Shown piece after piece: positions 1 through 64,000 of a DNA stretch of 64,000 nucleotides. The position numbers and the translations under genes are program-made. The DNA comes from a virus. The stretch covers positions 62,001 through 126,000 of IMG/VR virus record IMGVR_UViG_3300050821_007134. One strand, given 5' to 3'. The notes below the pieces were generated by a model. That model made no database searches. It had not been told where the DNA came from and saw nothing but the letters and a program-made list of their open reading frames with translations. Within the stretch, counting starts at the first letter, position 1; each line of letters begins with the position of its first letter.

Positions 1-2
1 CA

Positions 3-413
3 TATCCTATAGAAGTGGACTTAGGTCCAGGAAGACATTACGGAGATACGACCATAAGCGATGCAGAATACAGAAATAAATGTATAGTCCAGGCAGTCAA
101 CGAATTCCCCGCTCTGAAAAGAACGGTCAATAACAACTTTGACCAATTGGGCAATGTGTTCGACTCTGCTTTAAATTGGCTTCTGAGCGTTCCTGGTACC
201 GCAGGAGCATTAGTTTTGAGCGACAATGATGAGGGAACCTTACAGCATTCCATACGTCGCCAGGATGTTCTTTCAGTGAGAGTGGTATTTTTGAAGAAAA
301 CGTCAGTAAAATTGAAATTTTACACGGTTCAAAATATAATAGCTAAAGTTATGGAACAATTGGAAGAAATGGCTGAAAAAGATCGCTGGAGCCGACCCCC
401 AGGCGATGTATAA
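3..413 (+). CDS. Hypothetical protein, possibly 5'-truncated by the window edge
   Basis: The reading frame is open to the left edge, so the true start may lie outside the window. The first in-window start candidate is a GTG at 15, without a clear ribosome binding site. The product is about 132 residues and soluble, with no recognisable motif, ending in a charged helical segment and RPPGDV. It is followed by AGGAGAATAT and the next ATG, so it is the first visible gene of a run of overlapping small plus-strand genes. Function unknown. Confidence 0.6.
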   Translation, partial: YPIEVDLGPGRHYGDTTISDAEYRNKCIVQAVNEFPALKRTVNNNFDQLGNVFDSALNWLLSVPGTAGALVLSDNDEGTLQHSIRRQDVLSVRVVFLKKTSVKLKFYTVQNIIAKVMEQLEEMAEKDRWSRPPGDV

Positions 414-422
414 GGAGAATAT

Positions 423-716
423 ATGACTGACGCACAAAAAGAATTCGTAAGGCTTGCCGCCAAGTATGAAGCCATCAAAGATGAGCTTGACGACACTCGC
501 GAAAAACTACAATCGGTTATGAAGGAAGTTGGTCTTGATACCTATACTCAAGATCCCAACACCCTTTTGGTTTATAAGATCCACAAACCAAACGGAACCT
601 TTATGTACTACCGAGATATCGACTTCAAGCGTACAGCTAAAGAAGGCGAAAAGGGTGGAACTGTTCTCTCCAAGAAAGAAGCTGAAGAGGCAGGGTTTAC
701 TCTGAAAAGATCGTGA
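423..716 (+). CDS. Hypothetical protein, N-terminal coiled coil
   Basis: 97 residues. The ATG follows an AAGGAGAATAT ribosome site. The first 40 residues are rich in K, E, D and L with heptad-like spacing and look like a coiled coil; the rest is a small mixed domain containing YYRDIDFKR. The TGA overlaps the GTG start of the next gene, so translation is probably coupled. No family recognised; its place in an operon of tiny unknown genes suggests an accessory early protein. Confidence 0.7.
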   Translation: MTDAQKEFVRLAAKYEAIKDELDDTREKLQSVMKEVGLDTYTQDPNTLLVYKIHKPNGTFMYYRDIDFKRTAKEGEKGGTVLSKKEAEEAGFTLKRS

Positions 717-1102
717 GAGAATTAGAGAGTAAGCGCTTTCACGGTTGGTTCGATGAGAATTTTGAAAGTATTCAACCTGAAGGCATGGACGAATACATAA
801 AGGTTCAACAAATTCTCCATGTAGAAGAGGGTGACGACAATATTTGGGATGCTAATATTGAATTCACTTTGTATGCCAATGAATACGGAATCGGGTTTCA
901 TCATCGAATCCCCGCAGGTTATAGCGAATACACCTATGATCCAGATGATACATATAAATTTTATTTGACCAATGATTTCGAGGCCTTCATGAATCTTGGC
1001 TTGACTCAAGATCAGAGAGAATTCGTCACGGAAAGCAGGAAAATAAGAGTTCTTAACGCACTGAAAGAAATTTGGTTAAAAGATGAAAAAACCGAAGAGT
1101 AA
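713..1102 (+). CDS. Hypothetical acidic protein
   Basis: 129 residues with a GTG start that overlaps the upstream stop (GTGA), which supports coupling. The protein is acidic and rich in aromatic residues (Y, F, W), with stretches such as GIGFHHRIPAGYSEY, suggesting a compact beta-rich fold. No catalytic motif is visible and no family is recognised. Confidence 0.65.
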   Translation: MRELESKRFHGWFDENFESIQPEGMDEYIKVQQILHVEEGDDNIWDANIEFTLYANEYGIGFHHRIPAGYSEYTYDPDDTYKFYLTNDFEAFMNLGLTQDQREFVTESRKIRVLNALKEIWLKDEKTEE

Positions 1103-1310
1103 ATTTGGACAAGGCGAAGCCATTGTGTTTGCTCCTTCTTGGATGACACCAAGATATAAAGATCATCCATTAAAAGTAGGAGAAGTTGTTTATTTTCTCT
1201 CGGATATCCCTAATTGCCCCGGCCATTGCATTGTAGCCAAATGGAACGGATTAGTAGTTCCCATGGTGCATCCGGAAGACTTTAGAAAAGCTACGGAGGA
1301 AGAATTATGA
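1083..1310 (+). CDS. Hypothetical small basic protein
   Basis: 75 residues. The ATG lies inside the end of the previous gene (20-nt overlap). The middle part (HPLKVGEVVYFLSDIPNCPGHCIVA) has the alternating pattern of a small beta barrel, reminiscent of SH3-like phage proteins, but this is only an impression from the pattern. It ends 4 nt into the next gene (ATGA). Confidence 0.65.
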   Translation: MKKPKSKFGQGEAIVFAPSWMTPRYKDHPLKVGEVVYFLSDIPNCPGHCIVAKWNGLVVPMVHPEDFRKATEEEL

Positions 1311-1510
1311 ATTTGGCCATGAGTGTAACGCCTGGCGATCACCTTCTCGAAGTAATGCATCCATTCGAAGACATTCCCTTAGCCGCCGTGTTTGATTACT
1401 TTGAAAGAATTGTTATTGGTCGCGATGTTCTAATGAAATTCCCGCATGGCGCCCGCTTATTTGTAGACGGTGAGGATAAGGGCAGATTAAGAGACATGGA
1501 TGAAATTTAA
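1307..1510 (+). CDS. Hypothetical protein
   Basis: 67 residues, with its start overlapping the upstream stop in an ATGA and an AGGAGGA-like ribosome site (ggaggaaga) just ahead. No motif recognised. It contains a short hydrophobic stretch (PLAAVFDYFERIVIG) but no convincing membrane helix. Confidence 0.65.
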   Translation: MNLAMSVTPGDHLLEVMHPFEDIPLAAVFDYFERIVIGRDVLMKFPHGARLFVDGEDKGRLRDMDEI

Positions 1511-1694
1511 GGAATCGCCAAAAGAGATGCCCAGACATTTACAGTCCATTGAAATATATCGCTGTGCATCATGTGATAAAGCTTTCAATGGGCCGCCGGG
1601 ACCAATAAGATGCAAATATTGTGGACATAAGTTCGTAACTTGGTTAAACTATGAGCAGTTCCAGAGATGGTACGATTTACAGGAGGAAAAATGA
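1500..1694 (+). CDS. Zinc-ribbon protein
   Basis: 64 residues. Two knuckles, CASC (about residue 22) and CKYC (about residue 38), separated by about 12 residues and followed by GHKF, form a classic treble or ribbon zinc site. Such mini zinc ribbons in phage early operons usually bind nucleic acid or protein, but the partner cannot be read from the sequence. It overlaps the previous gene by 11 nt and runs into the ribosome site of the next. Confidence 0.7.
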   Translation: MKFKESPKEMPRHLQSIEIYRCASCDKAFNGPPGPIRCKYCGHKFVTWLNYEQFQRWYDLQEEK

Positions 1695-1903
1695 ACATTC
1701 AATCGGTATTACAATATGTCAAAAAGACGTATGATCCACAGCGCTACATGAACATGAAGCTTTCCACTTTCCCTACGCTCGTCAAAAGAACTATCTTCTT
1801 TGGCCAACAAGAAGGAAAGACGGACGCACAAATCATTGAGAGTTTAGAAAAACTAGCAAGTAAGTTTGAAAAACAAATTCAAGAAACGGGGTTTCAATTA
1901 TGA
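1691..1903 (+). CDS. Hypothetical helical protein
   Basis: The start at 1691 is chosen because a perfect AGGAGGAAAA lies directly in front; an upstream in-frame start at 1667 would sit before that site. 70 residues, predominantly helical and basic, ending ETGFQL. Overlaps the next start by 4 nt (ATGA). No family recognised. Confidence 0.7.
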   Translation: MNIQSVLQYVKKTYDPQRYMNMKLSTFPTLVKRTIFFGQQEGKTDAQIIESLEKLASKFEKQIQETGFQL

Positions 1904-2121
1904 ACTTGAAAAATTCTATTTTAAATCCACCCAACACTCAGGAAAAGAGTGAAGCCGAGCACAGAGATTTAATAAACACTGCTAACACTGGCGTTCAAGC
2001 TATCAGAACTCTTCAAAAGAAATACGGCGAGCAAACCGTAATTATAGAACAAGATGGGTTCAGGCAGACACTAAGCGATGAAGGCGAAGTAGAAAACATT
2101 TCATTCGAGGCAAAGCGATGA
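1900..2121 (+). CDS. Hypothetical protein
   Basis: 73 residues, hydrophilic, with a helical N-terminal half (EKSEAEHRDLINTANTGVQ). Coupled to both neighbours by 4-nt ATGA overlaps. No family recognised. Confidence 0.65.
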   Translation: MNLKNSILNPPNTQEKSEAEHRDLINTANTGVQAIRTLQKKYGEQTVIIEQDGFRQTLSDEGEVENISFEAKR

Positions 2122-2384
2122 ACTTTTACGATTGGCTCGACACTCTAAATTTGGAACTGGAAATCACAAGATATCCGAATCAAGAAAATAGATTCTGCGC
2201 TTCCATTAAAGAAGCTGAGTTCAAGGACTATCTCGGCGATGGGTTACTTCAAAGTCTTTATGGAGATGGCACCGAACCCAGCACAGCTATAGTTATGTTC
2301 TCTAAAAGAATTGAAGGGAAAGTCTTAGTATTAGATAAACGCGGCAAGGATCGCATCACGTTTACCGTTCCAAAATTCCAATGA
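2118..2384 (+). CDS. Hypothetical protein
   Basis: 88 residues, mixed alpha/beta, with short strands such as KVLVLDKRGKDRITFTV at the C-terminus. ATGA overlaps on both sides place it firmly in the operon. It resembles the many small phage proteins of unknown role that open with NFYDWLD-type helices, but no named family is recognised. Confidence 0.65.
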   Translation: MNFYDWLDTLNLELEITRYPNQENRFCASIKEAEFKDYLGDGLLQSLYGDGTEPSTAIVMFSKRIEGKVLVLDKRGKDRITFTVPKFQ

Positions 2385-2590
2385 AACTGACCCAAAAAAT
2401 GCTTCAACAATGCGTAGAAAGAGCTGCCACTGCCACTGAAAGTGGAAGAGGTCCGGTTTTCTTTGTGAGCCCTGCCGAATACAAAGATCTTAAAGTATTG
2501 GTAGATAAAATATTAGCTATTGAGCCGGAATGGTTGCCCATAGATCCTTGGTCCATTCGATGGAAGGCTCAGCAATTGGGGATTAAATGA
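2381..2590 (+). CDS. Hypothetical protein
   Basis: 69 residues, helical, with no visible motif. ATGA overlap at the start and a 4-nt overlap with the next gene. Function unknown. Confidence 0.65.
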   Translation: MKLTQKMLQQCVERAATATESGRGPVFFVSPAEYKDLKVLVDKILAIEPEWLPIDPWSIRWKAQQLGIK

Positions 2591-2952
2591 AACACAGACT
2601 TGTACATAATGGCCTTGGAGCAAATGCAGAAGTTCTATTGGATAACCAAGGAAGAATTAACAAAGAATTCGCAAATGCAGCTTTAGATTTTCTCAAGCTT
2701 GAGGGATTAGATTTTCAAGTTGGTGAGCATTATGTTTCTGTAGGCATTGAACCTACTTACATGTATCAACCCTTAAAAATAATCACCATCTCCAGAAACA
2801 AAGATGATTCGACCTATGTAACTGGGACTGCGTGGGGACCTTACGGAAGCGGGATTGCCAAGAGAGTTAGAAGGCGCGGGAACTACAAAAAGAAAAGCAA
2901 GTTCACCAAGTTTGTCGATGAATGGCATCCGTTTTTATTCGTAAGTAGATAA
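2587..2952 (+). CDS. Hypothetical protein with basic C-terminus
   Basis: 121 residues; last gene of the first plus-strand operon. The C-terminal third is strongly basic (RVRRRGNYKKKSKFTKF), consistent with nucleic-acid contact, but no domain is recognised. Its stop abuts the stop of the convergent minus-strand gene with no room for a separate terminator. Confidence 0.65.
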   Translation: MKHRLVHNGLGANAEVLLDNQGRINKEFANAALDFLKLEGLDFQVGEHYVSVGIEPTYMYQPLKIITISRNKDDSTYVTGTAWGPYGSGIAKRVRRRGNYKKKSKFTKFVDEWHPFLFVSR

Positions 2953-3312
2953 TTATTGTTTTTTAATGAATTCTGAAATTAGGTTGACTAGCTGGCCGTG
3001 TTGATTTCTTAATTCCTTGCGTAAGTCTTCGATCTTCTCACCCAAGTTAGCTAGAGCCCCATTATAGGTTTCTTTTATGTGGACTAGGTCTTTATCTATT
3101 TCGTGTTTGAAAGCCTGGAATTCGCTCTCCATTAGTTCTATTTTGGCCTGGAACTCTTTACGGACCTGAGAGTCGGCTTCTTTTGCGGCCTGTAGCGTCT
3201 TAGCCGCCTCAGCCTCGCGTTCTGTACGCATCTTGCTGCTGATCTTCCATGGAAGAGCCCAGGCAGCGGCTACGACCAATATTAAGCTTCCTACTTCGAC
3301 TGAAATGTCCAT
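2953..3312 (-). CDS. Membrane-anchored coiled-coil protein (lysis/holin-region candidate)
   Basis: 119 residues. Residues 8-22 (SLILVVAAAWALPW) form a single N-terminal membrane helix, followed by about 95 residues of charged coiled coil. This architecture is common in phage membrane accessory proteins, including some i-spanin-like and holin-associated proteins. It is next to other small membrane proteins on the plus strand, which makes a lysis or envelope role possible. Start at 3312 follows GGAGAATTAA, and a TAATCTTA late-type element lies just upstream. No sequence family recognised. Confidence 0.65.
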   Translation of the reverse strand: MDISVEVGSLILVVAAAWALPWKISSKMRTEREAEAAKTLQAAKEADSQVRKEFQAKIELMESEFQAFKHEIDKDLVHIKETYNGALANLGEKIEDLRKELRNQHGQLVNLISEFIKKQ

Positions 3313-3328
3313 TTAATTCTCCAATAGA

Positions 3329-3336
3329 TAAGATTA
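3329..3336 (-). promoter_or_regulatory. TAATCTTA element (candidate late control element)
   Basis: Exact TAATCTTA on the minus strand, about 17 nt ahead of the start of the minus-strand gene ending at 3312. One of about 14 copies found just upstream of minus-strand genes. No TATA box at the 6- or 9-bp spacing seen at the best copies. Confidence 0.4.
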
Positions 3337-3361
3337 GTTGCTTGATCTTCCTAGGAGTATG

Positions 3362-3370
3362 TGATATATC
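3362..3370 (+). promoter_or_regulatory. Extended -10 promoter candidate for the holin-like operon
   Basis: TG-A-TATATC forms an extended -10. Transcription would start about 7 nt downstream, leaving a short leader with GGAG ahead of the ATG at 3389. Near-identical TGATATATT boxes occur ahead of the prohead protease, the large RNA and the chaperonin. Confidence 0.45.
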
Positions 3371-3388
3371 ATTTAAATAGGAGTTAAG

Positions 3389-3691
3389 ATGAAAGAAAAA
3401 GCCGCTGAAGCGATAAATATCTTATTTGGATTTAGAAAAACCCTATTAGTTCTAATACTTTATATCGTAGGCATTCTATTCAGGCTTAAAGGCCTGATCG
3501 ATGGAGCCCAAATGGTCGATTTATTTAAAGGAATCACCATTGCATTCATGACGGCCAATAGCTTTGAGCACGCGACAACGACTGTCAGATCGTATATGGA
3601 CGCACAAGGTCGTCAGGTAACTGACGCCGAGCCAGGCGTCGCGACGGGCGGCCCCGCCGGAGATCCCCAGGCCGGAAGTACTTCCAAGTAA
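3389..3691 (+). CDS. Small membrane protein, holin candidate
   Basis: 100 residues. Two hydrophobic segments, residues about 18-34 (TLLVLILYIVGILFRL) and 45-57, are followed by a G/P/T-rich soluble tail. Size, topology and location beside two further small membrane proteins match phage holins, but there is no sequence signature that proves it. Preceded by ATAGGAGTTAAG and a TGATATATC promoter. It heads a four-gene plus-strand cluster (3389-4712) placed between two blocks of minus-strand genes. Confidence 0.6.
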   Translation: MKEKAAEAINILFGFRKTLLVLILYIVGILFRLKGLIDGAQMVDLFKGITIAFMTANSFEHATTTVRSYMDAQGRQVTDAEPGVATGGPAGDPQAGSTSK

Positions 3692-3700
3692 GGAGACCTA

Positions 3701-4123
3701 ATGAGCGAAGATCAAAATCCACAAACACCTATTATTCCTAGCGCCACAGTCGATGTTAATGTGGTAGCCCCGACGCCCGCTCCAGTAGCGCCTCCGCCAG
3801 CTCCAGTGGTTCAGGTAGCGGCTAAGAGTTTGCAGGATAGGGTCGAAAGCTGGCTAAAAGACATTTACAGCACTAATAAGATTTTGTTTTATACGATAAT
3901 CCCACTGATGGGGATAATTTTCCTGATAATCAAGTACCATAATTTGATCATTGATCTTTTACTTGGGACTTCAAAAGAGATCCTTAAGCAGGAACAGCAA
4001 AAAGATTTAACTCTTGCTGCGCAAGCCCAGCAACAAGAAGCTGCCGGAGACGCATTAGTTCAGAAAGCTCAGAATGAGCCAAAACAAGAACAACCCGTGC
4101 CCGATGATTGGTTTAAAAAATGA
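3701..4123 (+). CDS. Pro/Ala-rich protein with one membrane helix
   Basis: 140 residues. N-terminal 45 residues are proline- and alanine-rich (PAPVAPPPAPV), then a membrane helix at about residues 64-86 (ILFYTIIPLMGIIFLIIKY), then a Q/E-rich helical tail. Preceded by AAGGAGACCTA. The arrangement (proline-rich arm, single helix, coiled tail) is seen in phage envelope-spanning lysis accessories, so a spanin-like role is possible but unproven. Overlaps the next gene by 4 nt. Confidence 0.6.
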   Translation: MSEDQNPQTPIIPSATVDVNVVAPTPAPVAPPPAPVVQVAAKSLQDRVESWLKDIYSTNKILFYTIIPLMGIIFLIIKYHNLIIDLLLGTSKEILKQEQQKDLTLAAQAQQQEAAGDALVQKAQNEPKQEQPVPDDWFKK

Positions 4124-4302
4124 CACAAAAAGAATGGGAAGACGAGCATTATTTTGATCCAGGAGAAATGAAGTTTCGTGAAATTAAAGCGAAGATCGAA
4201 ATGCAACAGAAGTATCACACTTGGGATATGATCATTAAACTTAGTCTACTAATTACTTTTTTCGCAGGGTTAATAGCTTTTGCAAGCAGGGTTAAAGGAT
4301 AA
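4120..4302 (+). CDS. Tail-anchored small membrane protein
   Basis: 60 residues: a charged N-terminal half and a C-terminal membrane helix (about residues 38-56, MIIKLSLLITFFAGLIAFA). Translation is coupled to the previous gene (ATGA). Probably part of the same lysis or membrane cluster; no family recognised. Confidence 0.6.
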   Translation: MTQKEWEDEHYFDPGEMKFREIKAKIEMQQKYHTWDMIIKLSLLITFFAGLIAFASRVKG

Positions 4303-4304
4303 AT

Positions 4305-4712
4305 ATGAAAATTTTGATGATTTTAATATTGTTGTTTTCGAGCGCTTCGCTTGGCTTAACCGTGACTACTAGTGATGGGACAAGCTGTGACTTCTCCACT
4401 ATCAAGTCTAATGCCGATGGAACCTATACTTATTCTGCTACTCAGAATAGCTGCGTTGGAAAAATCATACAGGACGGTGCCACTAAAGATAAACAGATGG
4501 CCGATCTCTATAAAGCAATCACTCAATTTAAGTTAACGATTGCCACAGACGAACAAAGAATCCAAGCATTGATGGTTTCTCTGTCTGAAGTAAGTGCGCG
4601 AGTGGAAAAATCCGATAATTTACAGAAATCGAATGATAAGTTGGCTTTTGGATTAGGCGTTTTGACTACTTTGGTGGCAGCTGAGACAATGGCGAAGTTA
4701 TCCGGCCACTGA
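4305..4712 (+). CDS. Secreted protein with signal peptide
   Basis: 135 residues. Residues 1-17 (MKILMILILLFSSASLG) form a Sec signal peptide. Two cysteines (about 28 and 50) could form a disulfide in the periplasm. The middle is a coiled coil and the C-terminus is weakly hydrophobic (FGLGVLTTLVAAETM). Could be an outer spanin-type or other periplasmic factor; there is no lipobox. Overlaps the convergent minus-strand gene by 15 nt. Confidence 0.6.
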   Translation: MKILMILILLFSSASLGLTVTTSDGTSCDFSTIKSNADGTYTYSATQNSCVGKIIQDGATKDKQMADLYKAITQFKLTIATDEQRIQALMVSLSEVSARVEKSDNLQKSNDKLAFGLGVLTTLVAAETMAKLSGH

Positions 4713-5219
4713 TTGAAATCCCTTAGAAATCATGAAATTGTAGACATCCTGTGGCGTCATGGCCGATGGGTCTAAGCTGCCTGCGTCTTCCTTATCAATT
4801 TCAATAAGAATATCTGCTACCAATTCAGAGCAAACATAAGAAGATCCGCTATAGAATGGATTGTGAATATTCTTTCCGAAGATCCTCATGAAAAGAACGG
4901 CGCCAAACCCTATGATTTGGCCTACTCCATATGGAGATCCGCATTTATCTATAGCGCCTTGAATGGCAGTTTTCTTTGTTAGCGGTGTAACAGGTACGTT
5001 GAACTCTTCGTAAACTAACTCCACATCATCAAATGAAGTTTGGCCGATGAAGTTTACTTTAAGGCCGCTGGCTTGATAGACTAACCATCGGTTATATTCT
5101 TCAGAGTAGAAACGAATATAAGCGTGGGAAAATTTCGACCTAGTAATTGCCCTAATGATCCAACTGAATGGTTCAAAGAAAGCCTTAGGTCTAGAAAATC
5201 CCACGATTATAGAATCCAT
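4698..5219 (-). CDS. Permuted NlpC/P60-like (YiiX/LRAT-type) papain-fold hydrolase
   Basis: 173 residues. The order of key residues is His first, Cys later: FSHAYI (about residue 31) and YVCSELVADIL (about residue 128). This is the signature of circularly permuted papain-fold enzymes of the NlpC/P60 superfamily, whose members act on peptidoglycan peptides or as acyltransferases or deamidases. A hydrophobic stretch (GQIIGFGAVLFMRIF) lies between them. It closes the fibre-gene cluster on the late strand, so a wall-penetration, lysis or host-modifying role is possible. Which reaction it catalyses cannot be decided here. Confidence 0.65.
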   Translation of the reverse strand: MDSIIVGFSRPKAFFEPFSWIIRAITRSKFSHAYIRFYSEEYNRWLVYQASGLKVNFIGQTSFDDVELVYEEFNVPVTPLTKKTAIQGAIDKCGSPYGVGQIIGFGAVLFMRIFGKNIHNPFYSGSSYVCSELVADILIEIDKEDAGSLDPSAMTPQDVYNFMISKGFQSVAG

Positions 5220-5220
5220 A

Positions 5221-5412
5221 TTATCTCACGAGATTAGTAAATTGAGGAGGAAGATCTCTTAGTTTTTGCTTCATGTGGAAGCGAGTTCCGTCACTCAGGC
5301 CCACCAATAAATTTCCGGTGCCATCGTCTGTAATCCAAACGATTCCGGCTACGTTTACATAAACTACTTTATTTTGATCAATATTATTTAGGGGAATTAA
5401 TACGTTATCCAT
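5221..5412 (-). CDS. Small beta-rich virion-region protein
   Basis: 63 residues. The pattern VVYVNVAGIVWITDDGTGNLLVGLSDGTRF looks like a small beta sheet. It begins right after the fibre-like genes (ATG after AGGAGATGAC) and ends one base before the NlpC-like gene. No family recognised. Confidence 0.6.
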   Translation of the reverse strand: MDNVLIPLNNIDQNKVVYVNVAGIVWITDDGTGNLLVGLSDGTRFHMKQKLRDLPPQFTNLVR

Positions 5413-5421
5413 GTCATCTCC

Positions 5422-5934
5422 TTAAGCTGCTTGGAACAAGCTGTTGAGGGTACAAACTAAAGTTCCAATAGCACTCAAATCATCCTGAATTGTAATAGTG
5501 ATGGAATCTACATCAGCTAAAACCATTGAGCTATCGTTGAATGTCATGGTTCCAGTGAAAGCATCAACAGAGGCGCCGAACCCAACTGCACTTCCAAGAG
5601 TTCCTTGAGCACTACTACCGAAGTTGTTCTGAGGGAACATCGTGACTAAATCTGCATTGTCTTTTATTACGCATATTACGGATTTAACTCCTCCTATGGT
5701 AACGGCAATTTCAATTCCATTGGGCAAAGCAGACAACTTACCAAAATTACTGAATGAATCTTGGCCAGTGCTTTCGATGAGAATGGTTAAAGAAAGTAAT
5801 TCTGCGCTGTTAACGCCATTTTCATCTGAACCTGGGGAATAAGAAAACACCTGAGGTACTTGAGATCCATCTAAGTTCATGGATTTACTTTGTTTGCCAC
5901 TTAATACTGGAGCGATTAAAGGTACTACGGCCAT
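5422..5934 (-). CDS. Virion-region beta-sandwich protein
   Basis: 170 residues, few charges, rich in S, T, V, I and G, with an all-beta pattern typical of tail or fibre accessory proteins. Start preceded by AAGGAGTCCAAT. It is the next-to-last in a row of five similarly composed proteins (5422-10095), so it is probably a structural component. The 63-nt gap upstream holds a 7-bp hairpin and a TAATCTTA element. Confidence 0.6.
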   Translation of the reverse strand: MAVVPLIAPVLSGKQSKSMNLDGSQVPQVFSYSPGSDENGVNSAELLSLTILIESTGQDSFSNFGKLSALPNGIEIAVTIGGVKSVICVIKDNADLVTMFPQNNFGSSAQGTLGSAVGFGASVDAFTGTMTFNDSSMVLADVDSITITIQDDLSAIGTLVCTLNSLFQAA

Positions 5935-5958
5935 ATTGGACTCCTTGTCTTTGTTTTA

Positions 5959-5977
5959 GAACGGAGTCATTCCGTTC
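5959..5977 (-). promoter_or_regulatory. Leader hairpin upstream of the 5422-5934 gene
   Basis: Perfect 7-bp stem GAACGGA / TCCGTTC with a 5-nt loop. No T-run follows on either strand, so it is not a classic terminator. It lies between a TAATCTTA element and the ribosome site, and may be an RNA stabiliser, processing signal or operator. Confidence 0.4.
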
Positions 5978-5984
5978 AGGGTCA

Positions 5985-5992
5985 TAAGATTA
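5985..5992 (-). promoter_or_regulatory. TAATCTTA element
   Basis: Exact TAATCTTA on the minus strand in the gap between two structural genes, just upstream of the leader hairpin at 5959-5977. Confidence 0.4.
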
Positions 5993-5997
5993 ATATT

Positions 5998-6417
5998 CTA
6001 AACTAGGACCTTGTGAAATTCGTAGTTCATTGCCACATTTACGTTCGAAGTGCCTGTAGAATTGTAAATTAATCGAACATAAAGACCTTGATATATCTTT
6101 GCTGGGTATTGGCATCTAAGTTCTAACTGAAATTCGCTACTGTCCATGATGTACCAATCCGTGACAAACTCGTTAAGGACGGTACCTGCGGGAGCTAAGA
6201 TGCCATCTTTATCGACGACTTGAAAGGTGATATTATCTCCCCAGTTCGCGCCTTTGCAAAGCAGTGCTCCTCCACTTATCAGCCTATCTTCAGGCAGAAC
6301 AAAATCAAAATTAGTTGAAGCTCCGGCTATTGCCACTCCTATGATTCCTTGGCCTTTAAAATTAAGACCGTCGGCTCTAAAATCTGCTTCATTCAAGGGC
6401 GCATAATTGGTAGGCAT
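5998..6417 (-). CDS. Virion-region structural protein
   Basis: 139 residues, all-beta composition. The motif LISGGALLCKGANWGDNITFQVVD is of the type seen in phage fibre or receptor-binding accessory proteins. Its ATG overlaps the stop of the upstream gene (TAATG), so the two are coupled. No named family. Confidence 0.6.
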   Translation of the reverse strand: MPTNYAPLNEADFRADGLNFKGQGIIGVAIAGASTNFDFVLPEDRLISGGALLCKGANWGDNITFQVVDKDGILAPAGTVLNEFVTDWYIMDSSEFQLELRCQYPAKIYQGLYVRLIYNSTGTSNVNVAMNYEFHKVLV

Positions 6418-7610
6418 TATCTTTCACTCCAAACAATTTCTCCAGAAATACTTTGTCCCACGACTGCGGCTACATCTAATCGGATGCAGAAGCCTTCTCC
6501 TGGCGCTAATTTAACCGCTATAGCTTCCCTTATGTATTGAGCAACTGGACCGTTATCTGTTTCTGGACATATGATCGTTGCTATGGGAGTTCCAAATGAA
6601 ACTCCAGTCGTAGTTAATCCGGTATCTAAAAATCTTACATCAGTTACTTGTGTCGCGGCGGACGAAGAGTCTTGAGCTACGACTGTGATGGCTGTTCCTC
6701 CAGTGGGAGTCGCAGAAGTATATCTAACTAAATCATATTTTAAAGAAGTTCTTGTAAGTGGCGTCGCGCCATCAAATGCCATACTTAGAAATATTCTTTC
6801 AAGATAAATGGTCTTCGTAGAACCGGAAGCATTTCTCATAGACCAAACAGTTGCATTGGCCGCAGTGGCCGCTGTTTGTCGAATGTTTACCGGTGCTGAA
6901 TAATAAGCTGCCGCAGGAGCTACAATATTTACGTCAAGAGATTGTTTAGATGTTTCGGCAGTGGATGTAATGCCATTCCCAGCCGTGTCTTGATTTCTTA
7001 CCTGTGCGCTAAAAGCAGCAGCGCTTGAACTGAATACTTGAATTGCATTGGTAGCTAGACTCGAATTATATTTTATGGTAGCCGTTCCAGAAGACCAGGC
7101 AGTTGCGACTAATTGAACTTGTGTGTAAGCTCCGCAAGGAACTGTGACCATGAAGTTAGTGGTTGTTGCATTGGTCCAGTTACCAGACGATGGAACGTAT
7201 CCTTGGATACTATCCCATGTTAATCCGCCATCAAGACTTCCCTGAAGACTTAAAGTTCCAGACCAAGTACCGGTGATCTTGAAGTTAACTGTTGCATTTT
7301 TTGCGACCGTTGCAATTACTGCTCCATTGAGTGCATTTACGGTACCGCTACCGGATTTATCGAGGTTACTGAAATCATGTGCTGCATTGTATAGAAAAAC
7401 CACGGCATTAGAGCCTAGATATGTGCTGATACCATCGCTTAAATTTAGATTTCCGGCTGTAATGTCAACTAACACCTGGGGATCTTGTTGGAATTGAACA
7501 AGCACAGTATTTGGAATCGTTAAGGTCGCGCCTGCGCCAATGGACACATTTTCGCCATTGTTATTGTACGCTAGGATGCCTCCGGTTGTATTAATAGCCT
7601 GTACTATCAT
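6417..7610 (-). CDS. Fibre-like virion protein with GTW-type beta domain
   Basis: 397 residues from the ATG at 7610, chosen because AGAGGA lies just upstream; a farther in-frame ATG at 7631 lies inside the preceding gene. The central part contains GTWSGTLSLQGSLDGGLTW, a beta-sandwich signature shared with the adjacent 438-aa protein and common in phage fibre and baseplate proteins. The C-terminus ends in a GEIVWSER strand that parallels the CTVEWTEE end of its neighbour, so the two look paralogous. Likely a tail or head fibre component; receptor binding is an inference. Confidence 0.65.
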   Translation of the reverse strand: MIVQAINTTGGILAYNNNGENVSIGAGATLTIPNTVLVQFQQDPQVLVDITAGNLNLSDGISTYLGSNAVVFLYNAAHDFSNLDKSGSGTVNALNGAVIATVAKNATVNFKITGTWSGTLSLQGSLDGGLTWDSIQGYVPSSGNWTNATTTNFMVTVPCGAYTQVQLVATAWSSGTATIKYNSSLATNAIQVFSSSAAAFSAQVRNQDTAGNGITSTAETSKQSLDVNIVAPAAAYYSAPVNIRQTAATAANATVWSMRNASGSTKTIYLERIFLSMAFDGATPLTRTSLKYDLVRYTSATPTGGTAITVVAQDSSSAATQVTDVRFLDTGLTTTGVSFGTPIATIICPETDNGPVAQYIREAIAVKLAPGEGFCIRLDVAAVVGQSISGEIVWSER

Positions 7611-7611
7611 G

Positions 7612-8928
7612 TTATTCCTCTGTCCATTCAACAGTACATAGCCAGCTTCCGCCTGTTACGGTTACGCCGCCTAGATTTATGGCCAATACTTGGGAAGTTC
7701 CTCTTAAAACTATAGATTGTGCAGGACTATTACCAAAATAAATATCGGGTATATTTTCTGAACTTACGTTACCCGCTACTGCCGGGACTTGAATAACTTT
7801 CTTAAAAGATAAAATTGTTCCAACAGTAGCTCCTAATGATGTTGGATTTGCTGTATATTGTAGTACTGTCGCAGTGGCAGCCAAATTATTAGAATCATGA
7901 GGAACTGCTGTGACTGCTGCCGATGTTCCACCCGAATTGGCAGCAGATCTTTTTATGAAAAAGAAACTCACGTATCCCGGCGTAGTTTGTGTTCCAGTGA
8001 TCGAGATCCTAGTTATTCGAATGGTTTTAGTGGCACTTCCTGTGATGGTGAAAATATCTGTAGCTGTAGCGGCAGAAGAAAAAGATGCACTGCTCGCAGC
8101 TCTATAGGATTGTTTAGACCCGTCTACTGGCGCATTTTGAACTACGGCACCGATATAAACCGTATTAACATTATTGGTGATCGTAAGCTTTACTACAGCC
8201 GTACCGGTCATTGCCGAAATGGCGCGTATTCTAAAATTTGTAAATCCGGCCATATTCGCTTCACCATTAAAATTAGCGGTGAAAGTGGAGGCCGTATAAA
8301 TAGTGCCGGTTTGATGAATAGGACGAACATACCAAGTAGTTCCTCCATCCATGCTTACTTCTGATTGTAAACTTCCAGTCCACGTTCCTGATACTTGGAC
8401 GACGACGGCTTCATCTGAATTAGTAGTTAATACAGCCGTTGAATTTGCGGTTGGAGTACCAGTTATTATTGGTTGTTGATTAAACCCTAATGCAGTGGTC
8501 GATACGATATCTTGAGTTGTTATATTGAAAGCGCCAAAGGATTCGTCTTGAGTGGTTACTATTAATTCTGCGTTGCTATTTAATTGTAGGTCCCCTCTTT
8601 GGCCGTTAGAAAGAGTTGGTAAGGTCGTATTAAAAACGCCACCAACTTTTACGGGACTACCCGAGTCAGCAGAACCAGAAGCTACATTGCCGACCATTTG
8701 TATATTGCCGCTAGCATCTACAGCGATACCAATTAAATTTCCAGCATTTTTTCCAGCTATGTATGAGGCGTTTGAAGGAACGGCAGAACCAGTTGCGCTA
8801 GTGGCATAATCCTTAACCAGTAAATTTCCGTTAGCGTCTGCGCCAACGTAGTTTACAGTTGTGCCACCAGAGTCTTGCCCTGTTATTTTAACTTCTTGTG
8901 CTTGATCGATATAGGGAATGTCTGCCAT
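7612..8928 (-). CDS. Fibre-like virion protein, paralogue of its neighbour
   Basis: 438 residues, start after GGGAGGCCTA. The N-terminal part carries FNTTLPTLSNGQRGDLQL, a motif shared with the 384-aa protein at 8941-10095 and known from many phage virion proteins. It is followed by a GTWTGSLQSEVSMDGGTTW beta domain shared with the 397-aa protein downstream. Low charge and S/T/A/G/V richness fit an extended structural protein. Probably a tail fibre or head fibre. Confidence 0.65.
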   Translation of the reverse strand: MADIPYIDQAQEVKITGQDSGGTTVNYVGADANGNLLVKDYATSATGSAVPSNASYIAGKNAGNLIGIAVDASGNIQMVGNVASGSADSGSPVKVGGVFNTTLPTLSNGQRGDLQLNSNAELIVTTQDESFGAFNITTQDIVSTTALGFNQQPIITGTPTANSTAVLTTNSDEAVVVQVSGTWTGSLQSEVSMDGGTTWYVRPIHQTGTIYTASTFTANFNGEANMAGFTNFRIRAISAMTGTAVVKLTITNNVNTVYIGAVVQNAPVDGSKQSYRAASSASFSSAATATDIFTITGSATKTIRITRISITGTQTTPGYVSFFFIKRSAANSGGTSAAVTAVPHDSNNLAATATVLQYTANPTSLGATVGTILSFKKVIQVPAVAGNVSSENIPDIYFGNSPAQSIVLRGTSQVLAINLGGVTVTGGSWLCTVEWTEE

Positions 8929-8940
8929 TAGGCCTCCCTA

Positions 8941-10095
8941 TTATTGTTCGTTGCCGCTAATTGTCGAGTAAACGTCTTGAGACGCCTTATCGAGGTTCGT
9001 GCGGATGATTTGGATCTTTGCACCAGCAATTTGAGTTTTGTCTGAAGGAACTGGAATTGGAATGTTTGGTGTAGAAGTAGAGTTAAATCCTACCCAGAAA
9101 CTATTAAAAATACCTGAACCAGCTGCGGTTTCGTATTGGACTTCTACTTTTAATTTTCCAGACCCAGAAGCCCAGAATTGTTTGGTGAAAAAAGTTTTTC
9201 CAGCAGTGACAGTGTAAACATGAGTGCTTGTGGCATTTGCGGCCAATGCAGATACGGTATTATAATTATCTACAGGAGTACCAGAGGCAACTGCTTCAGA
9301 AACAAATATTGGATTTGTAGGACTGTTAGCTGCTCCACCAGAAGTGATTGAGATTGGCCATGCATTAGCTGCGGTATTTGGTGCTCCCTGATTAGCTACT
9401 ACTCTTAATGTCTGAGCACCCGTGGCACCAGCATTGAAGTCAGCCAGTCCAGTAGCATTTGCGATTTCAGCGGCTACTCTTAATGTTTGAGCACCGATGG
9501 CGCCTACATTAAAATCAGCGGCTCCGGTGGCATTACCAATTTGAGAAGCTGTGCGTAATGTGTTAGCTCCAACGGTTCCATAATTTGTGTCTAGGGTAGT
9601 TGGAAAATTGGAAATTGTAACTCTTAATGTTTGAGCGGTTGCAGAACCAGCACCAAAATCAGCAGCACCAGTCGCGTTACCAATTTGAGCAGCAGCTCTG
9701 AGTGTTTGAGCCCCAACAGTTCCATAGTTAAAATCGGCAGCGCCAGTGGCGTTACCGATTTGAGCGGCAGTTCTTAAAGTATTGGCCCCAACAACGCCAT
9801 AGTTCGTATCGTTTACAACGCTAGGAGTAACCAGTAATCTACCACGATTGTCAACTTGAAGGGCAGCTTGCTGTCCAGTAGTAAGTGTAGGAAGAGTGGT
9901 ATTAAACTGACCGCCGATAAGAGCAGAAAAGGCAGCTGCGGACCCAGGGCTTACGGGGCCGTCAACAACATCTCTTAAAGAACCATTCGCATCAACTGCG
10001 GCTTTCTGTGTAGGTGTAGTTCCGTCTACTAAAAAGACCGCTACATCGCCGGGGTTCTCTGTTCTTACTGGTAATGAACTATTAAAATCTGACAT
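8941..10095 (-). CDS. Fibre-like virion protein with tandem 25-residue repeats
   Basis: 384 residues. Residues about 62-90 carry the FNTTLPTLTTGQQAALQV motif. Residues about 97-235 are five to six imperfect repeats of about 25 residues built on the pattern NYGTVGAxTLRxAxQIGNAT, a likely repetitive beta (solenoid or triple-helix) shaft. The C-terminal 120 residues are a distinct beta domain. Architecture (attachment, repetitive shaft, tip) is that of a fibre. Start preceded by AAAGGAATAG. Confidence 0.65.
   Translation of the reverse strand: MSDFNSSLPVRTENPGDVAVFLVDGTTPTQKAAVDANGSLRDVVDGPVSPGSAAAFSALIGGQFNTTLPTLTTGQQAALQVDNRGRLLVTPSVVNDTNYGVVGANTLRTAAQIGNATGAADFNYGTVGAQTLRAAAQIGNATGAADFGAGSATAQTLRVTISNFPTTLDTNYGTVGANTLRTASQIGNATGAADFNVGAIGAQTLRVAAEIANATGLADFNAGATGAQTLRVVANQGAPNTAANAWPISITSGGAANSPTNPIFVSEAVASGTPVDNYNTVSALAANATSTHVYTVTAGKTFFTKQFWASGSGKLKVEVQYETAAGSGIFNSFWVGFNSTSTPNIPIPVPSDKTQIAGAKIQIIRTNLDKASQDVYSTISGNEQ
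9391..9807 (-). repeat. Coding tandem repeats in the fibre-like gene
   Basis: Five to six degenerate copies of a roughly 75-nt unit encoding NYGTVGAxTLRxAxQIGNAT-type repeats. Copies differ at the DNA level, so the array is old or held by selection on protein rather than a recent slippage product. Confidence 0.7.
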
Positions 10096-10106
10096 TTTCT
10101 ATTCCT

Positions 10107-10304
10107 TTAATTTTTTAAGGCCGATTCCGTTTCAGCTATTTTACCTTGAAGTTCTACTTCTCTTTTTATCTGCACTTCAACGTGATTTTTTAAACGCTGG
10201 ATTTCTTCTAGCATTTCCTCTATTCTAATTTCGAGGTTTGCCTTTGCATGAGAAACGCCCAAAAGCTCTGCCTTCATTTTTCTAATTTCTATTGGTGATG
10301 CCAT
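10107..10304 (-). CDS. Small coiled-coil protein
   Basis: 65 residues, almost wholly a predicted coiled coil (heptads of L, I, A with K and E). Start preceded by AAAGGACGATAA. Sits between two structural genes. It could be a fibre chaperone or trimerisation aid, but nothing in the sequence proves it. Confidence 0.6.
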   Translation of the reverse strand: MASPIEIRKMKAELLGVSHAKANLEIRIEEMLEEIQRLKNHVEVQIKREVELQGKIAETESALKN

Positions 10305-10321
10305 TTTATCGTCCTTTACGG

Positions 10322-10329
10322 TAAGATTA
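10322..10329 (-). promoter_or_regulatory. TAATCTTA element
   Basis: Exact minus-strand copy about 20 nt ahead of the small coiled-coil gene. Confidence 0.4.
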
Positions 10330-10356
10330 CTCCCGAGAGCATTTTATTCCAAAAAC

Positions 10357-11289
10357 TTATGTAACTTCAGCTACTTGTATGGTGGCCTCAAAGCTAGCTA
10401 ATGATGGTCTAGTGTGTAAAACCTTAACGACTACAGTGTTCCCTACAGCTAACGGAACGCCATTATTGTTAAAGCTCTGAAATTCAAAAGTCGCATTCAA
10501 ATCGCCACCGAAGTATGTTCTTTTTGTGGCAACTATTGAGGAGTTTATCAGTAGGTCATATCTGGCTATATTTTCTCCTGAAACTTGAACTCTTTGGAGA
10601 AAGGCGCTGGTTGCGGTGCCAGGGACAGTATAAGTGATTACAGTGGTACTTACGCCAGAAGCTACTGAATTTACTTCGTTATATGGAATTTTGATAGTGT
10701 ATATCGCCGCACTACCGCCGATATCAACGTTAATAGAGCCGTCGGCATTGATATGCAGTCTGTTAGTGCCGTCCCCTATTTGGATCGCATCTGGGAGGCC
10801 GTCAGGAGTCGTATCACCACTTTTATCGGTGAGTCGTCGAACTGTCGTCGTAATTGAACCGGCGAAAACAACGGGTAAGGGATTGGCAGTTTCATAATAA
10901 TCCCCAAACTGATCGACTAGGACGCTTCTCCACGCGACTGTAGGCTCCTGATCGTAAGTAGCCTTGTCCATGTCGTCGGTTTTGATGGTATTTTTGGTCT
11001 GTTCACCAGCATAAAGATATGCGCCTGCTGCGACTGTATAGGCCGAAACATCTACACCTTGAAACCATTGACCTTGAGGAGGATTGAGGGCTCCAACTTT
11101 GATTTGTGTTGGAGACATGACACGGACTACGCGGAGGGTTATATTTGGTTGCCCAGTTGCGACGATGGCAATTTCTTGCTTAACTTTTAAGCCAGCTGCC
11201 GTTACAACGTTTATTATTCCATACGGAGAACCATCAGACGTGAAAAGCGTCGGAGGTACCGCAGGCCATTTCTGCTCTATACCTGGCAT
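10357..11289 (-). CDS. Virion-region structural protein
   Basis: 310 residues, mostly beta. It opens with a conserved-looking N-terminal domain (GIEQKWPAVPPTLFTSDG) and later has TDKSGDTTPDGLPDAIQIGDG. The location directly downstream of sheath and tube genes and upstream of the fibre genes suggests a tail or fibre-attachment protein. It follows a perfect terminator hairpin, so it likely has its own promoter (an AATCTTA box lies at 11337-11344). Confidence 0.55.
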   Translation of the reverse strand: MPGIEQKWPAVPPTLFTSDGSPYGIINVVTAAGLKVKQEIAIVATGQPNITLRVVRVMSPTQIKVGALNPPQGQWFQGVDVSAYTVAAGAYLYAGEQTKNTIKTDDMDKATYDQEPTVAWRSVLVDQFGDYYETANPLPVVFAGSITTTVRRLTDKSGDTTPDGLPDAIQIGDGTNRLHINADGSINVDIGGSAAIYTIKIPYNEVNSVASGVSTTVITYTVPGTATSAFLQRVQVSGENIARYDLLINSSIVATKRTYFGGDLNATFEFQSFNNNGVPLAVGNTVVVKVLHTRPSLASFEATIQVAEVT

Positions 11290-11336
11290 TTTGGGGAACC
11301 CTAACCTAGTTAGATCTCAACCATATGAGACTTAGT

Positions 11337-11344
11337 TAAGATTG
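11337..11344 (-). promoter_or_regulatory. CAATCTTA element after the tail-tube terminator
   Basis: Minus-strand CAATCTTA, one mismatch from the TAATCTTA consensus, between the terminator at 11351-11382 and the start of the 310-aa gene: the expected place for a new promoter. Confidence 0.35.
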
Positions 11345-11350
11345 CTTCAA

Positions 11351-11382
11351 AATAAAAAACGGATAAGATTAATCTTATCCGT
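11351..11382 (-). terminator. Rho-independent terminator after the tail tube gene
   Basis: A perfect 24-nt palindrome ACGGATAAGATT / AATCTTATCCGT followed on the minus strand by a T-rich tract (TTTTTATTTT). It lies just downstream of the tail tube stop, so it probably ends or attenuates the sheath-tube transcript. The palindrome contains a TAATCTTA box in each orientation. Confidence 0.75.
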
Positions 11383-11411
11383 TTCCATAATTCTTAAATT
11401 AAATCACTATG

Positions 11412-11864
11412 TTAAGGGAGGCTGGTTGCTCCTGAACTTTCATCCTGGTCACCGGCTTCATCACTTAACCTGATGCCTGTGTAGTTGATTGTAACACGGC
11501 TGGTGGCGCGAGCATTGTGGTTACCGTTATAAGAGGTCGGGATACACCCGATTGCAGTCATAATGGTTGCACCAGTTTGTCGGTCAACAACGGCCAATGT
11601 AACGTTCTCTAAAGTCAAGAGATCTTGCAATTTTGGAAATTTTGGAAGAACCATAGGTCCTTGGCCAACTACCCTAAAAGCACCGCATGTAAGCGTAACT
11701 GCGTCATAAGACGTAGGAGTGATCTCATCTGGGCTATAACGGCCCAAAAGATGAATTGGTTCATTTCCAATATTGACGTTATAAGAGACTGTTTCAAAGA
11801 TACCAACGAGTGTATCGTCTACGTATACTTTTGTTCGGGCTCCAACTAAAACTTTTGATGGCAT
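11412..11864 (-). CDS. Tail tube protein
   Basis: 150 residues. Opens PSKVLVGARTKVYVDDTLVGIFETVSYN and has the size and all-beta composition of myovirus tail tube proteins, which stack as hexamers inside the sheath. It directly follows the sheath gene, the standard sheath-then-tube order, and has a strong AAGGAGAATTTAC ribosome site, as expected for an abundant virion protein. The family assignment rests on size, order and pattern rather than a unique motif. Confidence 0.7.
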   Translation of the reverse strand: MPSKVLVGARTKVYVDDTLVGIFETVSYNVNIGNEPIHLLGRYSPDEITPTSYDAVTLTCGAFRVVGQGPMVLPKFPKLQDLLTLENVTLAVVDRQTGATIMTAIGCIPTSYNGNHNARATSRVTINYTGIRLSDEAGDQDESSGATSLP

Positions 11865-11883
11865 TGTAAATTCTCCTTAAACT

Positions 11884-11891
11884 AAAGATTA
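11884..11891 (-). promoter_or_regulatory. TAATCTTT element ahead of the tail tube gene
   Basis: Minus-strand TAATCTTT next to the sheath stop codon, about 20 nt ahead of the tail tube start. Variant of the late element; may allow extra tube mRNA. Confidence 0.35.
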
Positions 11892-14663
11892 AGCGGCGCT
11901 CTGTACTTGCGATACGTTAATGGTAATCGGTACGAAGTAGATAGCGGTTGCAAGCTTGATTTCGACTGCAACGTCCATTTCAGGACCATTGACGCTGACT
12001 TTGGGATTTTTGAACCCGAGAGGAGCATCTGTGCTGCCTGCGATTAACTTTAATCGTTTGTATCCATCCATTTTTTGAGCTAAGAAGCTCAAAGCGGTAG
12101 CGGCGTCGACATCGGCCAAGCTCTTACCAACAAAGGATGCTTGGAAGCTTGCGGCGAGATCGAGGGCCAAAATATCCGAAGCGTACACGGCTTGGATGCT
12201 GTTATAAACGAAATTGGCGTCAAAGGCATAAGTCGTTTGGTCACTAACCCAACGAACTCCAGCGGTATCTTTGGTCCAAAATAATAGACCAGCATCGAGT
12301 GCATCTTCAACATCACCAGGGCTACCCGAGTCAAATCCTGAAGGATCAAGGTAACTGATAACGTTTGCGAATTTGTTAACGATGGCTTTATAGAAACCGC
12401 CCGTTTGCATACCGGCAGCAACAACTGCTTGGTACCAAGGGAGGAAGCTTGTGATAACGCCTTGCGAGTTAACTTGCGAAGGCCTTTGGAAAGCCAAAGA
12501 ACAACGGTACTGAGCAATCCCTTGAGATTTTTGTTTCGTCTGAGCATAAGTTCCCCAGAAAGAAAGGATTGCGATACGATTCTTTTTAAGCTTCGGTGTG
12601 CTGAATTGGATACAATGAGCCTTAGCAGCTGCATGGATTGCATCAATGGTGTAGGTCGAAGATGAATCGGTTAATCCGTCAGCGATATCAGCGCTTGCAT
12701 CTCTTGAGAAGAGAGGAACGATAATGTTAACATTCAATCCAGCCAATGCGTTGATTGCAGCGATAACTTGAGCAGCAGAAGTTCCACCTTTGGTTCCACC
12801 AGATAAGAAAATTGGAGCTGCATTTGGATTGGGTAATCCAGAAGAAGCTTGAGGTGCGAAATTCAATGCGCGAGAAGTACTCATACCTTGTTCGAAAGAG
12901 AACAGAGCATCTTTAATTCTTCCAGGCTGTTCACCAGCTCCGCTTGAAGCGATACCGGCTGCGGTAACTGCATCTAAAGCAGAAGGAGGTAATTGCTGAG
13001 CAGAAGGAGAAGCTGAAGCTGAATATCCAGATTGAGAATTGATAAAAGCAGCAATGTCGGCAACCGTTCTGTATTGGCTAAGAGCGATACTTAAGTTAGC
13101 ACCTGATCCGCCACTAACAGTAGTCGTCAACATTTGACTTACGGGATTAATTGTTAAAGTTGCGGTCGTACCTTGGTAACCAACGTTTAAGGCAATTTGA
13201 GTTGCAACGTCGATTGTTTCGCTTAAGTTAATGTCGGCGCGGTTGATTTGAACTTCAACAGAAGCCTCTTGAGCGGCAACATTTAAACTGTCAGAAAGAC
13301 CTAAAGCGGCTAAATCTCCAGGAGTAGAGTCGAACAATTCAAAACTTCTTGCATCTCCCCTTCGATAAGCGGTAGCATCTATGGCCATGGTAAGAGCAAT
13401 ACTATTTGGTGCAGCGCCAGGTGATGCAGAGATTCCAGAGGGAAGTAACAAATTGAGTTCAGTTATTAACTGAGCCTGATTTGAGTGGTTAGCTCCGTTG
13501 ATTACTCCAGGAGGGAAATTTGTGATTGAAGTTCCAGGACTCACACCAACGTTACCATTGATAATAGTACCGCTAGATGCGCTACCAGTTACGGCTGAAG
13601 CACCTAAGAGACCAAACGTCCCAGCGTAATTTAATAGAGGAGCTTGCTGTGCGTTGACGACAGTGGGTGCGCTTAATGTGACGGCTCCAGTAAGAGCAAT
13701 TAAACTGCCGTTTACAACGGTTCCTAATGTGTCAGTGATTGATGCTTGAGCGATAACGTTACCTTGGAAAGTACCAGCGAATGAAGAATCAAGAGTTGCA
13801 GAACTTCCGACGAGCCAATAAACGTTTTTGGCTAAAGCGCCACCAGTAAAGTTAATAACAGGAGTACCGCTTGAACCAGTCACTAAAGTACTTGCAGTTT
13901 TGATTACGAATACGTCAGTTGAAGAACCGCTAAAAGTAAGAGGTCCGCCTGCATCTAAGGAAGCGGCGCCCGTGCTATAATAACCAGCGGTTAATGTTTG
14001 ACCATCGAGAACAGCGGGAATTGAAACATATCCGCCATGACCAGATAAACTTGTGTAAGCGGCCTGAGCAGCTGATTGAGCTGAAGCGGCTTCGCTTGGA
14101 CTAACTGGACCAGAAGAGCTGCTACTAAGAGTGATAACATTGGCTGCTCCACCGTTTAATCGAAGTGTAAAAGAAGCGCCGTCTAAAGCTGCACCGAATG
14201 CAGGGATAGTTCCACCGGAAAGGGTAGGAGGAGCTTCGGTAGCGATCGAAGTAACTTGATATCTGTATTGGTTTCCAGGAATGCCGAAATTTTGATCAGA
14301 AAAAAGTCCATAGTTAGTGTCAACAGCGGCAGAAGCCTTTGCACTCGTATTTGTTTTTACGATGTAGATTAAATTTGCAGACCCAGTGATATCAGCATCA
14401 GCTGAAGGAGCAGATAATGCTCTCATAGCATCAACGATTGGACCGCTAAGGTATTGTTGTTGAACTTTATCCAATTGATCTGGAGTAAATGAATTGCTGC
14501 TCAAAGGATTAAGATCACTGAAAACATCTCCACCATCGGCTTCACCGATTATGACTACGTTACCAGAAGATCCGATACCAACAGGTTGGCTTTGAACAAC
14601 GATGTTAGGATACGCTCCAGGGATATTGGTATTAATGAAACTTGTTGCTAGTCTTTGAGACAT
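11889..14663 (-). CDS. Contractile tail sheath protein with an inserted, circularly permuted DUF3494 domain
   Basis: 924 residues, longer than typical sheaths (roughly 400-700). The N-terminus (TSFINTNIPGAYPNIVVQSQ) and C-terminal third (hydrolase-free alpha/beta region with ALNFAPQ, SFWGTYAQTKQ and GFKNPKVSVNGPE) fit the contractile sheath family. Residues about 187-400 are an insertion with the conserved elements of DUF3494 ice-binding beta-solenoids in swapped order: first DGQTLTAGYY, FVIKTASTLVTG, NVYWLVGSSATL and FQGNVIAQASIT, then FGLLGASAVTG, INGNVGVSPGTS and NFPPGVINGANH. In ordinary DUF3494 proteins the second block is N-terminal. The insertion would decorate the outer tail surface. 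Strong AAGGAGAACGA ribosome site. Confidence 0.85.
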   Translation of the reverse strand: MSQRLATSFINTNIPGAYPNIVVQSQPVGIGSSGNVVIIGEADGGDVFSDLNPLSSNSFTPDQLDKVQQQYLSGPIVDAMRALSAPSADADITGSANLIYIVKTNTSAKASAAVDTNYGLFSDQNFGIPGNQYRYQVTSIATEAPPTLSGGTIPAFGAALDGASFTLRLNGGAANVITLSSSSSGPVSPSEAASAQSAAQAAYTSLSGHGGYVSIPAVLDGQTLTAGYYSTGAASLDAGGPLTFSGSSTDVFVIKTASTLVTGSSGTPVINFTGGALAKNVYWLVGSSATLDSSFAGTFQGNVIAQASITDTLGTVVNGSLIALTGAVTLSAPTVVNAQQAPLLNYAGTFGLLGASAVTGSASSGTIINGNVGVSPGTSITNFPPGVINGANHSNQAQLITELNLLLPSGISASPGAAPNSIALTMAIDATAYRRGDARSFELFDSTPGDLAALGLSDSLNVAAQEASVEVQINRADINLSETIDVATQIALNVGYQGTTATLTINPVSQMLTTTVSGGSGANLSIALSQYRTVADIAAFINSQSGYSASASPSAQQLPPSALDAVTAAGIASSGAGEQPGRIKDALFSFEQGMSTSRALNFAPQASSGLPNPNAAPIFLSGGTKGGTSAAQVIAAINALAGLNVNIIVPLFSRDASADIADGLTDSSSTYTIDAIHAAAKAHCIQFSTPKLKKNRIAILSFWGTYAQTKQKSQGIAQYRCSLAFQRPSQVNSQGVITSFLPWYQAVVAAGMQTGGFYKAIVNKFANVISYLDPSGFDSGSPGDVEDALDAGLLFWTKDTAGVRWVSDQTTYAFDANFVYNSIQAVYASDILALDLAASFQASFVGKSLADVDAATALSFLAQKMDGYKRLKLIAGSTDAPLGFKNPKVSVNGPEMDVAVEIKLATAIYFVPITINVSQVQSAA

Positions 14664-14678
14664 TTTCGTTCTCCTTAA

Positions 14679-14978
14679 TTAACTTATTCTTTTAAGCCCA
14701 AAATGTTTAATTCCTTCTTCGAATCTTGCTGGGGCAGCCATAGCTACGGCTTTTAAATGAAGCCATATGATATGTTCAAGATCCTTAGAATTGGCCCATT
14801 TCGATTTCTCTTGAGCCCAGTAAAGTCTCCATGCTTCTCTAACTTGATCTTCTTTTAATGCTAGAGAGGCAGCAGGTTTGGCTAAAGAAGCGCGCCATTT
14901 TTTGGCTTCTTCTAAAGACATTTCTTTTGCTTTTTCAGCCACTTTTTCAATTTCCTGTTTCATGTTCTTCTTCGCCAT
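14679..14978 (-). CDS. Hypothetical helical protein
   Basis: 99 residues, highly helical, K/E/A-rich with W residues (LEHIIWLHLKAVAMAAPARFEEG). It lies directly upstream of the sheath gene with a short gap and no terminator, so it is co-expressed with it. Possibly a small virion or chaperone component; no family recognised. Confidence 0.6.
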   Translation of the reverse strand: MAKKNMKQEIEKVAEKAKEMSLEEAKKWRASLAKPAASLALKEDQVREAWRLYWAQEKSKWANSKDLEHIIWLHLKAVAMAAPARFEEGIKHFGLKRIS

Positions 14979-14981
14979 TTC

Positions 14982-15845
14982 TTAACTCTTTTTTAAAATA
15001 TCAGATTTCTTGATTTCTAAAAATTTAGCCAGTTTGGCCACACCTGTATTTTTCCCCGCGATAGCTTCGGATTTATCCATCCAATTCTTCTCGGCCTGTG
15101 ATCTAGGTAACGTAGTACCTTCGCCTTTTGCTTCAGAATTACCTGGAGCTTGTTTTGAAACTCCCATATCATCTGACTTCTGTACGTTCGAAGGAGGAGG
15201 AGTCGCAGACGGTTGTCCAATACTTTGAGCACCCTGAGCAATTTTAGCTGGTGTGATTGCTCCGCTAGCGGCAGCATTTGCAAAGTTGGCGCCGAAGTCT
15301 TTCTTCAACTCGGCCTTTTCCATTGGTTCATGTCTATATGTGTCAGAAGCATGAACTATTTCGTGGCTGTGTAAATTCTTAATTCCAATATTTCGAGCAT
15401 GTTCGGATACTTGATTTGGTGAAGCTTCGTGGGTGTGATATCCGTGTTCTTTCATGCTGTGGTGAACTTTATCAACTAAATGCTGTCTTACGTGTTCACC
15501 GAATTTATTTTTGCTTGATTTTTCAAGCTCTTCGGACTTTCTTACTTGGCCTTCCATTCCATATTTCTTGGTATTGTAAGGTCGAGCGCCGGGGGCCGCA
15601 TTATTGCCTTCGGCATTTTCTTTTGGATTTGTTCTAGGGTCTTGTTGTTCCCTAACGCGTCTTTTTCCCACGATATCTTCTCTATCGAGTTCTTCTTGGT
15701 GTCTGTGGGGAGCCTGAGTACCTAATTTCTTAGAATTCTCAGATTCATATTTCTTCAAAGCTGGGAAATTCTTAATAAGTTCAGTGACCTTAGCTGCTAC
15801 TGCTTCGGCTGCCTGTTTTGCTGTATAACGCTTTTCTTGTGCCAT
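14982..15845 (-). CDS. Probable internal virion protein, disordered, with KSE-type motifs
   Basis: 287 residues, strongly hydrophilic and His/Lys-rich, mostly disordered. Contains VRKSEELE, MEKAELKK, VQKSDDMG, MDKSEAIAG and IKKSDILKK, the same K(S/A)(E/D) motif found in several co-oriented proteins. Such proteins next to head/tail genes are candidates for packaged proteins processed by the prohead protease. Preceded by AAGAGGTTCAATA and a TAATCTTA-N6-TATAAA element. Confidence 0.55.
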   Translation of the reverse strand: MAQEKRYTAKQAAEAVAAKVTELIKNFPALKKYESENSKKLGTQAPHRHQEELDREDIVGKRRVREQQDPRTNPKENAEGNNAAPGARPYNTKKYGMEGQVRKSEELEKSSKNKFGEHVRQHLVDKVHHSMKEHGYHTHEASPNQVSEHARNIGIKNLHSHEIVHASDTYRHEPMEKAELKKDFGANFANAAASGAITPAKIAQGAQSIGQPSATPPPSNVQKSDDMGVSKQAPGNSEAKGEGTTLPRSQAEKNWMDKSEAIAGKNTGVAKLAKFLEIKKSDILKKS

Positions 15846-15856
15846 TATTGAACCTC

Positions 15857-15876
15857 TTTATACCACTGTAAGATTA
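15857..15876 (-). promoter_or_regulatory. Candidate late promoter TAATCTTA-N6-TATAAA
   Basis: Minus strand: TAATCTTA (15876-15869), 6-bp spacer, TATAAA (15862-15857), in the gap between two minus-strand genes. The same spacing occurs at 21655-21674 and 29344-29363. Confidence 0.5.
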
Positions 15877-15879
15877 GTA

Positions 15880-16242
15880 TTATGACTTACACTTGGCCAT
15901 AAAATCTCTTAGTTTTCGAGCACTTGCATGTTTTACGTCTTTAAAGTCCTCGGATTTAAACATTCCTGGAGACTTTGGGGTTTTCGATATAGTACTTTGC
16001 TCGCCCGATTTCATTGGATTAGCCACGGCTGTCGGAGTTGGCTTAGGTGAAAGAATTTGTGCTTCAGATTTAAAAATCTCTTGCATGAATTCTTCAGCTT
16101 TTTCAAGACCTTGTGACTTTTTCATCCTATGGAATATGAAGTTAGCCAGAGCCCATTTAGGTTCTCCGCCACTTTTACCGGCAGCTTCTTTAGCTTCCGA
16201 CCATTTCTTTTCATCTTTCGGGGTCTTTACAAATCCTGGCAT
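15880..16242 (-). CDS. Small basic protein with KSE-type motifs
   Basis: 120 residues. The N-terminal 45 residues (PGFVKTPKDEKKWSEAK, WALANFIFHRMKKSQG) resemble a short conserved phage segment in which a lysine-rich helix precedes an ANxIxHRMK-like element. The remainder is disordered with LEKAEEF, IFKSEAQI and MFKSEDFK. Probable internal virion protein; role unknown. Confidence 0.55.
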   Translation of the reverse strand: MPGFVKTPKDEKKWSEAKEAAGKSGGEPKWALANFIFHRMKKSQGLEKAEEFMQEIFKSEAQILSPKPTPTAVANPMKSGEQSTISKTPKSPGMFKSEDFKDVKHASARKLRDFMAKCKS

Positions 16243-16247
16243 GACTA

Positions 16248-16255
16248 TAAGATTC
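16248..16255 (-). promoter_or_regulatory. GAATCTTA element
   Basis: One-mismatch minus-strand copy of the late element just ahead of the 120-aa gene start. Confidence 0.3.
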
Positions 16256-16263
16256 CTACGATA

Positions 16264-17292
16264 TTATTCATTTTCATCTTCTGGGTCGGTGGAATCGTCG
16301 CCATTTTCATTATCTGTATACCAAATTTCATTGGCTTTATCGATAAAAGCTGGGGAATCTTCATTAGATAGGATTTTGATCCCTCCGAGGAATCCTTTGG
16401 ATGTTTTCTCTTTTAACGCAACGCTTTCAATAAATCTTCGCGGTGACTTGACCCAGCTGTTCTCTACTTGGCCAGTGATTGTGATGTATCTTCGAAAAAC
16501 TTCTTCACCTTCGACGCCGCCGTAATTGCTATCTTCCTGAAGGTCTGAACTGCTCAGAAGACTTTCCGTGAATCCGGAGGCCTCTAATAAGCTTTCTCTA
16601 TAACGCATTATACTATACATTGCGATTGACCAAAGCCAAAGTAGGTTTTGGGGATCTCCATGCGCATGACAGCCAATGGTGTAGCTTTCTTGAAAAAATG
16701 AGTGTTCAACTCTAGCCTTATATACTTGAAATTGTGGAACAATTCCGTATTTACTCGCATTGAGTTTTGTATCGGCTTCGATTAGGATACCAGCTTCAGT
16801 AATTTCCAGGATACCGTAACCGTTCCCGGTCGCAGGGTCAACAAGGATCATTCCCGGCGCAATCCCGTCGCTTCCCGGCGCATTCCCAGGGATCGCCAGT
16901 TCACCAGTTGATTGGTCATATGAAAGCGGGACGAAAGGCTTAACCACGTAGGGAATAGGCTTCCCAATAGTGTTTGGCATTAAGAGCACTGTCTCAGTGG
17001 ACTGGTCGGCCATGGTCTTCATGTCTTGTTTTTCAGGGCTATTTCCCATGGATATCGTTATGCAGGGCGTCTTATCTTTATCTTTTCTAAGTGCCATGTA
17101 AAATTCTATTTTGTTATTTGCGAACCACTCTTTACAGGCATCGATTTGTTTTTGGCCATATTTGTCTTTTAGATATGGGCTTGTGATTAAATCTTCAAAC
17201 ATGTGGTCAATAAGCCACGGATTCTTGCGCATGTCTTCGATGCCAAGCTCGATAGCTGTTTTTATTATCATGTCACCTTGAAAAATTCCCAT
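16264..17292 (-). CDS. Neck or tail-region virion protein (unassigned)
   Basis: 342 residues. N-terminal helical part (NPWLIDHMFEDLITSPY) followed by mixed beta segments with glycine-rich loops and an acidic C-terminus (DDSTDPEDENE). Placement between the gp10-like protein and the tail genes suggests a head-tail junction or tail terminator component. No defining motif is seen, so this is positional inference. Confidence 0.55.
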   Translation of the reverse strand: MGIFQGDMIIKTAIELGIEDMRKNPWLIDHMFEDLITSPYLKDKYGQKQIDACKEWFANNKIEFYMALRKDKDKTPCITISMGNSPEKQDMKTMADQSTETVLLMPNTIGKPIPYVVKPFVPLSYDQSTGELAIPGNAPGSDGIAPGMILVDPATGNGYGILEITEAGILIEADTKLNASKYGIVPQFQVYKARVEHSFFQESYTIGCHAHGDPQNLLWLWSIAMYSIMRYRESLLEASGFTESLLSSSDLQEDSNYGGVEGEEVFRRYITITGQVENSWVKSPRRFIESVALKEKTSKGFLGGIKILSNEDSPAFIDKANEIWYTDNENGDDSTDPEDENE

Positions 17293-17298
17293 AAACCC

Positions 17299-18054
17299 TT
17301 AATATTTTGCCAAAATTTGCGGCAATACGTTTGTTTCCCATTCTTTTAAAGCCCATTCATAGGCTTTTTCAAAAAAATGTTGTGCGTCGTATCCGGGGTG
17401 AATCCACTTACCTTCACTGGCCGGGCCACTACTTACAGTTCGAAAAGTCATAATGTCTCTTTGAACTTTTCCAGTAATACGATTTTTCTTTTGATATATC
17501 GTAACTCTAGCCAAAGCATCCGTTGTTGCCCTGCTTGTAGGCGGAGCGCTTGGGATACTGAATGAATGAAGTTTTCCAAGTCTTGGATTGCCACCAGATC
17601 CCGTTTCTATTTTCTTATAAGGGATTTTTCTGGCCTTCAATTCAGTTCTAATTTGGCTGACCAAACTTTGAGCGTATGAATTCATGGTAGATGGTGCCCT
17701 ACTATGCTCAAAAGGGATGGCCCTACTTTTATTACCTGTTCTAGGATTTACAGGAGCATCTTTTAAAAGAGATTCCTTCATATCCTTTCCGGGAGTAATA
17801 CCTTCTTCAATCCAAAGTGCGCTTTCATCAATGGTCAAAAGATGAACATGTGGCGCGATTTCTTGAGTCTTAAATCCTTTTTGGAATTGACTCAGCGTGG
17901 TATGAAGTTTATCTGCGGCCATTTCATCAATTTTTGCAGTAGTCATGGCGGCCAGACCATCGACGGCTTCTAAGATGTCCTTTTCAATTTCTTCTTTTGC
18001 TTCTTTAAATGCGCCAGCAATTGCCGAAGCATCAATATGTATTTTAAAGCTCAT
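17299..18054 (-). CDS. HK97-gp10-like head-tail/neck protein candidate
   Basis: 251 residues. The opening pattern (a short IHIDASAIAGAFKEAKEEIEKDI helix, then a basic mixed region and a C-terminal WIHPGYDAQHFFEKAYEW helix) resembles the HK97 gp10/tail-component family, where a conserved WxHPG-type motif precedes a C-terminal helix. These proteins sit at the head-tail interface. Overlaps by one base with the mCpol-like protein gene upstream. Moderate confidence; no catalytic residues expected. Confidence 0.6.
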   Translation of the reverse strand: MSFKIHIDASAIAGAFKEAKEEIEKDILEAVDGLAAMTTAKIDEMAADKLHTTLSQFQKGFKTQEIAPHVHLLTIDESALWIEEGITPGKDMKESLLKDAPVNPRTGNKSRAIPFEHSRAPSTMNSYAQSLVSQIRTELKARKIPYKKIETGSGGNPRLGKLHSFSIPSAPPTSRATTDALARVTIYQKKNRITGKVQRDIMTFRTVSSGPASEGKWIHPGYDAQHFFEKAYEWALKEWETNVLPQILAKY

Positions 18055-20228
18055 TAGTTATTCTCTTGAGCCGCTGCCTTAACAGGAACTCCGCTAGGAC
18101 CCATCACTACACCCTTTTTGCGATCAATCCATCGGGTCTTCCCGGTCTTTTGATCTATCGTCTTTTGTTGACCTTTCAGGTTTATAGAACCTGGAGTCAA
18201 AGGAGTTCTTGGAGTGTGCTTGGTCGTTGCTTTAGTGGGTAATTTTCCCAGGCCACTACCGCCTGGCTTACTTTCTTTTGGGGGCTCGTTAGCTGCACCC
18301 TCCTTAGGAGCAGCCGACTTATCTTTGTCTTCTTTTTTAGGAGGAAATCCACCTTTTTCTTTTCCAGGAGGACCTTCTTTGCCTTCTTTTTTCTCAGGAG
18401 CTTTACCGTCCTTCTTTGGAGGAAAGCCACCTTTTTCTTTTCCGGGTTCTTGTCCAGCTTCTTTGGCTGGATGACTACCACAAGTAGGACAAGGATGTTC
18501 TTCTTGGCCTGGAATTGGTTCTCCGGGCTGGCCTTGAGCACCTTGTTGTTCATTTGGAAGTTGTTCAGTACCATTTGAAATACCAAGCAATTTGGACATT
18601 TCAATCATGGCGCGAAGCATTGCGATACATGAAGAATAAAGCTCAGGGGATTGAGCCTGAGATTGTTCCAAAATTTGTTTGTTATTTTTAAACCCTTGAA
18701 GAGCTTGGCCGATCATCTGTTTTATTTGCTCTTTTTGAGCATCTTCGGCGCCGCCTTCTAAACCATCCTGCATTACTGATTGCATTGGAGGCTCTTCTTC
18801 CTGACCAGGAGGAAGTTCTTCTTGCTCTTGTCCAGGAATTTGTTGGTCGGAAGCCTGATCGGTAGGAGAAGCTTGACCCATCATATCATCTTGGGTATCT
18901 CCAGCATTCGGTCCTTCAAGATTTACGCCACCTTCAGGTCCGCCAGGCATACCAGTGTCTCCGGGAACATTCTGTTCCTTGAAACCATCTGGACGACTAA
19001 CATTCCCTTCCATCTCACTACCGACGGGCATAGCGCCACTATCAATATTGTTCATCTGTTCTTGCTGAACTTGTGGATCGGCAGGGGGAGTATCAACGTT
19101 CTCTTGAATTACTTCTTCAGCTTCTTCTTGAGGCTTGCCACAAGTCGGGCAATTTTGCGCGTGAGCTTCTTGTGGAGGCGCTTGGCCATTTTCAGGAGCT
19201 TCTTTAGGAGCTTCTTTGCCTTTTTCATCTTTCACTTCCTTTTTAGGTTTTTCTTTAGTATCCATATCACCTTCTGCCTTTTTAATAGGAGTTTTGAATT
19301 CATTTTTAGAGGGATCTTTACCGGTATCTTCGGCTTTTTCCCTAGGAGTAGACATTTCTTTTCCACTCGCATGTTTATTGGCTTGACCGTCTTCTTCTTC
19401 CTTTTGTTTTTCTTTTTTCTTATCAGGAAGAGCATTAGGTTGGCCCTGTTCGCCTTTGTTTTTATCTGGAAGTGGCCTGTCTTCAGCTAAGGCAACGTCG
19501 GGTCTAGTATCGCTTTTTGGCTCTTGTTGAGCAACTTTGGCGGATGCTTCTTGATTGACTTTTGCCGTAGCTTGTTCTGGAGATTCCTGAGTTAATGCAC
19601 TATCTTGTGCAACTTGAGAAGACTTTTCTGCCGATGTTCCTGCCGGTGTTTTGGCGGATGCCTTGGCGGATGTTTCGTCACTAGCAGTCTCAGAAGGAGT
19701 CTCACCAGTTTTCTCTTTTTGAATTTGATCTTTCTGCCATGAGTCTTGTTTGAAACCTTTATCATCTTCGGGCTTTAAATATGCTTCACCAAGCTTCTGT
19801 TCTTCTTCAGATCCTTGTCCTTGTGATAATCGATCTTGTGTGGCTTGGATGTCCTTATCAACGGAATCATCGTACATGACCACTTGATTTTTACCACGAA
19901 ATTTAGCAACCATCAGAGATTTTCCAGCTTGTGGAAGATCTTGGCCTACACCAACTGACATAGTCAGATTGGTTGCGAATTCATAATCGCGTCTTAATTC
20001 TTCGATATCTTGAACAGCTTCAGCCGGTAGAGAGAATAAACCTTCGTCTCCGCCCCCGCTGATGACCTGTCCATTATGTTCTTCAACCCATTTCTTAACA
20101 ACTTCATGGCCTAAACCAATGCGACTGGAGACTTCGCTAAGCGCGCCTGGATCGTTAGCCAAAATGGCACGACCTACAAGTCTACCGGCATTATCGCCAT
20201 CGTATGCTAAGAAAATCTGGTTAGTCAC
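18054..20228 (-). CDS. mCpol/GGDEF-like palm domain fused to a long low-complexity tail
   Basis: 724 residues. Residues 1-122 show the elements of a nucleotide-polymerising palm: LAYDGDNAGRLVG (acidic DGD, residues 10-12), a helix (ALSEVSSRIG), VISGGGDEGLFSLP (GGDE at 59-62), LTMSVGVG (89-95) and AKFRGKNQVVMYDD (108-121). The DGDNxG opening and the AKxxGKNxxxxYD close are nearest to mCpol (minimal CRISPR polymerase, the cyclic-nucleotide synthase of Panoptes-type defence), and more distantly to GGDEF and Cas10. The rest is E/Q/P/K/G-rich and disordered, with two CPTCG motifs, an IKKAEGD motif and GKEKGGFPPKK repeats. Lies among head-tail and internal-protein genes on the late strand, so it may be packaged. 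Activity is untested. Confidence 0.75.
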   Translation of the reverse strand: MTNQIFLAYDGDNAGRLVGRAILANDPGALSEVSSRIGLGHEVVKKWVEEHNGQVISGGGDEGLFSLPAEAVQDIEELRRDYEFATNLTMSVGVGQDLPQAGKSLMVAKFRGKNQVVMYDDSVDKDIQATQDRLSQGQGSEEEQKLGEAYLKPEDDKGFKQDSWQKDQIQKEKTGETPSETASDETSAKASAKTPAGTSAEKSSQVAQDSALTQESPEQATAKVNQEASAKVAQQEPKSDTRPDVALAEDRPLPDKNKGEQGQPNALPDKKKEKQKEEEDGQANKHASGKEMSTPREKAEDTGKDPSKNEFKTPIKKAEGDMDTKEKPKKEVKDEKGKEAPKEAPENGQAPPQEAHAQNCPTCGKPQEEAEEVIQENVDTPPADPQVQQEQMNNIDSGAMPVGSEMEGNVSRPDGFKEQNVPGDTGMPGGPEGGVNLEGPNAGDTQDDMMGQASPTDQASDQQIPGQEQEELPPGQEEEPPMQSVMQDGLEGGAEDAQKEQIKQMIGQALQGFKNNKQILEQSQAQSPELYSSCIAMLRAMIEMSKLLGISNGTEQLPNEQQGAQGQPGEPIPGQEEHPCPTCGSHPAKEAGQEPGKEKGGFPPKKDGKAPEKKEGKEGPPGKEKGGFPPKKEDKDKSAAPKEGAANEPPKESKPGGSGLGKLPTKATTKHTPRTPLTPGSINLKGQQKTIDQKTGKTRWIDRKKGVVMGPSGVPVKAAAQENN

Positions 20229-21183
20229 GTTTTTTCCTTAAAGTATCTAGGAGCATTTCAATGTTTTCTGCATCCCAGCCTTTACCAAATCTGACTTTTA
20301 TTCCCTGTTCGGTCTTTTTAATGAAGACCTTCTTTTCTCGATCCTCACCAAGACATATGCACCCGGAAAAAATAGATCCGTCAAAAATGTGCTTACCGCA
20401 ATCCGGGCATTCAACAGTTTCGCCTTTAGCCATCTCAATTGAGAATTCATTCTTTTTACTCTTCCTAAGTTCTATGAACTTTTTTAATTTTTCGTGACCC
20501 TTTTTCATGGGCTCAACAAATTCTGGTTCTTTTCCTGTTACAACAGATTCTACGACCTTCATACCGTTAGTCATTCCTCGAAAGTATTGATCGGACTGGG
20601 GTGTAGATTCCTGTTGAATTTTGGTTATTTCTGAAACTTTGTCTGTAAGTTTCAATAGAACCAATTTATCTACAGCTTCTCTCTCCATGAGTTTCTTATC
20701 GATAACTTTACCGATTAAATCATGAAGTGCTATTCTCTCATCGACTAATTTTTGAACCTTTGCGTCAATGTCAGTGTTACCACTTGACATATTCTCTGAC
20801 AATTGGTTAACGTCATAAAGTTCGAAAGCACTCATTATGACAAGTCCCACTCCTGGTATAGCGCGATTGACAAACTGCACTATTAGTTTAGAACCTTGTC
20901 TGATTTCTCCGCTATAAACGTCTCTTTCATGTTTTTGAGCATTTAGTATAGCGCCGCCTTCCACTGGAAGGTCGAATTCTTTATTTTCACCGATGGCCAT
21001 TGGTGTTAGTTCTTTGATGACTAAAGCCATTACAGTTCTTGGAACAATTTGTAAGGCGGTCCTTAATTCTTCATGATCGACAACGGTACGAGTTCCGGGC
21101 TTATAAAGCTCGAATTTCTGCAAAGACTCCATGTAGTCCTTGCCCAAGGTCTTTTTCAAGAAGAAGTTAGCGCCTGAGGCCAT
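20221..21183 (-). CDS. Virion-region protein with C-terminal zinc knuckle
   Basis: 320 residues. N-terminal half alpha/beta; centre helical; C-terminal 80 residues contain CPDCGKHIFDGSIF followed by GCICLGED, a four-cysteine zinc site, then a basic FIKKTEQGIKVRFGKGWD strand pair. Overlaps the mCpol-like gene by 8 nt, so the two are translationally coupled and may act together. No family recognised. Confidence 0.6.
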   Translation of the reverse strand: MASGANFFLKKTLGKDYMESLQKFELYKPGTRTVVDHEELRTALQIVPRTVMALVIKELTPMAIGENKEFDLPVEGGAILNAQKHERDVYSGEIRQGSKLIVQFVNRAIPGVGLVIMSAFELYDVNQLSENMSSGNTDIDAKVQKLVDERIALHDLIGKVIDKKLMEREAVDKLVLLKLTDKVSEITKIQQESTPQSDQYFRGMTNGMKVVESVVTGKEPEFVEPMKKGHEKLKKFIELRKSKKNEFSIEMAKGETVECPDCGKHIFDGSIFSGCICLGEDREKKVFIKKTEQGIKVRFGKGWDAENIEMLLDTLRKKRD

Positions 21184-21192
21184 TTTATTACC

Positions 21193-21633
21193 TTATCTCG
21201 ATGCTTCGAGTGATATGGCCGTATCGTCGTCAATTAAATAAACAAGCAGTGTAGCGCTGTCAGTAATTACTGAAATTTGTTCGCCAGCTGCCACATAGGT
21301 CCAAGCATTTGGAGTACATGCAATTCCTACGTGACCCGAGGCATCTACTGCACCAGCTGCCAATGCAGCGATGGTAAGATCTTCACCAAAAGTGACAGCA
21401 TGAACGGCAGCGCTATTATTGTAGATCGCCAAATTTCTTCCAGCGGAAGGAAGTGCGCGAGCGGTAGAAGCATCAGTTGTATAAGTCGTCGCATTGATAT
21501 TTAGTGGAAGTAATTTCCTTCCAACTTCGGCAACTTTCCTAGCTCCGGCCTTTTCACTGAAAGTCATGTTCTCGACGCTGGGTACGTCTGTGACTCGATA
21601 ACCTAATACTTTTCTTTTCTTTATTCCTGCCAT
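21193..21633 (-). CDS. Small beta structural (decoration-like) protein
   Basis: 146 residues. The C-terminal 100 residues are A/T/S/V-rich with strands such as RNLAIYNNSAAVHAVTFGED and YVAAGEQISVITDSATLLVYLI, the pattern of small capsid-decoration or fibre-base domains. Preceded by AAGGA and a TAATCTTC-N6-TATAAA element. Structural role inferred from composition and location. Confidence 0.6.
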   Translation of the reverse strand: MAGIKKRKVLGYRVTDVPSVENMTFSEKAGARKVAEVGRKLLPLNINATTYTTDASTARALPSAGRNLAIYNNSAAVHAVTFGEDLTIAALAAGAVDASGHVGIACTPNAWTYVAAGEQISVITDSATLLVYLIDDDTAISLEASR

Positions 21634-21654
21634 AAGTCCTTAACTTTCCTTTGT

Positions 21655-21674
21655 TTTATACTGATTGAAGATTA
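21655..21674 (-). promoter_or_regulatory. Candidate late promoter TAATCTTC-N6-TATAAA
   Basis: Minus strand: TAATCTTC (21674-21667), 6-bp spacer, TATAAA (21660-21655), ahead of the 146-aa structural gene. Confidence 0.5.
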
Positions 21675-22601
21675 TTATTCGCCTTCTGTAATTGTGGACA
21701 TATCCACTGGTATCACGGGGTTAGCTGGGTCAATGGATTCAGTGGGCGCTTCCACGACTCTTCCAGGTGTCTTCGATTTGAGCTGATTGACTTGGTCACC
21801 CTTATTTTGATTGTGATAGATGTATTCCCGGACGATCTCAGCGTAGTAGGGCATTCTTTCGGGACTTCTGACGCCATTAGTCGTAACATTGGTGATTCGG
21901 ATTTCTTTGGGGAGGCTGACCACATACCAAAAAGCATTGTAGAGATATCTGATTGAATATATTCGGCCTTTTCCGGTATCTGGATCAATTCCTGGATTTT
22001 TTCCGCCTTTTTCCCAGCGAATGCTGCCTTCACTTGTGAGGCAAAAATCAACACCGAGTTTGTATTCAATATTACGGCTGTCGATTAAAAACTCAATACT
22101 TACAATAGGATACATCGGAATATTGTCCGCATCAGGGGTGTAATCCATTTTATGATATGTGGCTACTTTGGTGTCTGCCTTTGGATCGGCAACATAAAGT
22201 CTATCACCAGGGGCCAAATAAATTCTATCACCATTCGACATGTCGGGGGTTCCCGGAGCATTATAGAACCTAGGCAGGACCAAACGGCCAACGGCCACGT
22301 CTACGAACCCGCCATCACTTTTCTTCTTGTCTCGTTTGTCATCTGTCATGGTGGCCGAGAAAACTCCGCCACATTTGTAAATAAAGCCGTTTGAGGTAAT
22401 TGTGTCGACTCCGTCGCTTCTGCGGTAGTCACCCTTGTCTTTTTGACCAATAGGGCTAGGAATTGCCTTGTAATGGTTGAAATCAACGGCGAAGCTTGTG
22501 ACAAAAGCATCCTGTTTGGCCAGATCTAAAGAATGCTGGACGAAGGGACTTTCGCGTTGAATATCATCGACTTGTATGCCGACGGGTTTACGATCTGACA
22601 T
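21675..22601 (-). CDS. Neck/head-completion candidate
   Basis: 308 residues. Alpha/beta with conserved-looking segments (GIQVDDIQRESPFVQHSLDLA, FSVEYLIYNAF-type aromatic clusters) and a P/T-rich C-terminus. In this gene order, proteins of this size between capsid and tail genes are usually head-completion or tail-terminator proteins, but no motif confirms it here. Confidence 0.5.
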   Translation of the reverse strand: MSDRKPVGIQVDDIQRESPFVQHSLDLAKQDAFVTSFAVDFNHYKAIPSPIGQKDKGDYRRSDGVDTITSNGFIYKCGGVFSATMTDDKRDKKKSDGGFVDVAVGRLVLPRFYNAPGTPDMSNGDRIYLAPGDRLYVADPKADTKVATYHKMDYTPDADNIPMYPIVSIEFLIDSRNIEYKLGVDFCLTSEGSIRWEKGGKNPGIDPDTGKGRIYSIRYLYNAFWYVVSLPKEIRITNVTTNGVRSPERMPYYAEIVREYIYHNQNKGDQVNQLKSKTPGRVVEAPTESIDPANPVIPVDMSTITEGE

Positions 22602-22959
22602 TATTACATCCTGCTATGCTGCACATTTCGGCTATTTCTTCTAATTTCTTGTCTGTGTTAGAAAATGAATTAACCAGAGATTTTATCACTTCATTAAGTT
22701 CTAAATCTTTGGAGTACATTTTCATTTTATTTTTTACCTTTGCACCCATTATGCTACTGTTATGATTGACCTTTATATTGAATGTTCGGCTGATTCCAGT
22801 TTGGCAAAATCGTTCGATCTCATCCAAAAATTTCTCCAAGGAGGGATCGTTTGGCTCATAGTCTACTACGATCTGTTTTGAGCCCCTTATCTGTTCTTCC
22901 AGTGGCTTATTTATATCGTATTTGATTTCGTCTTCAGCTCGAATAATCTTTATACACAT
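22588..22959 (-). CDS. Hypothetical protein
   Basis: 123 residues from the ATG at 22959, chosen because it lies one base after the stop of the upstream gene and because the in-frame extension to 23073 would lie wholly inside that gene. Mixed alpha/beta with IVVDYEPNDPSLEKFLDEIERF. Overlaps the next gene by 14 nt. No family recognised. Confidence 0.6.
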   Translation of the reverse strand: MCIKIIRAEDEIKYDINKPLEEQIRGSKQIVVDYEPNDPSLEKFLDEIERFCQTGISRTFNIKVNHNSSIMGAKVKNKMKMYSKDLELNEVIKSLVNSFSNTDKKLEEIAEMCSIAGCNNVRS

Positions 22960-22960
22960 C

Positions 22961-23482
22961 TTATTTACCCGTAATTTTAACCTTTGACGCATTGCAAGAC
23001 ATTGCCTTCTCGGCAGTTGCCCCGGCCAGTGCCCGGCGGAATTCTTGCGGTGCAGTAACACCATCAATAACAATTGAATCTCTCTCGAAATGGCTCATTA
23101 CAGAGGCCACCTTAGCGTTATTTTTGGTAATGTGAAATTCCACCATGCTACCATTTTGGATAGAATAAATACCATGACCAGACTTCCTAAGATCCTCGCT
23201 CAACCAATGAGAATGTTCATCGACGATGGAAGAATCAGTCATTCCCTCGCTTTTCATCAAAGCTGGCTGAAAGTCTGGGTATTGTTTTCCAAGGTTGAAC
23301 TTTACAACAGCTGGATGACTCCCTGCGGCTAAAGCTTCTTCCCTGTATTTGCCTTTTGGTTTACCAATGGCAATCCAGAAACCTCCGCGAGTGCGGATCA
23401 TTTTAACTGGATGTTTGTCGAGCATACCAGCATCTTCTATATGTTCAATTTCTTTTTCAGTGAGAATTGGCTTGTCGCTCAT
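22961..23482 (-). CDS. Probable internal virion protein
   Basis: 173 residues. The N-terminal part (RGGFWIAIGKPKGKYREEALAAGSH) followed by LMKSEGMTDSS resembles a recurring segment in phage head-region proteins; LMKSE and LRKSG are of the KSE type seen in neighbouring genes. The C-terminal half has strands (GSMVEFHITKNNAKV) and EFRRALAGATAEKA. Role unknown; possibly packaged. Overlaps the upstream lysozyme-like gene by 4 nt. Confidence 0.55.
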   Translation of the reverse strand: MSDKPILTEKEIEHIEDAGMLDKHPVKMIRTRGGFWIAIGKPKGKYREEALAAGSHPAVVKFNLGKQYPDFQPALMKSEGMTDSSIVDEHSHWLSEDLRKSGHGIYSIQNGSMVEFHITKNNAKVASVMSHFERDSIVIDGVTAPQEFRRALAGATAEKAMSCNASKVKITGK

Positions 23483-24990
23483 TTCTTAACTCCTTGATTA
23501 TAGGCATTATTTATTTTTATTACATGCCAGTGTTTACTAATGTCTTGTTTGTCGTGTTGGGCCTTATAAGTACCGCGAATTCCTTCTAACCATGCATATC
23601 CTATTTTCTGCGGATCGTTGCCAAAATGTTTTTCAAGTCTTTTCAAATGCTGCTTAGCAATAGTGTCTTCTAGGCCTGGATTGTCTCTCATGAAGTTTTG
23701 CAATTGGGGACCGCGAAGGATAGTGGCTTTTTGATATTTGTGCTTTAGTTCTGGATGAAGGCTTATTGTTTCTCGTATGATATTTGGCGTTAAAGCATAC
23801 TTACCGTATGCTTGTTCGCCAGAATGTAATCTCTTGTGATGTGTGTTCTTGCCGCCGCTACTTTCGACAGAAGCGATAGTTCTAAGCATGTGTTCTGGAC
23901 TGTAAGTGGGAGCCTTGAATGCCGGGGCTTGCATAACCTTTGGAGCCGCGTCTACACTTTGGGGAGCGGCGGGCTGACCAATTAAAGAAGAAGCGGCGAT
24001 CATTGCGCCTGCGGCTTTAGTCTTAAAGCTTTTTTCCATGTCTTCTGTAAATTCATATATGGTATTCCCGGCGCCTTTTTCAACACTAAGGTTATCGAAA
24101 TGGACTTCATCCGGAGATAGACCCTCCTTCTTTATTTGGTCATAAAGAGGCTTGTCGATTGTAACGTGTGTGAAATATTCTTTATATTGCACTCCGTCAA
24201 TAGTGTCATAGAATTTTTTGTATTCTGGAGGGCATCCGTCAATCATGAGCATGAAATAATCGGCATCGCTATAATCAGAATGATGAATTTTGGTATGGAA
24301 TCTTAAAGCATGAGGATCTGGTTTTGTAATTCCAAGTCGTTTGACTTTGGCTTTGATATCTTCGATATCCATCTTTTGTTTTTCGTCAAAAACCTTAAGA
24401 GACATATGAAGAGGAATATCATCCGTTAAGAATTTACGACCTTTGATGGTTACTTTGAAAAGTACATCTCCGCCAGATTTTGCTTTCTTTCGATATTCAT
24501 TGCAAACACCAGTTCCGATTTTTTCTCTTTTAGCAATATCGGGCTCGATAAGTTGATTGTTAATAGTCTGTTCGGGAGATCTCTGTACTCCACTTTGACC
24601 TTCGCCTTCAGCACCAGGATTTGATCGCATATCGCGATCTCCAGTTTCAACCTTTAGTACTTTGATGCCATAGGCAGCGAGTTCTTTAGCCCATTTGTCC
24701 TGCTCTTCTTTATGGCAAACTACGTAGGCAGAATCAATAAATTCCCTACTTTTTTGAATGATGACATGATCTGGGTATTTCATTGCAAAAAGTTCAACGG
24801 CTCCAGGAGGACTGGACGATTGATCTAAAATGATTTTACAATCAGATGGAATTTCCATGACAGGATTGTAAGTATCATTGTTTATGACAGTATCTCCGGC
24901 GCTACCACTAGGAGCAGACCCCGACTCAACGATATCGCTAAGTTCTTGAATAGAATCTTCCAATGTGCGTCTCATATGTTTATGCAGCAT
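23479..24990 (-). CDS. Large internal protein with C-terminal transglycosylase/lysozyme-like domain
   Basis: 503 residues from the ATG at 24990 (GGGAAG lies ahead; ATGs at 25005 and 24975 are alternatives). The C-terminal 140 residues carry MLRTIASVESSGGKNT, HSGEQAYGKYALTPNIIRET and IGYAWLEGIRGT, the E-SSGG-H-AxGxYxLxP pattern of phage soluble lytic transglycosylase-like domains in virion-associated or ejected proteins. The N-terminal 350 residues are an unrecognised alpha/beta region. Likely helps cell-wall penetration or acts after ejection. It follows the polyvalent-type protein and overlaps it slightly. Confidence 0.65.
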   Translation of the reverse strand: MLHKHMRRTLEDSIQELSDIVESGSAPSGSAGDTVINNDTYNPVMEIPSDCKIILDQSSSPPGAVELFAMKYPDHVIIQKSREFIDSAYVVCHKEEQDKWAKELAAYGIKVLKVETGDRDMRSNPGAEGEGQSGVQRSPEQTINNQLIEPDIAKREKIGTGVCNEYRKKAKSGGDVLFKVTIKGRKFLTDDIPLHMSLKVFDEKQKMDIEDIKAKVKRLGITKPDPHALRFHTKIHHSDYSDADYFMLMIDGCPPEYKKFYDTIDGVQYKEYFTHVTIDKPLYDQIKKEGLSPDEVHFDNLSVEKGAGNTIYEFTEDMEKSFKTKAAGAMIAASSLIGQPAAPQSVDAAPKVMQAPAFKAPTYSPEHMLRTIASVESSGGKNTHHKRLHSGEQAYGKYALTPNIIRETISLHPELKHKYQKATILRGPQLQNFMRDNPGLEDTIAKQHLKRLEKHFGNDPQKIGYAWLEGIRGTYKAQHDKQDISKHWHVIKINNAYNQGVKK

Positions 24991-26200
24991 GATGCCACTT
25001 CCCATGTACTATGTTTTCGGGCAGTAGACCAGCTTTTTGATCTGCGTAAACTGTCTTTTGAGGATTTTTTCTATTTTCTTCGCCATGTTTGCCAAAATTG
25101 ACGGTATTATTTTGTCCCATCGTTTCTGTGGCGAGTGCCTTTTGTGCTTCAGGAGAATACATTTGTTTGTGAGTTAAGAATGCAGAATGTTCACCCTTAG
25201 GACCAAAAGTATGTCCTTCTTTGGCATGACCAAAATAATCGTGTACTATTCTGAATACGTCATTGGCAAGTAGTGGGCTGCCTTCATGGAGAATCTTTGT
25301 AGGTGTCAATAGAGGATGATCCTTCGGAGCACTTCCTTCAGAACCAAATCCACCTTCTGTTGGGAAAAACCAGAGATGATTGTTATTATGGATATCGTGC
25401 ATTACGTCTTTTGAATTTTTATAAGGGTTGGCCATTCCCGGTTTGATCTTTGAAATCTTCAATCCACTATTCTTAATATGGTTGAACTGATCCATAGTTT
25501 CATTGATCAGGGCGCCATATGCTTTCTGAACAGCTGGGTCTCCGGGACTGTGCTTCATTCCTTCATATGAACTAGCTATTTGTTTACCGTGTTCTGGATT
25601 AACATTGACAGCTGGTGTAGGAGATAGTTTTATCCCTTTACTTTTGGCATAACTCTCCGCAACTTGTTTTACTTTATTGTCAGGTTTCAGACCAATACTA
25701 GGAGTAGGTTGAGCAGCAGATTGAATTGGTTTTTCTTCGGCCTTTTTCATATCTTCATTGAAGTTATGAGTAAATCGTCCGGCGCCACCAGGAAGAGTTG
25801 TATAAAAATCTTTTGGCTGTTGAGCATGCCAGGTAGTTCCTTGTCCCATTACTTTCTGCCCAGCTTTTTCTCCATGATGATAACGCATTTCATGTTTCTT
25901 TCCAGTAGAATAAATGGAACTCTCTTGACCCAGATTAGCGGCTAATGAATGAAGTTGTTCGGCTTGTTGGGGAGAAATTTTGTAAATGATTATTGATTTT
26001 TCTGGTTTTCCATAATGACCCATAACTTCATGGGCGTCGTACTGAGCACCCTTAAGATGTTTCAAAACAGCTGCATGATCTAGATTTAACTTGTTTTGTT
26101 CTGGGTATATTGGATTGTCAGCGGACATAAGGAAATGCGGTCCGGAAATGCTTTTCCGGTGATCTTTCATCGCATTTAATATGCCTCTATCAACGCCCAT
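24980..26200 (-). CDS. Polyvalent-type phage protein with the NDVFRIVHDYFGH domain
   Basis: 406 residues. The C-terminal 150 residues contain FFPTEGGFGS, LANDVFRIVHDYFGHAKEG, HSAFLTHKQMYSPEA and ATETMGQNNTVNFG, a conserved block found in large phages and in polyvalent or MuF-linked proteins that are ejected into the host. The N-terminal 130 residues (SADNPIYPEQN, SIIIYKISPQQ, GQESSIYSTG) resemble DUF3293. A single MKKAEEKP motif joins the two. Biochemical activity of the block is unknown. Probable co-ejected effector. Confidence 0.65.
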   Translation of the reverse strand: MGVDRGILNAMKDHRKSISGPHFLMSADNPIYPEQNKLNLDHAAVLKHLKGAQYDAHEVMGHYGKPEKSIIIYKISPQQAEQLHSLAANLGQESSIYSTGKKHEMRYHHGEKAGQKVMGQGTTWHAQQPKDFYTTLPGGAGRFTHNFNEDMKKAEEKPIQSAAQPTPSIGLKPDNKVKQVAESYAKSKGIKLSPTPAVNVNPEHGKQIASSYEGMKHSPGDPAVQKAYGALINETMDQFNHIKNSGLKISKIKPGMANPYKNSKDVMHDIHNNNHLWFFPTEGGFGSEGSAPKDHPLLTPTKILHEGSPLLANDVFRIVHDYFGHAKEGHTFGPKGEHSAFLTHKQMYSPEAQKALATETMGQNNTVNFGKHGEENRKNPQKTVYADQKAGLLPENIVHGKWHHAA

Positions 26201-26208
26201 TTTACACC

Positions 26209-27039
26209 TTAGAAGTTATCTATGAAATATTTTGAACTAAAGATCCCGCGAAGCTTTCTAACAAGCTCATCTCTTTGGGCCATTAATTCTTCTATTCTCA
26301 GCTGATAAATTCTAGGGCCGGGGCCACTAGAAGATTGAGAAATACCATCCTGAGACAAGCTTTGAGAAGTATGAATGAACAATGGAGCAAGCATACTCAA
26401 GATATGGATCGCAGTAATAACACCAACCAATTCGTTTACTGGAACGGGAACAAGGCCTTCTTTATTTGAAAGACCAGCCGTGTATTTAATTTGCCAGTAA
26501 GCGGGAACCCAGTTGAGTCCGTCTATGACAGTCAAAAAGGCGATACCGGCGTTACCGACAGCACCTTGGACAGAATTGACTCCATAGGCGGCCAACAGTG
26601 GAATGACGTTGATCAAATTTTTGGAAAAATTCGCAGCTTCAATCCACGTAGGGGGGATTTCGAAAATTAAATTATTGTCTGAACTTACAATTGCAAGATG
26701 TTCCAAACTTACAATTGGTCCGTGTTCCGCTCGGAGATGGATGTAAGTTTTGTACAAATTGTAATCAAATGGCAATTTTTCCTTAAAGGCTTCCCTGGTA
26801 ATTGTTCGGCCTAAAAGTAATTCAGCGTCGTTCATGGCGACCATTATATAGTCTTTCATCTCATCATCGGTAATAAAATCGCCATTTTGCATTCGAAGGG
26901 GGATTCCCTTCAACCAACGAGAAATAACCTGCTGTGGCTGCAATAGGGGCTCACAGCGCCTAAGTAGGCCAGAGGTTTGACTGGCATGTACGGGGTACAT
27001 TGCCGTTTCATATGTTTTTGTTAAGGTATAATCTCCCAT
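26209..27039 (-). CDS. Neck/connector-region protein candidate
   Basis: 276 residues. Starts with a helical region containing DDEMKDYIMVAMNDAELLLGR and REAFKEKLPFDYNLYK, the pattern of phage head-tail adaptor proteins in which helices precede a beta core. Ends in a coiled coil (RIEELMAQRDELVRKLRG). Adjacent to a 157-aa beta protein. Role inferred from pattern and position only. Confidence 0.55.
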   Translation of the reverse strand: MGDYTLTKTYETAMYPVHASQTSGLLRRCEPLLQPQQVISRWLKGIPLRMQNGDFITDDEMKDYIMVAMNDAELLLGRTITREAFKEKLPFDYNLYKTYIHLRAEHGPIVSLEHLAIVSSDNNLIFEIPPTWIEAANFSKNLINVIPLLAAYGVNSVQGAVGNAGIAFLTVIDGLNWVPAYWQIKYTAGLSNKEGLVPVPVNELVGVITAIHILSMLAPLFIHTSQSLSQDGISQSSSGPGPRIYQLRIEELMAQRDELVRKLRGIFSSKYFIDNF

Positions 27040-27513
27040 TTAGCAGCTCCCGTCATTCATGGGCTCGACGGAAATCATGTTTAAAACGCTAAAACGTCTT
27101 ATATTGCTTCCCTCGAATACTGCAAACTGGACATTTCCTGAATTCGGTGTTTTACTGGGAGGAATGGTGACTTTCCAGATCGACGCGTCATTTGGATCGG
27201 CCTGTACAGCGGTTAAATTGATCACCTGAGCGTCATCTATGGACGGGAAGGTGACCTGGATGGAGGCTGGCTGATTACCGCCGCCAACGCCTACCATGTA
27301 ACGTAGACCTATTACGCTGGCCTGGGCCGGGGGAACGTTGAAAAATCCGCCAATAAGGGCTGCGCCGGAGATGTTAGCTAAAGTGACTTGATCTAGATCA
27401 ACTATTTGAAAATACAGGGTATTTGGGTCTCCAGCTCGAACCGCCCACTGAGCAGCGTAGGAAAACTGGTTTACAGTCGCGAAATTTGTGATTACTCGTG
27501 CGGAAAGTCTCAT
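27040..27513 (-). CDS. Virion-region beta protein
   Basis: 157 residues, all-beta pattern (RAGDPNTLYFQIVDLDQVTL, ASIQVTFPSIDDAQVINLTA). It is first in the minus-strand block 4698-27513 and is preceded by a CAATCTTA-N9-TATACC element. Probably a tail or neck component; no family recognised. Confidence 0.55.
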   Translation of the reverse strand: MRLSARVITNFATVNQFSYAAQWAVRAGDPNTLYFQIVDLDQVTLANISGAALIGGFFNVPPAQASVIGLRYMVGVGGGNQPASIQVTFPSIDDAQVINLTAVQADPNDASIWKVTIPPSKTPNSGNVQFAVFEGSNIRRFSVLNMISVEPMNDGSC

Positions 27514-27533
27514 TGCAATTTACTCCAATTTGA

Positions 27534-27556
27534 GGTATATCTTTCACTTAAGATTG
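27534..27556 (-). promoter_or_regulatory. Candidate late promoter CAATCTTA-N9-TATACC
   Basis: Minus strand: CAATCTTA (27556-27549), 9-bp spacer, TATACC (27539-27534), at the head of the long late block, divergent from thymidylate kinase. Confidence 0.45.
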
Positions 27557-27626
27557 GCACGAAAACATTTGGGAAAGCGGAATAGGCTGTTTTTCCAAGC
27601 ATTTACACATATTTAAGGAGAAAAAC

Positions 27627-28256
27627 ATGTCAGCAAAAGTCATTGAATTCGAAGGGATCGACGGCTCGGGAAAGACCACGGCCTATAACTACTTCATTCA
27701 GACATTAAGAGATCAAGGTAAGAGAGTTTTGGACACCCGAGAAGTGGGAAATCCCCATATTCCCGTCTGTGTCGCTCTAAGAAAATTAGTTCTTGATCCC
27801 TCAAGTAAAATGGATGGAATGTCCATGGAATTCGTGTTTGCTGCTATGCGTATCGAAAATCAAAGAATGTATCGCGCTGTCGAAAATGACTATGATTACA
27901 TCGTAAGCGATCGAGGTCTTCTTTCTCACTTGGCTTACACAGACCACAATGTGACTTCAGTTTTTACAGACATGTTTTATCGTGGCCTTGTGATGCAATA
28001 CACACAAAATCCTGATCAAGTCATATTTTTGGAAATTGATCCAGAAACAGCTCTTAAACGTAGAAATTTGCGAAATGGTTTTGTCGACGCCATTGAAGCA
28101 AAAGGACCTGAATTTCAACGAAAGGTTTATTCCAGTTTTACAAAATACATCCATGAATTAGCAGAAAATACCGGTCTAAGTTACACGATGATTGATGCCA
28201 ATGTTAGTATCGAAGAAGTTCAAGCTCAATTGGACAGAGTAATTTCCGAATTATAA
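27627..28256 (+). CDS. tmk: Thymidylate kinase (dTMP kinase)
   Basis: 209 residues, usual length. Phosphorylates dTMP to dTDP with ATP for phage DNA synthesis. Motifs: P-loop FEGIDGSGKTT (residues 8-18), the DTREVG region that corresponds to the DRx substrate site, YIVSDRGLLS (catalytic DR), and a LID-region ALKRRN with FQRKVYSSF after it. Preceded by AAGGAGAAAAAC. A lone plus-strand gene between two minus-strand late blocks, ending in a shared terminator hairpin. High confidence. Confidence 0.93.
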   Translation: MSAKVIEFEGIDGSGKTTAYNYFIQTLRDQGKRVLDTREVGNPHIPVCVALRKLVLDPSSKMDGMSMEFVFAAMRIENQRMYRAVENDYDYIVSDRGLLSHLAYTDHNVTSVFTDMFYRGLVMQYTQNPDQVIFLEIDPETALKRRNLRNGFVDAIEAKGPEFQRKVYSSFTKYIHELAENTGLSYTMIDANVSIEEVQAQLDRVISEL

Positions 28257-28257
28257 A

Positions 28258-28290
28258 AATAAAAAGGCCCTAGGGCGAAACCCTAGGGCC
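28258..28290 (-). terminator. Hairpin terminator between convergent genes
   Basis: Perfect 10-bp stem GGCCCTAGGG / CCCTAGGGCC with a CGAAA loop. On the minus strand it is followed by TTTTTATTTTTA, so it is a good Rho-independent terminator for the DUF3494 gene; on the plus strand it has no T-run but can still protect the thymidylate kinase mRNA end. Confidence 0.8.
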
Positions 28291-28338
28291 AACGAGACAG
28301 TAGACGGTTGACGAAGACCGTCTTCGGGAGGAACTTAA

Positions 28339-29307
28339 TTAGGGGCCAGTGTTGCCGCTGATTAATGTAACTGCGGTCTGAGCATAGAGAGATCCGTGAA
28401 CCGTACATGTCGCTTGAACTGCGATTGATGTTTGATCCAAGATAACGCCTCTGAATATTGAACTTGTTTTCAGAGTGGTTGCGCCTGCAACTGCCCATGT
28501 AACGTTTTGTGGCAAGATTCCACCAGTCAAATGAATTTGAACACCAGTTTCTAAATTGAGAGTACCGGCAATTTGAAGGATGATTGAATCTGCGGGTCCG
28601 CCATTGATAGTGATATCACCAGTGACATCGACTGCTGTGGACCATTTGTAAATCCCAGGAGTTAAAGTTTGACCGTTAAGAGTACCTGCGCCTAAGTTAA
28701 CAACCGGAGCTGGGCTTGTTTGTGCTTGAGCAAAAGTGTAAGCAGCTTGCATTGCACTAACAGCTGCCGTTAAGTTTGCAGGAGTTGGAGCTGCGTTATC
28801 GGAAGCATCCACGTTTCCAGAAACTTCAACAGCACTTCCATGTGGGCCAGCGAGATTTGGAGTGTATGTGAAACCAGTGATTGCAGTATGTGAAATTGGA
28901 CTTACTGCAATGTTACCTGTAACTGTTGCGCCGGATGCATTGCTGATTCCAGATTCAGCTAACATTCTGTAATTTGAAGCAGAACCTAAGTTTACCAAAG
29001 CTGGGCCACGATGAACAGGAATTGCGCAATGAGCATTGATGCTTGCAACGACGGCTTCCATAACATCATCACTTGCGAACCCATCTTCCATTACTGCTTG
29101 GTCATGCAGAGAAAGAGATCTTTGACATAACATAGCAGCTTGAATATTTTGGGCTACGGTTTTGCTGCCCATGGCGTCTGTCAATCTAATGAAAGTTTTT
29201 GGTGAGAGAATTGCGCCAGCATCGATTGCTGCACAAAATTCTTTACCGGCTTTTACGTCTGCCAGTGCGACAATGACGTTGGGAATAAATTTACTCGGGA
29301 ATGCCAT
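28339..29307 (-). CDS. Capsid-locus protein with a DUF3494 (ice-binding-fold) domain
   Basis: 322 residues. Residues 1-100 are a helical domain of unknown family. Residues about 103-320 have DUF3494 elements in the usual order: LVNLGSASNYRMLAESGIS, TGNIAVSPISHTAITGF, AAPTPANLTAAVSAMQAAY, LNGQTLTPGIYKW, SIILQIAGTLNL, NVTWAVAGATTL, IFRGVILDQTSI and VHGSLYAQTAVTL. The fold is a right-handed beta-solenoid first known from ice-binding proteins, but many members bind other surfaces. Strong AAGGAGATTTT ribosome site and own late-type promoter next to the capsid gene suggest an abundant decoration or fibre protein. No signal peptide. Confidence 0.8.
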   Translation of the reverse strand: MAFPSKFIPNVIVALADVKAGKEFCAAIDAGAILSPKTFIRLTDAMGSKTVAQNIQAAMLCQRSLSLHDQAVMEDGFASDDVMEAVVASINAHCAIPVHRGPALVNLGSASNYRMLAESGISNASGATVTGNIAVSPISHTAITGFTYTPNLAGPHGSAVEVSGNVDASDNAAPTPANLTAAVSAMQAAYTFAQAQTSPAPVVNLGAGTLNGQTLTPGIYKWSTAVDVTGDITINGGPADSIILQIAGTLNLETGVQIHLTGGILPQNVTWAVAGATTLKTSSIFRGVILDQTSIAVQATCTVHGSLYAQTAVTLISGNTGP

Positions 29308-29343
29308 AAAATCTCCTTAATAGTTTTTTGCGCTTTAGATGCG

Positions 29344-29363
29344 CTTATACATATTAAAGATTA
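29344..29363 (-). promoter_or_regulatory. Candidate late promoter TAATCTTT-N6-TATAAG
   Basis: Minus strand: TAATCTTT (29363-29356), 6-bp spacer, TATAAG (29349-29344), upstream of the DUF3494 capsid-locus gene. Confidence 0.5.
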
Positions 29364-29373
29364 GTATTCGTGC

Positions 29374-29652
29374 TTAGTCAGCTTTTCGGATGATAGAAGA
29401 TAGGGTACAACCGTCGGGAGAATCGCCCTTTTTCCAGGCTCTAAAGTTCTTATAATGGTTTTTACACCAGCAATATTCGTATTCTGACAATTTTGGGGGT
29501 GAACCGTAATTTTTTCTATCTTTGAGATCCATCTCACGTAACCACTTGGTACTACTGGCGATTTCTTCTTCGGCCCATGCGCGAGGGACGGCAACATATA
29601 CAGTTCCGCATTTTTTGCAAGTTACTTGTTTGAAAGAATTCGGAAAGCCCAT
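29374..29652 (-). CDS. Small zinc-binding protein
   Basis: 92 residues. CKKCGTVYVAV near the N-terminus (CxxC) and YCWCKNH later (CxC plus H) give a plausible zinc site. Read in this frame rather than the overlapping alternative frame because of the cysteine pattern and a GTAGGTAG leader. It has its own promoter (TGC-TATATT with two upstream TAATCTTA boxes), unusual for so small a gene. Function unknown; possibly regulatory. Confidence 0.6.
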   Translation of the reverse strand: MGFPNSFKQVTCKKCGTVYVAVPRAWAEEEIASSTKWLREMDLKDRKNYGSPPKLSEYEYCWCKNHYKNFRAWKKGDSPDGCTLSSIIRKAD

Positions 29653-29723
29653 TGTTTCTACCTACATAGAAAGTTATACTGAGTTTAACCCAGTTTATCG
29701 ATTATCCCTAACATTCTGGAAAT

Positions 29724-29746
29724 AATATAGCACACAAATAAGATTA
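29724..29746 (-). promoter_or_regulatory. Promoter TAATCTTA-N9-TATATT with extended -10
   Basis: Minus strand: TAATCTTA (29746-29739), 9-bp spacer containing TGC, then TATATT (29729-29724). Combines the late element with the TG-n-TATATT extended -10 seen at early genes. A second TAATCTTA lies upstream at 29762-29769. Confidence 0.55.
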
Positions 29747-29761
29747 AACATATCAATTTGA

Positions 29762-29769
29762 TAAGATTA
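29762..29769 (-). promoter_or_regulatory. Second TAATCTTA box (direct repeat)
   Basis: Exact direct repeat of the element at 29739-29746, offset by 23 bp (about two helical turns), as would suit binding of an activator to one DNA face. Confidence 0.4.
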
Positions 29770-29786
29770 AACTTATTTTGGGCAAG

Positions 29787-29813
29787 AAAAAGGCCACGTC
29801 TTTCGACGCAGCC
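29787..29813 (-). terminator. Rho-independent terminator after the major capsid gene
   Basis: Minus strand: 9-bp stem GGCTGCGTC / GACGTGGCC (two G-U pairs) closed by a GAAA tetraloop and followed by TTTTTC. About 100 nt downstream of the capsid stop. Confidence 0.8.
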
Positions 29814-29914
29814 TCTTCCTTTCGGCTTGCTCCACCAGGGCGGACAACAAATCCCCAGATATTGCTACCTGGGATCTGTTATCTACCCCTTAGGGGCAGG
29901 CTAACTTTTAATTC

Positions 29915-31315
29915 TTATGATCCACCAGGGGTCAATTGACCAGTGATGTTCTCAAGAAGAACGTTTTTGCGAGGTTGGAAAACAGCGAGAGACAAGAATC
30001 TGAAATGTGCTTCGGGGAGCGACAAGTCATTGATTGCAAGTTTCAATTTGCTGTAAGGAGCCAATTGAGCGATGCTCATTGTGTTTCCTTGAACGAGGAA
30101 CCCTGTAACAGATCCTTCAGATCGGTTACCGAGGTCGGTAAATACTGGGTTACCAATCCCTTGAGAGATCTTACCGATGAACTTAGCAGAAGCGGCAGAT
30201 CCACCAGCACTTGAACGATAAACGTTGTAGTACTGAGCGCCAGCAACAGCGGTAATGGTAACGGTAACTTTATCACCGGCCAAAGCAACTGCTTGCGAAG
30301 CGGAAGGGGAGGGGAGCGACTCACCACGGATACTTACGGCGGTTACATAATAAACGTATGTAGCAGCTTGGAGTAATGATCCGGCAGCACCGGCATCAGC
30401 AAGAGCAGGAGCAGCGGGTTGATTTGGGCTGCCTGCGCGAGCGCGTGCGGGGCGGGTTTTACCAGAGAGGAAACGAGAAGCTTCTAGCGAAACAATGGCA
30501 CTTGATGTCCATTGAGTTCGTAAATGAGCGCCTGAGGCCTCTTGAGGAGAACCGGCGAGCATAATACGTTCTTTCGCATGAGCGATTTTGTTATATTGAC
30601 TGAGGGTGATAGGATCGAGAACGAGTCTGTCAGCAGCACCCATGTTCATTGCTGAACGAACCGAGCTATCTTCGATGATGGACTGTGCTAATGCACCGCC
30701 AACAGAGAGGATAACAGTTTGGTCTGAACCGTACTCAGCAAACATCAAGTCTTGAGTGTTTGATTGAGCATCGGATTGACGAACTTGTTGATCGAGACCG
30801 ATCATGTTTGGAACTTTTGCGACTGCAAGAGGGTTACCATCGAACACCCCAGCATTGGAGAAATCTGATTGTCCTCGGAAGAGGTCAAATTCGATATCGC
30901 CAGCAAGCTTCATAGCTGCGTCAGCTGAAGCTCTATCTTCGGCTTTAACACCGTCGAAAGCACCAATCATATTGGCAGCAACAGTGACTCGACGAGTCGT
31001 GCTGTAATATGACATGGGGACTACTGCACGAACATAATTCGTGGTGTCTTCTTCGCCGATTCCGCCTTCAAATTGAGCAGAACCTCCGAAAATACCATAG
31101 TCAAGTTGACGGTTAAACTGGTGAAGCTGAGACTTAACGTCTTTGCTTGGCAGCATTTTTTGCAACTTGATATGACTGTCATCGAATGTAACATTATGCA
31201 TTACGGGGGAAAGATCTTCCACCATAAGTGCAGCACCTTGAGCCAATTGGCCGGGAGCCGCGTTATAGCTACCTGCTTCTAGGGCTTTCATAAGTGACTG
31301 AAGTTGTTCGATCAT
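29915..31315 (-). CDS. Major capsid protein with an inserted Ig/Fn3-like domain
   Basis: 466 residues. HK97-fold capsid proteins of large myoviruses have a similar size and sequence plan: an N-terminal arm (GALMVEDLSPVMHNVTF), a segment QLDYGIFGGSAQFEGG, a central FRGQSDFSNAGVFDG region and a C-terminal LSLPEAHFRFLSLAVFQPRKN strand. Residues about 295-400 look like an inserted fibronectin-III or Ig-like domain (PAAPALADAG, TYVYYVTAVSIRGES, AQYYNVYRSS), probably exposed on the capsid surface. Strong AAGGAGAAAAAT ribosome site and its own terminator. Codon choice and expression signals fit the most abundant virion protein. Confidence 0.85.
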   Translation of the reverse strand: MIEQLQSLMKALEAGSYNAAPGQLAQGAALMVEDLSPVMHNVTFDDSHIKLQKMLPSKDVKSQLHQFNRQLDYGIFGGSAQFEGGIGEEDTTNYVRAVVPMSYYSTTRRVTVAANMIGAFDGVKAEDRASADAAMKLAGDIEFDLFRGQSDFSNAGVFDGNPLAVAKVPNMIGLDQQVRQSDAQSNTQDLMFAEYGSDQTVILSVGGALAQSIIEDSSVRSAMNMGAADRLVLDPITLSQYNKIAHAKERIMLAGSPQEASGAHLRTQWTSSAIVSLEASRFLSGKTRPARARAGSPNQPAAPALADAGAAGSLLQAATYVYYVTAVSIRGESLPSPSASQAVALAGDKVTVTITAVAGAQYYNVYRSSAGGSAASAKFIGKISQGIGNPVFTDLGNRSEGSVTGFLVQGNTMSIAQLAPYSKLKLAINDLSLPEAHFRFLSLAVFQPRKNVLLENITGQLTPGGS

Positions 31316-31345
31316 ATTTTTCTCCTTGTTTCCTTATGCCTCTGT

Positions 31346-32260
31346 TTATTTAAGCAGATGGCTAATAGTTTTAATGTCGGCACCATTTAAATAAAATTCG
31401 TTGATCGCATCTCGGTCAGCTTTGGCCAAGGTAGGATCAGCGGACTTTTTCAATAAAATCGGGGTAATTTCACTCTTTGTGAGTGGCTGTACTTCTGCTC
31501 CAGCGCCTTCGCCTTTGGCAATTACATCAATTGATGTAATAGCTTTTTGGGGAGGAGGAGTAGTTTTCTCAACAAACTTCGTTAAGAAAGCGGTTACTGC
31601 GTTAAGTTGATTCTTCGAATCTTCATTTTCTTTTTTGAGAGACTCGATTTCAGATTTCAAAAGATCGGCTTCTGACTTATTCATTTCGCTTCCTTTGTTA
31701 AGTACAGGTTGAGGTGTTTCTGAATCAGCGGACTTAGCGCCCGGCGATCCCTTCGGGGGACATTTCTCAATTTCTGCCTTATTCAAGACAGGTTGAGGTG
31801 TTTCTGAATCTGAGGATTTAGCCCCAGGAGAACCCTTCGGAGGGTTTGCTTCGATTTTCCCAGTTTCGGTCTTATTAAGAACCGGTTGGGGCGTTTCAGA
31901 AGCTTCAGATTTGGCTCCAGGTGAACCTTTGGGAGGGCAAGCGTTCATTTCTCCGCCATTGCCGTCTGCTTTTGCGAGATCGCCATCGGTCATTGCCTTT
32001 GCGATTGACTCATGATGAGCTTTTAACTCACCCTTCGACATAGACTTATACATTTTATGCATAGCCTTTTTGTCTTCTTCGTCGTAATCACAATCCTCAT
32101 TCTTTTCAATAGCGGTCGTTTCCGACTTAACTACTTCAGCGGAGGGCTCTGATTTTGCAAGCGGGGCAGCGGCCTCGCCTTCAGCTTTCTTAAGCTCTAC
32201 TGAGAATTCTTTTTCGATTTCCGAAACAAGACTCAATAGTTGCTGTTCTGTGTAATGCAT
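31346..32260 (-). CDS. Scaffold-like/internal head protein with tandem repeats and KSE motifs
   Basis: 304 residues, acidic, disordered and Lys/Glu/Ser/Pro-rich; sits directly upstream of the capsid gene, the normal place of a scaffold. Three repeats of about 23 residues (positions about 108-130, 139-161, 167-189) share PPKGSPGAKS and SETPQPVLNK. Contains many K(S/A)(E/D) motifs (LAKSEPS, VVKSETT, MNKSEAD, LLKSEIE, LTKSEIT), possible prohead-protease sites. The C-terminal part has a coiled coil (LLKSEIESLKKENEDSKNQ). Scaffold role is inferred. Confidence 0.65.
   Translation of the reverse strand: MHYTEQQLLSLVSEIEKEFSVELKKAEGEAAAPLAKSEPSAEVVKSETTAIEKNEDCDYDEEDKKAMHKMYKSMSKGELKAHHESIAKAMTDGDLAKADGNGGEMNACPPKGSPGAKSEASETPQPVLNKTETGKIEANPPKGSPGAKSSDSETPQPVLNKAEIEKCPPKGSPGAKSADSETPQPVLNKGSEMNKSEADLLKSEIESLKKENEDSKNQLNAVTAFLTKFVEKTTPPPQKAITSIDVIAKGEGAGAEVQPLTKSEITPILLKKSADPTLAKADRDAINEFYLNGADIKTISHLLK
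31694..31939 (-). repeat. Three coding repeats in the scaffold-like gene
   Basis: Three imperfect repeats encoding PPKGSPGAKS...SETPQPVLNK, spaced 28-31 residues apart. DNA copies differ mainly at third positions. Confidence 0.7.
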
Positions 32261-32295
32261 AATTCAAACCTCCTTTATTGATCCAACGTCTCCAA

Positions 32296-32781
32296 TTAAA
32301 CAGATTTAGTTGGCCAGTAAAGTTCGTCGATATCTGCGATTGGGGAAGCAGCCATAACGTTTGCATCCGTAGCAGCAGATCCGTTAGCAAGCTCAGCAAG
32401 CTGCCAACGAGCGCCAACTTTAATCGATTCAAATTTGATCGCTTCAAGATCGGCGTGTGAGGGAATTGGATTTGTACCGGCTGCGCCACTTAACTCATAG
32501 CCCATTCTGATGATGTGTGGGGCGTATGCGTCAGTACCGTTACCGAAAATATCTTTAGAAACAGCGTCTACGTTGCGACAGTCGATAATAACGACAGGCT
32601 GACCTTCAGCTTCGTTACCGTTCTCAGAAATAGCAAGATAGGGCCAAACTGCACCGTTTGCATCGGCAGCAGAGAAAGCCGTTCTGACTGAATTCATTGA
32701 TGTGCCGCTATAGGCAAGTCTTTTCGACAGTTTATCGCTAAGATCTCTCAAGAGGGCGATTGCTTTTGCATTACTGTACAT
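32296..32781 (-). CDS. Small head-region protein
   Basis: 161 residues; first gene of the capsid block. N-terminal helix (AIALLRDLSDKLSKRLAYSG), then a beta-rich domain (WPYLAISENGNEAEG, PVVIIDCRNVDAVSKDIFG). Preceded by AAGGAGAAATAAA. Position beside scaffold and capsid suggests a decoration or head-vertex protein. No family recognised. Confidence 0.55.
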   Translation of the reverse strand: MYSNAKAIALLRDLSDKLSKRLAYSGTSMNSVRTAFSAADANGAVWPYLAISENGNEAEGQPVVIIDCRNVDAVSKDIFGNGTDAYAPHIIRMGYELSGAAGTNPIPSHADLEAIKFESIKVGARWQLAELANGSAATDANVMAASPIADIDELYWPTKSV

Positions 32782-32947
32782 ATTTTATTTCTCCTTAAAT
32801 TTGTCAGTGTTTAACACTTGACCATTCTTTAAAACGTGAATGGGATAACTTACGTAATGTCTAAATGATTACTACTCTTGACCAAAAATCAATGATTTCC
32901 AATACTTCCAGACCGTTTTTGGGAAAAGTGGCTATTTACATAAAATC

Positions 32948-32956
32948 TGATATATT
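32948..32956 (+). promoter_or_regulatory. Extended -10 promoter for the prohead protease gene
   Basis: TG-A-TATATT, identical to the box ahead of the large RNA at 38185-38193. Start of transcription would be about 32963, with a GGAG site ahead of the ATG at 32998. Confidence 0.5.
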
Positions 32957-32997
32957 TTAGGCTGGGGCAATCTTTACTTTGGAGATACACGAACATT

Positions 32998-34512
32998 ATG
33001 GCCACTCTAATTCACGGGATTGCCGCTTCAGAAAATATTGACTCTTCGGGCGAAAGAATCATCATTGCCGGTATGGATATTTCCAGTCTTGAAAAAGACG
33101 GAGTTTTCAACTGGGAACACAAATCTGACCAACCAGCTCAAGTAGTTGGTAAGATATTGAAAGCAAAGAAGATTTTCTCAGAAAAAGACTGCGAAAATGA
33201 GCATGAAAAGCGCTTTTGGGAAAAATGTGGAGTTCCATTCGTCTATGTAATGGGCGAACTTTTGGATGACTATAAAGAATCAGCCAAAGAAGTGGCCGGT
33301 ACCTTCCGATACGATCATGATCACAAAGACCGCGACGAACGCAGTATTTCGAACTTCTCTATAGAAGGGGCTAAAATCAACAAAGTAGGAATGGACGTTC
33401 CTAATTCTATTGCGCGCAAGGTCACGATTACTGTCCATCCCTGTAATAAAGTGGCCATCGCCACCCTTTACCCTACAGATAAAAAATCACATTCCAAAAA
33501 AGATGATATAGATTCACTATTTAAGACCGAAAGTACGGAAATTGAACTTTTCAAAGCAGAAGATCTCGATTATGGTAAAATGACCCTTTCTGAGGCCATG
33601 GCCAAAAAAGAAGATCCTGCCGTTCATGCAAAAGCCTTGGGAGTTGAACCTATGAAAAAAGAAGATATTGCCGGTACGACTGGCGCTCCCGCCAATGTCG
33701 CGCAACGCGCCCTTCCAATGATTAAAGCCGGTTCGGCCCCCGCGAAACCCAATTTAAACATAGTTGGCGAAAATGGCCATAAACTTGGTACGACTAAGGG
33801 CGGCCATGATATTCATAGTCACAAACGGGTCCACGAATATGGTCCAATGCATCCTAATGATCACCTTGAAGCTGCGAATATGCACTTTAATGCTGCTCAG
33901 GCCGCCCGAGACCCAAAAACAGGATCTCATCATATGGATAAAGTCCGTCTTCATATGGAAGCACATAAAACTTCCTCTCGTAGGGAAGAAAGACTTCATC
34001 CAAAGGAAAAATTGGCCAAAACCCTAGATGCTGGTTCTATGATGGCTCCGCCTGCCGGATTATCTGGAGGCGCCGCATTACAATCTGAAAGCCTCGGCGG
34101 GAAAATGCAAAATACTTCCTTTGGTATGAAATCCAAAGAAAAGAAAAATAAGTGGCTTGCTCGCGCTGAAGAAGAATATCAGGTTTGGAGCAAGAAAGAA
34201 GAATTCTCTGGCTTCATGCAGCAAAAACTCCCTAACTTTAAAAAACATGAAATCGATGCAATTGGTCGAACTGTCGCCCTCAAAAAGGGTATGGCCGAAT
34301 CAAAAAAATGGCTCGCTAAGTTTGGATACTCTGAAGATGGCGTTCCTTCTGGCACAATGGGCCAAAATACTCCCGGCGGAAGCGCTATTGCCAAATCAGA
34401 TATTATGATGGCTTCAGAACGAAGTAAAAACGAAATGCGCAAATTCTTCTCCAAAGCCATAAATGAACAAGCCAAAGATTTAAAGACAAAAGATATCAAC
34501 GAATTATGTTAA
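32998..34512 (+). CDS. Prohead protease fused to a long internal/scaffold region
   Basis: 504 residues. Residues 1-165 match the S78/U35 prohead-protease plan: GIAASENIDSSGERIIIAGM, the catalytic-His region FNWEHKSDQPAQVVGKI, and the catalytic-Ser region ERSISNFSIEGAKI. The enzyme cleaves scaffold and capsid proteins during maturation. The remaining 330 residues are hydrophilic with LFKTEST, LFKAEDL and IAKSDIM, the same motif as in neighbouring internal proteins, so it may cut its own tail. Its plus-strand orientation, opposite to the capsid and scaffold genes, is unusual. Confidence 0.75.
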   Translation: MATLIHGIAASENIDSSGERIIIAGMDISSLEKDGVFNWEHKSDQPAQVVGKILKAKKIFSEKDCENEHEKRFWEKCGVPFVYVMGELLDDYKESAKEVAGTFRYDHDHKDRDERSISNFSIEGAKINKVGMDVPNSIARKVTITVHPCNKVAIATLYPTDKKSHSKKDDIDSLFKTESTEIELFKAEDLDYGKMTLSEAMAKKEDPAVHAKALGVEPMKKEDIAGTTGAPANVAQRALPMIKAGSAPAKPNLNIVGENGHKLGTTKGGHDIHSHKRVHEYGPMHPNDHLEAANMHFNAAQAARDPKTGSHHMDKVRLHMEAHKTSSRREERLHPKEKLAKTLDAGSMMAPPAGLSGGAALQSESLGGKMQNTSFGMKSKEKKNKWLARAEEEYQVWSKKEEFSGFMQQKLPNFKKHEIDAIGRTVALKKGMAESKKWLAKFGYSEDGVPSGTMGQNTPGGSAIAKSDIMMASERSKNEMRKFFSKAINEQAKDLKTKDINELC

Positions 34513-34660
34513 TCGTGCGGTGGGGATGGACCCGCGTGCCAACGAAGCATCCGTAAGGGTGGACGATCTCAATCCGCAGACCACGTTGGACAGATTTCGT
34601 AGAGCCATATGATTGAGGGCGACTACGATAGCCGGAATCAAGCCCGGCACACGGTTTAGG
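34513..34660 (+). ncRNA. GC-rich structured segment, possible small RNA or 3' UTR element
   Basis: No gene. Clearly more GC-rich than its neighbours. Pairings seen: TCGTAG (34597-34602) with CTACGA (34623-34628); GCCGG (34631-34635) with CCGGC (34644-34648); CTCAAT (34568-34573) with ATTGAG (34612-34617), which crosses the first stem and would make a pseudoknot. It ends in a strong terminator. No promoter was seen directly ahead, so it may be a processed 3' UTR of the protease mRNA. Confidence 0.4.
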
Positions 34661-34684
34661 CCCGCCAGTGATGGCGGGTTTTTT
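34661..34684 (+). terminator. Rho-independent terminator
   Basis: CCCGCCA / TGGCGGG stem (7 bp, GTGA loop) followed by six T. Confidence 0.9.
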
Positions 34685-34685
34685 C

Positions 34686-34713
34686 TTGCCTTTTTCTAAA
34701 TTAGCGCTATACT
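34686..34713 (+). promoter_or_regulatory. Sigma70-type promoter for the ligase operon
   Basis: TTGCCT and TATACT separated by 16 bp, directly after the terminator and about 36 nt ahead of the ligase ATG. Confidence 0.5.
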
Positions 34714-34748
34714 GGTTTCATGGAGTTAGTTCCATTATAGGGGTCAAA

Positions 34749-35942
34749 ATGAAGAATTTTCCTACTCTTTACAAGAAAACATCAACAGGCGCGATTCAGT
34801 TTTGGACAATAGCAACATGGTTTGGACGGGAATCTGAAACTGGAGACGACGCACAGGATTATACGGCAAGTATCATAACTACCTATGGCCAGCTTGGAAC
34901 AGACAGTCCACAAGTGACTCACGACAAAATCAAAGAAGGTAAAAACAAAGGTAAGAAGAATGAAACTTCAGCCGAACAACAGGCCGATGCAGAAGCTCAA
35001 GCTAAATGGGAAAAACAAAAGAAAAAGGGCTATGTTGAAACCAAAGAAGAAGCTGAAGCTGGTACCGTGGATGCTATCATTGAAGGCGGCATCGTGCCTA
35101 TGTTGGCTCACAAATTCAGAGATCAAGGACATAAAATAAAATATCCCGCATTCGCTCAACCTAAATTGGACGGCCATCGTTGCATTGCTATTGTAAAAGA
35201 CAGCCAAGTTTCTCTTTGGTCACGTACTCGTAAGAGAATCACTTCCATGCCACATATCGAGGCTGAAATTGCTGAAATATTTAAGGCTAGCGCTGACGGC
35301 ACAACTTACAATGCCATTTTGGATGGCGAGCTTTACAACCATGACTTTAAAAAGGATTTCGAAAAAATAACATCTGCCATTAGAAAAGAAAAACCAGAAG
35401 AAGGCTATTTGAACGTTCAATATCATATCTATGATATGGATAGAAATGGCGATTTCGAAGACAGAACTCGTACTCTGCGCGGAATAATGACAATTCATGA
35501 AGATAGAAATGGACCATTCAAGTATTTGAAGCGTGTAACTACTCAATGGGTAGAAAATGAAGAACAGCTCATGGAATTTTTTGAAGCATCTCTAGTTCAA
35601 GGATACGAGGGCGCGATGGTTCGGAATGCCGCAGGAGAATATGAAAACAAACGTTCCTACAATTTATTAAAAATCAAGGAGTTCGATGATGCAGAGTTCC
35701 CAATTATTGGAATTGAAGAAGGGCGTGGAAAGCTTGCCGGGCACGCAATTTTTATTTGTCGGGATGGAAAAGGAAAGGAATTTTCTGCTAAAATGCGCGG
35801 AGACACATCGAAACTTAAAGAATTCTTCGATAACCGATCGCTGTGGGATGGAAAAATGCTCACTGTGCAATATCAAGGGCTTACAGGCAAGGAAGGCGTT
35901 CCTAGATTTCCTGTTGGGGTACGTATAAGGGAGGACGCATGA
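34749..35942 (+). CDS. ATP-dependent DNA ligase with N-terminal WGR-like domain
   Basis: 397 residues from the ATG at 34749 (AGGGG ahead; the in-frame ATG at 34668 lies within the terminator). Residues 1-50 (TLYKKTSTGAIQFWTIATWF) look like a WGR-type nucleic-acid-binding domain. The catalytic core shows motif I QPKLDGHRC (adenylated Lys), motif III-like ILDGELYNH, motif IV GYEGAMVRN and motif V LLKIKEFDD, then an OB domain ending GVRIREDA. Seals nicks during phage replication and repair. The next gene starts inside its stop codon. Confidence 0.9.
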   Translation: MKNFPTLYKKTSTGAIQFWTIATWFGRESETGDDAQDYTASIITTYGQLGTDSPQVTHDKIKEGKNKGKKNETSAEQQADAEAQAKWEKQKKKGYVETKEEAEAGTVDAIIEGGIVPMLAHKFRDQGHKIKYPAFAQPKLDGHRCIAIVKDSQVSLWSRTRKRITSMPHIEAEIAEIFKASADGTTYNAILDGELYNHDFKKDFEKITSAIRKEKPEEGYLNVQYHIYDMDRNGDFEDRTRTLRGIMTIHEDRNGPFKYLKRVTTQWVENEEQLMEFFEASLVQGYEGAMVRNAAGEYENKRSYNLLKIKEFDDAEFPIIGIEEGRGKLAGHAIFICRDGKGKEFSAKMRGDTSKLKEFFDNRSLWDGKMLTVQYQGLTGKEGVPRFPVGVRIREDA

Positions 35943-36067
35943 GTCCTGTAGTGATTAAACTTATCTTAGTTTTCTTTTTGAGTTTACTCGCTTTTAGCGT
36001 TGGCACTTTCGTTGGAAAGCAATTTTCAGATTCTCAAAGTAGAATTGAAGAACTGGAAGGAAAATGA
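35939..36067 (+). CDS. 42-residue membrane peptide
   Basis: 42 residues, starting in an ATGA overlap with the ligase and ending in an ATGA overlap with the next gene, which strongly supports it. One membrane helix (about residues 4-24), then VGTFVGKQFSDSQSRIEELEG. The VGTxVGKQxS motif recurs in the next gene. Function unknown. Confidence 0.65.
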   Translation: MSPVVIKLILVFFLSLLAFSVGTFVGKQFSDSQSRIEELEGK

Positions 36068-36309
36068 GACAGATAGATAATAAAGAAGCAAAAGATATTG
36101 CTATTAGGATAGTTTTTGTCCTTTTACTTGGAGTTGCATCCTTTTATATTGGAACTCTTGTTGGCAAACAATATTCAGAAGGTTATCAAAAAGAATTAGC
36201 CGATAGAGCCGCCATGGATGAACGAGAAAGAGACACAACCAAACTGATCGATGATGAAATCAAATCAATCAGTAAATCCATCCAAGAAATTGAAAAGGTC
36301 AATAAATGA
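36064..36309 (+). CDS. Small membrane protein with coiled coil, paralogue-like to the preceding peptide
   Basis: 81 residues: one membrane helix (IRIVFVLLLGVASFYIGTLVG), then GKQYSEGYQKEL and a charged coiled coil. Shares (V/I)GTxVGKQ(F/Y)S(D/E) with the 42-residue neighbour, suggesting tandem duplication and perhaps a hetero-oligomer. Spanin-like or membrane-anchored regulator; not decidable from sequence. Confidence 0.65.
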   Translation: MRQIDNKEAKDIAIRIVFVLLLGVASFYIGTLVGKQYSEGYQKELADRAAMDERERDTTKLIDDEIKSISKSIQEIEKVNK

Positions 36310-36692
36310 AAAATGTAGTCTTTAAAGATGTGGTAATTTTAAGGATCGATGGAGAAGCAGATCTTTTTGGACAAAGTTTTGCTATCAATTCAGAAGTTAA
36401 GATTCCCACAGAACTACCTGTCTATTGCTCTGTTCCAATGCAATACGTTGCTATTGCAAAAAATGTAAAGCGCATCGACTCAGTAGTAGTCGCAGATATT
36501 CACGTTTATAATGAATGTAAAATACCCATTGAAGTCTTGAGACACTTAAAACCCTGCATTTCTGGCTTTTGTAAAAGTCAGAATAAAGTAGTCGAGCAAG
36601 CAGAAATAAAGTCCATAGATCTTACACCTTACAATGCAGATAAAAGAATTGAATCCTTAGTCAACTATACATTTGTTTGGATGGAGGAGTAA
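36306..36692 (+). CDS. Hypothetical protein with four cysteines
   Basis: 128 residues, mixed alpha/beta (VVFKDVVILRIDGEADLFG), with cysteines at about 40, 73, 86 and 91. Coupled to both neighbours (ATGA and TAATG). No family recognised. Confidence 0.6.
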   Translation: MKNVVFKDVVILRIDGEADLFGQSFAINSEVKIPTELPVYCSVPMQYVAIAKNVKRIDSVVVADIHVYNECKIPIEVLRHLKPCISGFCKSQNKVVEQAEIKSIDLTPYNADKRIESLVNYTFVWMEE

Positions 36693-36898
36693 TGTTGTCT
36701 TGGAAAGAAAAATTACTTTGCCTTATGGCTTCTCTAGCCATTAACTTTTTGATTATTTGGTTTTTCGCTAGAGTCGTCAGACCAGCAATTAAAGAAGCCG
36801 TTCAAGGTGCATTCATAATGATGGGACAAGATGTTAGACGTGAAATTCCCGCCCGCTCGGACCAGGCGCCCGTAAGTCCACATGAACCCACGAAGTAG
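36692..36898 (+). CDS. Small membrane protein
   Basis: 68 residues from ATG 36692, preceded by GGAGGA and overlapping the upstream stop (TAATG). One membrane helix (LLCLMASLAINFLIIWFFA), then a basic tail. Its last 65 nt overlap the 3' end of the endolysin gene on the other strand: a convergent coding overlap with no terminator between. Confidence 0.6.
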   Translation: MLSWKEKLLCLMASLAINFLIIWFFARVVRPAIKEAVQGAFIMMGQDVRREIPARSDQAPVSPHEPTK

Positions 36899-37385
36899 TC
36901 CCAAATTCCATTCGAATTCCTAATTCCTCAAGTCTTGGTCTCAGAATATCTTTAATTTGGTCAATCGTTAGATGGGGAGCGCAATCAAAGTCACAGGCAA
37001 TGCTCATGGAGTGAACATCATGAACTGGAGCGATATTTTGACTCGCATTGTAATCCTGGGATCTGAAGATACAATGTATGTTCATGGGAAACCCAAGTAT
37101 CTCTCTTATTTGATCTAACTTAACACATAGGTTAAGTAATTGTGTGGAATCGTATCCGTCGGCCTCGGTCGCCAAACGATTCCAATTATGAAGTAAGAGG
37201 CAGTTATTTACGGAGAAGTATTTTGACACTATGCATTCAGGATTGGACCAATCCAGGGAATTCATATCGGGAGCTTGAATTGGGGCCGGGGCGGGCGCCG
37301 CTGGAGCTGGAGTGCCTAAAAGTTTTTGCTGGAGCAGAGAAAGCCCAGCACTGATAATTTTGCTCCATATGTCATTATTAGCCAT
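36834..37385 (-). CDS. M15-family peptidase endolysin
   Basis: 183 residues from ATG 37385, chosen for the AAGAGG site directly ahead; the upstream in-frame ATG at 37442 lies beyond it. Zn-peptidase M15 (D-Ala-D-Ala carboxypeptidase/L-Ala-D-Glu endolysin type) motifs: a basic CIFRSQDYNA strand, HSMSIACDFDC (HxxxxxxD zinc ligands) and WVHVDLR (third ligand). The Ala/Pro-rich linker near the N-terminus (TPAPAAPAPAPIQAP) separates a short helical leader from the catalytic domain. Cleaves peptidoglycan peptides for lysis. It has its own late-type promoter. Confidence 0.8.
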   Translation of the reverse strand: MANNDIWSKIISAGLSLLQQKLLGTPAPAAPAPAPIQAPDMNSLDWSNPECIVSKYFSVNNCLLLHNWNRLATEADGYDSTQLLNLCVKLDQIREILGFPMNIHCIFRSQDYNASQNIAPVHDVHSMSIACDFDCAPHLTIDQIKDILRPRLEELGIRMEFGTTSWVHVDLRAPGPSGREFHV

Positions 37386-37394
37386 AAAAACCTC

Positions 37395-37423
37395 TTGATT
37401 ACAAGTAGAGTATATCCTATAAT
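37395..37423 (+). promoter_or_regulatory. Sigma70-type promoter TTGATT-N17-TATAAT
   Basis: Near-consensus -35/-10 with ideal spacing, about 21 nt ahead of the ATG at 37444. It overlaps, on the other strand, the endolysin late-type promoter. Confidence 0.6.
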
Positions 37424-37431
37424 TAAGATTC
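37409..37431 (-). promoter_or_regulatory. Candidate late promoter GAATCTTA-N9-TATACT (endolysin)
   Basis: Minus strand: GAATCTTA (37431-37424), 9-bp spacer, TATACT (37414-37409). Interleaved with the plus-strand TATAAT (37418-37423), so the two promoters cannot easily be used at once. Confidence 0.5.
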
Positions 37432-37443
37432 ACGGAGGCCAAA

Positions 37444-37617
37444 ATGAAGAAAGAAATGTCACTATGGGTCAGAATTACTGAGGACGGACGGGTTATTTGG
37501 TCCGCCGGTAAGAAAGAATGGCTTAGTAATCCCGAATCTCTTAAGGGAAGAGAAATGTATGATGTTGAATTAAAAGGAGAATACGAGGTTCCAGATGAAA
37601 AAGAAATCAGGAGTTGA
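37444..37617 (+). CDS. 57-residue hypothetical protein
   Basis: 57 residues, ATG after CACGGAGGCCAAA. Mixed strands (SLWVRITEDGRVIWSAGK) and an acidic C-terminus. Overlaps the next gene by 23 nt. First gene under a strong sigma70-type promoter. Confidence 0.6.
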   Translation: MKKEMSLWVRITEDGRVIWSAGKKEWLSNPESLKGREMYDVELKGEYEVPDEKEIRS

Positions 37618-37858
37618 AGAAGGTGACGTAATTTTATTGACTGATGGTCGATTGGCCAGAGTCACTAGTCCTATGCAGGGCAGTATAGATTTCTACTTTA
37701 TGATGCAATTTATCGACACTAATGGCGAAACAATGCAATTAGACGACGGAACACTGGATATCGACAGAAATCTCGGCCAATCTGAAGAGATTTTGGCTAA
37801 TTTTTATGCGGCGCGCAGTATTCACCTTCGTTTAAATGACGCAAAATTGTTCTCATGA
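37595..37858 (+). CDS. Hypothetical protein
   Basis: 87 residues. N-terminal GDVILLTDGRLARVTSPMQG is SH3/OB-barrel-like. ATGA overlap with the next gene. No family recognised. Confidence 0.6.
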   Translation: MKKKSGVEEGDVILLTDGRLARVTSPMQGSIDFYFMMQFIDTNGETMQLDDGTLDIDRNLGQSEEILANFYAARSIHLRLNDAKLFS

Positions 37859-38178
37859 GACTGAAGCTCTATTTCCTTCCAGACCAGACTCCGATTCAAA
37901 TGGATTGGAATAAGAAGGTATTGGACTTTCCTAAAATTGTAAATTACAAATATAGGAATTGGGAATGGTTCATGTACAACCCTTTGGATAGTGCCGGTAC
38001 CGAATGGGAGCTTAAATTTACTGAGTTGAAAATTTATGACCCCAGAGCTTTAGAATGCCATCCAACCTTATCGGAAGTTATGGATGATGCGGCAAGTTAT
38101 AAATGTGATTGCGGGGCCGAGAAGAATCCTGACACTGGTGGCCATTGGCAATTTTGCAAATTGTATAAGAAAAATTAA
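37855..38178 (+). CDS. Hypothetical protein with C-terminal zinc site
   Basis: 107 residues; the last 27 contain CDCGAEKNP and HWQFCKLYK (CxC, H, C), a possible zinc knuckle. Aromatic-rich N-terminal part. It ends 20 nt ahead of the large RNA. Confidence 0.6.
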   Translation: MRLKLYFLPDQTPIQMDWNKKVLDFPKIVNYKYRNWEWFMYNPLDSAGTEWELKFTELKIYDPRALECHPTLSEVMDDAASYKCDCGAEKNPDTGGHWQFCKLYKKN

Positions 38179-38184
38179 AAGTTG

Positions 38185-38193
38185 TGATATATT
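38185..38193 (+). promoter_or_regulatory. Extended -10 promoter of the large RNA
   Basis: TG-A-TATATT; the predicted start (about 38198-38200) coincides with the 5' end of the tRNA-like fold, so the transcript would have no leader. Confidence 0.55.
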
Positions 38194-38198
38194 ATTTG

Positions 38199-38281
38199 TG
38201 CGGGATAACTGGAGAACTGGTTGCACCAGACTGGCCTCATAAGCCAGAATACGAAGGGCCATGCTACTTCTCCCGCAACCA
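38199..38281 (+). tRNA. tRNA-Met-like element (anticodon CAT) with aberrant T arm
   Basis: Acceptor TGCGGGA / TCCCGCA followed by A and an encoded CCA. D stem CTGG / CCAG with GG in the loop. Anticodon arm CTGGC-CTCATAA-GCCAG (T33, CAT, A37). The T arm is odd: GAAG / CTTC closes a 10-nt loop without TTCRA. Either a divergent phage tRNA-Met or a tRNA mimic forming the 5' domain of the large RNA. The promoter abuts its first base. Confidence 0.6.
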
Positions 38282-38908
38282 AATCATTACGAATTGAGCC
38301 TGTGGGATGGCCGCCCACGGTCACAGCGCGGATAGGAGGCCCCCATTGCAAAAGATGGAAATATGTGATCCCGCGACGTGTAGTCCTACGATTATTGGCT
38401 AATTCTACAGTAGACGTAGCCCAGCGACGATACACGTCTGGGTTGGCTGCCAGAGCCGAGATTCACTGGACGCTACGGGAAATGCAAGTCCTCAAGATTG
38501 GCGACACAAGCTTGGGGGATGACAAATCAAGTTTCTAGGCGCTGTCGGGGTTGATCGCCCGCAAGCCTAAAAGAGGTACAACTGCGCCCTCGGAGGGGTT
38601 GAAATCCCTGGCAGTGATATTTCACGAGCTATCCCACGGTGACCTCGGTGGGAGTAAGAGATAACCGGGTACTGGGTCTATTCTGTTGGTAGCTTACTGC
38701 ATAAGGAATAGATGATACGGTGAGAGGTCCATAAATCAAAGGCGGCGCTGACAGTGAAGCGCTAAGGTAAGTCGGACAACTAGGCCATAAAGATCGTACA
38801 CCGAAAGTCAAACACGGGGACGCCCGTTAGTGAACGAATAGAAAACGGTGACCTTTGGCCATAATCAGGTGACTATACTCGTGCGCGAGCCAATTCCTGA
38901 TCCCTACA

Positions 38909-38935
38909 GGCGGTCCGCAAGGGCCGCCCAATTTT
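38909..38935 (+). terminator. Rho-independent terminator of the large RNA
   Basis: GGCGGTCC-GCAA-GGGCCGCC (8 bp) followed by CAATTTT. The first two G also belong to the possible end-closing stem. Confidence 0.8.
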
Positions 38936-38943
38936 GAGGCTTT

Positions 38944-39138
38944 ATGACTGGAATGATGCATAGTAGACGAAGAACTCCCACATGTTGCAAATGTTATGTT
39001 TGCAAATGCAAATGCCACAGAAAATTGACTCCCAAGCAAATAAGAGCCCAAAAAAGAGAATTGATTATTTGTTTTGCCTTATTGGGAGTGTGTGTTTTAG
39101 GTTTGATTTGGCTGCATTTTCATTACGGTGTTTCTTGA
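38944..39138 (+). CDS. Cys-rich N-terminus, tail-anchored small protein
   Basis: 64 residues: CCKCYVCKCKCH (possible metal site), a basic stretch, then a membrane helix (LIICFALLGVCVLGLIWLHF). ATG preceded by GAGG. Overlaps the convergent MuF gene by 16 nt. Directly follows a terminator and has no obvious own promoter, so it depends on read-through. Function unknown. Confidence 0.5.
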   Translation: MTGMMHSRRRTPTCCKCYVCKCKCHRKLTPKQIRAQKRELIICFALLGVCVLGLIWLHFHYGVS

Positions 39139-39890
39139 GCGCTATATTGATTATGATTTTCTTTAATATAAGCGATTTTGCCTTTTTTATTGAATCCAAA
39201 GCCCCTAGCCAAATAAGTCAAAGTACATCGACAATGAGGATGAAGCCCAAATGCAGAGGGTGTATCATCGCCTCGCTTATGATATGACTGCTTTAATTCG
39301 CTGAACTTCCATACTCTGGGAGTAACTCCATCAGGCATCATATGAAGTCTTAAACATTCTTTACAAGTAGTAGAGTCTCGGACAATCACAAAAAATACCA
39401 AGGGATCTGAATCGTTGATACTCGAAGCTACTCGGGTAATATCCATCATTCTGCCAACATTACGAATTTTTGTACTTTCAGATTCAGCGATTAGTTTCAT
39501 ATGAGCTTTAGCTTTTCGCATTTCTTCAGAAACGACGGCTTGAATTGCTTTGTCATCAACTTTGTCGCCCTTAGCCTTAGCCTCTTTGATTAGTCCATCA
39601 ATGCTTTCCGTGAGGTTAGACTGAGTACGACTCTTGAGAGAATCAATATAGCCGTAAGTGCTTTCTAGCATAGACTTAAGAGCATCTTGTTCAAACATAT
39701 TGGGATTTTTATTAGCCATGGATTGAACGAATAAGTGTGCGAGACCTAAGTTCTTCTGACCAGAAATTGCAAGATATTTTTTATGGGCTAGACGTGGGAT
39801 ATGGCCAAGGAAGCTCAAAGCCAGTTTGTCGAACATGTCCTCAATTATGGTTTTGATAGCGTCTTTACCGCTACTGGACATGCCGATCAT
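39123..39890 (-). CDS. MuF/SPP1-gp7-like minor head protein
   Basis: 255 residues. The C-terminal domain has the MuF signature: RDSTTCKECLRLHMMPDG (CxxC) and FGLHPHCRCTLTYL (HPHCRC). These minor capsid proteins bind next to the portal and assist head assembly or DNA ejection. The N-terminal 140 residues are helical. Placed after scaffold-like and portal genes, as is usual. Confidence 0.85.
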   Translation of the reverse strand: MIGMSSSGKDAIKTIIEDMFDKLALSFLGHIPRLAHKKYLAISGQKNLGLAHLFVQSMANKNPNMFEQDALKSMLESTYGYIDSLKSRTQSNLTESIDGLIKEAKAKGDKVDDKAIQAVVSEEMRKAKAHMKLIAESESTKIRNVGRMMDITRVASSINDSDPLVFFVIVRDSTTCKECLRLHMMPDGVTPRVWKFSELKQSYHKRGDDTPSAFGLHPHCRCTLTYLARGFGFNKKGKIAYIKENHNQYSAQETP

Positions 39891-39893
39891 TTG

Positions 39894-40610
39894 TTAGTCC
39901 TTTTTCAGGCCTTCAACAGAAATAATATTGGAGACAGACTTTTGTACTTTAGATTCTTCGGCAGCCCATGACTTCATGATTCCGTCGACCATTTTCTCTT
40001 GCATGTTAAGAGCTTTTGTTTGGTTTGAATCAAGATTATGAGAAGCTACCATTCCAATTTTAAAATTGTGTTTGGCAGGACCCTTTAAAGCTTTTGCAAT
40101 TGCAGGAATTGCGGCTTGTGACTTTTTAAGGCCTTCATATTGAGTCTTTTTTAAATTGTAGGCTCTTTCGAATTCACTTTTTTTAAGATAGAATTCTTTT
40201 ATTCCAGCGATAGATTTCTTAATTTCTTCTTCACCGCCAGGAGCAGAAGCCGATCCAGGTTGAGAAACGATACCTTCAAGTTTTGCAATATGTTGATCAA
40301 GTTCCGATTGATTTGGGCCAGCCATTTGAGGTTCACCTTCGCCTGGAGGTTGCTGACCTTCTTGGCCTGGTTCTTGACCTTCTTCTCCGGGCTGTCCGCC
40401 TTCGATAGGATTACCATTTTCATCTACTTGTTGGCCAGCGGCAGCGGCCTGTGCATCTGCGGCAGCTTGAACAGCTTGGTCCATCTGAGCATCTTTGCCA
40501 CCCTGTTCGTAACCAAGGCGAAAAGCCATGTCCATAGACTCTGTAAATTTAAGTCTTAAAGCATGATATTTCTTTTTATAATCGACTTCCATAACTTTCC
40601 TCTTCTTCAA
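39894..40610 (-). CDS. Scaffold-like/head-assembly protein
   Basis: 238 residues. N-terminal coiled coil, a Q/G/E/P-rich disordered centre (GGQPGEEGQEPGQEGQ) and a helical C-terminal domain with LKKSEFERA and LKKSQAAI motifs. Overlaps the portal gene by 35 nt. Its place between portal and MuF suggests a head core or internal protein. Confidence 0.6.
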   Translation of the reverse strand: MKKRKVMEVDYKKKYHALRLKFTESMDMAFRLGYEQGGKDAQMDQAVQAAADAQAAAAGQQVDENGNPIEGGQPGEEGQEPGQEGQQPPGEGEPQMAGPNQSELDQHIAKLEGIVSQPGSASAPGGEEEIKKSIAGIKEFYLKKSEFERAYNLKKTQYEGLKKSQAAIPAIAKALKGPAKHNFKIGMVASHNLDSNQTKALNMQEKMVDGIMKSWAAEESKVQKSVSNIISVEGLKKD

Positions 40611-42444
40611 GCGAATCTTCTACGAACATTTTTAACATATCCATAGCGTAAGGTCTAGGAGCAAAATAAGCTTTCACGGCGTTAGGATTAACTTCAGCCA
40701 TTAATTGCATCCATTGTAAGAAAAATGGATCTCTCTTGTATTTCAATAGTGGATCTACAATGGCAGCTGGGCTGTCCATAGTTTCGGCCTTAATTTCGGC
40801 CACATTCATATATTTGTCGGCGAGTAGCTGCCATCGTTCATTGAATGGAACTGCGCCGCCCATGTAAGTTCCAATTGGATCTTTATCCACTTGTTGGAGA
40901 ACTTCATCATAGGTCATGTGAGTCGGCATGTCTTGTTGTAGACGCTGAGACTCCTGTTCTTTACTTTGGGCATCCAATCCTGCAAGTCTGATTTCACAGA
41001 GTTTAGCGAGCAATGGATCTATTAAGGGTAAGAGCTTCTCATTTAAAAATGTTTGAAAGTGGAGTAGGAGAGGTCGTAAACCTGTATCGCGAGAAGCTGT
41101 GAGTTTAAATTCATTGTTACTTTCAGAGAGAGTTTGGGAATTTGTTCCACGGGATAAGTGGTTATAACCAGGCAATTCGTCGGGAGAAATGTTGAATGCT
41201 GATAAAATGTTTCGGCAAGTTTGGTCGTACATGTATTGGAAGTCGCCATCGTGCATCCCTTCACCGGTCATTGATAACCAGTCAACTTTATCGTCTTTAC
41301 CTACACCGAAGATAGGTGTTCTAAAAGAGTTACTTACTGAATTGATGGCAGCGTTGAACTGCAACTTGACGTTGTTGAGGACTGCTTCATCAACTTCGTC
41401 AGACTGTATGAGCAATAACCCTTTTGAGGCTCTGCCGTTTTGGAAATAGAGTTTTTCGTATGTGTCGATTGAAATGTGGGTCGTGATACACTGGATACAT
41501 GTATCAATAGGGCTAAGAGGATAGCCATTATGCTCAACGTCAGTAGACGGAAAAAGATTGGTAACAAGAAGCTCTTCATGGGTAAAGGCTTGTCTTGGGA
41601 GTCCGTCGATGACTTGGAGCCATGCATATTGATCTTCCTTTAACTTTCTCGAATCAATACTTGGTTTCTCACCAGACAATGCTTCGAGCATTTTGATAGC
41701 GACTTCTCGTAGGTTATTCCCTATGTATTCGCCCTTACGAACAGTTTTGTAAATTGTTCCGATATCAACTGGTCTGAAACGATTAAATTTGGGAACTTCA
41801 CCTGATCGGTCATAAATTATTTCTGTACCAAACCTACCAAAAGAAAGACCGTTTCTTGATTGAATATCTAAAAATTCTGCGATATTCATTTTATCTTGCT
41901 GCTCAAGACCTTCAGAATGTCCGCAAGACATTAAGATATTTTCAAGTTGTTTCATCTTGAATTCAACTTTTTCACGTTGTTCGGGGGTGAGTATTTTTTC
42001 GAGTTCGGCTTTTATGGCAATTTCAAGACCTGTGTCAAATCGATCTTTTCTTACATGGCCGTAAAGGCTGAGCATGTTACCACGAGCACGCAGGATCGCA
42101 GCGACCAAATGATCTTGAATACGGATTTGTTTAATTACATCGTCTGGTAGTAAACGTCTTTTGGATTTGAAAAGGCCTAAATAGTTCTCAGATGGGGCCG
42201 GATGTTCCGTAAACGCAAGACGTGGCGCTTTTTTCGTAGCTGACCCAGATGCTTCACTAAGAATGTACATCAAAGGAGACTTAGGATTAGCAGCCTCATA
42301 ACCAGCTTTTCTTAGCTGGGAGTCCGCATTCTGAGTAGTAGCGAAAAGAACTTTTTGTCCTTTAGTCACCGCATCAGTAATAGCGGCAGCGGCATTCATA
42401 GCCGCAGCTTGTTCTTCGTTGGTTGGTTTTTTCTCGTCTGCCAT
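40576..42444 (-). CDS. Portal protein
   Basis: 622 residues, usual for large-phage portals. Shows portal-family elements: IRIQDHLVAAILRARGNML, FGRFGTEIIYDRSGE, a DIGTIYK stretch, QAFTHEELLVTNLFPSTD, SPIDTCIQCITTHISIDTYEKLYFQNG and NISPDELPGYNHLSRG. Forms the dodecameric ring through which DNA enters. Directly between a virion protein next to the terminase and the MuF gene. Confidence 0.85.
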   Translation of the reverse strand: MADEKKPTNEEQAAAMNAAAAITDAVTKGQKVLFATTQNADSQLRKAGYEAANPKSPLMYILSEASGSATKKAPRLAFTEHPAPSENYLGLFKSKRRLLPDDVIKQIRIQDHLVAAILRARGNMLSLYGHVRKDRFDTGLEIAIKAELEKILTPEQREKVEFKMKQLENILMSCGHSEGLEQQDKMNIAEFLDIQSRNGLSFGRFGTEIIYDRSGEVPKFNRFRPVDIGTIYKTVRKGEYIGNNLREVAIKMLEALSGEKPSIDSRKLKEDQYAWLQVIDGLPRQAFTHEELLVTNLFPSTDVEHNGYPLSPIDTCIQCITTHISIDTYEKLYFQNGRASKGLLLIQSDEVDEAVLNNVKLQFNAAINSVSNSFRTPIFGVGKDDKVDWLSMTGEGMHDGDFQYMYDQTCRNILSAFNISPDELPGYNHLSRGTNSQTLSESNNEFKLTASRDTGLRPLLLHFQTFLNEKLLPLIDPLLAKLCEIRLAGLDAQSKEQESQRLQQDMPTHMTYDEVLQQVDKDPIGTYMGGAVPFNERWQLLADKYMNVAEIKAETMDSPAAIVDPLLKYKRDPFFLQWMQLMAEVNPNAVKAYFAPRPYAMDMLKMFVEDSLEEEESYGSRL

Positions 42445-42445
42445 G

Positions 42446-43387
42446 TTATCCTACTAAAGCCATCCAAACATTAGCCGGGTTGATGCTATTGTTTTGGATC
42501 GACAAGGAATAAATCGTATCTGTTCGTACAAAGACGCCAGGAAGGGTCGAACTGTCTGAAACGAAAGGTCGAACGGTACCGGCTGCTACCCCGTTAATTA
42601 TCAGAGAACAGGGCTGATCGGCCTCTAAATAAATAAAAGAAAGCGCAGCTTCATATATGGCAACCTGAGTCATTATGTTAGATTCTTGTGGAAGGACCCC
42701 AGCGAAGAAAAATTCAAGAGAATTCGAATAAACTTGTGTGATCGCATAATTCCCGAAACTAGCTGGCGAGAATCCAGAACTGATATTCAGGGTATCGCCG
42801 ATTTGAACTCCTGCGGCACTAAAAACATCTACTTGACTTGCGAATCCGGTGCCTAAAGTGATGGGACCTTCCGATACGCCTTGGTCATTAATTACTGAAA
42901 TGCTAGTCGCCGTATGGGAAATAACTTGCCAAACACCTTGATTTAAGATATTGAAAAGATTACCAATTTTGACAGAATCGCCATCTGAAATTGAAGCAAA
43001 ATTAAATGGGGTTCCAGCCGTGGAAGCATAGGTCGATACGGGACCATTTTGGGTAACCGTAACTTGAGTCGTTGCGTCTGAACCGATTGCGCGATCCGCT
43101 CGGAATGCGGGAGCCGTTCCGCCTGTCCAGGAAAGTACATAAGTATTGGTACTTAGGGGCTTTAATGCAATACTGTATTGAGTTGTTCCATCTTGAGAAG
43201 TTGATCTGACCTTATTAAAGAGACTTTGAGACTCTCCAGGGGCTAGACTTAAGCTGTCACTTTCGGCATTATTAATTTGTAAACCATTGATATCTCTAGC
43301 CCATTTGAAGTTGGACATGCTTGGTGCATTGCTAGGATTTTGGTCAGAATAAGCGTTCAAAAAGAATAAAAGATTGAATGTTCGCAT
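42446..43387 (-). CDS. Beta-rich virion protein
   Basis: 313 residues with an all-beta, low-charge composition. Near the N-terminus there is YSIALKPLSTNTYVLSWTGG; the centre has a duplicated feel (NFASISDGDSVKIGNLFNIL and VFSAAGVQIGDTLNIS). Located between terminase and portal; likely head or tail structural. Preceded by AGAGGATTTTTAA and a TAATCTTA box. Confidence 0.55.
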   Translation of the reverse strand: MRTFNLLFFLNAYSDQNPSNAPSMSNFKWARDINGLQINNAESDSLSLAPGESQSLFNKVRSTSQDGTTQYSIALKPLSTNTYVLSWTGGTAPAFRADRAIGSDATTQVTVTQNGPVSTYASTAGTPFNFASISDGDSVKIGNLFNILNQGVWQVISHTATSISVINDQGVSEGPITLGTGFASQVDVFSAAGVQIGDTLNISSGFSPASFGNYAITQVYSNSLEFFFAGVLPQESNIMTQVAIYEAALSFIYLEADQPCSLIINGVAAGTVRPFVSDSSTLPGVFVRTDTIYSLSIQNNSINPANVWMALVG

Positions 43388-43419
43388 TTAAAAATCCTCT
43401 GTACGGTGCAAGACTACAT

Positions 43420-43427
43420 TAAGATTA
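43420..43427 (-). promoter_or_regulatory. TAATCTTA element
   Basis: Exact minus-strand copy in the gap between the terminase stop and the start of the 313-aa protein. Confidence 0.4.
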
Positions 43428-43433
43428 CTGGCA

Positions 43434-45284
43434 TCAGAAGGACCAGGAAAATCCGCCCTTCTTTCCAGTACCTCCAGAATGTTTACCGCCGCCTAGACGG
43501 TTGGCGATCTCATCCCTCATTTGTTGCTCGGCGGCTGGATTAGAGGATTTTTGGCCATTTTCTTCAGGAGTGACCATTTGTGGCTTTTGAGGACCCTTGA
43601 TTGGGAAAACGTTTTGGGCAACGTATCGCATGGCGTCAGATTGGTCGGCTACTCCTGGCGTGTCATCGGGCTCCAAAGTCGGGTTTCCGGCGGCATCCAG
43701 TTTAAAGTGATGTTTTACGAACGCTTCAACAATTCTCTTTGTGGCTTCGGTCAAAAGAACTTTAAGAAGTCTTCGTCCATAACCATCCAAAATCTTTGAT
43801 CGTAGAGCTTCTATGCCGCCCATAACGTCTTTTTTGAAGTCGGGGGATCTCATACCATTCCTGTTGAATGATTTGAGTGACGCGGGCATGGCAGTGTCAC
43901 AGAACCATTTATCGACGTTGTAGCGATCTCGGTACTTTTTGGCTATTTCCAACTGATCGGCGAATTCTAAGCCTGGGGAACTGAAACAGTCAACAATCCA
44001 GACTTCACCGTTTGGAATCATGGCAAAAATGACAATAACGAAATCATGCGTGTATCCCCAGTCAACTCCGGCGTAGAATCTAATACCGAGATTTCGCATG
44101 ACCAAAAGAAGTTCGTTTTCGGTAACTTTCTTTCTAAACTCACCCATGAGAGTTTCATAGGCTTTTTCTAAAGTGACCAGATTGCCATTGTTTATGGTTG
44201 ATTCGAAACGAGGATAAACTAAGCCCTTTGAAGATGGTTTCCAGCACATTAACTGTGCTTCTCCCATGTCGGGACTTGTTTTTTTGAAATTGTTTATGAT
44301 GACATCGATTGGCTTATATAGGCCGCCAGTATTCTTGTCTGGTCTGTGGGCAAGGCCCATTTTACAAACAGGCAATAACGCACAATTTTTACATCCAGAA
44401 TAAACTTGAGAGATTTTCTCATATTTTGGTTGTTCGACATCTTGCAAATTATTGTAATCGTCAACTGAGATTTGTTTTAATGGAAGAGATTTAGCAATAT
44501 ATCGGTCTTCTTTAGGGCCGTCTGGAAGATGTCTTTCTGGAGGGCATTTCTCGGCCACATCCACAATATTCCAGCGTAAGATAACATCCCCTGTGATCGG
44601 GGCCATATCAAGTTCTTTTTGCATTAAACCGAATGCGAATTTTCTTGTAGATAGTTTGATCGTAAGAGGGTAAATTCCTTTGGTATATCCAGGAATTAGC
44701 TTAGCTTCATCATAGGCCAATGGATCTTTAACAACGTCGATTTCATCAACGAATAAAAGAGATGTATGCTCTGAATTCGCACCCGATAATGTAGCAATAA
44801 CGATTTTGATGTAAACGTCTTCGCCGCCCGGAGTACGATATTCAACTTTGCTTTTATTTTGACTTCTATTAACCCATCCAGCGACATCGAGCAATGGTTG
44901 AATTTTATTGAAAAAATAGTTAATGTACTGGATTGACTTAGCAGATTGAGATTGAATGGCCGCCATGTGAGCTATGGTGACTTCAAAATGTAACATGAGT
45001 AGGGTTTCAAGGATGGAAGCCGAAAGAGTCTTAAATCCCTCGCGACAAGATAGCATGATAAAACCAGGAGTTTTATTTCCTGTGTTATCTTTGATCGTTT
45101 TGTATATGGTCCACATTGCATCAACAGGACTGCTGTTACTGTCGGCGTCAATGAATCCCACGGGCATATCGAGGCCGAAAAAAATCTTTATCCAAGACTT
45201 TAAATGGGCAGCACTTTCTAGAGGAGCAAATAGTTGCTCCGCCATTTCTTGCAGTTTTTCTGGTGTTTGCTCTCTAAAATTCAT
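43434..45284 (-). CDS. Terminase large subunit
   Basis: 616 residues from ATG 45284, which overlaps the stop of a 59-aa gene (ATGA). ATPase: a variant Walker A, LSCREGFKTLSA, then a Walker B SLLFVDEIDVV. Cysteines at CKNCALLPVC may bind zinc. Nuclease: AGVDWGYTHDFVIV (first Asp), WFCDTAMPASL and VADQSDAMRYVAQ (later acids). It packages DNA into the prohead through the portal. The C-terminus is glycine-rich and disordered. Confidence 0.9.
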   Translation of the reverse strand: MNFREQTPEKLQEMAEQLFAPLESAAHLKSWIKIFFGLDMPVGFIDADSNSSPVDAMWTIYKTIKDNTGNKTPGFIMLSCREGFKTLSASILETLLMLHFEVTIAHMAAIQSQSAKSIQYINYFFNKIQPLLDVAGWVNRSQNKSKVEYRTPGGEDVYIKIVIATLSGANSEHTSLLFVDEIDVVKDPLAYDEAKLIPGYTKGIYPLTIKLSTRKFAFGLMQKELDMAPITGDVILRWNIVDVAEKCPPERHLPDGPKEDRYIAKSLPLKQISVDDYNNLQDVEQPKYEKISQVYSGCKNCALLPVCKMGLAHRPDKNTGGLYKPIDVIINNFKKTSPDMGEAQLMCWKPSSKGLVYPRFESTINNGNLVTLEKAYETLMGEFRKKVTENELLLVMRNLGIRFYAGVDWGYTHDFVIVIFAMIPNGEVWIVDCFSSPGLEFADQLEIAKKYRDRYNVDKWFCDTAMPASLKSFNRNGMRSPDFKKDVMGGIEALRSKILDGYGRRLLKVLLTEATKRIVEAFVKHHFKLDAAGNPTLEPDDTPGVADQSDAMRYVAQNVFPIKGPQKPQMVTPEENGQKSSNPAAEQQMRDEIANRLGGGKHSGGTGKKGGFSWSF

Positions 45285-45460
45285 GTGATCTTTTTCCAGG
45301 CTACCGTTATCAAATAAGAGATGCCTAACAAACAAAGATGTATGTGCAGTCCTTTTTGATAGCCGCTATGTCTTACGGAATGCTTCATTATGTGAATCAT
45401 TAAAATCGAATGGTCACCATGCATTTCGCAGGCTTCGATTTCAACTCCTAAGATGTTCAC
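45281..45460 (-). CDS. 59-residue His-rich protein between terminase genes
   Basis: 59 residues; GTG start overlaps the stop of the upstream gene (GTGA) and its TGA overlaps the terminase ATG (ATGA). The frame is exact at both ends, which supports a real coupled gene. His/Cys-rich N-terminal part (CEMHGDHSILMIHIMKH), then a hydrophobic C-terminal stretch (CLLGISYLITVAW). Possibly metal-binding or a small packaging factor; function unknown. Confidence 0.55.
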   Translation of the reverse strand: MNILGVEIEACEMHGDHSILMIHIMKHSVRHSGYQKGLHIHLCLLGISYLITVAWKKIT

Positions 45461-45972
45461 TCAGTTTCGCTTTTTGGCATCGTATCAACGACAGGCGTTT
45501 CTTTTTCCTTCAAGAAAATATTTACAAGCGATTGAGTGGCTGGAGCCGCTTCTTTAATTGCTTTGTGTCTATCGTTGTACAGCTTTAAAAGTTCGTCAGC
45601 ACTTGGCTGAGGAATGACTTCTTTTGAAAATGCACGTCTTTGAGTATGATTTGATACTTGCGCATTTCTGGCTATGATCTCATCTGGAGTCAGTTCCGTG
45701 GGTTTCTTTTTAAGGGGTTTTTCTCCCTGACTAAAACCAATGCTAGTTAAATCTAGTCCATTTTGAAGAGCATATTTTTTAAGCATGACAAGTGCTAAAT
45801 GAAGTTGTCTTATCTCTTCATTGGCCTTATCAAGTGCCGCCAAGGCATCATACAACTGAGCCTCGGTGTCCACGGGAGATTGCTCGACTAGATCGGATTC
45901 AGAAACTCCACTTAGACCTACACCTAGATCCAATTGATTCACATTCAATTCTTCTTCATGTTCGTCTGACAT
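45457..45972 (-). CDS. Terminase-associated protein, small-subunit candidate
   Basis: 171 residues. Acidic N-terminus, a coiled coil (ALAALDKANEEIRQLHLALVMLKKYA), then a basic region with TPDEIIARNAQVSNHTQ. It precedes the large terminase by one tiny gene, the position of a small subunit, but no HTH is clear. Role inferred from position. Confidence 0.5.
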   Translation of the reverse strand: MSDEHEEELNVNQLDLGVGLSGVSESDLVEQSPVDTEAQLYDALAALDKANEEIRQLHLALVMLKKYALQNGLDLTSIGFSQGEKPLKKKPTELTPDEIIARNAQVSNHTQRRAFSKEVIPQPSADELLKLYNDRHKAIKEAAPATQSLVNIFLKEKETPVVDTMPKSETE

Positions 45973-47745
45973 TTAGGGCCTCTCATTCGCTTCGTTTACA
46001 TATTGATCGGCCTGTGATGTCGCTCGACCGAATTCAGCGTCAGCCTTGGCTTCAGATCTTTCGAACTGATCGTCCCTAGGATGGCATACGATGCCGCCGC
46101 AGGTTCCAAGGATGGTTGCGATACTTACCGCATTAGATAAAGATTCCTCCACAGCCTTCGTGGCGTCAAATAGGCCTAACTCCTCAGCTTTTCCGAATCG
46201 TTGATTTTCAATGTCGTAGACTTCGTCAGGACTTTCGATCAATTTCCTAATAACGGCTTCGGCTTCTTCCGGGATGTATCCGGAGTTATCCAGAAGCTTA
46301 TTCGGTAGCGAAAGGAGGGACGGCATGAGTACTTCCCTTGCCGGGTCTCCGGCCTCAAGCTCAGAATCCAGCTTAAGCGCCATGTCGATTGCGATTCGGC
46401 AGCCGCCTGGCAAAGCTCCATGTTTAATGGCGCTTCTGACTGCGCATACGGCGTCTTCGCATCTATCGTGAGCTTCTTTGAGTTCGCCATTTGAACCCCC
46501 ATAAATGGTTAATTTGGCAATACCGTTTGTAATTTTACCCAATCGTTCTTGAAGCCATATTCTATCGGCTTCGGATTCGGCACCTTCCATCATTTTGTTA
46601 AGTTCTTCTGCGCGCATTTCTACCAATGTAGTATCGGGGTTACCGATAACTGTGGATCGAAACCTGTAGCATTCAAAAGACTCTGAACCAACACCAAGTT
46701 GACCCATATGTCCATTCTGAACTGGGTCCTTCATACTGAACACTTTGGCCCCAGTAAAGGCGGCCAAATCATGTAAGAAGTGGAGTTGACTATTAGTGAA
46801 CTGATGCATTGGCGTAACCAGTGGAACAACATTCAATGTGTTTGGATTGTTCATGTTAAACGCCAATTGCGTCAGGACTGTTTCGCTAAAACCATGAGCA
46901 ACGATTACAATATTCTTGTAATCACTGTCACCTTCTTCAACGAACTTTTTTCCGCAGCTGTCTAAAAGGCCTTGGAAACCCATTAAATCATTTACATTAC
47001 CGTCATAAAGGATGTAGAGAGGTTTTTCTAAGTAGCATCTTTGGTTGGCTTGATCATTGATGAATGCTGTGTGAAATTTACCAATACTCTCTTCGTATCC
47101 CATAGGAATAGGAAACCCATCGATTCGCTCGACCTTATATCCGGATTTTCCGGAAAGTTCGCGAATTGTGACGTGGGAACTATCTCCATACCCTACTTCT
47201 TCAAATGCTTGGATAACGGCATTGGCCATATCAGTATCGCCATTGGCGCTGACAGTCGCAACCATCTTAAGCATTTCTTTATTATCTACGCCGACTTTAA
47301 TGCTACGAGAACGAATGTAAGGAACCAATAATTCTTTGGTTACTTTTGCAATTCGTCTAGCGGCTTTCTGAGGGCTGTATTTTGGATTCTTTTTACAGAA
47401 ATCAAATAAGTTAGCTATAATGTTATAAGAAAGGATGGTAGCCGTAGTGGTACCGTCTCCCGCTTCGGATGCGGTTCTCTTAGCGGCATCGCGAGCTTGC
47501 TCGGTGATCAAATGCTCATATGCATCGATTGCGCCTAGACTGTCAAAAACAGTAACGCCGTCTTTTGTATTTTTGTTGCCGATTCCAGGGAAATCACTTT
47601 CTATTAAAATATTCATGCCGCCGGGGCCAAGCGTTCTTCCAACGGCTTCTGAGACACGGTGCATCGTTTTAAGAATTTTATTCTGAAGTGTTTTTTTGTC
47701 GATCTCATAAACCTTAGGGGCCGACTTCGCTTTTCTATAAGACAT
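45973..47745 (-). CDS. GroEL-type chaperonin (phage-encoded Hsp60)
   Basis: 590 residues from ATG 47745, directly after a perfect AGGAGG; an in-frame extension to 47841 would run through the promoter. Conserved ATPase residues: VGRTLGPGGMNILIE, NTKDGVTVF (Asp52 of GroEL), ASEAGDGTTTATILSY (Asp87) and AHDRCEDAVCAVRSAI (Asp398), with GALPGG before the last domain. Lacks the GGM-rich tail. Phage chaperonins are known from phages EL and OBP and fold phage proteins. No clear groES lies beside it. Shares a divergent promoter region with the helicase. Confidence 0.93.
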   Translation of the reverse strand: MSYRKAKSAPKVYEIDKKTLQNKILKTMHRVSEAVGRTLGPGGMNILIESDFPGIGNKNTKDGVTVFDSLGAIDAYEHLITEQARDAAKRTASEAGDGTTTATILSYNIIANLFDFCKKNPKYSPQKAARRIAKVTKELLVPYIRSRSIKVGVDNKEMLKMVATVSANGDTDMANAVIQAFEEVGYGDSSHVTIRELSGKSGYKVERIDGFPIPMGYEESIGKFHTAFINDQANQRCYLEKPLYILYDGNVNDLMGFQGLLDSCGKKFVEEGDSDYKNIVIVAHGFSETVLTQLAFNMNNPNTLNVVPLVTPMHQFTNSQLHFLHDLAAFTGAKVFSMKDPVQNGHMGQLGVGSESFECYRFRSTVIGNPDTTLVEMRAEELNKMMEGAESEADRIWLQERLGKITNGIAKLTIYGGSNGELKEAHDRCEDAVCAVRSAIKHGALPGGCRIAIDMALKLDSELEAGDPAREVLMPSLLSLPNKLLDNSGYIPEEAEAVIRKLIESPDEVYDIENQRFGKAEELGLFDATKAVEESLSNAVSIATILGTCGGIVCHPRDDQFERSEAKADAEFGRATSQADQYVNEANERP

Positions 47746-47764
47746 CTTGTGTCCTCCTGTTTCT

Positions 47765-47802
47765 CGCTTTGTATATATCACAACTCCATGATATACAAAG
47801 CG
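47765..47802. promoter_or_regulatory. Inverted repeat forming two divergent extended -10 promoters
   Basis: CGCTTTGTATATATCA (47765-47780) and TGATATACAAAGCG (47789-47802) are near-perfect inverted repeats around CAACTCC. Each arm holds an extended -10: plus strand TG-A-TATACA (47789-47797), minus strand TG-A-TATATA (47780-47772). The two polymerases would overlap. The plus-strand transcript would start at about 47803-47805, i.e. at the helicase ATG. Confidence 0.6.
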
Positions 47803-47803
47803 T

Positions 47804-49351
47804 ATGGAATTAATTATTGAAAATCCCGTGAAGGCCGTCATTAAAGGGGCCGATGTACAAACCTTGATTGCTCTTAAAGAAGAGCTTACCTACGTTAATA
47901 CGGGGAATAAGCAACAACTTAAACGCCTGGTCCACAGTCAATGGGAGAAAAATAAAGATCCCGAGAAATGGGCTGCTGACATTGAATGGCTTAAGAACCA
48001 CATAACTAACGTCCTCATGTTTAAAGATCAACAAAATCAAGTATTTATACGTCCGGGTTCAATTTCATATTTAACACAATTTACAGATTACAATTTACAA
48101 ATTGTAAATCATGTGGAATATCCAACACCTAAGGCGGTGGCTTGGGCTCATAAGCTACCATTTGAATTACACGACTATCAACAAGAGAGTGTCGACAAGT
48201 TTATTGCGGTGCATCATGGCCATGTAGCACTTTGTACGGGGTCCGGAAAGAGCGCAATCATCCTAAAGTATTGTAGAGAGACAGGTTTTCGGACTGCCAT
48301 TGTAGCACCTTCATCTAGCATTTTTAACGAGCTTTATGACAAATTTGAACATCATTTAGGTCGAGTTCATACGGGCGGTTTCGGGGATGGTAAAAAGAAA
48401 CTGGACAAAAGATTTACAGTTTGCATTGGCGATAGTTTGGTCAATATAGAAGAGGGCAGCGAAGAATGGGAATTTTTCAGTAACCTCGATGCCATCGTTG
48501 TCGACGAAAGCCATACATGGGCCGCTGAAACTCTTGACAAACTTTGTCATGGCCTTTTCGCGAAAGTCCCGAATCGTATCTTCTTAAGTGGTACGCAGGT
48601 TCGCGGAGACGGCGCCGGTAAGCTCCTGGAGAGCATCATTGGCCCAAGGCAGGTAGAACTCACCACTGAAGAGGCTATCAGGAAGGGTTACATTTGTGAC
48701 CACGATTTCTCGATTGTAGAGCTTGAGTCAAGTAATCCCAGTTATCAAAATGCCGATATAATGAAAATGAAGCGCGTTCACTTCCTAAACAATAGAAATA
48801 TCGCGGCCTTTACGGCCAAGTTCGCAAATGTTATGGCAGCTCAAGGATTACAAACTCTTGTTTTAGTTCAAGAATTAAGTCAAATTGCAATGTTCATAAA
48901 GCTGCTTAGGCCGGAAACGACGTTTGCTTATGCGCATAGTCAAACATCCAAAAAGGAACTTTTAAAAATAGGTCTTGAGCCGGTCGACAAAGAAGACGCA
49001 GTTGAAAGATTTAATAAAAATGAGATCAAGGTCCTAATAGGAACAAGCTGTATCGCCACGGGAACCAATATATTCCCCATGAGACATACATTCAATTGGG
49101 TCGGAGGATCTTCCGAGATCAACGCGAAACAGGGGGCCGTAGGCCGCACAGTTCGCCTGTGGGAACATAACCCCTGGAAAGACAAATGCGTGAGACATAC
49201 CAAAAAGACGATCTGGGATTTCGATGTCTATGATATAGATGCATTAGGACACCAACTGGTTAAAAGAATTGAATATTATAGAGATTCTGGAACCGAAATC
49301 AAAAGGATCAATTTAAGTGGCAAAACAAAAGCGTCAGGAGAGGTTCGATGA
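47804..49351 (+). CDS. UvsW-like superfamily 2 DNA helicase
   Basis: 515 residues, usual for UvsW. N-terminal domain (about 110 residues) then a helicase core: Q-motif-like LHDYQQESVDKF, Walker A LCTGSGKSAIIL, VVDESHTWAAET (DESH), FLSGTQVRGDG (motif III), VLIGTSCIATGTNI (motif V) and QGAVGRTVRLWEH (motif VI). In T4 UvsW unwinds R-loops and branched DNA, ending origin-dependent replication. It has no ribosome site: the ATG sits at the inverted repeat edge, so the mRNA is probably leaderless. Confidence 0.85.
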   Translation: MELIIENPVKAVIKGADVQTLIALKEELTYVNTGNKQQLKRLVHSQWEKNKDPEKWAADIEWLKNHITNVLMFKDQQNQVFIRPGSISYLTQFTDYNLQIVNHVEYPTPKAVAWAHKLPFELHDYQQESVDKFIAVHHGHVALCTGSGKSAIILKYCRETGFRTAIVAPSSSIFNELYDKFEHHLGRVHTGGFGDGKKKLDKRFTVCIGDSLVNIEEGSEEWEFFSNLDAIVVDESHTWAAETLDKLCHGLFAKVPNRIFLSGTQVRGDGAGKLLESIIGPRQVELTTEEAIRKGYICDHDFSIVELESSNPSYQNADIMKMKRVHFLNNRNIAAFTAKFANVMAAQGLQTLVLVQELSQIAMFIKLLRPETTFAYAHSQTSKKELLKIGLEPVDKEDAVERFNKNEIKVLIGTSCIATGTNIFPMRHTFNWVGGSSEINAKQGAVGRTVRLWEHNPWKDKCVRHTKKTIWDFDVYDIDALGHQLVKRIEYYRDSGTEIKRINLSGKTKASGEVR

Positions 49352-50351
49352 TTCCTTCTATAAATTAGCCGCTGAGGTTACCCGATCGCTTGAAAAAAAC
49401 AAGCTTGACGGTACTATCCAAGAACAGCAAGTAGAAGAGCTTTTAGATGCCGAATTAAAATTCAAAGAAGACATCCTAAGATACCGACAATCCTCAAAAA
49501 TTTACGTAAAATTCCTAAATAAGATCTGTGAAACTAACCGAAATATTTTATCCGCAAGGCCCTATTTTCGGGAAACTGCGCCCACATTTTCCAAAAAAAT
49601 CACTCCGGCCATTAAAACAAAAGATATCACAATTCTCAAGACTTTTAATATAAATTATCAATTTATTAAGTTCATCAGAGAAAATTGGCTTGGTCCATTC
49701 CCTAAGAGAGCCCAGGAACTTTATGAAAGGGTTTTCACAGCCCGAACCAAGTTGATTGAAAATAACATGCCTTTGGCGATAAACCGCGCAAAGTTGTTCT
49801 ATCGTAAGACTCCAAAAAGTCATCTGACTTTGATGGACTTTATCGGAATCTGTTCCATGGGTCTGGCCGCTGGTATCGATAAATGGTGCGGCAAATATTC
49901 TCCGGTCTTCCGTTCCGTGTGTATTGGTCGCATGGTTGGAAATATGATTGACAGTTATAGCGAAACGATGTTACATTTCTACCCATCAGACAAAAGGGTG
50001 CTCTATAAAGCCCACACAATTCGAGGCCGAAAAGGAATAGAAAAGATTGACAATTTAACTACTGCGGTCAATAATGCCTTCAAACAGGATCAAATTGACG
50101 GTAAAACAATTCCGAAAGATGAAATTAACGTGAGCGAACTTAGCGCCCTTATGAATGCAGCCAGTACAGTGTCAGCGGACGCAACAGTTAACGACGAAGG
50201 TTATGGTGTTTATGCATATACGGAAGATACGACTCAAGACACGGAAGCGTCCTACATTAAAAAAGAAGCTACTGAGAGGATGCTCCACTGTGCGAAAGAT
50301 CTTCCAATCCTTCATAAAAAAGTTCTTAGGCTAAAAGGCGTTAAGATATGA
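49317..50351 (+). CDS. Sigma70-family factor lacking region 4 (T4 gp55-like)
   Basis: 344 residues, GTG start with an AAGGA about 12 nt upstream, overlapping the helicase end by 35 nt. Region 2 is clear: KLIENNMPLAINRAKLFYRK, LTLMDFIGICSMGLAAGIDKW and VFRSVCIGRMVGNMIDSYSE match regions 2.1-2.4. The C-terminus ends LPILHKKVLRLKGVKI, which looks like the first few residues of region 4 and then stops, so no -35-binding HTH. T4 gp55 likewise lacks region 4 and recognises late promoters. Likely directs RNA polymerase to the late strand. Confidence 0.75.
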   Translation: MAKQKRQERFDDSFYKLAAEVTRSLEKNKLDGTIQEQQVEELLDAELKFKEDILRYRQSSKIYVKFLNKICETNRNILSARPYFRETAPTFSKKITPAIKTKDITILKTFNINYQFIKFIRENWLGPFPKRAQELYERVFTARTKLIENNMPLAINRAKLFYRKTPKSHLTLMDFIGICSMGLAAGIDKWCGKYSPVFRSVCIGRMVGNMIDSYSETMLHFYPSDKRVLYKAHTIRGRKGIEKIDNLTTAVNNAFKQDQIDGKTIPKDEINVSELSALMNAASTVSADATVNDEGYGVYAYTEDTTQDTEASYIKKEATERMLHCAKDLPILHKKVLRLKGVKI

Positions 50352-50689
50352 AGTTCCGAAAGAAACCAGTTGTCATAGAAGCCTTTCAATGGTTCATGAA
50401 TGGTGATCATCCTGAAGATGATGTTTTTAGACCGTTCGAAGATACCGGCGTAGTTCCAAAGGCACCAAGAGAAGGTAAAATTGTTAGATACTTTAGACAT
50501 CCTGATATGCCTGGCAATGTAGTCTGCGGAAACTGTGAACAGACCATGCACTTTCATGGCTGGATTGATACACTTGAAGGCGGACACAATGTATGCCCAG
50601 GTGATTGGATTATTACCGGAGTCAAGGGCGAACGATATCCCTGCAAACCGGACATTTTTGAAATGACTTATGAAAGGGTAGAAGAATGA
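50348..50689 (+). CDS. Conserved phage protein, PGDWIITGVKGE family
   Basis: 113 residues. Opens FRKKPVVIEAFQWF and contains VCPGDWIITGVKGERYPCKP, a pattern found in a very widespread phage/prophage family of unknown function. Cysteine pair VCGNCEQ may bind metal. ATGA overlaps with both neighbours. Confidence 0.75.
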   Translation: MKFRKKPVVIEAFQWFMNGDHPEDDVFRPFEDTGVVPKAPREGKIVRYFRHPDMPGNVVCGNCEQTMHFHGWIDTLEGGHNVCPGDWIITGVKGERYPCKPDIFEMTYERVEE

Positions 50690-51093
50690 GCGACAAAGAT
50701 TTGGCCGGTAATGGGCCTGAATATCAAATGGATAAAAAAGATACACCAGAAAAAGGATCATACGACAGATATGTAGCTCCTCCGTTTTCTATCAACAACA
50801 AATTCATAGTGGAAGCCTACAATAGCGATAGAGCCCTAAAATCTGTTGAACGCAATGGTTTTGCTATGGTCTCTCAGAAAGTTATGGTCGTTGGCCTTAA
50901 GCTTCTTCTAGATGCGGTCATTAAAGATTATTCGGAGACTTCTCGTTTGGTCCCAAAGGGATCTTTGATCTATGTTAAAGAAGAACTTTTACATACCAAT
51001 CCTGGAATCAAAAGAATATTTGAAAGTGATGCCGTTGAAGGCAAATTTAACATCCTAGAAATGTCTTGGGTTGAATTCGTGGTGCCGCGATGA
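50686..51093 (+). CDS. Beta-rich protein, weak GroES-like candidate
   Basis: 135 residues. After a 40-residue disordered start the remainder (KFIVEAYNSDRALKSVER, RLVPKGSLIYVKEEL, VEGKFNILEMSWVEFVV) has the order of strands of a 10-kDa cochaperonin: entry strand, mobile segment, GD-like turn, and a final GKFxIxExxxV strand. This is interesting because the phage has a GroEL. The match is by pattern only, so the call is weak. Otherwise a hypothetical early protein. Confidence 0.35.
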   Translation: MSDKDLAGNGPEYQMDKKDTPEKGSYDRYVAPPFSINNKFIVEAYNSDRALKSVERNGFAMVSQKVMVVGLKLLLDAVIKDYSETSRLVPKGSLIYVKEELLHTNPGIKRIFESDAVEGKFNILEMSWVEFVVPR

Positions 51094-51335
51094 AAAACTT
51101 AGCGCCGACAATTACAAAAAATAAGCCATATAGAGAGTATGATTTTGCCGATGCCAATGGCAAGACTTTATCCGGTTTCAAAAAAGGCAAACTTGTTTAT
51201 GCCGTTTTGGTTCCATATAAAGGAAAAGGAACTCCTAAAGTTATACTTCATGAAGCCCTTCTTATGGGCGAAGAAGCTTCCTTTGGGTATGGCGGAGGCA
51301 AAGCCTGGGTTTTAAAGCCTAAGAGCAAAAGATGA
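51090..51335 (+). CDS. Hypothetical small basic protein
   Basis: 81 residues, basic, beta-type pattern (KLVYAVLVPYKGKGTPKVIL) and a GYGGGKAWV turn. ATGA overlaps on both sides. No family recognised. Confidence 0.6.
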   Translation: MKNLAPTITKNKPYREYDFADANGKTLSGFKKGKLVYAVLVPYKGKGTPKVILHEALLMGEEASFGYGGGKAWVLKPKSKR

Positions 51336-52339
51336 AAGTGTTGCGGATTGGGGACCCCCATGTAAAATTTAACAATCTCGAAGACTGTGAAAAGCTGATG
51401 CACTTCATAGTTGATATTATTCTCAAGTATAGCCCAGATCGTGTTGAAATCCTTGGTGATTTATTCCATACTCACTACATTGTACGCCTGGAAGTCCTTG
51501 ATTTCTGGGATGCATGGCTCGATGTTCTAAGCGATGCCTGCGATGTTGTTGTCTTAGAAGGCAATCACGATCAGCTTGGTGATACAGACGCAAGTATGGG
51601 TACCATCCGCGTGTTCAAACGTTTGGCTCAGAATAAGATCCTGAAGAAGAGCCGTACCAGACTGAGAATTGTGGATTGTCCCCAGTACGATGGAATTATA
51701 GCATATATGCCATATGTCCATGATAAGGCCAAGTTTGTCGACATGGCCAATTCAATGGCTTCAGACGCAGGATGTAAAGTTCTCGTTTGCCATCAAACAT
51801 TCGAGGGCGCTACTTATGAAAATGGCATGTATGCTCCAGACGGTATTAATCTTTCCGACCTAAAATACGATGTCGTAATAAGCGGACATATCCATACATA
51901 TCAACGGTTTGGCAATCTCATCTACCCCGGAACTATGAAGTGGGATACGGCATCGGATGCAAACAAGGAAAAGGGCATTTGGCTCTATGAACATGACGAT
52001 GTAACTGGAAAAATTATCTCAGAAGAACTCATTAGGACCCATGGAGTTATTCCTCCGTTGGTCAGCATAACTTGGATTGAAGGACAGGAACAGCTTGCGA
52101 TCCCCAGCGGCGCCCGAGTGACCATCGAACTTATCGGCAGTTCCGAATGGGTCAATAAACAGAAGAATGAGCTTAAAGGCTTTGTAAGCATCAAGTCAAA
52201 AATCACAGACCGAGCCCGGCCCGAAAATAGAAAGACCGGAAAGAACTTGGAAGAATTTGTTAGAGATCATTTCGAGCCCATTGAAGGCGTTTCTAAAGAC
52301 GAACTTTTAGCCTACATGAAGGGAAGTTTAAATGTCTGA
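51332..52339 (+). CDS. SbcD/gp47-like recombination nuclease
   Basis: 335 residues. Metallophosphoesterase motifs in order: RIGDPHVKF (motif I, DxH), ILGDLFHTHY (motif II, GD), VLEGNHDQL (motif III, GNHD), LVCHQTFEG (motif IV) and ISGHIHTYQ (motif V, GHxH). With the SbcC-like ATPase at 54800 it forms the Mre11-Rad50-type end-processing complex (T4 gp47-gp46) used in recombination-dependent replication. Ends 8 nt into the next gene. Confidence 0.9.
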   Translation: MKVLRIGDPHVKFNNLEDCEKLMHFIVDIILKYSPDRVEILGDLFHTHYIVRLEVLDFWDAWLDVLSDACDVVVLEGNHDQLGDTDASMGTIRVFKRLAQNKILKKSRTRLRIVDCPQYDGIIAYMPYVHDKAKFVDMANSMASDAGCKVLVCHQTFEGATYENGMYAPDGINLSDLKYDVVISGHIHTYQRFGNLIYPGTMKWDTASDANKEKGIWLYEHDDVTGKIISEELIRTHGVIPPLVSITWIEGQEQLAIPSGARVTIELIGSSEWVNKQKNELKGFVSIKSKITDRARPENRKTGKNLEEFVRDHFEPIEGVSKDELLAYMKGSLNV

Positions 52340-52748
52340 CGAAAAGATGACACCTGAAAAGATCAAAGATATGGCTAAGTTGGTTCATCTTAGCGGACGC
52401 ATCAGCGAATTCCATGAGAAGAATCTGAAAATGTATCCTTATGTATTTTTTGACGGCGTACTCGAAGCAAAAATAGAATATGACTTTTCCCATAGGCCAT
52501 CAGATAGCGGTCCAAAGGAATCTCCTAAAACTCCAGATGAATTCTATAAAGAGATTGGTCGGGCTGCCATGAACATGAGGTCTGATTCCTATGTGGCCTA
52601 TAGACTTAAAATTAACGATAATCCTATGCAACCCCATATGGATAAAAGATTTGATGCTCTTGAAAAATCAGTAAGGAGCCTTTTCTGGAACGATGTTATA
52701 GTAAAGGTTTACTTTAACGACAAAATAGTGTATGAGTCACGTAAATGA
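52332..52748 (+). CDS. Hypothetical protein
   Basis: 138 residues. Contains a helical first third and a beta-rich centre (YPYVFFDGVLEAKIEYDFSH), with a final strand VIVKVYFNDKIVY. Lies inside the SbcD-SbcC module, so a recombination-related role is possible. No family recognised. Confidence 0.6.
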   Translation: MSDEKMTPEKIKDMAKLVHLSGRISEFHEKNLKMYPYVFFDGVLEAKIEYDFSHRPSDSGPKESPKTPDEFYKEIGRAAMNMRSDSYVAYRLKINDNPMQPHMDKRFDALEKSVRSLFWNDVIVKVYFNDKIVYESRK

Positions 52749-52831
52749 TTAAAGATATAGCGGTAATGGCAGTTGCTTTACTTTCAGTGGTTGCATTCTT
52801 TACTGCATTCCCAGGAAAGAAGAAGAGATGA
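52745..52831 (+). CDS. 28-residue membrane peptide
   Basis: 28 residues, one hydrophobic helix (IAVMAVALLSVVAFFTAF) and a basic tail (PGKKKR). ATGA overlaps at both ends argue that it is translated. Confidence 0.5.
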   Translation: MIKDIAVMAVALLSVVAFFTAFPGKKKR

Positions 52832-53532
52832 GCAAGCTACCAGAGAAGAAAGAAACGTTGCCTGAACCTACTACCGACATCGGCGAAGGCGACATGAACC
52901 GTCTCACGGCTTTCCTAGAAGCTGGATTGCCAGGTATTGTCAATTTGACCCAAGAAAAGATAAATGACATGCTAGAACTTTACATGGACGGCGCCAGCTA
53001 TTCCAGTCTTGCTATGGACATGAAGGTAAAAAAAGAACTCGTTCTTTATGCAGCGTATAAAGGTGATTGGTTCGCGGTTAGAAAAGACCATTTGGCAGAA
53101 TTATCCAGCCAATTGGCACAGACTGTAGCGGCCACTAAAATAAGAAATAGAATCACCATGAAAAAGGCCATTGATCATAAGCGTAGGATTTTAGACGATC
53201 TCATTGGCTATTATAATAGAACTAGGGACCGCATCACCAAAGAAGAGATTGATAAAGAAACCATGGCCTATGCCAAATTGGTTGAACAATACGAAAAACT
53301 CGAAAGCGATGAGTCGAACAAAGCTCCTAAAACCCCTCCATTTGGCCTTCAGGTTGGAGCCACAGGCGTTAAAATTACTAATAACCAAACCGGTCAATCA
53401 GTGGATGTAACCCCTAAAAAGGAGAGTCCGGGTGCTGCCCTCGAACGTATGGCAGAAGAGGAACGGGAAGAGGAACGACGTAAAAAGAATGAGAAAATTG
53501 TTGACAGTACTGATATAAAAGAAGAAAATTGA
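52828..53532 (+). CDS. HTH-containing protein, possible small-terminase-like
   Basis: 234 residues. Residues about 46-75 (LYMDGASYSSLAMDMKVKKELVLYAAYKG) have the spacing of the N-terminal HTH of small terminase-type proteins. A helical centre follows, then a disordered acidic/basic C-terminus. In an early operon rather than beside the large terminase, so a DNA-binding regulator is equally possible. Confidence 0.5.
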   Translation: MSKLPEKKETLPEPTTDIGEGDMNRLTAFLEAGLPGIVNLTQEKINDMLELYMDGASYSSLAMDMKVKKELVLYAAYKGDWFAVRKDHLAELSSQLAQTVAATKIRNRITMKKAIDHKRRILDDLIGYYNRTRDRITKEEIDKETMAYAKLVEQYEKLESDESNKAPKTPPFGLQVGATGVKITNNQTGQSVDVTPKKESPGAALERMAEEEREEERRKKNEKIVDSTDIKEEN

Positions 53533-53564
53533 ACTTTAAAGAACTTTTTAGGAAAGAGGAAAAA

Positions 53565-54551
53565 ATGAAAAATCTACTGATCGCATTATGTCTTATTTTC
53601 GGCGCCCAGGCGTTCGCCGGAGATCAGATCACACTAACTGTGGACAACACAATCGCCATTAACGATGAGTTTGACGGACATTCAGTCTCTCAAATCATCA
53701 AAAAGGCACGGGAATTGGATGCCAGAATTCCATCTGGAGATGCCCTTTATCTCGTAATCAACAGCCCAGGCGGCAGCATTGAAGACGGATTGGAACTCAT
53801 CGAGAACCTTTCTAACCTCAAACGCCCCGTAATCACAATCACCTTATTCTCGGCCAGTATGGGATTCCAGACTGTACAAGCATTGGGCGAGCGATACATC
53901 ACAAATATGGGAACCCTCATGTCACACAGAGCAGCCGGTGGATTCTGGGGCCAAATTCCAGGTTCATTAGGAACTCGATACGCTTTCTATTTAAGACGCG
54001 TACAAAAACTTGACGAAAATGCAGTCAAGCGATCCAAAGGAAAACTTACAATGGCAACTTATGCCACTCTCATTCAGGATGAATACTGGTGTGAAGGCCA
54101 AGACTGTATCGACAAAGGTCTAGCCGATAAAATCGTATCTCCTCAGTGCGACAAGAGTTTGACTGGGACAACGAGTGTTTCAATTTTCCAAGCTCTTATG
54201 GGCGCGGTAGTTGAAATTTTCGCAGACTATGATAACTGTCCACTTAACACTAACGTCTTGAAGTACACCCTTTTGGTGAACGGCGAACCACTCTTTAAAG
54301 ACGGCGTCAGCATCGAAGAACTTCACAGACTTTTGGGCCAAAAAGAACAGAAAGAAAAAGAAGCGGCTAAAGCCAAAGAATCCTCTGGTATTTTCAGCTC
54401 TTCTTACTTTTCGTCATCTAGCTATGACTATTCTTCTTCTCCCAAGACTCCCATTGATTCTCTGACCAAAGAGCAAATCCTTGAGATCTGGACCAAGTAT
54501 CAAGAAGTTAAGAAAAAGAAAGAAAACCGCGACGTTATCAAAGGTTACTAA
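53565..54551 (+). CDS. Exported ClpP-like serine protease
   Basis: 328 residues from ATG 53565 (AGAGGAAAAA ahead; upstream GTG/ATG candidates would hide the signal). Residues 1-18 (MKNLLIALCLIFGAQAFA) are a Sec signal peptide. ClpP/crotonase-fold motifs: YLVINSPGGSIEDGL, LFSASMGFQTV (catalytic Ser), LMSHRAAGG (catalytic His) and a QDEYWCEG-DCIDKGLADKIV segment (Asp plus ClpP-like tail). A disordered S/Y-rich and charged C-terminus follows. Would act in the periplasm on envelope or secreted proteins; substrate unknown. Possible role in superinfection control or lysis timing. Confidence 0.75.
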   Translation: MKNLLIALCLIFGAQAFAGDQITLTVDNTIAINDEFDGHSVSQIIKKARELDARIPSGDALYLVINSPGGSIEDGLELIENLSNLKRPVITITLFSASMGFQTVQALGERYITNMGTLMSHRAAGGFWGQIPGSLGTRYAFYLRRVQKLDENAVKRSKGKLTMATYATLIQDEYWCEGQDCIDKGLADKIVSPQCDKSLTGTTSVSIFQALMGAVVEIFADYDNCPLNTNVLKYTLLVNGEPLFKDGVSIEELHRLLGQKEQKEKEAAKAKESSGIFSSSYFSSSSYDYSSSPKTPIDSLTKEQILEIWTKYQEVKKKKENRDVIKGY

Positions 54552-54799
54552 TGCCTATCATCGCGTACTCTTGCGAGTGCAAACACTCTGTTAAAAAGTT
54601 CTACCGGTCGGCGAAAGACTCGCCGACCGTTCTTATTTGCGATAAATGTCAAAAAGAAATGAAAAAACAGTTGTCTTCTCCCTCATCTGTGTCTAAGATA
54701 GTAGTAGACAATGGGGTTCAGGCCCGCTCGGTAGAAATCATACCGAACATTGTCGAGCTTAATCAGGAAAGAGCCTCCAAAAATTACAAGGGAGACTAA
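54551..54799 (+). CDS. FmdB-like zinc ribbon protein
   Basis: 82 residues. Starts PIIAYSCECKHSVKKFY and has LICDKCQKEMKKQLSSP: a CxC-CxxC zinc ribbon in the typical FmdB layout (start of strand, knuckle, then CxxC and LSxP). Such proteins are widespread in phages, perhaps as DNA- or RNA-polymerase-associated regulators. ATGC start one base into the previous stop. Confidence 0.75.
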   Translation: MPIIAYSCECKHSVKKFYRSAKDSPTVLICDKCQKEMKKQLSSPSSVSKIVVDNGVQARSVEIIPNIVELNQERASKNYKGD

Positions 54800-56956
54800 G
54801 TGTTAAAACTCAAAACTCTACGCATTCGTGCCGTAGGCCGATTCGTGGATCTCCAGACTATCAATGTTGATGCTCTAGGGAATTTCGTACAAGTAGATGG
54901 CGATAATAAAAACACTGGCGGTTCCAGCGGAGCAGCTAAAACTACCTTATTCAGGGCTCATGATTACCTTCTAGGCGTTAGTGATATCCCCTCCACGATT
55001 TTACAATCTAGACTTACAAAAGAAGGAATGCTCGTAGAAGGAGACTATGATTGGGACGGACGAGATCTCACAATTTCTCGTGGTAAAAAAGAGGGTCTAA
55101 CAATCACAGTAGACGGAGAAGTTAAATCCGGCAGTGTTAAACTCTTAGAAGAAGAACTCGATAAAATTCTAGCTGTCCCCAGAGATTTATTCAGACAGAT
55201 GTTTCATAAACGACAGTTCGCCAGGGGATTCTTTTTGAGTATGACTCCCAAAGAAACCTATGAATTCCTAACAAGTTGTCTCGGATTAGAAAAAGAAAAA
55301 GCTAAAGTTGACGATCAAGAAAAAGACATTAAAAAATTCACAGAGCATAAAGAATTTTTAAATAAATCCTTAGAGATTCAAAAACAGGGCAAGAAGGCTA
55401 CAGAAGATGCCCTCTTATCTTTTGGTCTCGGACCCGTAAAGGACATGCACGAAGAAGTTGTTGCGTCTCTATTGGAAAAAGTAAATTCATCAAGACAAGC
55501 CCTATCAATGGTAGAATACGGCCACAGTAAAGAACTAGAAAAATTAATAGCTACAAAGCCATCTTATAAGGCTACGCCGTTTACTTCTGAATCATTTACT
55601 GTCGTTCCTTTCGACCGCACCACTTTAAATAAATGTGAAGCGGCAATGAAAGTCCTCGGCAATAAAATGAGTATTGCCGTAAAAGCCGAAAATGACAGAC
55701 AAGCCGAAGTAATGAAAGATATTTCTGAGGCCAAACTTAGATTGGCCGAATATTCTCAAGTCGTAGTCGATAGCGAAAAAGCTAAAATTGATGCTGCGAC
55801 TAAGGCTTCACAAATCAAAACTATTCGCGATAGTTTCTGCCCGACATGCGAACAGACATGGATAAATGAAAAAGCTAAAGCAAAAGAACAGAAACTTTTA
55901 GCTGAAGTTTTGGAACTTAAAAAATTAATTATGGCCGGTTCTGAAGCTGAAAAAATAGTTACAATCATCAAAGGGAATATTGATCGCTTGGTCTTGGACT
56001 CTACTCTTAAAAAATCTCCCGAATTCTTAGAAATTGTTGCTAACCAGACCAGACTTAATCAAATGATTTCTGCCGAAATGAACAAGGAATTTGCTCATTC
56101 CGATGCCCAAAGACAAGCTCAGAGAGACCATGATTTAAAGGAATCTAGGAGAAGTCACGCCCATAACGAAGCTGAAACCAGCCAAAATCGCGCCATTATG
56201 GCGGAATACACTCAAAGAGAGAATGATCTTAGGGCCAAACACAAGAGCGAGATCCAACAGGCCGCTGGACAGCTAGATATCGATTCTAGAGCCCATATGG
56301 CAGCCGAAGAGAAGCTTAGGGCTTACAGGACTGCAAAGACCTCCTATGACGCCTCTGTAGGCCGAATGAAGAGCCAATATGATGGCTATGCAATGGCAGT
56401 CGAGGCTTTGTCCAAGGAATTGGAAAAGACAGCCAAAGATTTGATTCTGGCCGAAGAAGCCAAACGCGCCACGAAGAGCTATATTTCTCGATCATTTGAT
56501 GATGCCCTGAATACAATAAGCAACAATGCTACTGAGATGATTCGGCATATTCCAGTTATGGCCAACTGTACTATTCAATTAGAAGGTCTTAGAGAGACTA
56601 AGGATGGCAAAGTCAAAGAAGAAATTAACGCAGTCATCCATATGGATGGAGAAGAAAATATTCCAATCAAGAGTCTTTGCGGCGGCGAGGAAACTTCTTC
56701 TCATTTAGCGATTGACTTAGCGGTCATTGATCTGATAGAACAGAGGACAGCCAAAGGAATAAATATTTTTATTCTTGACGAACCCTTCACAGGGATGGAT
56801 ACTGTGTGTATTGAAATGGCCCTGGAAGTTTTAAAGAACTCGAACACTAACAAGAAACTGATTATCGTGGATCACAATCCTGAAGTTAAGCAAATGGTTC
56901 AAAGTAGATTAGTAGTGGTCCGCGATGGAACCACGAGTAACGTCGTTCAAGCATAG
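54800..56956 (+). CDS. SbcC/gp46-like SMC-type ATPase
   Basis: 718 residues, GTG start directly after the FmdB stop. N-terminal ABC-ATPase half with a variant Walker A (GGSSGAAKTT, residues 40-49; the usual GK is AK), Q-loop, then long coiled coils with a zinc-hook CPTC at about residue 347, and a C-terminal half with signature SLCGGEETSSH and Walker B NIFILDEPFTGMD. Partner of the SbcD-like nuclease at 51332. Confidence 0.9.
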   Translation: MLKLKTLRIRAVGRFVDLQTINVDALGNFVQVDGDNKNTGGSSGAAKTTLFRAHDYLLGVSDIPSTILQSRLTKEGMLVEGDYDWDGRDLTISRGKKEGLTITVDGEVKSGSVKLLEEELDKILAVPRDLFRQMFHKRQFARGFFLSMTPKETYEFLTSCLGLEKEKAKVDDQEKDIKKFTEHKEFLNKSLEIQKQGKKATEDALLSFGLGPVKDMHEEVVASLLEKVNSSRQALSMVEYGHSKELEKLIATKPSYKATPFTSESFTVVPFDRTTLNKCEAAMKVLGNKMSIAVKAENDRQAEVMKDISEAKLRLAEYSQVVVDSEKAKIDAATKASQIKTIRDSFCPTCEQTWINEKAKAKEQKLLAEVLELKKLIMAGSEAEKIVTIIKGNIDRLVLDSTLKKSPEFLEIVANQTRLNQMISAEMNKEFAHSDAQRQAQRDHDLKESRRSHAHNEAETSQNRAIMAEYTQRENDLRAKHKSEIQQAAGQLDIDSRAHMAAEEKLRAYRTAKTSYDASVGRMKSQYDGYAMAVEALSKELEKTAKDLILAEEAKRATKSYISRSFDDALNTISNNATEMIRHIPVMANCTIQLEGLRETKDGKVKEEINAVIHMDGEENIPIKSLCGGEETSSHLAIDLAVIDLIEQRTAKGINIFILDEPFTGMDTVCIEMALEVLKNSNTNKKLIIVDHNPEVKQMVQSRLVVVRDGTTSNVVQA

Positions 56957-56964
56957 GGGGAATA

Positions 56965-57198
56965 ATGACTCTAGAAGAAAAAATGCATAAATACAAAATT
57001 TATCACGAAATGACCGAAACAATTTATGAGTTAGAAGCTCACGCGAACAAATTAAAAAGAGAAAGAGACGAACTTATTACGGCATTGGGCTTAGAATACA
57101 ATATAGATTCAAACAAATTTACAGACGACAAAATACTTCAATCAGTTGTTTTTGAAGTTGGACAGACCGAACTCAAAAGGCGGTCTACAAATGTCTAA
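56965..57198 (+). CDS. Hypothetical coiled-coil protein
   Basis: 77 residues, mostly helical with coiled-coil heptads (YELEAHANKLKRERDELI). GGGGGAATA ribosome site. No family recognised. Confidence 0.6.
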   Translation: MTLEEKMHKYKIYHEMTETIYELEAHANKLKRERDELITALGLEYNIDSNKFTDDKILQSVVFEVGQTELKRRSTNV

Positions 57199-57526
57199 CA
57201 AAGAACAAGTAGAACGTGACATTTCAGACTATTTGGAAAAAGAAGAAAACTTAACGGAGAACGATAAAAGAAAGTATTTACGAGCTTTATTTGAAAAACA
57301 CTTTGAATTCGACAAGTTAGATCATCTGTTAAATTATCACGATTTCCATGACATCATCAGTATGGCCAAAACAAATTATAATAATGTAAAGCTTGAAATT
57401 TCAGGCAGACAGTTGTATCCTTCTGAGGTCTCGCAAGTTGCCATTATCGAAGCGGTTGCGACCCATCTCAATGCTAAAGGCATTTTAAGAAAGATTGTAA
57501 AAATCGATTATAGGAGCCGACGATGA
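57191..57526 (+). CDS. Hypothetical protein
   Basis: 111 residues from ATG 57191; the in-frame start at 57146 would extend it far into the upstream gene. Helical with FEKHFEFDKLDHLLNYHDFHDI. Coupled to the next gene (ATGA). No family recognised. Confidence 0.6.
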   Translation: MSNKEQVERDISDYLEKEENLTENDKRKYLRALFEKHFEFDKLDHLLNYHDFHDIISMAKTNYNNVKLEISGRQLYPSEVSQVAIIEAVATHLNAKGILRKIVKIDYRSRR

Positions 57527-57762
57527 AATATTTTTTGATTGGTCTAGTTTTCCTCATGGGTTGTACGGATGCAGAATTTGCCAATTTCACAAGTCTCGGT
57601 TCATCTGCACATATCACTTGCTACAGCGGAGATAAAGTTACTTATGATGGTATCTCAACTGGGAAAGTCTCTACAGTCACCCATTCAGATGGATGGCAGT
57701 TTAAGGATTCAAAAACTGGGAAGTTCATGCGTGTAAGCGGCCCCTGCGTAATTGAGAACTAA
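57523..57762 (+). CDS. Small lipoprotein
   Basis: 79 residues. Signal MKYFLIGLVFLMGC with lipobox LMGC: an outer- or inner-membrane lipoprotein with a mature domain of about 65 residues and two more cysteines. Phage lipoproteins can block superinfection or be o-spanins; here it lies in an early operon, favouring superinfection exclusion, but this is inference. Confidence 0.65.
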   Translation: MKYFLIGLVFLMGCTDAEFANFTSLGSSAHITCYSGDKVTYDGISTGKVSTVTHSDGWQFKDSKTGKFMRVSGPCVIEN

Positions 57763-57990
57763 ATGAACGTACAAGATTTAGTGAATGCTCTCTTACAATT
57801 CCCTCCTACTATGGAAGTGTATTCCGTGCGAGAGGATTTCAGTAAAACGATAGAACGGTATTCACCAATTGAATCCGTTATGATTGGCGAGGCCGCAGTC
57901 GGCCAAGCTAAAGACGATCAAGGAAACGACAAAGCATTGTTCAAACAGGCCATTCTCATTAAGGGACTGGTCAAAAAGGAGACCAAATGA
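57763..57990 (+). CDS. Hypothetical protein
   Basis: 75 residues, acidic, mixed alpha/beta, ending with KQAILIKGLVKKETK. Starts directly after the lipoprotein stop. No family recognised. Confidence 0.6.
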   Translation: MNVQDLVNALLQFPPTMEVYSVREDFSKTIERYSPIESVMIGEAAVGQAKDDQGNDKALFKQAILIKGLVKKETK

Positions 57991-58511
57991 TTTTACGCAC
58001 ATTATTATTTATACTTGGGCTATTGGCCAAAGTTTCTGGGGTTGCAAAGTATGCCAAGAGCAGATTCGATAAAAACAGAAAGCTTATCGTTTTCGTCGCT
58101 CTTTTACCTCTTCGAGATCTTACTCTAAAGATCGCATTTAGAAGCGAAAAGGAAACAGGATGGAGAACATTAAAAATTACCATTCCTGCTGTTCTTACCT
58201 CTAGAGGAACTGGGCTTGGCGTACTAGAAGATATTTTAACTGGTTATTACGGAGAATACGAAGAAGCAATCACGGTCCTGAATGTTTCAGGATTTCGTAC
58301 TCCATGGAAGAAATTCAAAGATGAGCTTGTCGGTGTTAAGTATCCCAAGCTAACATACGAAATGGCTCAATTACTGGACGCTTTAGAAGTGGGACCTTAC
58401 GGTTCTACAAAAGATAAAGTAACTGATAATTCCGCAGAAAATGACAAACTTGCGGAGCAAATAAACGCATTGAAAAATTTATTAAATAATAAGGAGGCTA
58501 CCAATGGATAG
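57987..58511 (+). CDS. Hypothetical protein with hydrophobic N-terminus
   Basis: 174 residues. A hydrophobic N-terminal segment (ILRTLLFILGLLAKVSG) may be a membrane helix. The centre is beta-rich (KLIVFVALLPLRDLTLKIAF) and the C-terminus ends in helical LAEQINALKNLLNNK. ATGA coupling upstream, 8-nt overlap downstream. No family recognised. Confidence 0.55.
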   Translation: MILRTLLFILGLLAKVSGVAKYAKSRFDKNRKLIVFVALLPLRDLTLKIAFRSEKETGWRTLKITIPAVLTSRGTGLGVLEDILTGYYGEYEEAITVLNVSGFRTPWKKFKDELVGVKYPKLTYEMAQLLDALEVGPYGSTKDKVTDNSAENDKLAEQINALKNLLNNKEATNG

Positions 58512-58782
58512 AGAGAAATTAGAAGACCAATTGGACAAGATCGATCCACGTTTCCGTAAGGAAGCAAATGGATTAAGCGCCGCTGAACTTGAATCTAAGA
58601 TTAACCTCTTAGCAAAAGCCAGCGAAGCCAATGATCAATTGCAAGAAGACGACGAAGACCTCGCAGGAGCTAAAGCTAAAGCTTCCGAACTTGGCCGTCC
58701 TTATCGCGAAGATCGCAAGGCCTACAAACTCAAAACAAAATACTCGATTCTTCTGCTCAAGGAAAAAACCGGCCAATCATGA
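58504..58782 (+). CDS. Hypothetical helical protein, conserved phage type
   Basis: 92 residues, acidic and helical. The C-terminal ELGRPYREDRKAYKLKTKY segment is a common phage-type motif (a short basic helix), function unknown. AAGGAGGCTACC ribosome site. Directly ahead of the RuvC-like gene, with a 4-nt overlap. Confidence 0.65.
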   Translation: MDREKLEDQLDKIDPRFRKEANGLSAAELESKINLLAKASEANDQLQEDDEDLAGAKAKASELGRPYREDRKAYKLKTKYSILLLKEKTGQS

Positions 58783-59453
58783 GCGAAAGAATTCTCTCCC
58801 TTGATATTTCAACCAAAACTGGTTGGTCGCTTGCTTTAAGCGATGCAGATGGTTGTCATATTGCCCACTACGGGCAGACTGAGCCTATTCCTGAGCCAAA
58901 GGGAGAGTACCCATACAGAGTTTGGGACTGGACATACAAATGTTTCTCAGTGATAGAAAAACTCATTAAAGAACATCACCCCGATGTATTAGTGATAGAA
59001 CAGACCTCCAAAGGTAGTAAGGCTTCAAAAACGCAGAAGCTATTAGAATGGATTCATTTTCTCGTGGCCGACTACATCATCAAGAGATCCATGAAAAATG
59101 TCTATTTACAGACCGGTGAATGGAGATCTTTAGTTGGCTCCAAAATGACCAAAGATGAAAAGACTCGAAACAAGTATGTTAAGGATTATAAGGCCAAATA
59201 CTTAGCCGAACACGGACAAGAATATACAATAGGAAAAAATGGCAAGAAAAAGAAGAAAGCCATTGTTGTTTACGATGAAGAAGGCGTTCGCATAGGTAAA
59301 GTTGGCAAGAAGAATGTAAGTGTTCGAACCGCCAATGAAATCTTTGGCCCACAACTTAAGAGGCCATTACAAAGAAAAGATGAGGATGCGGCTGAGGCTC
59401 TTTTATTGGCTTACGCGTATCATAGGAGAACCAATGCGCTTCAAAAATCTTAG
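58779..59453 (+). CDS. RuvC-like Holliday junction resolvase
   Basis: 224 residues. RNase-H-fold nuclease motifs: ILSLDISTKTGWSL (first Asp), DVLVIEQTSKG (Glu), and RKDEDAAEALLLAYAY (two Asp), the order and spacing of RuvC. A basic K-rich insertion (GKNGKKKKKA) probably binds DNA. Resolves recombination junctions before packaging. Coupled to the upstream gene by an ATGA. Confidence 0.85.
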   Translation: MSERILSLDISTKTGWSLALSDADGCHIAHYGQTEPIPEPKGEYPYRVWDWTYKCFSVIEKLIKEHHPDVLVIEQTSKGSKASKTQKLLEWIHFLVADYIIKRSMKNVYLQTGEWRSLVGSKMTKDEKTRNKYVKDYKAKYLAEHGQEYTIGKNGKKKKKAIVVYDEEGVRIGKVGKKNVSVRTANEIFGPQLKRPLQRKDEDAAEALLLAYAYHRRTNALQKS

Positions 59454-59709
59454 ACACCTAGAAGATGAAATCCTTAACAAAATATTAAAGCTTGTCCCCG
59501 TTCATCTGGACATTAATGTAGGAAGCAATATACATTATTTGGCAGAAGACATGGCTTTATTGTTAACAGAAGTTCAATCGGAATTAGAGGCTCTACGATA
59601 TAAGTATAAAATAGAAGATAATGATTTACTTCCTTTAACGACTGTGTTATCAAGAGGTGAATCAATTCCCGCCCGAACCGTATTACGGGCACTTGGAGAA
59701 AAAGTATGA
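59434..59709 (+). CDS. Hypothetical helical protein
   Basis: 91 residues from ATG 59434 (TAGGAGAACC ahead); upstream in-frame starts lie inside the resolvase gene. Helical. The end (LSRGESIPARTVLRALGEKV) is typical of a small DNA- or protein-binding domain but unassigned. Confidence 0.6.
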   Translation: MRFKNLRHLEDEILNKILKLVPVHLDINVGSNIHYLAEDMALLLTEVQSELEALRYKYKIEDNDLLPLTTVLSRGESIPARTVLRALGEKV

Positions 59710-60665
59710 GCGAATATTGGAATGACGAAAATGACCCAAATGCTGACGGAGACTTCCGGGACATCCCAGAAGAAACGGTAGAAAATGCCATTATTCCCCA
59801 GCCCAGTATAATGCCTCCTCCGAGGGCTCAGGCAGTTCAAGTAGTCGGCCAAGACGCTGAGTACGAAGAGGAATATGACGAAGAGTATGACACGACCGCC
59901 GATGACGATTTACAACAAAATGAAGTGGCAGAAGAAGACGACTATTCAAACATCCTAGACGATGCTCGATTGAGACTTGAACAAGGTCGCCTTTACGAAA
60001 TGGTTATGAAACATAACCCATTCGAACACCTTGATGCAGACCCTAAAGCGGTCATCGTAGTTCAAAAACAAATCGTTAAGTTTGCAAAAGAACAAATGGA
60101 AATCATGTTGGGAATGAGACAGGCTAAACAACAAAATTTTGACTCAGTAGTCTCTTCTCCATTCAATGATTTGGAAGTTAAACTCTTAAAAGAATTCGCA
60201 TCCAAAATGAGTGGCGGAAAGTCCGCCGAAGCTGGCGCAAATCAAGTCGCACAAAAGCTAACTTCAATTGGGGCTCCTAAACAACAAAGGGCTCCTGCAC
60301 CAATACCGACTTCTCAGCCTCGGGCTCCTCAGCAAGCTTTACCACAAGCTCCTGGACAGCCTTTAAAACGTAAAAAGAAAGTGCCAGGCAGCATTGATCG
60401 GCTGTTAAGAGAAGGAATGAGTCCAAAAGACGTGGGATATAAACCACTTAAGAAGTCCCCAAATCAAATGACTACGGATGAACTTCTACAAAGAAATGAA
60501 GAAGCTAAGATAAGACAGGCCTCACAGAAATCAGCCAGGCCAGCTAATGCTACTCCATTACCGACCTATGAACAAGAAGAAGCTCTTCATGCTTCGCGGG
60601 TTAATGCGGCCAATGGAACCGTGTCTTTGATCATGAAAGCAATTGAAATGAGTAAAAAGAAATAG
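59706..60665 (+). CDS. Disordered acidic/basic protein
   Basis: 319 residues. Acidic N-terminal third (DAEYEEEYDEEYDTTADDD), a helical centre, a Q/A/P-rich linker, and a basic C-terminal region (LKRKKKVPGSIDRLLREG). May bridge proteins and DNA. No family recognised. ATGA coupling with the previous gene. Confidence 0.6.
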   Translation: MSEYWNDENDPNADGDFRDIPEETVENAIIPQPSIMPPPRAQAVQVVGQDAEYEEEYDEEYDTTADDDLQQNEVAEEDDYSNILDDARLRLEQGRLYEMVMKHNPFEHLDADPKAVIVVQKQIVKFAKEQMEIMLGMRQAKQQNFDSVVSSPFNDLEVKLLKEFASKMSGGKSAEAGANQVAQKLTSIGAPKQQRAPAPIPTSQPRAPQQALPQAPGQPLKRKKKVPGSIDRLLREGMSPKDVGYKPLKKSPNQMTTDELLQRNEEAKIRQASQKSARPANATPLPTYEQEEALHASRVNAANGTVSLIMKAIEMSKKK

Positions 60666-60696
60666 TGACGATAATTAATTTAAAAGGAGACAGAAA

Positions 60697-61455
60697 ATGT
60701 CAGAAGCAAAAGAAGCCCCAAAAGCAGCATCGGTAACACCAATTGGTGCAAAACCCAATGGAGCCGCTGCAAAGCCCGCACCCCCAAAAACCGCTGGTCA
60801 GCGATTAGACGATCTTGAAAGAGCTATGATGAGTCTTTTTCAAAATATGGATAATCTTGGTCGCGAAACTGGAACGATCAAAGAGGCTCTTCGATTGTTA
60901 GGTAACAAAGTGGATGCATTGGCAAAAGCCAATCTTCGCGGCGAAGCCCCAACAGACGAAACTCTTAGCCAGATCATGATCGATAACAACGTCGAAGAAC
61001 TCAAAGGCAAAGTTGAAGGGCTTGTAAAAGCTCAGGTATTGGTAGCTACCGATATCGTTGGAGACACATCCTTTATCGTTGGTCGCGAGATCGCAGCAGA
61101 TTCAGATAAAGTGATCAATCCTCGCCTTCAGTTCTCTCTCACAGCTTTAGCAAAAGAAGTTGGAGACAAGATCAGAGGTCATCTCGTTGGTGACATTATC
61201 ACCATTCAAGAAGGCCAAGTGAGATTCGAAGTGTTGGAAGTTTACAACATTCAGACTCCTCCTCCAGCAGCTCAACCAACTGCACCTGCAACTGATGCAC
61301 AAGCCGCCGCACCCGCAGCTGCTCCAGCAACAGACGCAAGTTCAACTCCCGCTGCTACGGCAACAACCGATGCTAGCGCACCAGCTGCCCCTGCTGCCGC
61401 AACACCGGCTGCACAAGATCAAACTCAGACACAGGCTGCGCCCACAGGCAACTAA
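60697..61455 (+). CDS. GreA/GreB C-terminal-domain-like protein with coiled coil
   Basis: 252 residues. N-terminal Ala/Pro-rich region, then coiled coil (RLDDLERAMMSLFQNMDNLG). Residues about 125-187 (FIVGREIAADSDKVIN, LTALAKEVGDKIRGHLVGD, VRFEVLEVYNI) parallel the FKBP-like C-terminal domain of Gre factors (IVGPxEADxxxx, GKKVGDEV, YEIxEI). The last 60 residues are a P/A/T-rich low-complexity tail. Could modulate RNA polymerase near the secondary channel; weak but suggestive. AAAGGAGACAGAAA ribosome site, own short gap upstream. Confidence 0.45.
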   Translation: MSEAKEAPKAASVTPIGAKPNGAAAKPAPPKTAGQRLDDLERAMMSLFQNMDNLGRETGTIKEALRLLGNKVDALAKANLRGEAPTDETLSQIMIDNNVEELKGKVEGLVKAQVLVATDIVGDTSFIVGREIAADSDKVINPRLQFSLTALAKEVGDKIRGHLVGDIITIQEGQVRFEVLEVYNIQTPPPAAQPTAPATDAQAAAPAAAPATDASSTPAATATTDASAPAAPAAATPAAQDQTQTQAAPTGN

Positions 61456-61494
61456 TCTTCTGAGTATGATTAACAATTAGGGAATGGGCTCTTT

Positions 61495-63126
61495 ATGGAT
61501 GGTAAAAATCTTGGTGGCAAAGCTACGGAAAAAGAACAAGAAGCTAAAAGGCTTGCAATTCTTAAGGCTTACGTAGAACATGTAAAAGCAGGGTCGTTAT
61601 TTCCGACCAAGGCCGACATGTTTGATAGCGGAATTTCAAGAGAGACGATCCGACATTGGTTCGTCAACATGGCCAAATTGAGGGCCGCCGCCAAACAAAG
61701 ATTTCCCGATGAATTCCGAGGAGTTCTAGATATTGAGGATTATACATCCCCAGAATATCTTGCAAAACTTCGAAGGCTTACTGTCAAAACCAAACGATTC
61801 GTAGTTACGACTGCGATCAGCGGACAGAAGGTTCATCAGGAATTTTTAGACTCCATAGATAGTTATTGTAAATTAAATGATGCGGAACTCCTTTTAATAC
61901 CCAGTCACGATCCCGCGCATAATTTGGACAACGAAATCGAGTGGCACATGGATGATCCACTCGTTGATTATTACTGGATTTTTCAGAAACTCGAATTTAA
62001 TAGCAATATTCATATTAGTGACATTCCTGTCACAGCTAAACAGATTAACCCTACAACGGGGCTAGGACGCTTCGTACAGGGCCAAGGCAGTGCGATCTTC
62101 GGGTCACCTAAGCAAAGCCTTGAATTCATTCCAGTGTCGAATGTTAAGTATCCTCACGCTCTTATGTCTACCGGGGCTATAACAGTCTCTAATTACAAAT
62201 CTAGCCGTGGAAACAGTCTTAGGACTGCATGGATTGCCGATCACGACCATAAGGTAGGAGCAATTATTCTTGAAATTCAAGATGATAAGCTCTATCATTT
62301 CAGACAGATACAGGCAGATGAAAAAGGTGGATTCTGCGACATTGGTAAATATTACCTCAAAAACAAAGTCAAAAATGTAAGATCAAAACTTGTCATCGGT
62401 GACTATCACTCAGGACAGCACTCTGAAACTGCTCAACAGGCCTGGATTGAAGTTTGTAAGGCGGCCCATGTTGATGAGGTCATCTTACATGATCTCCATA
62501 ACGGCCTTTCTACGAATCACCATGACGCGCATAAAATGGTCACTCAGGCACGAAGGGCGGCCAAAGGCCAGCTTGATGCAAAAAAAGAGCTTGGGATAAC
62601 TGGTTCCGTTCTAAATCTTTGGACAAGCCTTGTAGACAAAGTCACAGTTACCAAATCCAACCATGATGAATTTCTTGAACGATGGTTAGATGAAGCTAGA
62701 TTCGCAAAAGATCCCTACAACTTCCAGCTCGGATGTAAACTCGCAGATGCAATGGTTGATGAAAAGGACCCACTAATCGTTGGTCTGGAACTCTACGGTA
62801 ACCTGAAACAGCCTAAGAAAATCAACTGGTTAAAGAGAGATGAAGACTACAGAGTTTTTGGTCATGAGAACGGAGCCCATGGAGACATAGGTCCCAACGG
62901 CGCAAAGGGTTCAAAAGCAAGTTTGGAAAAATCATACGGCAGCGCCACCATTGCTCACTCACATACTGCCGGTATTCTAAGAAACATTTTCCAAGTTGGA
63001 ACCACTAGTTGGTTTGATCTGGATTACAATAGAGGCCCTTCATCCTGGATGCACTGCTCATGTCTCGAATATGAAAATGGCGGTCGCCAATTAATTAACT
63101 CTATAAACGGCGAATGGCGACTATAA
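61495..63126 (+). CDS. T5 A1-like DNA-transfer/metallophosphoesterase-fold protein
   Basis: 543 residues. The C-terminal two-thirds have metal-binding-type motifs in order: GDYHSGQHSE, LHDLHNGLSTNHHDAH, FGHENGAHGDIGPNGAKGS and ATIAHSHTAGI. These recall the metallophosphoesterase-like core of T5 A1 homologues, proteins needed for transfer of phage DNA and shut-off of host DNA. The N-terminal 90 residues contain an HTH-like DSGISRETIRHWFVNM, suggesting DNA binding. No ribosome site is strong. Assignment by motif pattern, moderate. Confidence 0.6.
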   Translation: MDGKNLGGKATEKEQEAKRLAILKAYVEHVKAGSLFPTKADMFDSGISRETIRHWFVNMAKLRAAAKQRFPDEFRGVLDIEDYTSPEYLAKLRRLTVKTKRFVVTTAISGQKVHQEFLDSIDSYCKLNDAELLLIPSHDPAHNLDNEIEWHMDDPLVDYYWIFQKLEFNSNIHISDIPVTAKQINPTTGLGRFVQGQGSAIFGSPKQSLEFIPVSNVKYPHALMSTGAITVSNYKSSRGNSLRTAWIADHDHKVGAIILEIQDDKLYHFRQIQADEKGGFCDIGKYYLKNKVKNVRSKLVIGDYHSGQHSETAQQAWIEVCKAAHVDEVILHDLHNGLSTNHHDAHKMVTQARRAAKGQLDAKKELGITGSVLNLWTSLVDKVTVTKSNHDEFLERWLDEARFAKDPYNFQLGCKLADAMVDEKDPLIVGLELYGNLKQPKKINWLKRDEDYRVFGHENGAHGDIGPNGAKGSKASLEKSYGSATIAHSHTAGILRNIFQVGTTSWFDLDYNRGPSSWMHCSCLEYENGGRQLINSINGEWRL

Positions 63127-63130
63127 TGGT

Positions 63131-63520
63131 ATGGGCAGAACAGACGAACTTGAAAAGGCCTCGACCACAATAAAGGATGCCGAGAGAAGACGGGACCAAG
63201 TCAGGCAGGAAATGTGGGATTTGGATCAGGAAATCAGGCATTTAGATAAGTTCGTTGAGATTCTGGAAGCTAACATTAAATTTCTTAAGGATACTCGCAT
63301 TATAGCGATGGCCAAAGAATTTAAGAAAGCCAGAAAAGATCTTGAAACGGCCAATACTAGAATTGAAATTTTAAAAAAAGACCGAGATGCGGCAGCTAAG
63401 GCATTGAATCATACAGAGATTTTCATTAAAAAGGCCAAAGAAAATCATGAGAAACTGTTGAGGAGTTTTAATAACAATGTGGTGCGCGGAAACTTTGGGA
63501 GCGGAAATAATGGATCGTGA
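63131..63520 (+). CDS. Coiled-coil protein
   Basis: 129 residues, almost entirely coiled coil (K, E, R and L/I heptads). Begins 5 nt after the A1-like stop. Ends VRGNFGSGNNGS. Possible scaffold or partner of the adjacent HTH protein; function unknown. Confidence 0.6.
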   Translation: MGRTDELEKASTTIKDAERRRDQVRQEMWDLDQEIRHLDKFVEILEANIKFLKDTRIIAMAKEFKKARKDLETANTRIEILKKDRDAAAKALNHTEIFIKKAKENHEKLLRSFNNNVVRGNFGSGNNGS

Positions 63521-63725
63521 TGATGTGACTAAGCGCATCCAGGATGAAGAGGACTACATAAGGTCCCCTAAATTCGGGAACTCGTTAACTCGCTTAAAAT
63601 TAAAAAATCCGGAAGGTGTTGACGACGCCACTATTGCTAAGGTATTAATGATATCTGAAGAAGACGTGCAAAAGCTTTATGAAGAAGCCGTAGCGATGAT
63701 TAAAGAAGGTATCGATGATGAGTAG
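63510..63725 (+). CDS. Stand-alone sigma-region-4-like HTH protein
   Basis: 71 residues from ATG 63510 (GGAGCGGAAATA ahead); an in-frame ATG at 63477 would lie deep in the previous gene. Residues 35-62 (DDATIAKVLMISEEDVQKLYEEA) match the sigma region 4.2 pattern (TxxEIAxxLxISxxxVxxxxxxAL). The N-terminal 34 residues carry KRIQDEEDYIRSPKFGNS. Since the phage sigma factor lacks region 4, this small protein could supply it in trans. DNA binding is inferred. Confidence 0.6.
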   Translation: MDRDDVTKRIQDEEDYIRSPKFGNSLTRLKLKNPEGVDDATIAKVLMISEEDVQKLYEEAVAMIKEGIDDE

Positions 63726-64000
63726 AGAAGAAAAAATAGTCGATTCATTTAGAACACTGATGAACTATTTTTTACAATTAGAATTTCTCATTCCCGACGA
63801 AGAGCGCCAATTCTTCAGGAGAACTAAAGATCAAGTACTCCCTATTTTGGTTGCAGAAGAACAAAGACGCTGGGATTTAAGAGGGTTTGACGAAAATACT
63901 ACAACTTTAATTCAAGATATGAGCGCTTTAACCGACGAACAAAGAATGGAAGTAATCGGTAATTTTTGTAGGTATTGTGGATGCAAGAATCCCAGATGCC
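63718..64000 (+). CDS. Hypothetical protein with C-terminal Cys cluster, cut by the window edge
   Basis: At least 94 residues, open at the right edge. ATG overlaps the stop of the HTH protein gene. Helical, acidic (EEKIVDSFRTLMNYFLQ), then CRYCGCKNPRC at the end of the window, which looks like the start of a zinc site. No family recognised. Confidence 0.6.
   Translation, partial: MSREEKIVDSFRTLMNYFLQLEFLIPDEERQFFRRTKDQVLPILVAEEQRRWDLRGFDENTTTLIQDMSALTDEQRMEVIGNFCRYCGCKNPRC

Follow-up and report, generated by a model that had tools for sequence, protein, structure and literature searches.

Can the parts of an ice-binding fold be reordered in nature, and what would such a reordered domain do on the tail of a phage? 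Both questions are raised by a 924-aa protein encoded in a viral contig (IMG/VR record IMGVR_UViG_3300050821_007134), of which a stretch of 64,000 nucleotides, hereafter the window, was analysed. A sequence-only reading of the window had proposed that residues 187-400 of this protein, a tail sheath, hold a DUF3494 domain in which the block that is normally C-terminal precedes the normally N-terminal one. We examined this proposal using profile searches, structure prediction and comparison with related phages.

A permuted DUF3494 domain in a tail sheath

The gene lies on the minus strand at positions 11889..14663, and profile and predicted structure both establish that its product is the tail sheath of a contractile phage. 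The conserved C-terminal sheath core is present at residues 486-922 (11898..13208, minus strand), where it matches phrog_279 with an E-value of 6e-24, and the predicted structure resembles the sheath chains of phage 812 in a Foldseek search (E about 1e-15). The adjacent 150-aa protein (11412..11864, minus strand; phrog_985 virion structural protein, E 6.5e-6) is likely to be the tail tube, a role inferred from its place beside the sheath. Elsewhere in the window, positions 8941-10095 (minus strand) encode a protein of 384 aa in which 'GTVGAQTLRTAAQIGNATGAADFN' is imperfectly repeated and which has no match in Pfam or PHROG.

A Pfam scan of the sheath reports Ice_binding (PF11999, DUF3494) at an E-value of 2.3e-31, split over two stretches. 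Scanned alone, residues 186-337 match positions 60-207 of the PF11999 profile (E 2.2e-29) and residues 338-403 match positions 2-51 (E 1.7e-4), so that the later part of the profile comes first. A phmmer search against the PDB agrees independently, residues 25-150 of the domain aligning to 104-227 of 6eio and residues 140-211 to 12-81 of the same protein. The C-terminal block thus precedes the N-terminal block, and the sheath contains a circularly permuted DUF3494; the same searches rule out that the two blocks are parts of an unpermuted domain. Both profile halves are matched significantly, but the normal chain order of the family (N-block, helix, C-block; coils 1-6-5-4-3-2) is not met, and the domain is therefore filed as a permuted variant rather than as a standard DUF3494 member.

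A quirk of the profile cannot account for the swap, since the phage's own separate DUF3494 (28357..28965, minus strand) matches the full profile in normal order (positions 1-204, E 4.1e-54), as do its PDB matches. This canonical copy belongs to a 322-aa protein (ORF 28339-29307, minus strand) that is dissimilar to the sheath copy and closest to ice-binding proteins of Candidatus Cryosericum (9li0, E 1e-56); related proteins are encoded by at least two further phage contigs with the insert (G002 and G004). Chance or an assembly artefact can likewise be ruled out, as the same sheath architecture is shared by 13 contigs, which come from at least 10 metagenome ids.

The whole insert spans sheath residues about 183-392 (13488..14117), as judged from the block absent in empty-site relatives, the model and the fold matches. 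We set this boundary because sheaths lacking the insert continue from H393 onward, resuming with H-x-N-I-A-x-L-I-x-E-L-N; H393 itself is already sheath. The normally C-terminal block (residues 189-341; 13641..14099) comprises the long helix (189-207) and coils beta2-beta6, assigned from the match to profile positions 60-207 and from the secondary structure of the model. A 7-residue linker, corresponding to the gap between the two block HMM matches, leads from coil beta6 to coil beta1 (residues 342-348; 13620..13640). The normally N-terminal block (residues 349-392; 13488..13619), supported by profile positions 2-51 and by 6eio 12-81, holds coil beta1 and a cap (GLLGASAVTG ... NGNVGVSPGTSITNFPPG). 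All these features are on the minus strand. A Flagellin-IN motif was considered as an interrupted host domain and is not claimed: the only match lay elsewhere, at residues 516-554, and below the cut-off, and none was found at the insertion site in empty sheaths.

The 220-aa domain was modelled with AlphaFold from nine aligned relatives, the row of phage Mx1 being left out of the input. The model (mean pLDDT 86.7, pTM 0.87) shows one long helix followed by consecutive triplets of short strands, and in a model of the full sheath the corresponding block, residues about 185-386, has a pLDDT mostly of 80-92. In a Foldseek search of the PDB, each of the 31 top matches is a DUF3494 ice-binding protein (probability 1.00, mostly rmsd 2-3 A). 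Most cover only about 150 columns, because a sequence-order aligner cannot follow the permuted remainder. The exception is the two-domain DUF3494 protein 5uyt, aligned over 224-229 columns at an rmsd of about 17 A; the aligner may have matched the C-block in the first copy and then moved on to the N-block in the second, although this is our own reading and the aligned ranges were not displayed. The domain is predicted to be a six-coil beta-solenoid braced by a long helix, without the support of a permutation-aware superposition.

In crystal structures of canonical DUF3494 proteins the six coils are stacked in the order beta1-6-5-4-3-2 with the long helix along the solenoid (PMC7966756; PMC7277481), and coil beta1 adjoins beta6, head-to-tail (PMC7277481). 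The chain of the sheath domain runs through the helix, beta2, 3, 4, 5 and 6, the 7-residue linker and beta1. We infer that this order makes the discontinuous canonical solenoid continuous, and that the new ends, before the helix and after beta1 and its cap, lie adjacent in space because they were consecutive in the ancestor.

HMM, phmmer, structure and comparison upheld the sequence-only reading on the nature of the domain, on its swapped order and on its place within the sheath. Its mapping of residues 187-400 to positions 13464-14105 was correct, the limits given above being better. It would have been refuted by a model without a beta-solenoid, or by blocks fitting an unpermuted domain, and neither outcome was obtained. 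Of the checks it had suggested, separate alignment of the blocks to DUF3494 confirmed the swapped order, and a search for the same order in other phage sheaths is described next.

Filled, empty and differently filled sheath sites

Sheath relatives were drawn from IMG/VR. The 13 viral contigs with the permuted domain in the sheath are the window, L005, L006, L007, L025, L027, L037, L038, L129/L135, L136, L137, L138 and L139, the sheaths of the last two being truncated at the 5' end. In about 15 relatives (L008-L015, L017-L021 and L026, with sheaths of about 720 aa, plus L133) the site is cleanly empty, with a junction such as 'VTLSNVAAD' joined directly to 'HNNIANLIIELN'. The L022 sheath (5986-8349) carries in the same place a different insert of about 65 aa ('TSANATAGATYTNNGQTFTV...'); similar sequence is also present in L029, L031 and L130, and this small insert seems to be another mobile domain. 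The homologous 953-aa sheath of Myxococcus phage Mx1 (OR576727), a 170-kb phage, has extra sequence in the insert region that is not DUF3494.

In L027, the permuted domain sits on the far side of the local beta-hairpin, 20-30 residues off the usual site, and the nearest sheath relative (L133, backbone identity 61%) has an empty site. Insert identity between L027 and the window reaches 55%, against only 34% for the sheath backbone. The neighbouring loop, together with an insert closer than the backbone, leads us to conclude that the permuted unit moves. For L037 and L129, identity to the window is 68-71% in the insert and 52-58% in the backbone. On the tree of sheath backbones, one gain of the insert was not rejected (p 0.06-0.13), but the different loop of L027 argues for a separate insertion there.

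The near-identical sheath genes of L037 and L038/L134 form a mosaic, with 1 difference in nt 235-1364 (insert included) and 41 in nt 1365-2214, which we attribute to recent recombination. A domain-precise exchange was rejected, as the near-identical block runs into the insert flanks, consistent with ordinary homologous recombination. The frame of the insert is open, and in diverged pairs nonsynonymous changes are fewer than synonymous ones, a comparison that is qualitative only, synonymous change being near saturation.

Six threonines (Thr 259, 262, 290, 310, 312 and 359, sheath numbering) are invariant in eight sheath domains. The same positions are 63-94% Thr in other phage copies versus 2-56% in 87 bacterial domains, a contrast of which shared ancestry of the phage copies can explain a part. 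From the strand pattern rather than from coordinates, we assign these residues to one face of consecutive coils. This is probably the b-face, again an inference and not a measurement; the b-face is the ice-binding face in characterised DUF3494 members (PMC7966756).

Permuted and canonical copies beyond the sheath

The sheath-type permutation recurs at residues 1653-1868 of a baseplate-J-like protein (phrog_6 baseplate wedge, PF04865) in L028 and in a 353-aa protein in L030. The J-like protein of the window phage carries a canonical DUF3494, at a position different from that in L028, and canonical copies are also inserted in other proteins of these phages. This bears on the earlier suggestion that a permuted domain suits loops by virtue of its adjacent termini, which holds only in part: the canonical ends are adjacent too (PMC7277481), and since canonical copies have been inserted as well, adjacency alone does not explain the permuted form. 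In the 171-kb G000 record, the baseplate-J gene leaves one end (L034, G000:C1:155000-171073) and its N-terminal part lies at the other (L035, 1-9000). Because the gene is split over both ends, the record probably represents a complete circular genome opened within that gene.

A census with a two-block HMM covered 128 loci, some of which yielded one block only. All permuted copies were in phage contigs, and none was detected by this census in 72 bacterial genome loci. One permuted copy has a different cut. In L130, residues about 1040-1290 of a 2289-aa ORF (1831-8697, plus strand) form a DUF3494 cut after the helix, which becomes C-terminal, and the same protein has a canonical copy. The AU test rejected a common origin for the full set of permuted copies with L130 among them (p 0.0003), and L130 represents a second, independent permutation of the fold. 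For the sheath-type cut, as seen in the sheaths, L028 and L030, one origin was not rejected (p 0.30), yet it remains unproven because the canonical L029 groups with L028 and L030. At the scale of whole records, G014 and G015, 170-177 kb relatives with an empty sheath site, have no PF11999 domain anywhere, and G000 and G010 have several each; DUF3494 use could be all-or-several within this phage group.

Putative role of the module and relation to known systems

Sequence and structure prediction together show that a non-core loop of the sheath is occupied by a DUF3494 beta-solenoid whose chain has been opened ahead of the long helix and closed again by a short linker. The module is mobile, being present or cleanly absent at the site, found in a neighbouring loop of a distant sheath lineage, and shared with other phage proteins. 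The reading we prefer, with a probability of only about 0.48, is that this module is a repeated decoration of the tail surface whose Thr ladder serves weak multivalent attachment. A continuous solenoid with entry and exit side by side would plug into a loop and leave the sheath core undisturbed. With one outward solenoid on each of many sheath subunits, the tail would be coated, an inference made without a lattice model. The flat Thr-rich face may then provide a weak multivalent grip on extended surfaces, such as polysaccharides of the cell surface or matrix, particles, or ordered water. By analogy with what has been proposed for Ig-like sheath decorations, attachment would aid adsorption or retention near hosts.

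Outward display is inferred from the place of the insert outside the C-terminal core and from a survey of sheath models that places add-on domains at a distance from the tube and suggests that they contribute to adhesion (PMC9230969). The module is dispensable, many close relatives being without it, and for this reason we regard its role as accessory; its presence in several different virion proteins disfavours a role purely in the sheath lattice. Two claims of the sequence-only reading, solenoids coating the whole tail and adhesion to cells, particles, ice or glycans, remain inferences, the former resting on the sheath being a repeated subunit and the latter lacking any binding data.

Of the alternatives to surface decoration, the next in rank is that adjacent solenoids pack on the sheath as a cement that steadies the tail in its extended or contracted state, for instance against freeze-thaw or drying, without external binding. 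This remains possible: tail stabilisation has been proposed for sheath add-on domains (PMC9230969), and the insert stays in frame across diverged sheaths. However, the permuted unit also occurs in baseplate-J-like and 353-aa proteins, where there is no sheath lattice, and close relatives manage without it. True ice binding, in which the tail would adsorb ice or block recrystallisation and the virion be protected, or concentrated with its hosts in liquid veins, seems unlikely in the absence of an ice assay. Every characterised close structure is an ice-binding protein, and the conserved Thr ladder lies on the probable ice-binding face, but PF11999 also takes in putative substrate binders (PMC12337378), and Thr-rich faces may equally bind sugars or other ordered surfaces.

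Still less credible is a neutral or selfish module, tolerated by a loop that accepts mobile folded domains without benefit. The presence/absence pattern, the different small insert at the L022 site and the spread of insertions over several sites and proteins would fit; on the other hand, amino-acid replacements are kept low in comparison with silent changes, the surface threonines are invariant, and some 200 extra residues per sheath subunit should be costly to the phage. Last comes the idea that the permutation is only apparent, coil beta1 of one sheath subunit completing the solenoid of its neighbour. Sheath subunits do repeat in a lattice, and sequence cannot by itself exclude swapping; nevertheless, the prediction for a single chain is one compact domain (pTM 0.87), the unit occurs in proteins with other arrangements, and canonical structures already have beta6 next to beta1, which together all but exclude it.

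Surface decoration, our preferred reading, admits a bolder version that we hold as a possibility: the natural DUF3494 permutant, with its once discontinuous solenoid now continuous, is a plug-in module that spreads from loop to loop in the structural proteins of phages (sheath, baseplate and others) and makes the contractile tail a multivalent ice- or surface-binding rod.

The domain shares its fold, and homology over both blocks, with DUF3494/PF11999 ice-binding proteins (6eio, 7bwx AnpIBP, 6bg8 SfIBP), but it is permuted, lies inside a loop of another protein, and binds ice only by conjecture. It resembles the Ig-like and other extra domains surveyed in 112 sheath models (PMC9230969) in being a non-core insert, dispensable and variable among relatives. 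Those domains are mainly Ig-like, whereas the window insert is a circularly permuted beta-solenoid and not an Ig-like sandwich; neither ice nor permutation comes up in the survey. Cultured phages in INPHARED (tblastn) and the PHROGs yielded no similar domain, and a BFVD search returned only Hyperionvirus. The open-access literature that we searched contains no description of DUF3494 in a phage tail or of a circularly permuted ice-binding fold. Such absence is not proof, but as far as this literature shows, the window holds the first natural circular permutant of DUF3494, which is also the first DUF3494 known from a phage sheath.

The unusual coil order of this fold can therefore be undone in nature, and a question about folding can now be put to the test: does the permuted form match the normal copy of the same phage in stability and ice activity? 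The finding also matters for annotation. An earlier study describes PF11999 genes in viral contigs as auxiliary genes for cryoprotection (PMC11515562); the copies described here are likewise virus-encoded, but several are embedded in structural proteins of the virion (sheath, baseplate) and not in free-standing proteins that protect the host. Finally, a sheath loop that is empty, filled by this module or otherwise filled shows how phage tails gain surface functions.

Follow-up and report, generated by a model that had tools for sequence, protein, structure and literature searches.

An mCpol-Family Domain Encoded Among the Late Structural Genes of a Phage Clade Related to Mx1

Organization of the Locus

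The window, the whole stretch of 64,000 nucleotides analyzed here, is part of a virus record of 171,073 bases (G000) from a phage that belongs with Myxococcus phage Mx1 and is more remotely related to SPO1. An open reading frame on its minus strand (18054–20228) starts with GTG and encodes a protein of 724 amino acids with an mCpol domain at the N-terminus (residues 6–119; 19872–20213, minus strand), a low-complexity tail, and a putative helical segment toward the C-terminus. The start of this gene overlaps by 8 bases the gene of a 320-amino-acid protein, hereafter the partner (20221–21183, minus strand). Downstream lies a homologue of SPO1 gp7.1 (17299–18054, minus strand; profile match with E 1e-13), and upstream a weak homologue of the SPO1 virion structural protein gp6.4 (21675–22601, minus strand; E 0.001 to gp6.4 and 1e-52 to Mx1).

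A preliminary description of the locus had placed the gene in a late virion operon, and its position in a late structural operon was borne out. The operon is anchored upstream by the major capsid protein gene (29915–31315, minus strand; phrog_752) and downstream by the tail sheath gene (11889–14663, minus strand; phrog_279). Matches to the major capsid protein, sheath, tube, portal, and terminase all lie within the window, and the synteny with SPO1 extends to profiles of window genes that match gp6.1, gp6.3, gp6.4 (weakly), gp7.1, sheath, and tube.

Several other features of the window were noted in passing. The tail sheath contains an Ice-binding-like domain (PF11999) at residues 174–335, and a second such domain is encoded by a separate gene beside that of the major capsid protein (28339–29307, minus strand; E 4e-54). 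A thymidylate kinase gene (27627–28256) lies on the plus strand inside the structural operon. A 508-amino-acid protein of the operon (23479–25005, minus strand) resembles a lytic transglycosylase by eye in its C-terminal part and has no Pfam match. The phage also encodes a GroEL chaperonin (45973–47841, minus strand; phrog_5725 and Cpn60 Pfam matches).

Identity of the N-Terminal Domain

Members of the mCpol family have so far been described from bacterial and archaeal defense loci. In residues 1–122 of the 724-amino-acid protein, the preliminary description had recognized the motifs DGDNAG (D10–G15), SGGGDE (S57–E62), MSVGVG, and AKFRGKN, all of which are present as described, and it had named mCpol as the closest family. 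The Pfam mCpol profile (PF18182) aligned with residues 6–119 over its full length (profile positions 1–114 of 114) at 51.5 bits (E 1.6e-13; cut-off 26.4 bits), and a six-frame search returned the same domain at 56.2 bits as the sole mCpol match in the entire genome. The runner-up family, Cas10 palm2, scored 26.4 bits, below its cut-off of 27, and Pfam found no further Cas10 domain in the open reading frame. The Pfam GGDEF profile (PF00990) had no match in the genome, in a search in which 9 of 14 control genomes were matched. When the phage sequences were used as a profile against the PDB, both OptS (mCpol) sequences were matched with E values of about 1e-19, and the first GGDEF protein appeared at 0.08. 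WD-40 entries in that search were disregarded, being repeat proteins whose matches spanned about 50 residues. A search of a defense library gave weak Cas10/mCpol matches only.

Structure prediction led to the same family. An AlphaFold2 model of residues 1–132, built from 31 alignment rows with the Mx1 rows left out, reached a pLDDT of 96.8 and a pTM of 0.89. The first six Foldseek matches of this model were mCpol structures (Klebsiella OptS 9pd0 and 9mnr, and 9nwn), with GGDEF, adenylate cyclase, and Cas10 structures ranked behind them; for the best, Klebsiella OptS, the predicted model gave TM scores of 0.81/0.88 and an rmsd of 1.4–1.6. VIA-align gave Z scores of 17.4–18.1 to mCpol structures (rmsd 1.5 over 118 residues for the best) and of at most 13.6 to the others listed. 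Both computational checks that the preliminary description had proposed, profile searches and structure prediction, thus put mCpol/OptS at the top and returned no unrelated fold as the best match.

Short motifs of this kind recur among palm enzymes, which could in principle allow a chance motif or an unrelated palm fold to be misread as mCpol. Such a misreading is scarcely conceivable in view of the full-length Pfam match far above the cut-off, the strength of the OptS profile match, and the clear lead of mCpol in the fold ranking. The N-terminal domain is almost certainly a member of the mCpol family.

Conservation of the Gene Among Related Phages

An initial scan of viral contigs for close relatives yielded one; scans anchored on the sheath and on the subclade brought more, and a sheath alignment was used to collect 80 loci. 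An iterated HMM search of the sheath loci found mCpol in nearly all that have enough upstream sequence, namely in 32 of the 33 sheath-anchored contigs that extend 5.9 kb or more upstream, near-duplicates among them. Scans anchored on mCpol itself listed 34 loci, every one beside a sheath. A profile search of genome contigs with the mCpol alignment gave no match. The same protein layout recurs in dozens of uncultured viral contigs. Of 48 relatives, 45 have a gp7.1-like gene on the downstream side of mCpol; on the upstream side, a gp6.4-like gene is present in 32 of 33. The mCpol gene is therefore part of the core of this phage clade and not an accessory. Phage-encoded mCpol found no mention in the open-access literature searched, including the passages searched in the two Panoptes papers.

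Three relatives merit separate description. In Mx1, whose major capsid protein is 52% and whose sheath pieces are 44% identical to those of the window, a homologue (WNM70340) occupies the same place. Contig L123 carries a short form of 228 amino acids without the helical segment; just upstream of it lies the gene of a 1585-amino-acid protein (L123 3096–7853) in which GNAT and NUDIX parts can be seen by eye. Contig L020 is the exception: its gene start overlaps in the same way, and tail, CxxC pairs, helical segment, and partner are all there, but the mCpol domain is missing. In SPO1 itself, no homologue of the mCpol protein was found, and about 70 bases separate gp6.4 from gp7.1.

The Tail and the Partner Protein

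As the preliminary description had stated, a low-complexity tail of about 600 residues follows the domain; it measures 597 amino acids, is rich in E, K, G, P, and Q, and is probably disordered. The tails of relatives are likewise of low complexity, often with CxxC pairs. Within the tail, a segment of about 54 amino acids (residues 500–553; 18570–18731, minus strand) recurs in almost every relative, persists in truncated copies, and is present even in the L020 protein, which has no mCpol. Its sequence pattern points to a helix, and it is a candidate docking element.

The partner carries a CxxC...CxC pattern near its C-terminus. Where the upstream sequence is available, nearly every relative has a homologue in it, mostly directly adjacent and often overlapping. 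No fold match was found for the partner with a low-confidence model. A role of the partner as a nucleotide receptor was considered and set aside, since the model is weak and the matches to Acb4 were insignificant (E values of 0.5 or higher, TM about 0.1–0.3). Searches for SAVED and Cap15 receptors gave no match, and the controls of both searches were silent as well.

Catalytic Residues and Their Evolution

In Klebsiella OptS (KpOptS), an enzyme of demonstrated activity whose site is formed across two protomers, D6 and D57 are the metal-holding residues, and replacement of either by Asn abolishes synthesis, according to PMC12657218. The preliminary description had held that the metal-binding acids are present in the phage domain, and indeed D10 (codon 20199–20201, minus strand) aligns with D6 and D61 (codon 20046–20048, minus strand) with D57. 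Among 45 distinct complete domains, the D6 column holds D in 33, N in 11, and S in one, and the D57 column holds D in all except Mx1, which has A. Read together at D6, D8, and D57 of OptS, 33 domains including that of the window are DDD, 11 are NDD, and Mx1 is SDA. Furthermore, the Lys pair that corresponds to K105 and K109 of OptS is retained in 44 of 45. Of two base-contacting residues, S30 aligns with S34 of the window (codon 20127–20129, minus strand) in a column of S (38/45) or T (7/45), and N34 aligns with G38 in a variable column. Most lineages keep the full set of catalytic acids, which speaks for activity in them, and judged from these residues the domain of the window lineage is likely to be catalytically active.

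The 11 NDD domains form one clade (support 95/91), which fits a single change. They retain D8, D57, and the Lys pair, and catalysis has apparently been lost in this clade. Selection nevertheless continues to act on it: the median dN/dS was 0.20 among NDD pairs, well below 1, and 0.07 in the DDD group (11 usable pairs; strong purifying selection), values that can be trusted only as to the direction of selection because dS is often near saturation and the pairs are few and non-independent. In pairs where both could be computed, the domain is under tighter constraint than the tail. The Mx1 domain is probably inactive, since the equivalents of D10 and D61 are S and A; an earlier tree gave it a very long branch within the NDD group, a placement that is unreliable. 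The NDD clade and Mx1 indicate that the domain can persist without catalysis, and together with L020 they imply that some relatives can do without catalysis or even without the domain.

Mx1 also encodes a separate GGDEF protein (WNM70324; L089 17173–17904) between the prohead protease and the major capsid protein. Replacement of the lost activity by such a gene remains an anecdote because Mx1 alone has one: no match turned up in any other record searched, among them three NDD records of 153–167 kb and many fragments.

These observations bear on whether the palm domain has been re-used as an assembly part or as a sensor of NTPs or cyclic nucleotides in the neck, its catalytic residues being ancestral or serving binding only. 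The fixation of D6N in a clade that still conserves the rest of the site, the retention of a degenerate copy in Mx1, and the fixed place among structural genes are all consistent with this. However, the other 33 domains keep all the acids under tighter constraint, SPO1 builds a related particle with no homologue found, and in L020 the tail and partner persist although the domain is absent, so that assembly does not strictly require the domain. As a general explanation, re-use is a possibility that we hold to be somewhat doubtful. The structural or binding role that the preliminary description had offered as an alternative is favored for the D6N clade and Mx1 and not for the lineage of the window.

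A Proposed Particle-Tethered Synthase and Its Possible Roles

The explanation that we prefer, and to which we give about an even chance, is that the product of this late structural gene is an mCpol cyclic-dinucleotide synthase with a tether to the particle or to an assembly intermediate. The mCpol domain would pair with a second copy, bind two NTPs across the dimer, and make a cyclic dinucleotide; that the product contains adenine is a guess from S34. The tail and helical segment would hold the domain at the head–tail neck, probably by way of the coupled 320-amino-acid partner, the virion location being suggested by synteny. The product might act inside the host late in infection, or already at entry should the protein be ejected, and in one descendant clade catalysis would have been lost and the domain kept for nucleotide binding. 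The domain identity, the catalytic residues, the near-universal synteny, and the purifying selection on which this explanation is based are observed; D6N in 11 relatives, the loss of acids in Mx1, the absence of the domain from L020, and the lack of conservation at the equivalent of Asn34 count against it.

A special case of the tethered synthase is an ejected or late-made anti-defense enzyme, whose cyclic dinucleotide would silence Panoptes-type effectors or compete at CBASS or type III CRISPR effectors. PMC12657218 describes how the products of OptS keep Panoptes effectors in check, so a copy made by a phage could block them in principle, and OptS is the closest relative of the phage domain. 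Yet a near-universal gene in a fixed position argues for a basic role over optional counter-defense, and the apparent loss of catalysis across a whole clade points the same way. Counter-defense genes usually have a patchy distribution. The anti-defense role that had been put forward at first is weakened by this placement and by the continued conservation of the domain in the D6N clade, and we consider it distinctly unlikely.

A broader form of the tethered synthase would make it a core particle part across a widespread phage clade, delivered or deployed to set the second-messenger state of the host and reduced in one descendant clade to a non-catalytic nucleotide-binding part. We offer this as a speculation that is rather unlikely to hold in full.

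A core phage mCpol, together with a natural clade that carries a published inactivating substitution, provides a ready comparison for how phages use the enzyme. It also suggests that cyclic-nucleotide synthases move between defense and virus, and the phage copies enlarge the pool of diverse mCpol sequences available to studies of product choice.

Comparison With Known Systems

Compared to known systems, the phage domain is most like OptS/mCpol of Panoptes (KpOptS 9mnr and 9pd0; 9nwn), with which it shares sequence and fold over the whole domain, equivalents of Asp6, Asp57, and Ser30, and the Lys pair. It differs in several respects. First, it is only about 25% identical to OptS and has a GGDE motif where KpOptS has AADG. 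Second, a long low-complexity tail with a helical segment is fused to it, and its gene belongs to a structural operon. Third, no adjacent 2TM-beta effector was seen. A Panoptes operon includes an effector of the OptE type (S-2TM-beta, or 2TM with CARF/SAVED); the partner showed no detectable relation to these, and the Cap15 and SAVED searches, which gave no match, had silent controls.

Other palm enzymes are less similar. Cas10 palm2 of type III CRISPR (PF22335) has a related palm fold and a sub-threshold Pfam match, but its scores are lower and the phage protein lacks the other Cas10 domains. GGDEF diguanylate cyclases (PF00990), including WNM70324 of Mx1, share the palm fold and a GG[D/E]E motif, but their fold score is lower (Z about 13 versus 18) and the genome of the window has no Pfam match to them. 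A further close counterpart is WNM70340 of Mx1, which has a homologous domain and a similar helical segment in the same interval between major capsid protein and sheath, and which differs from the window protein in the changes of D10 to S and D61 to A and in a partner homologue of 312 amino acids that lies two genes away.
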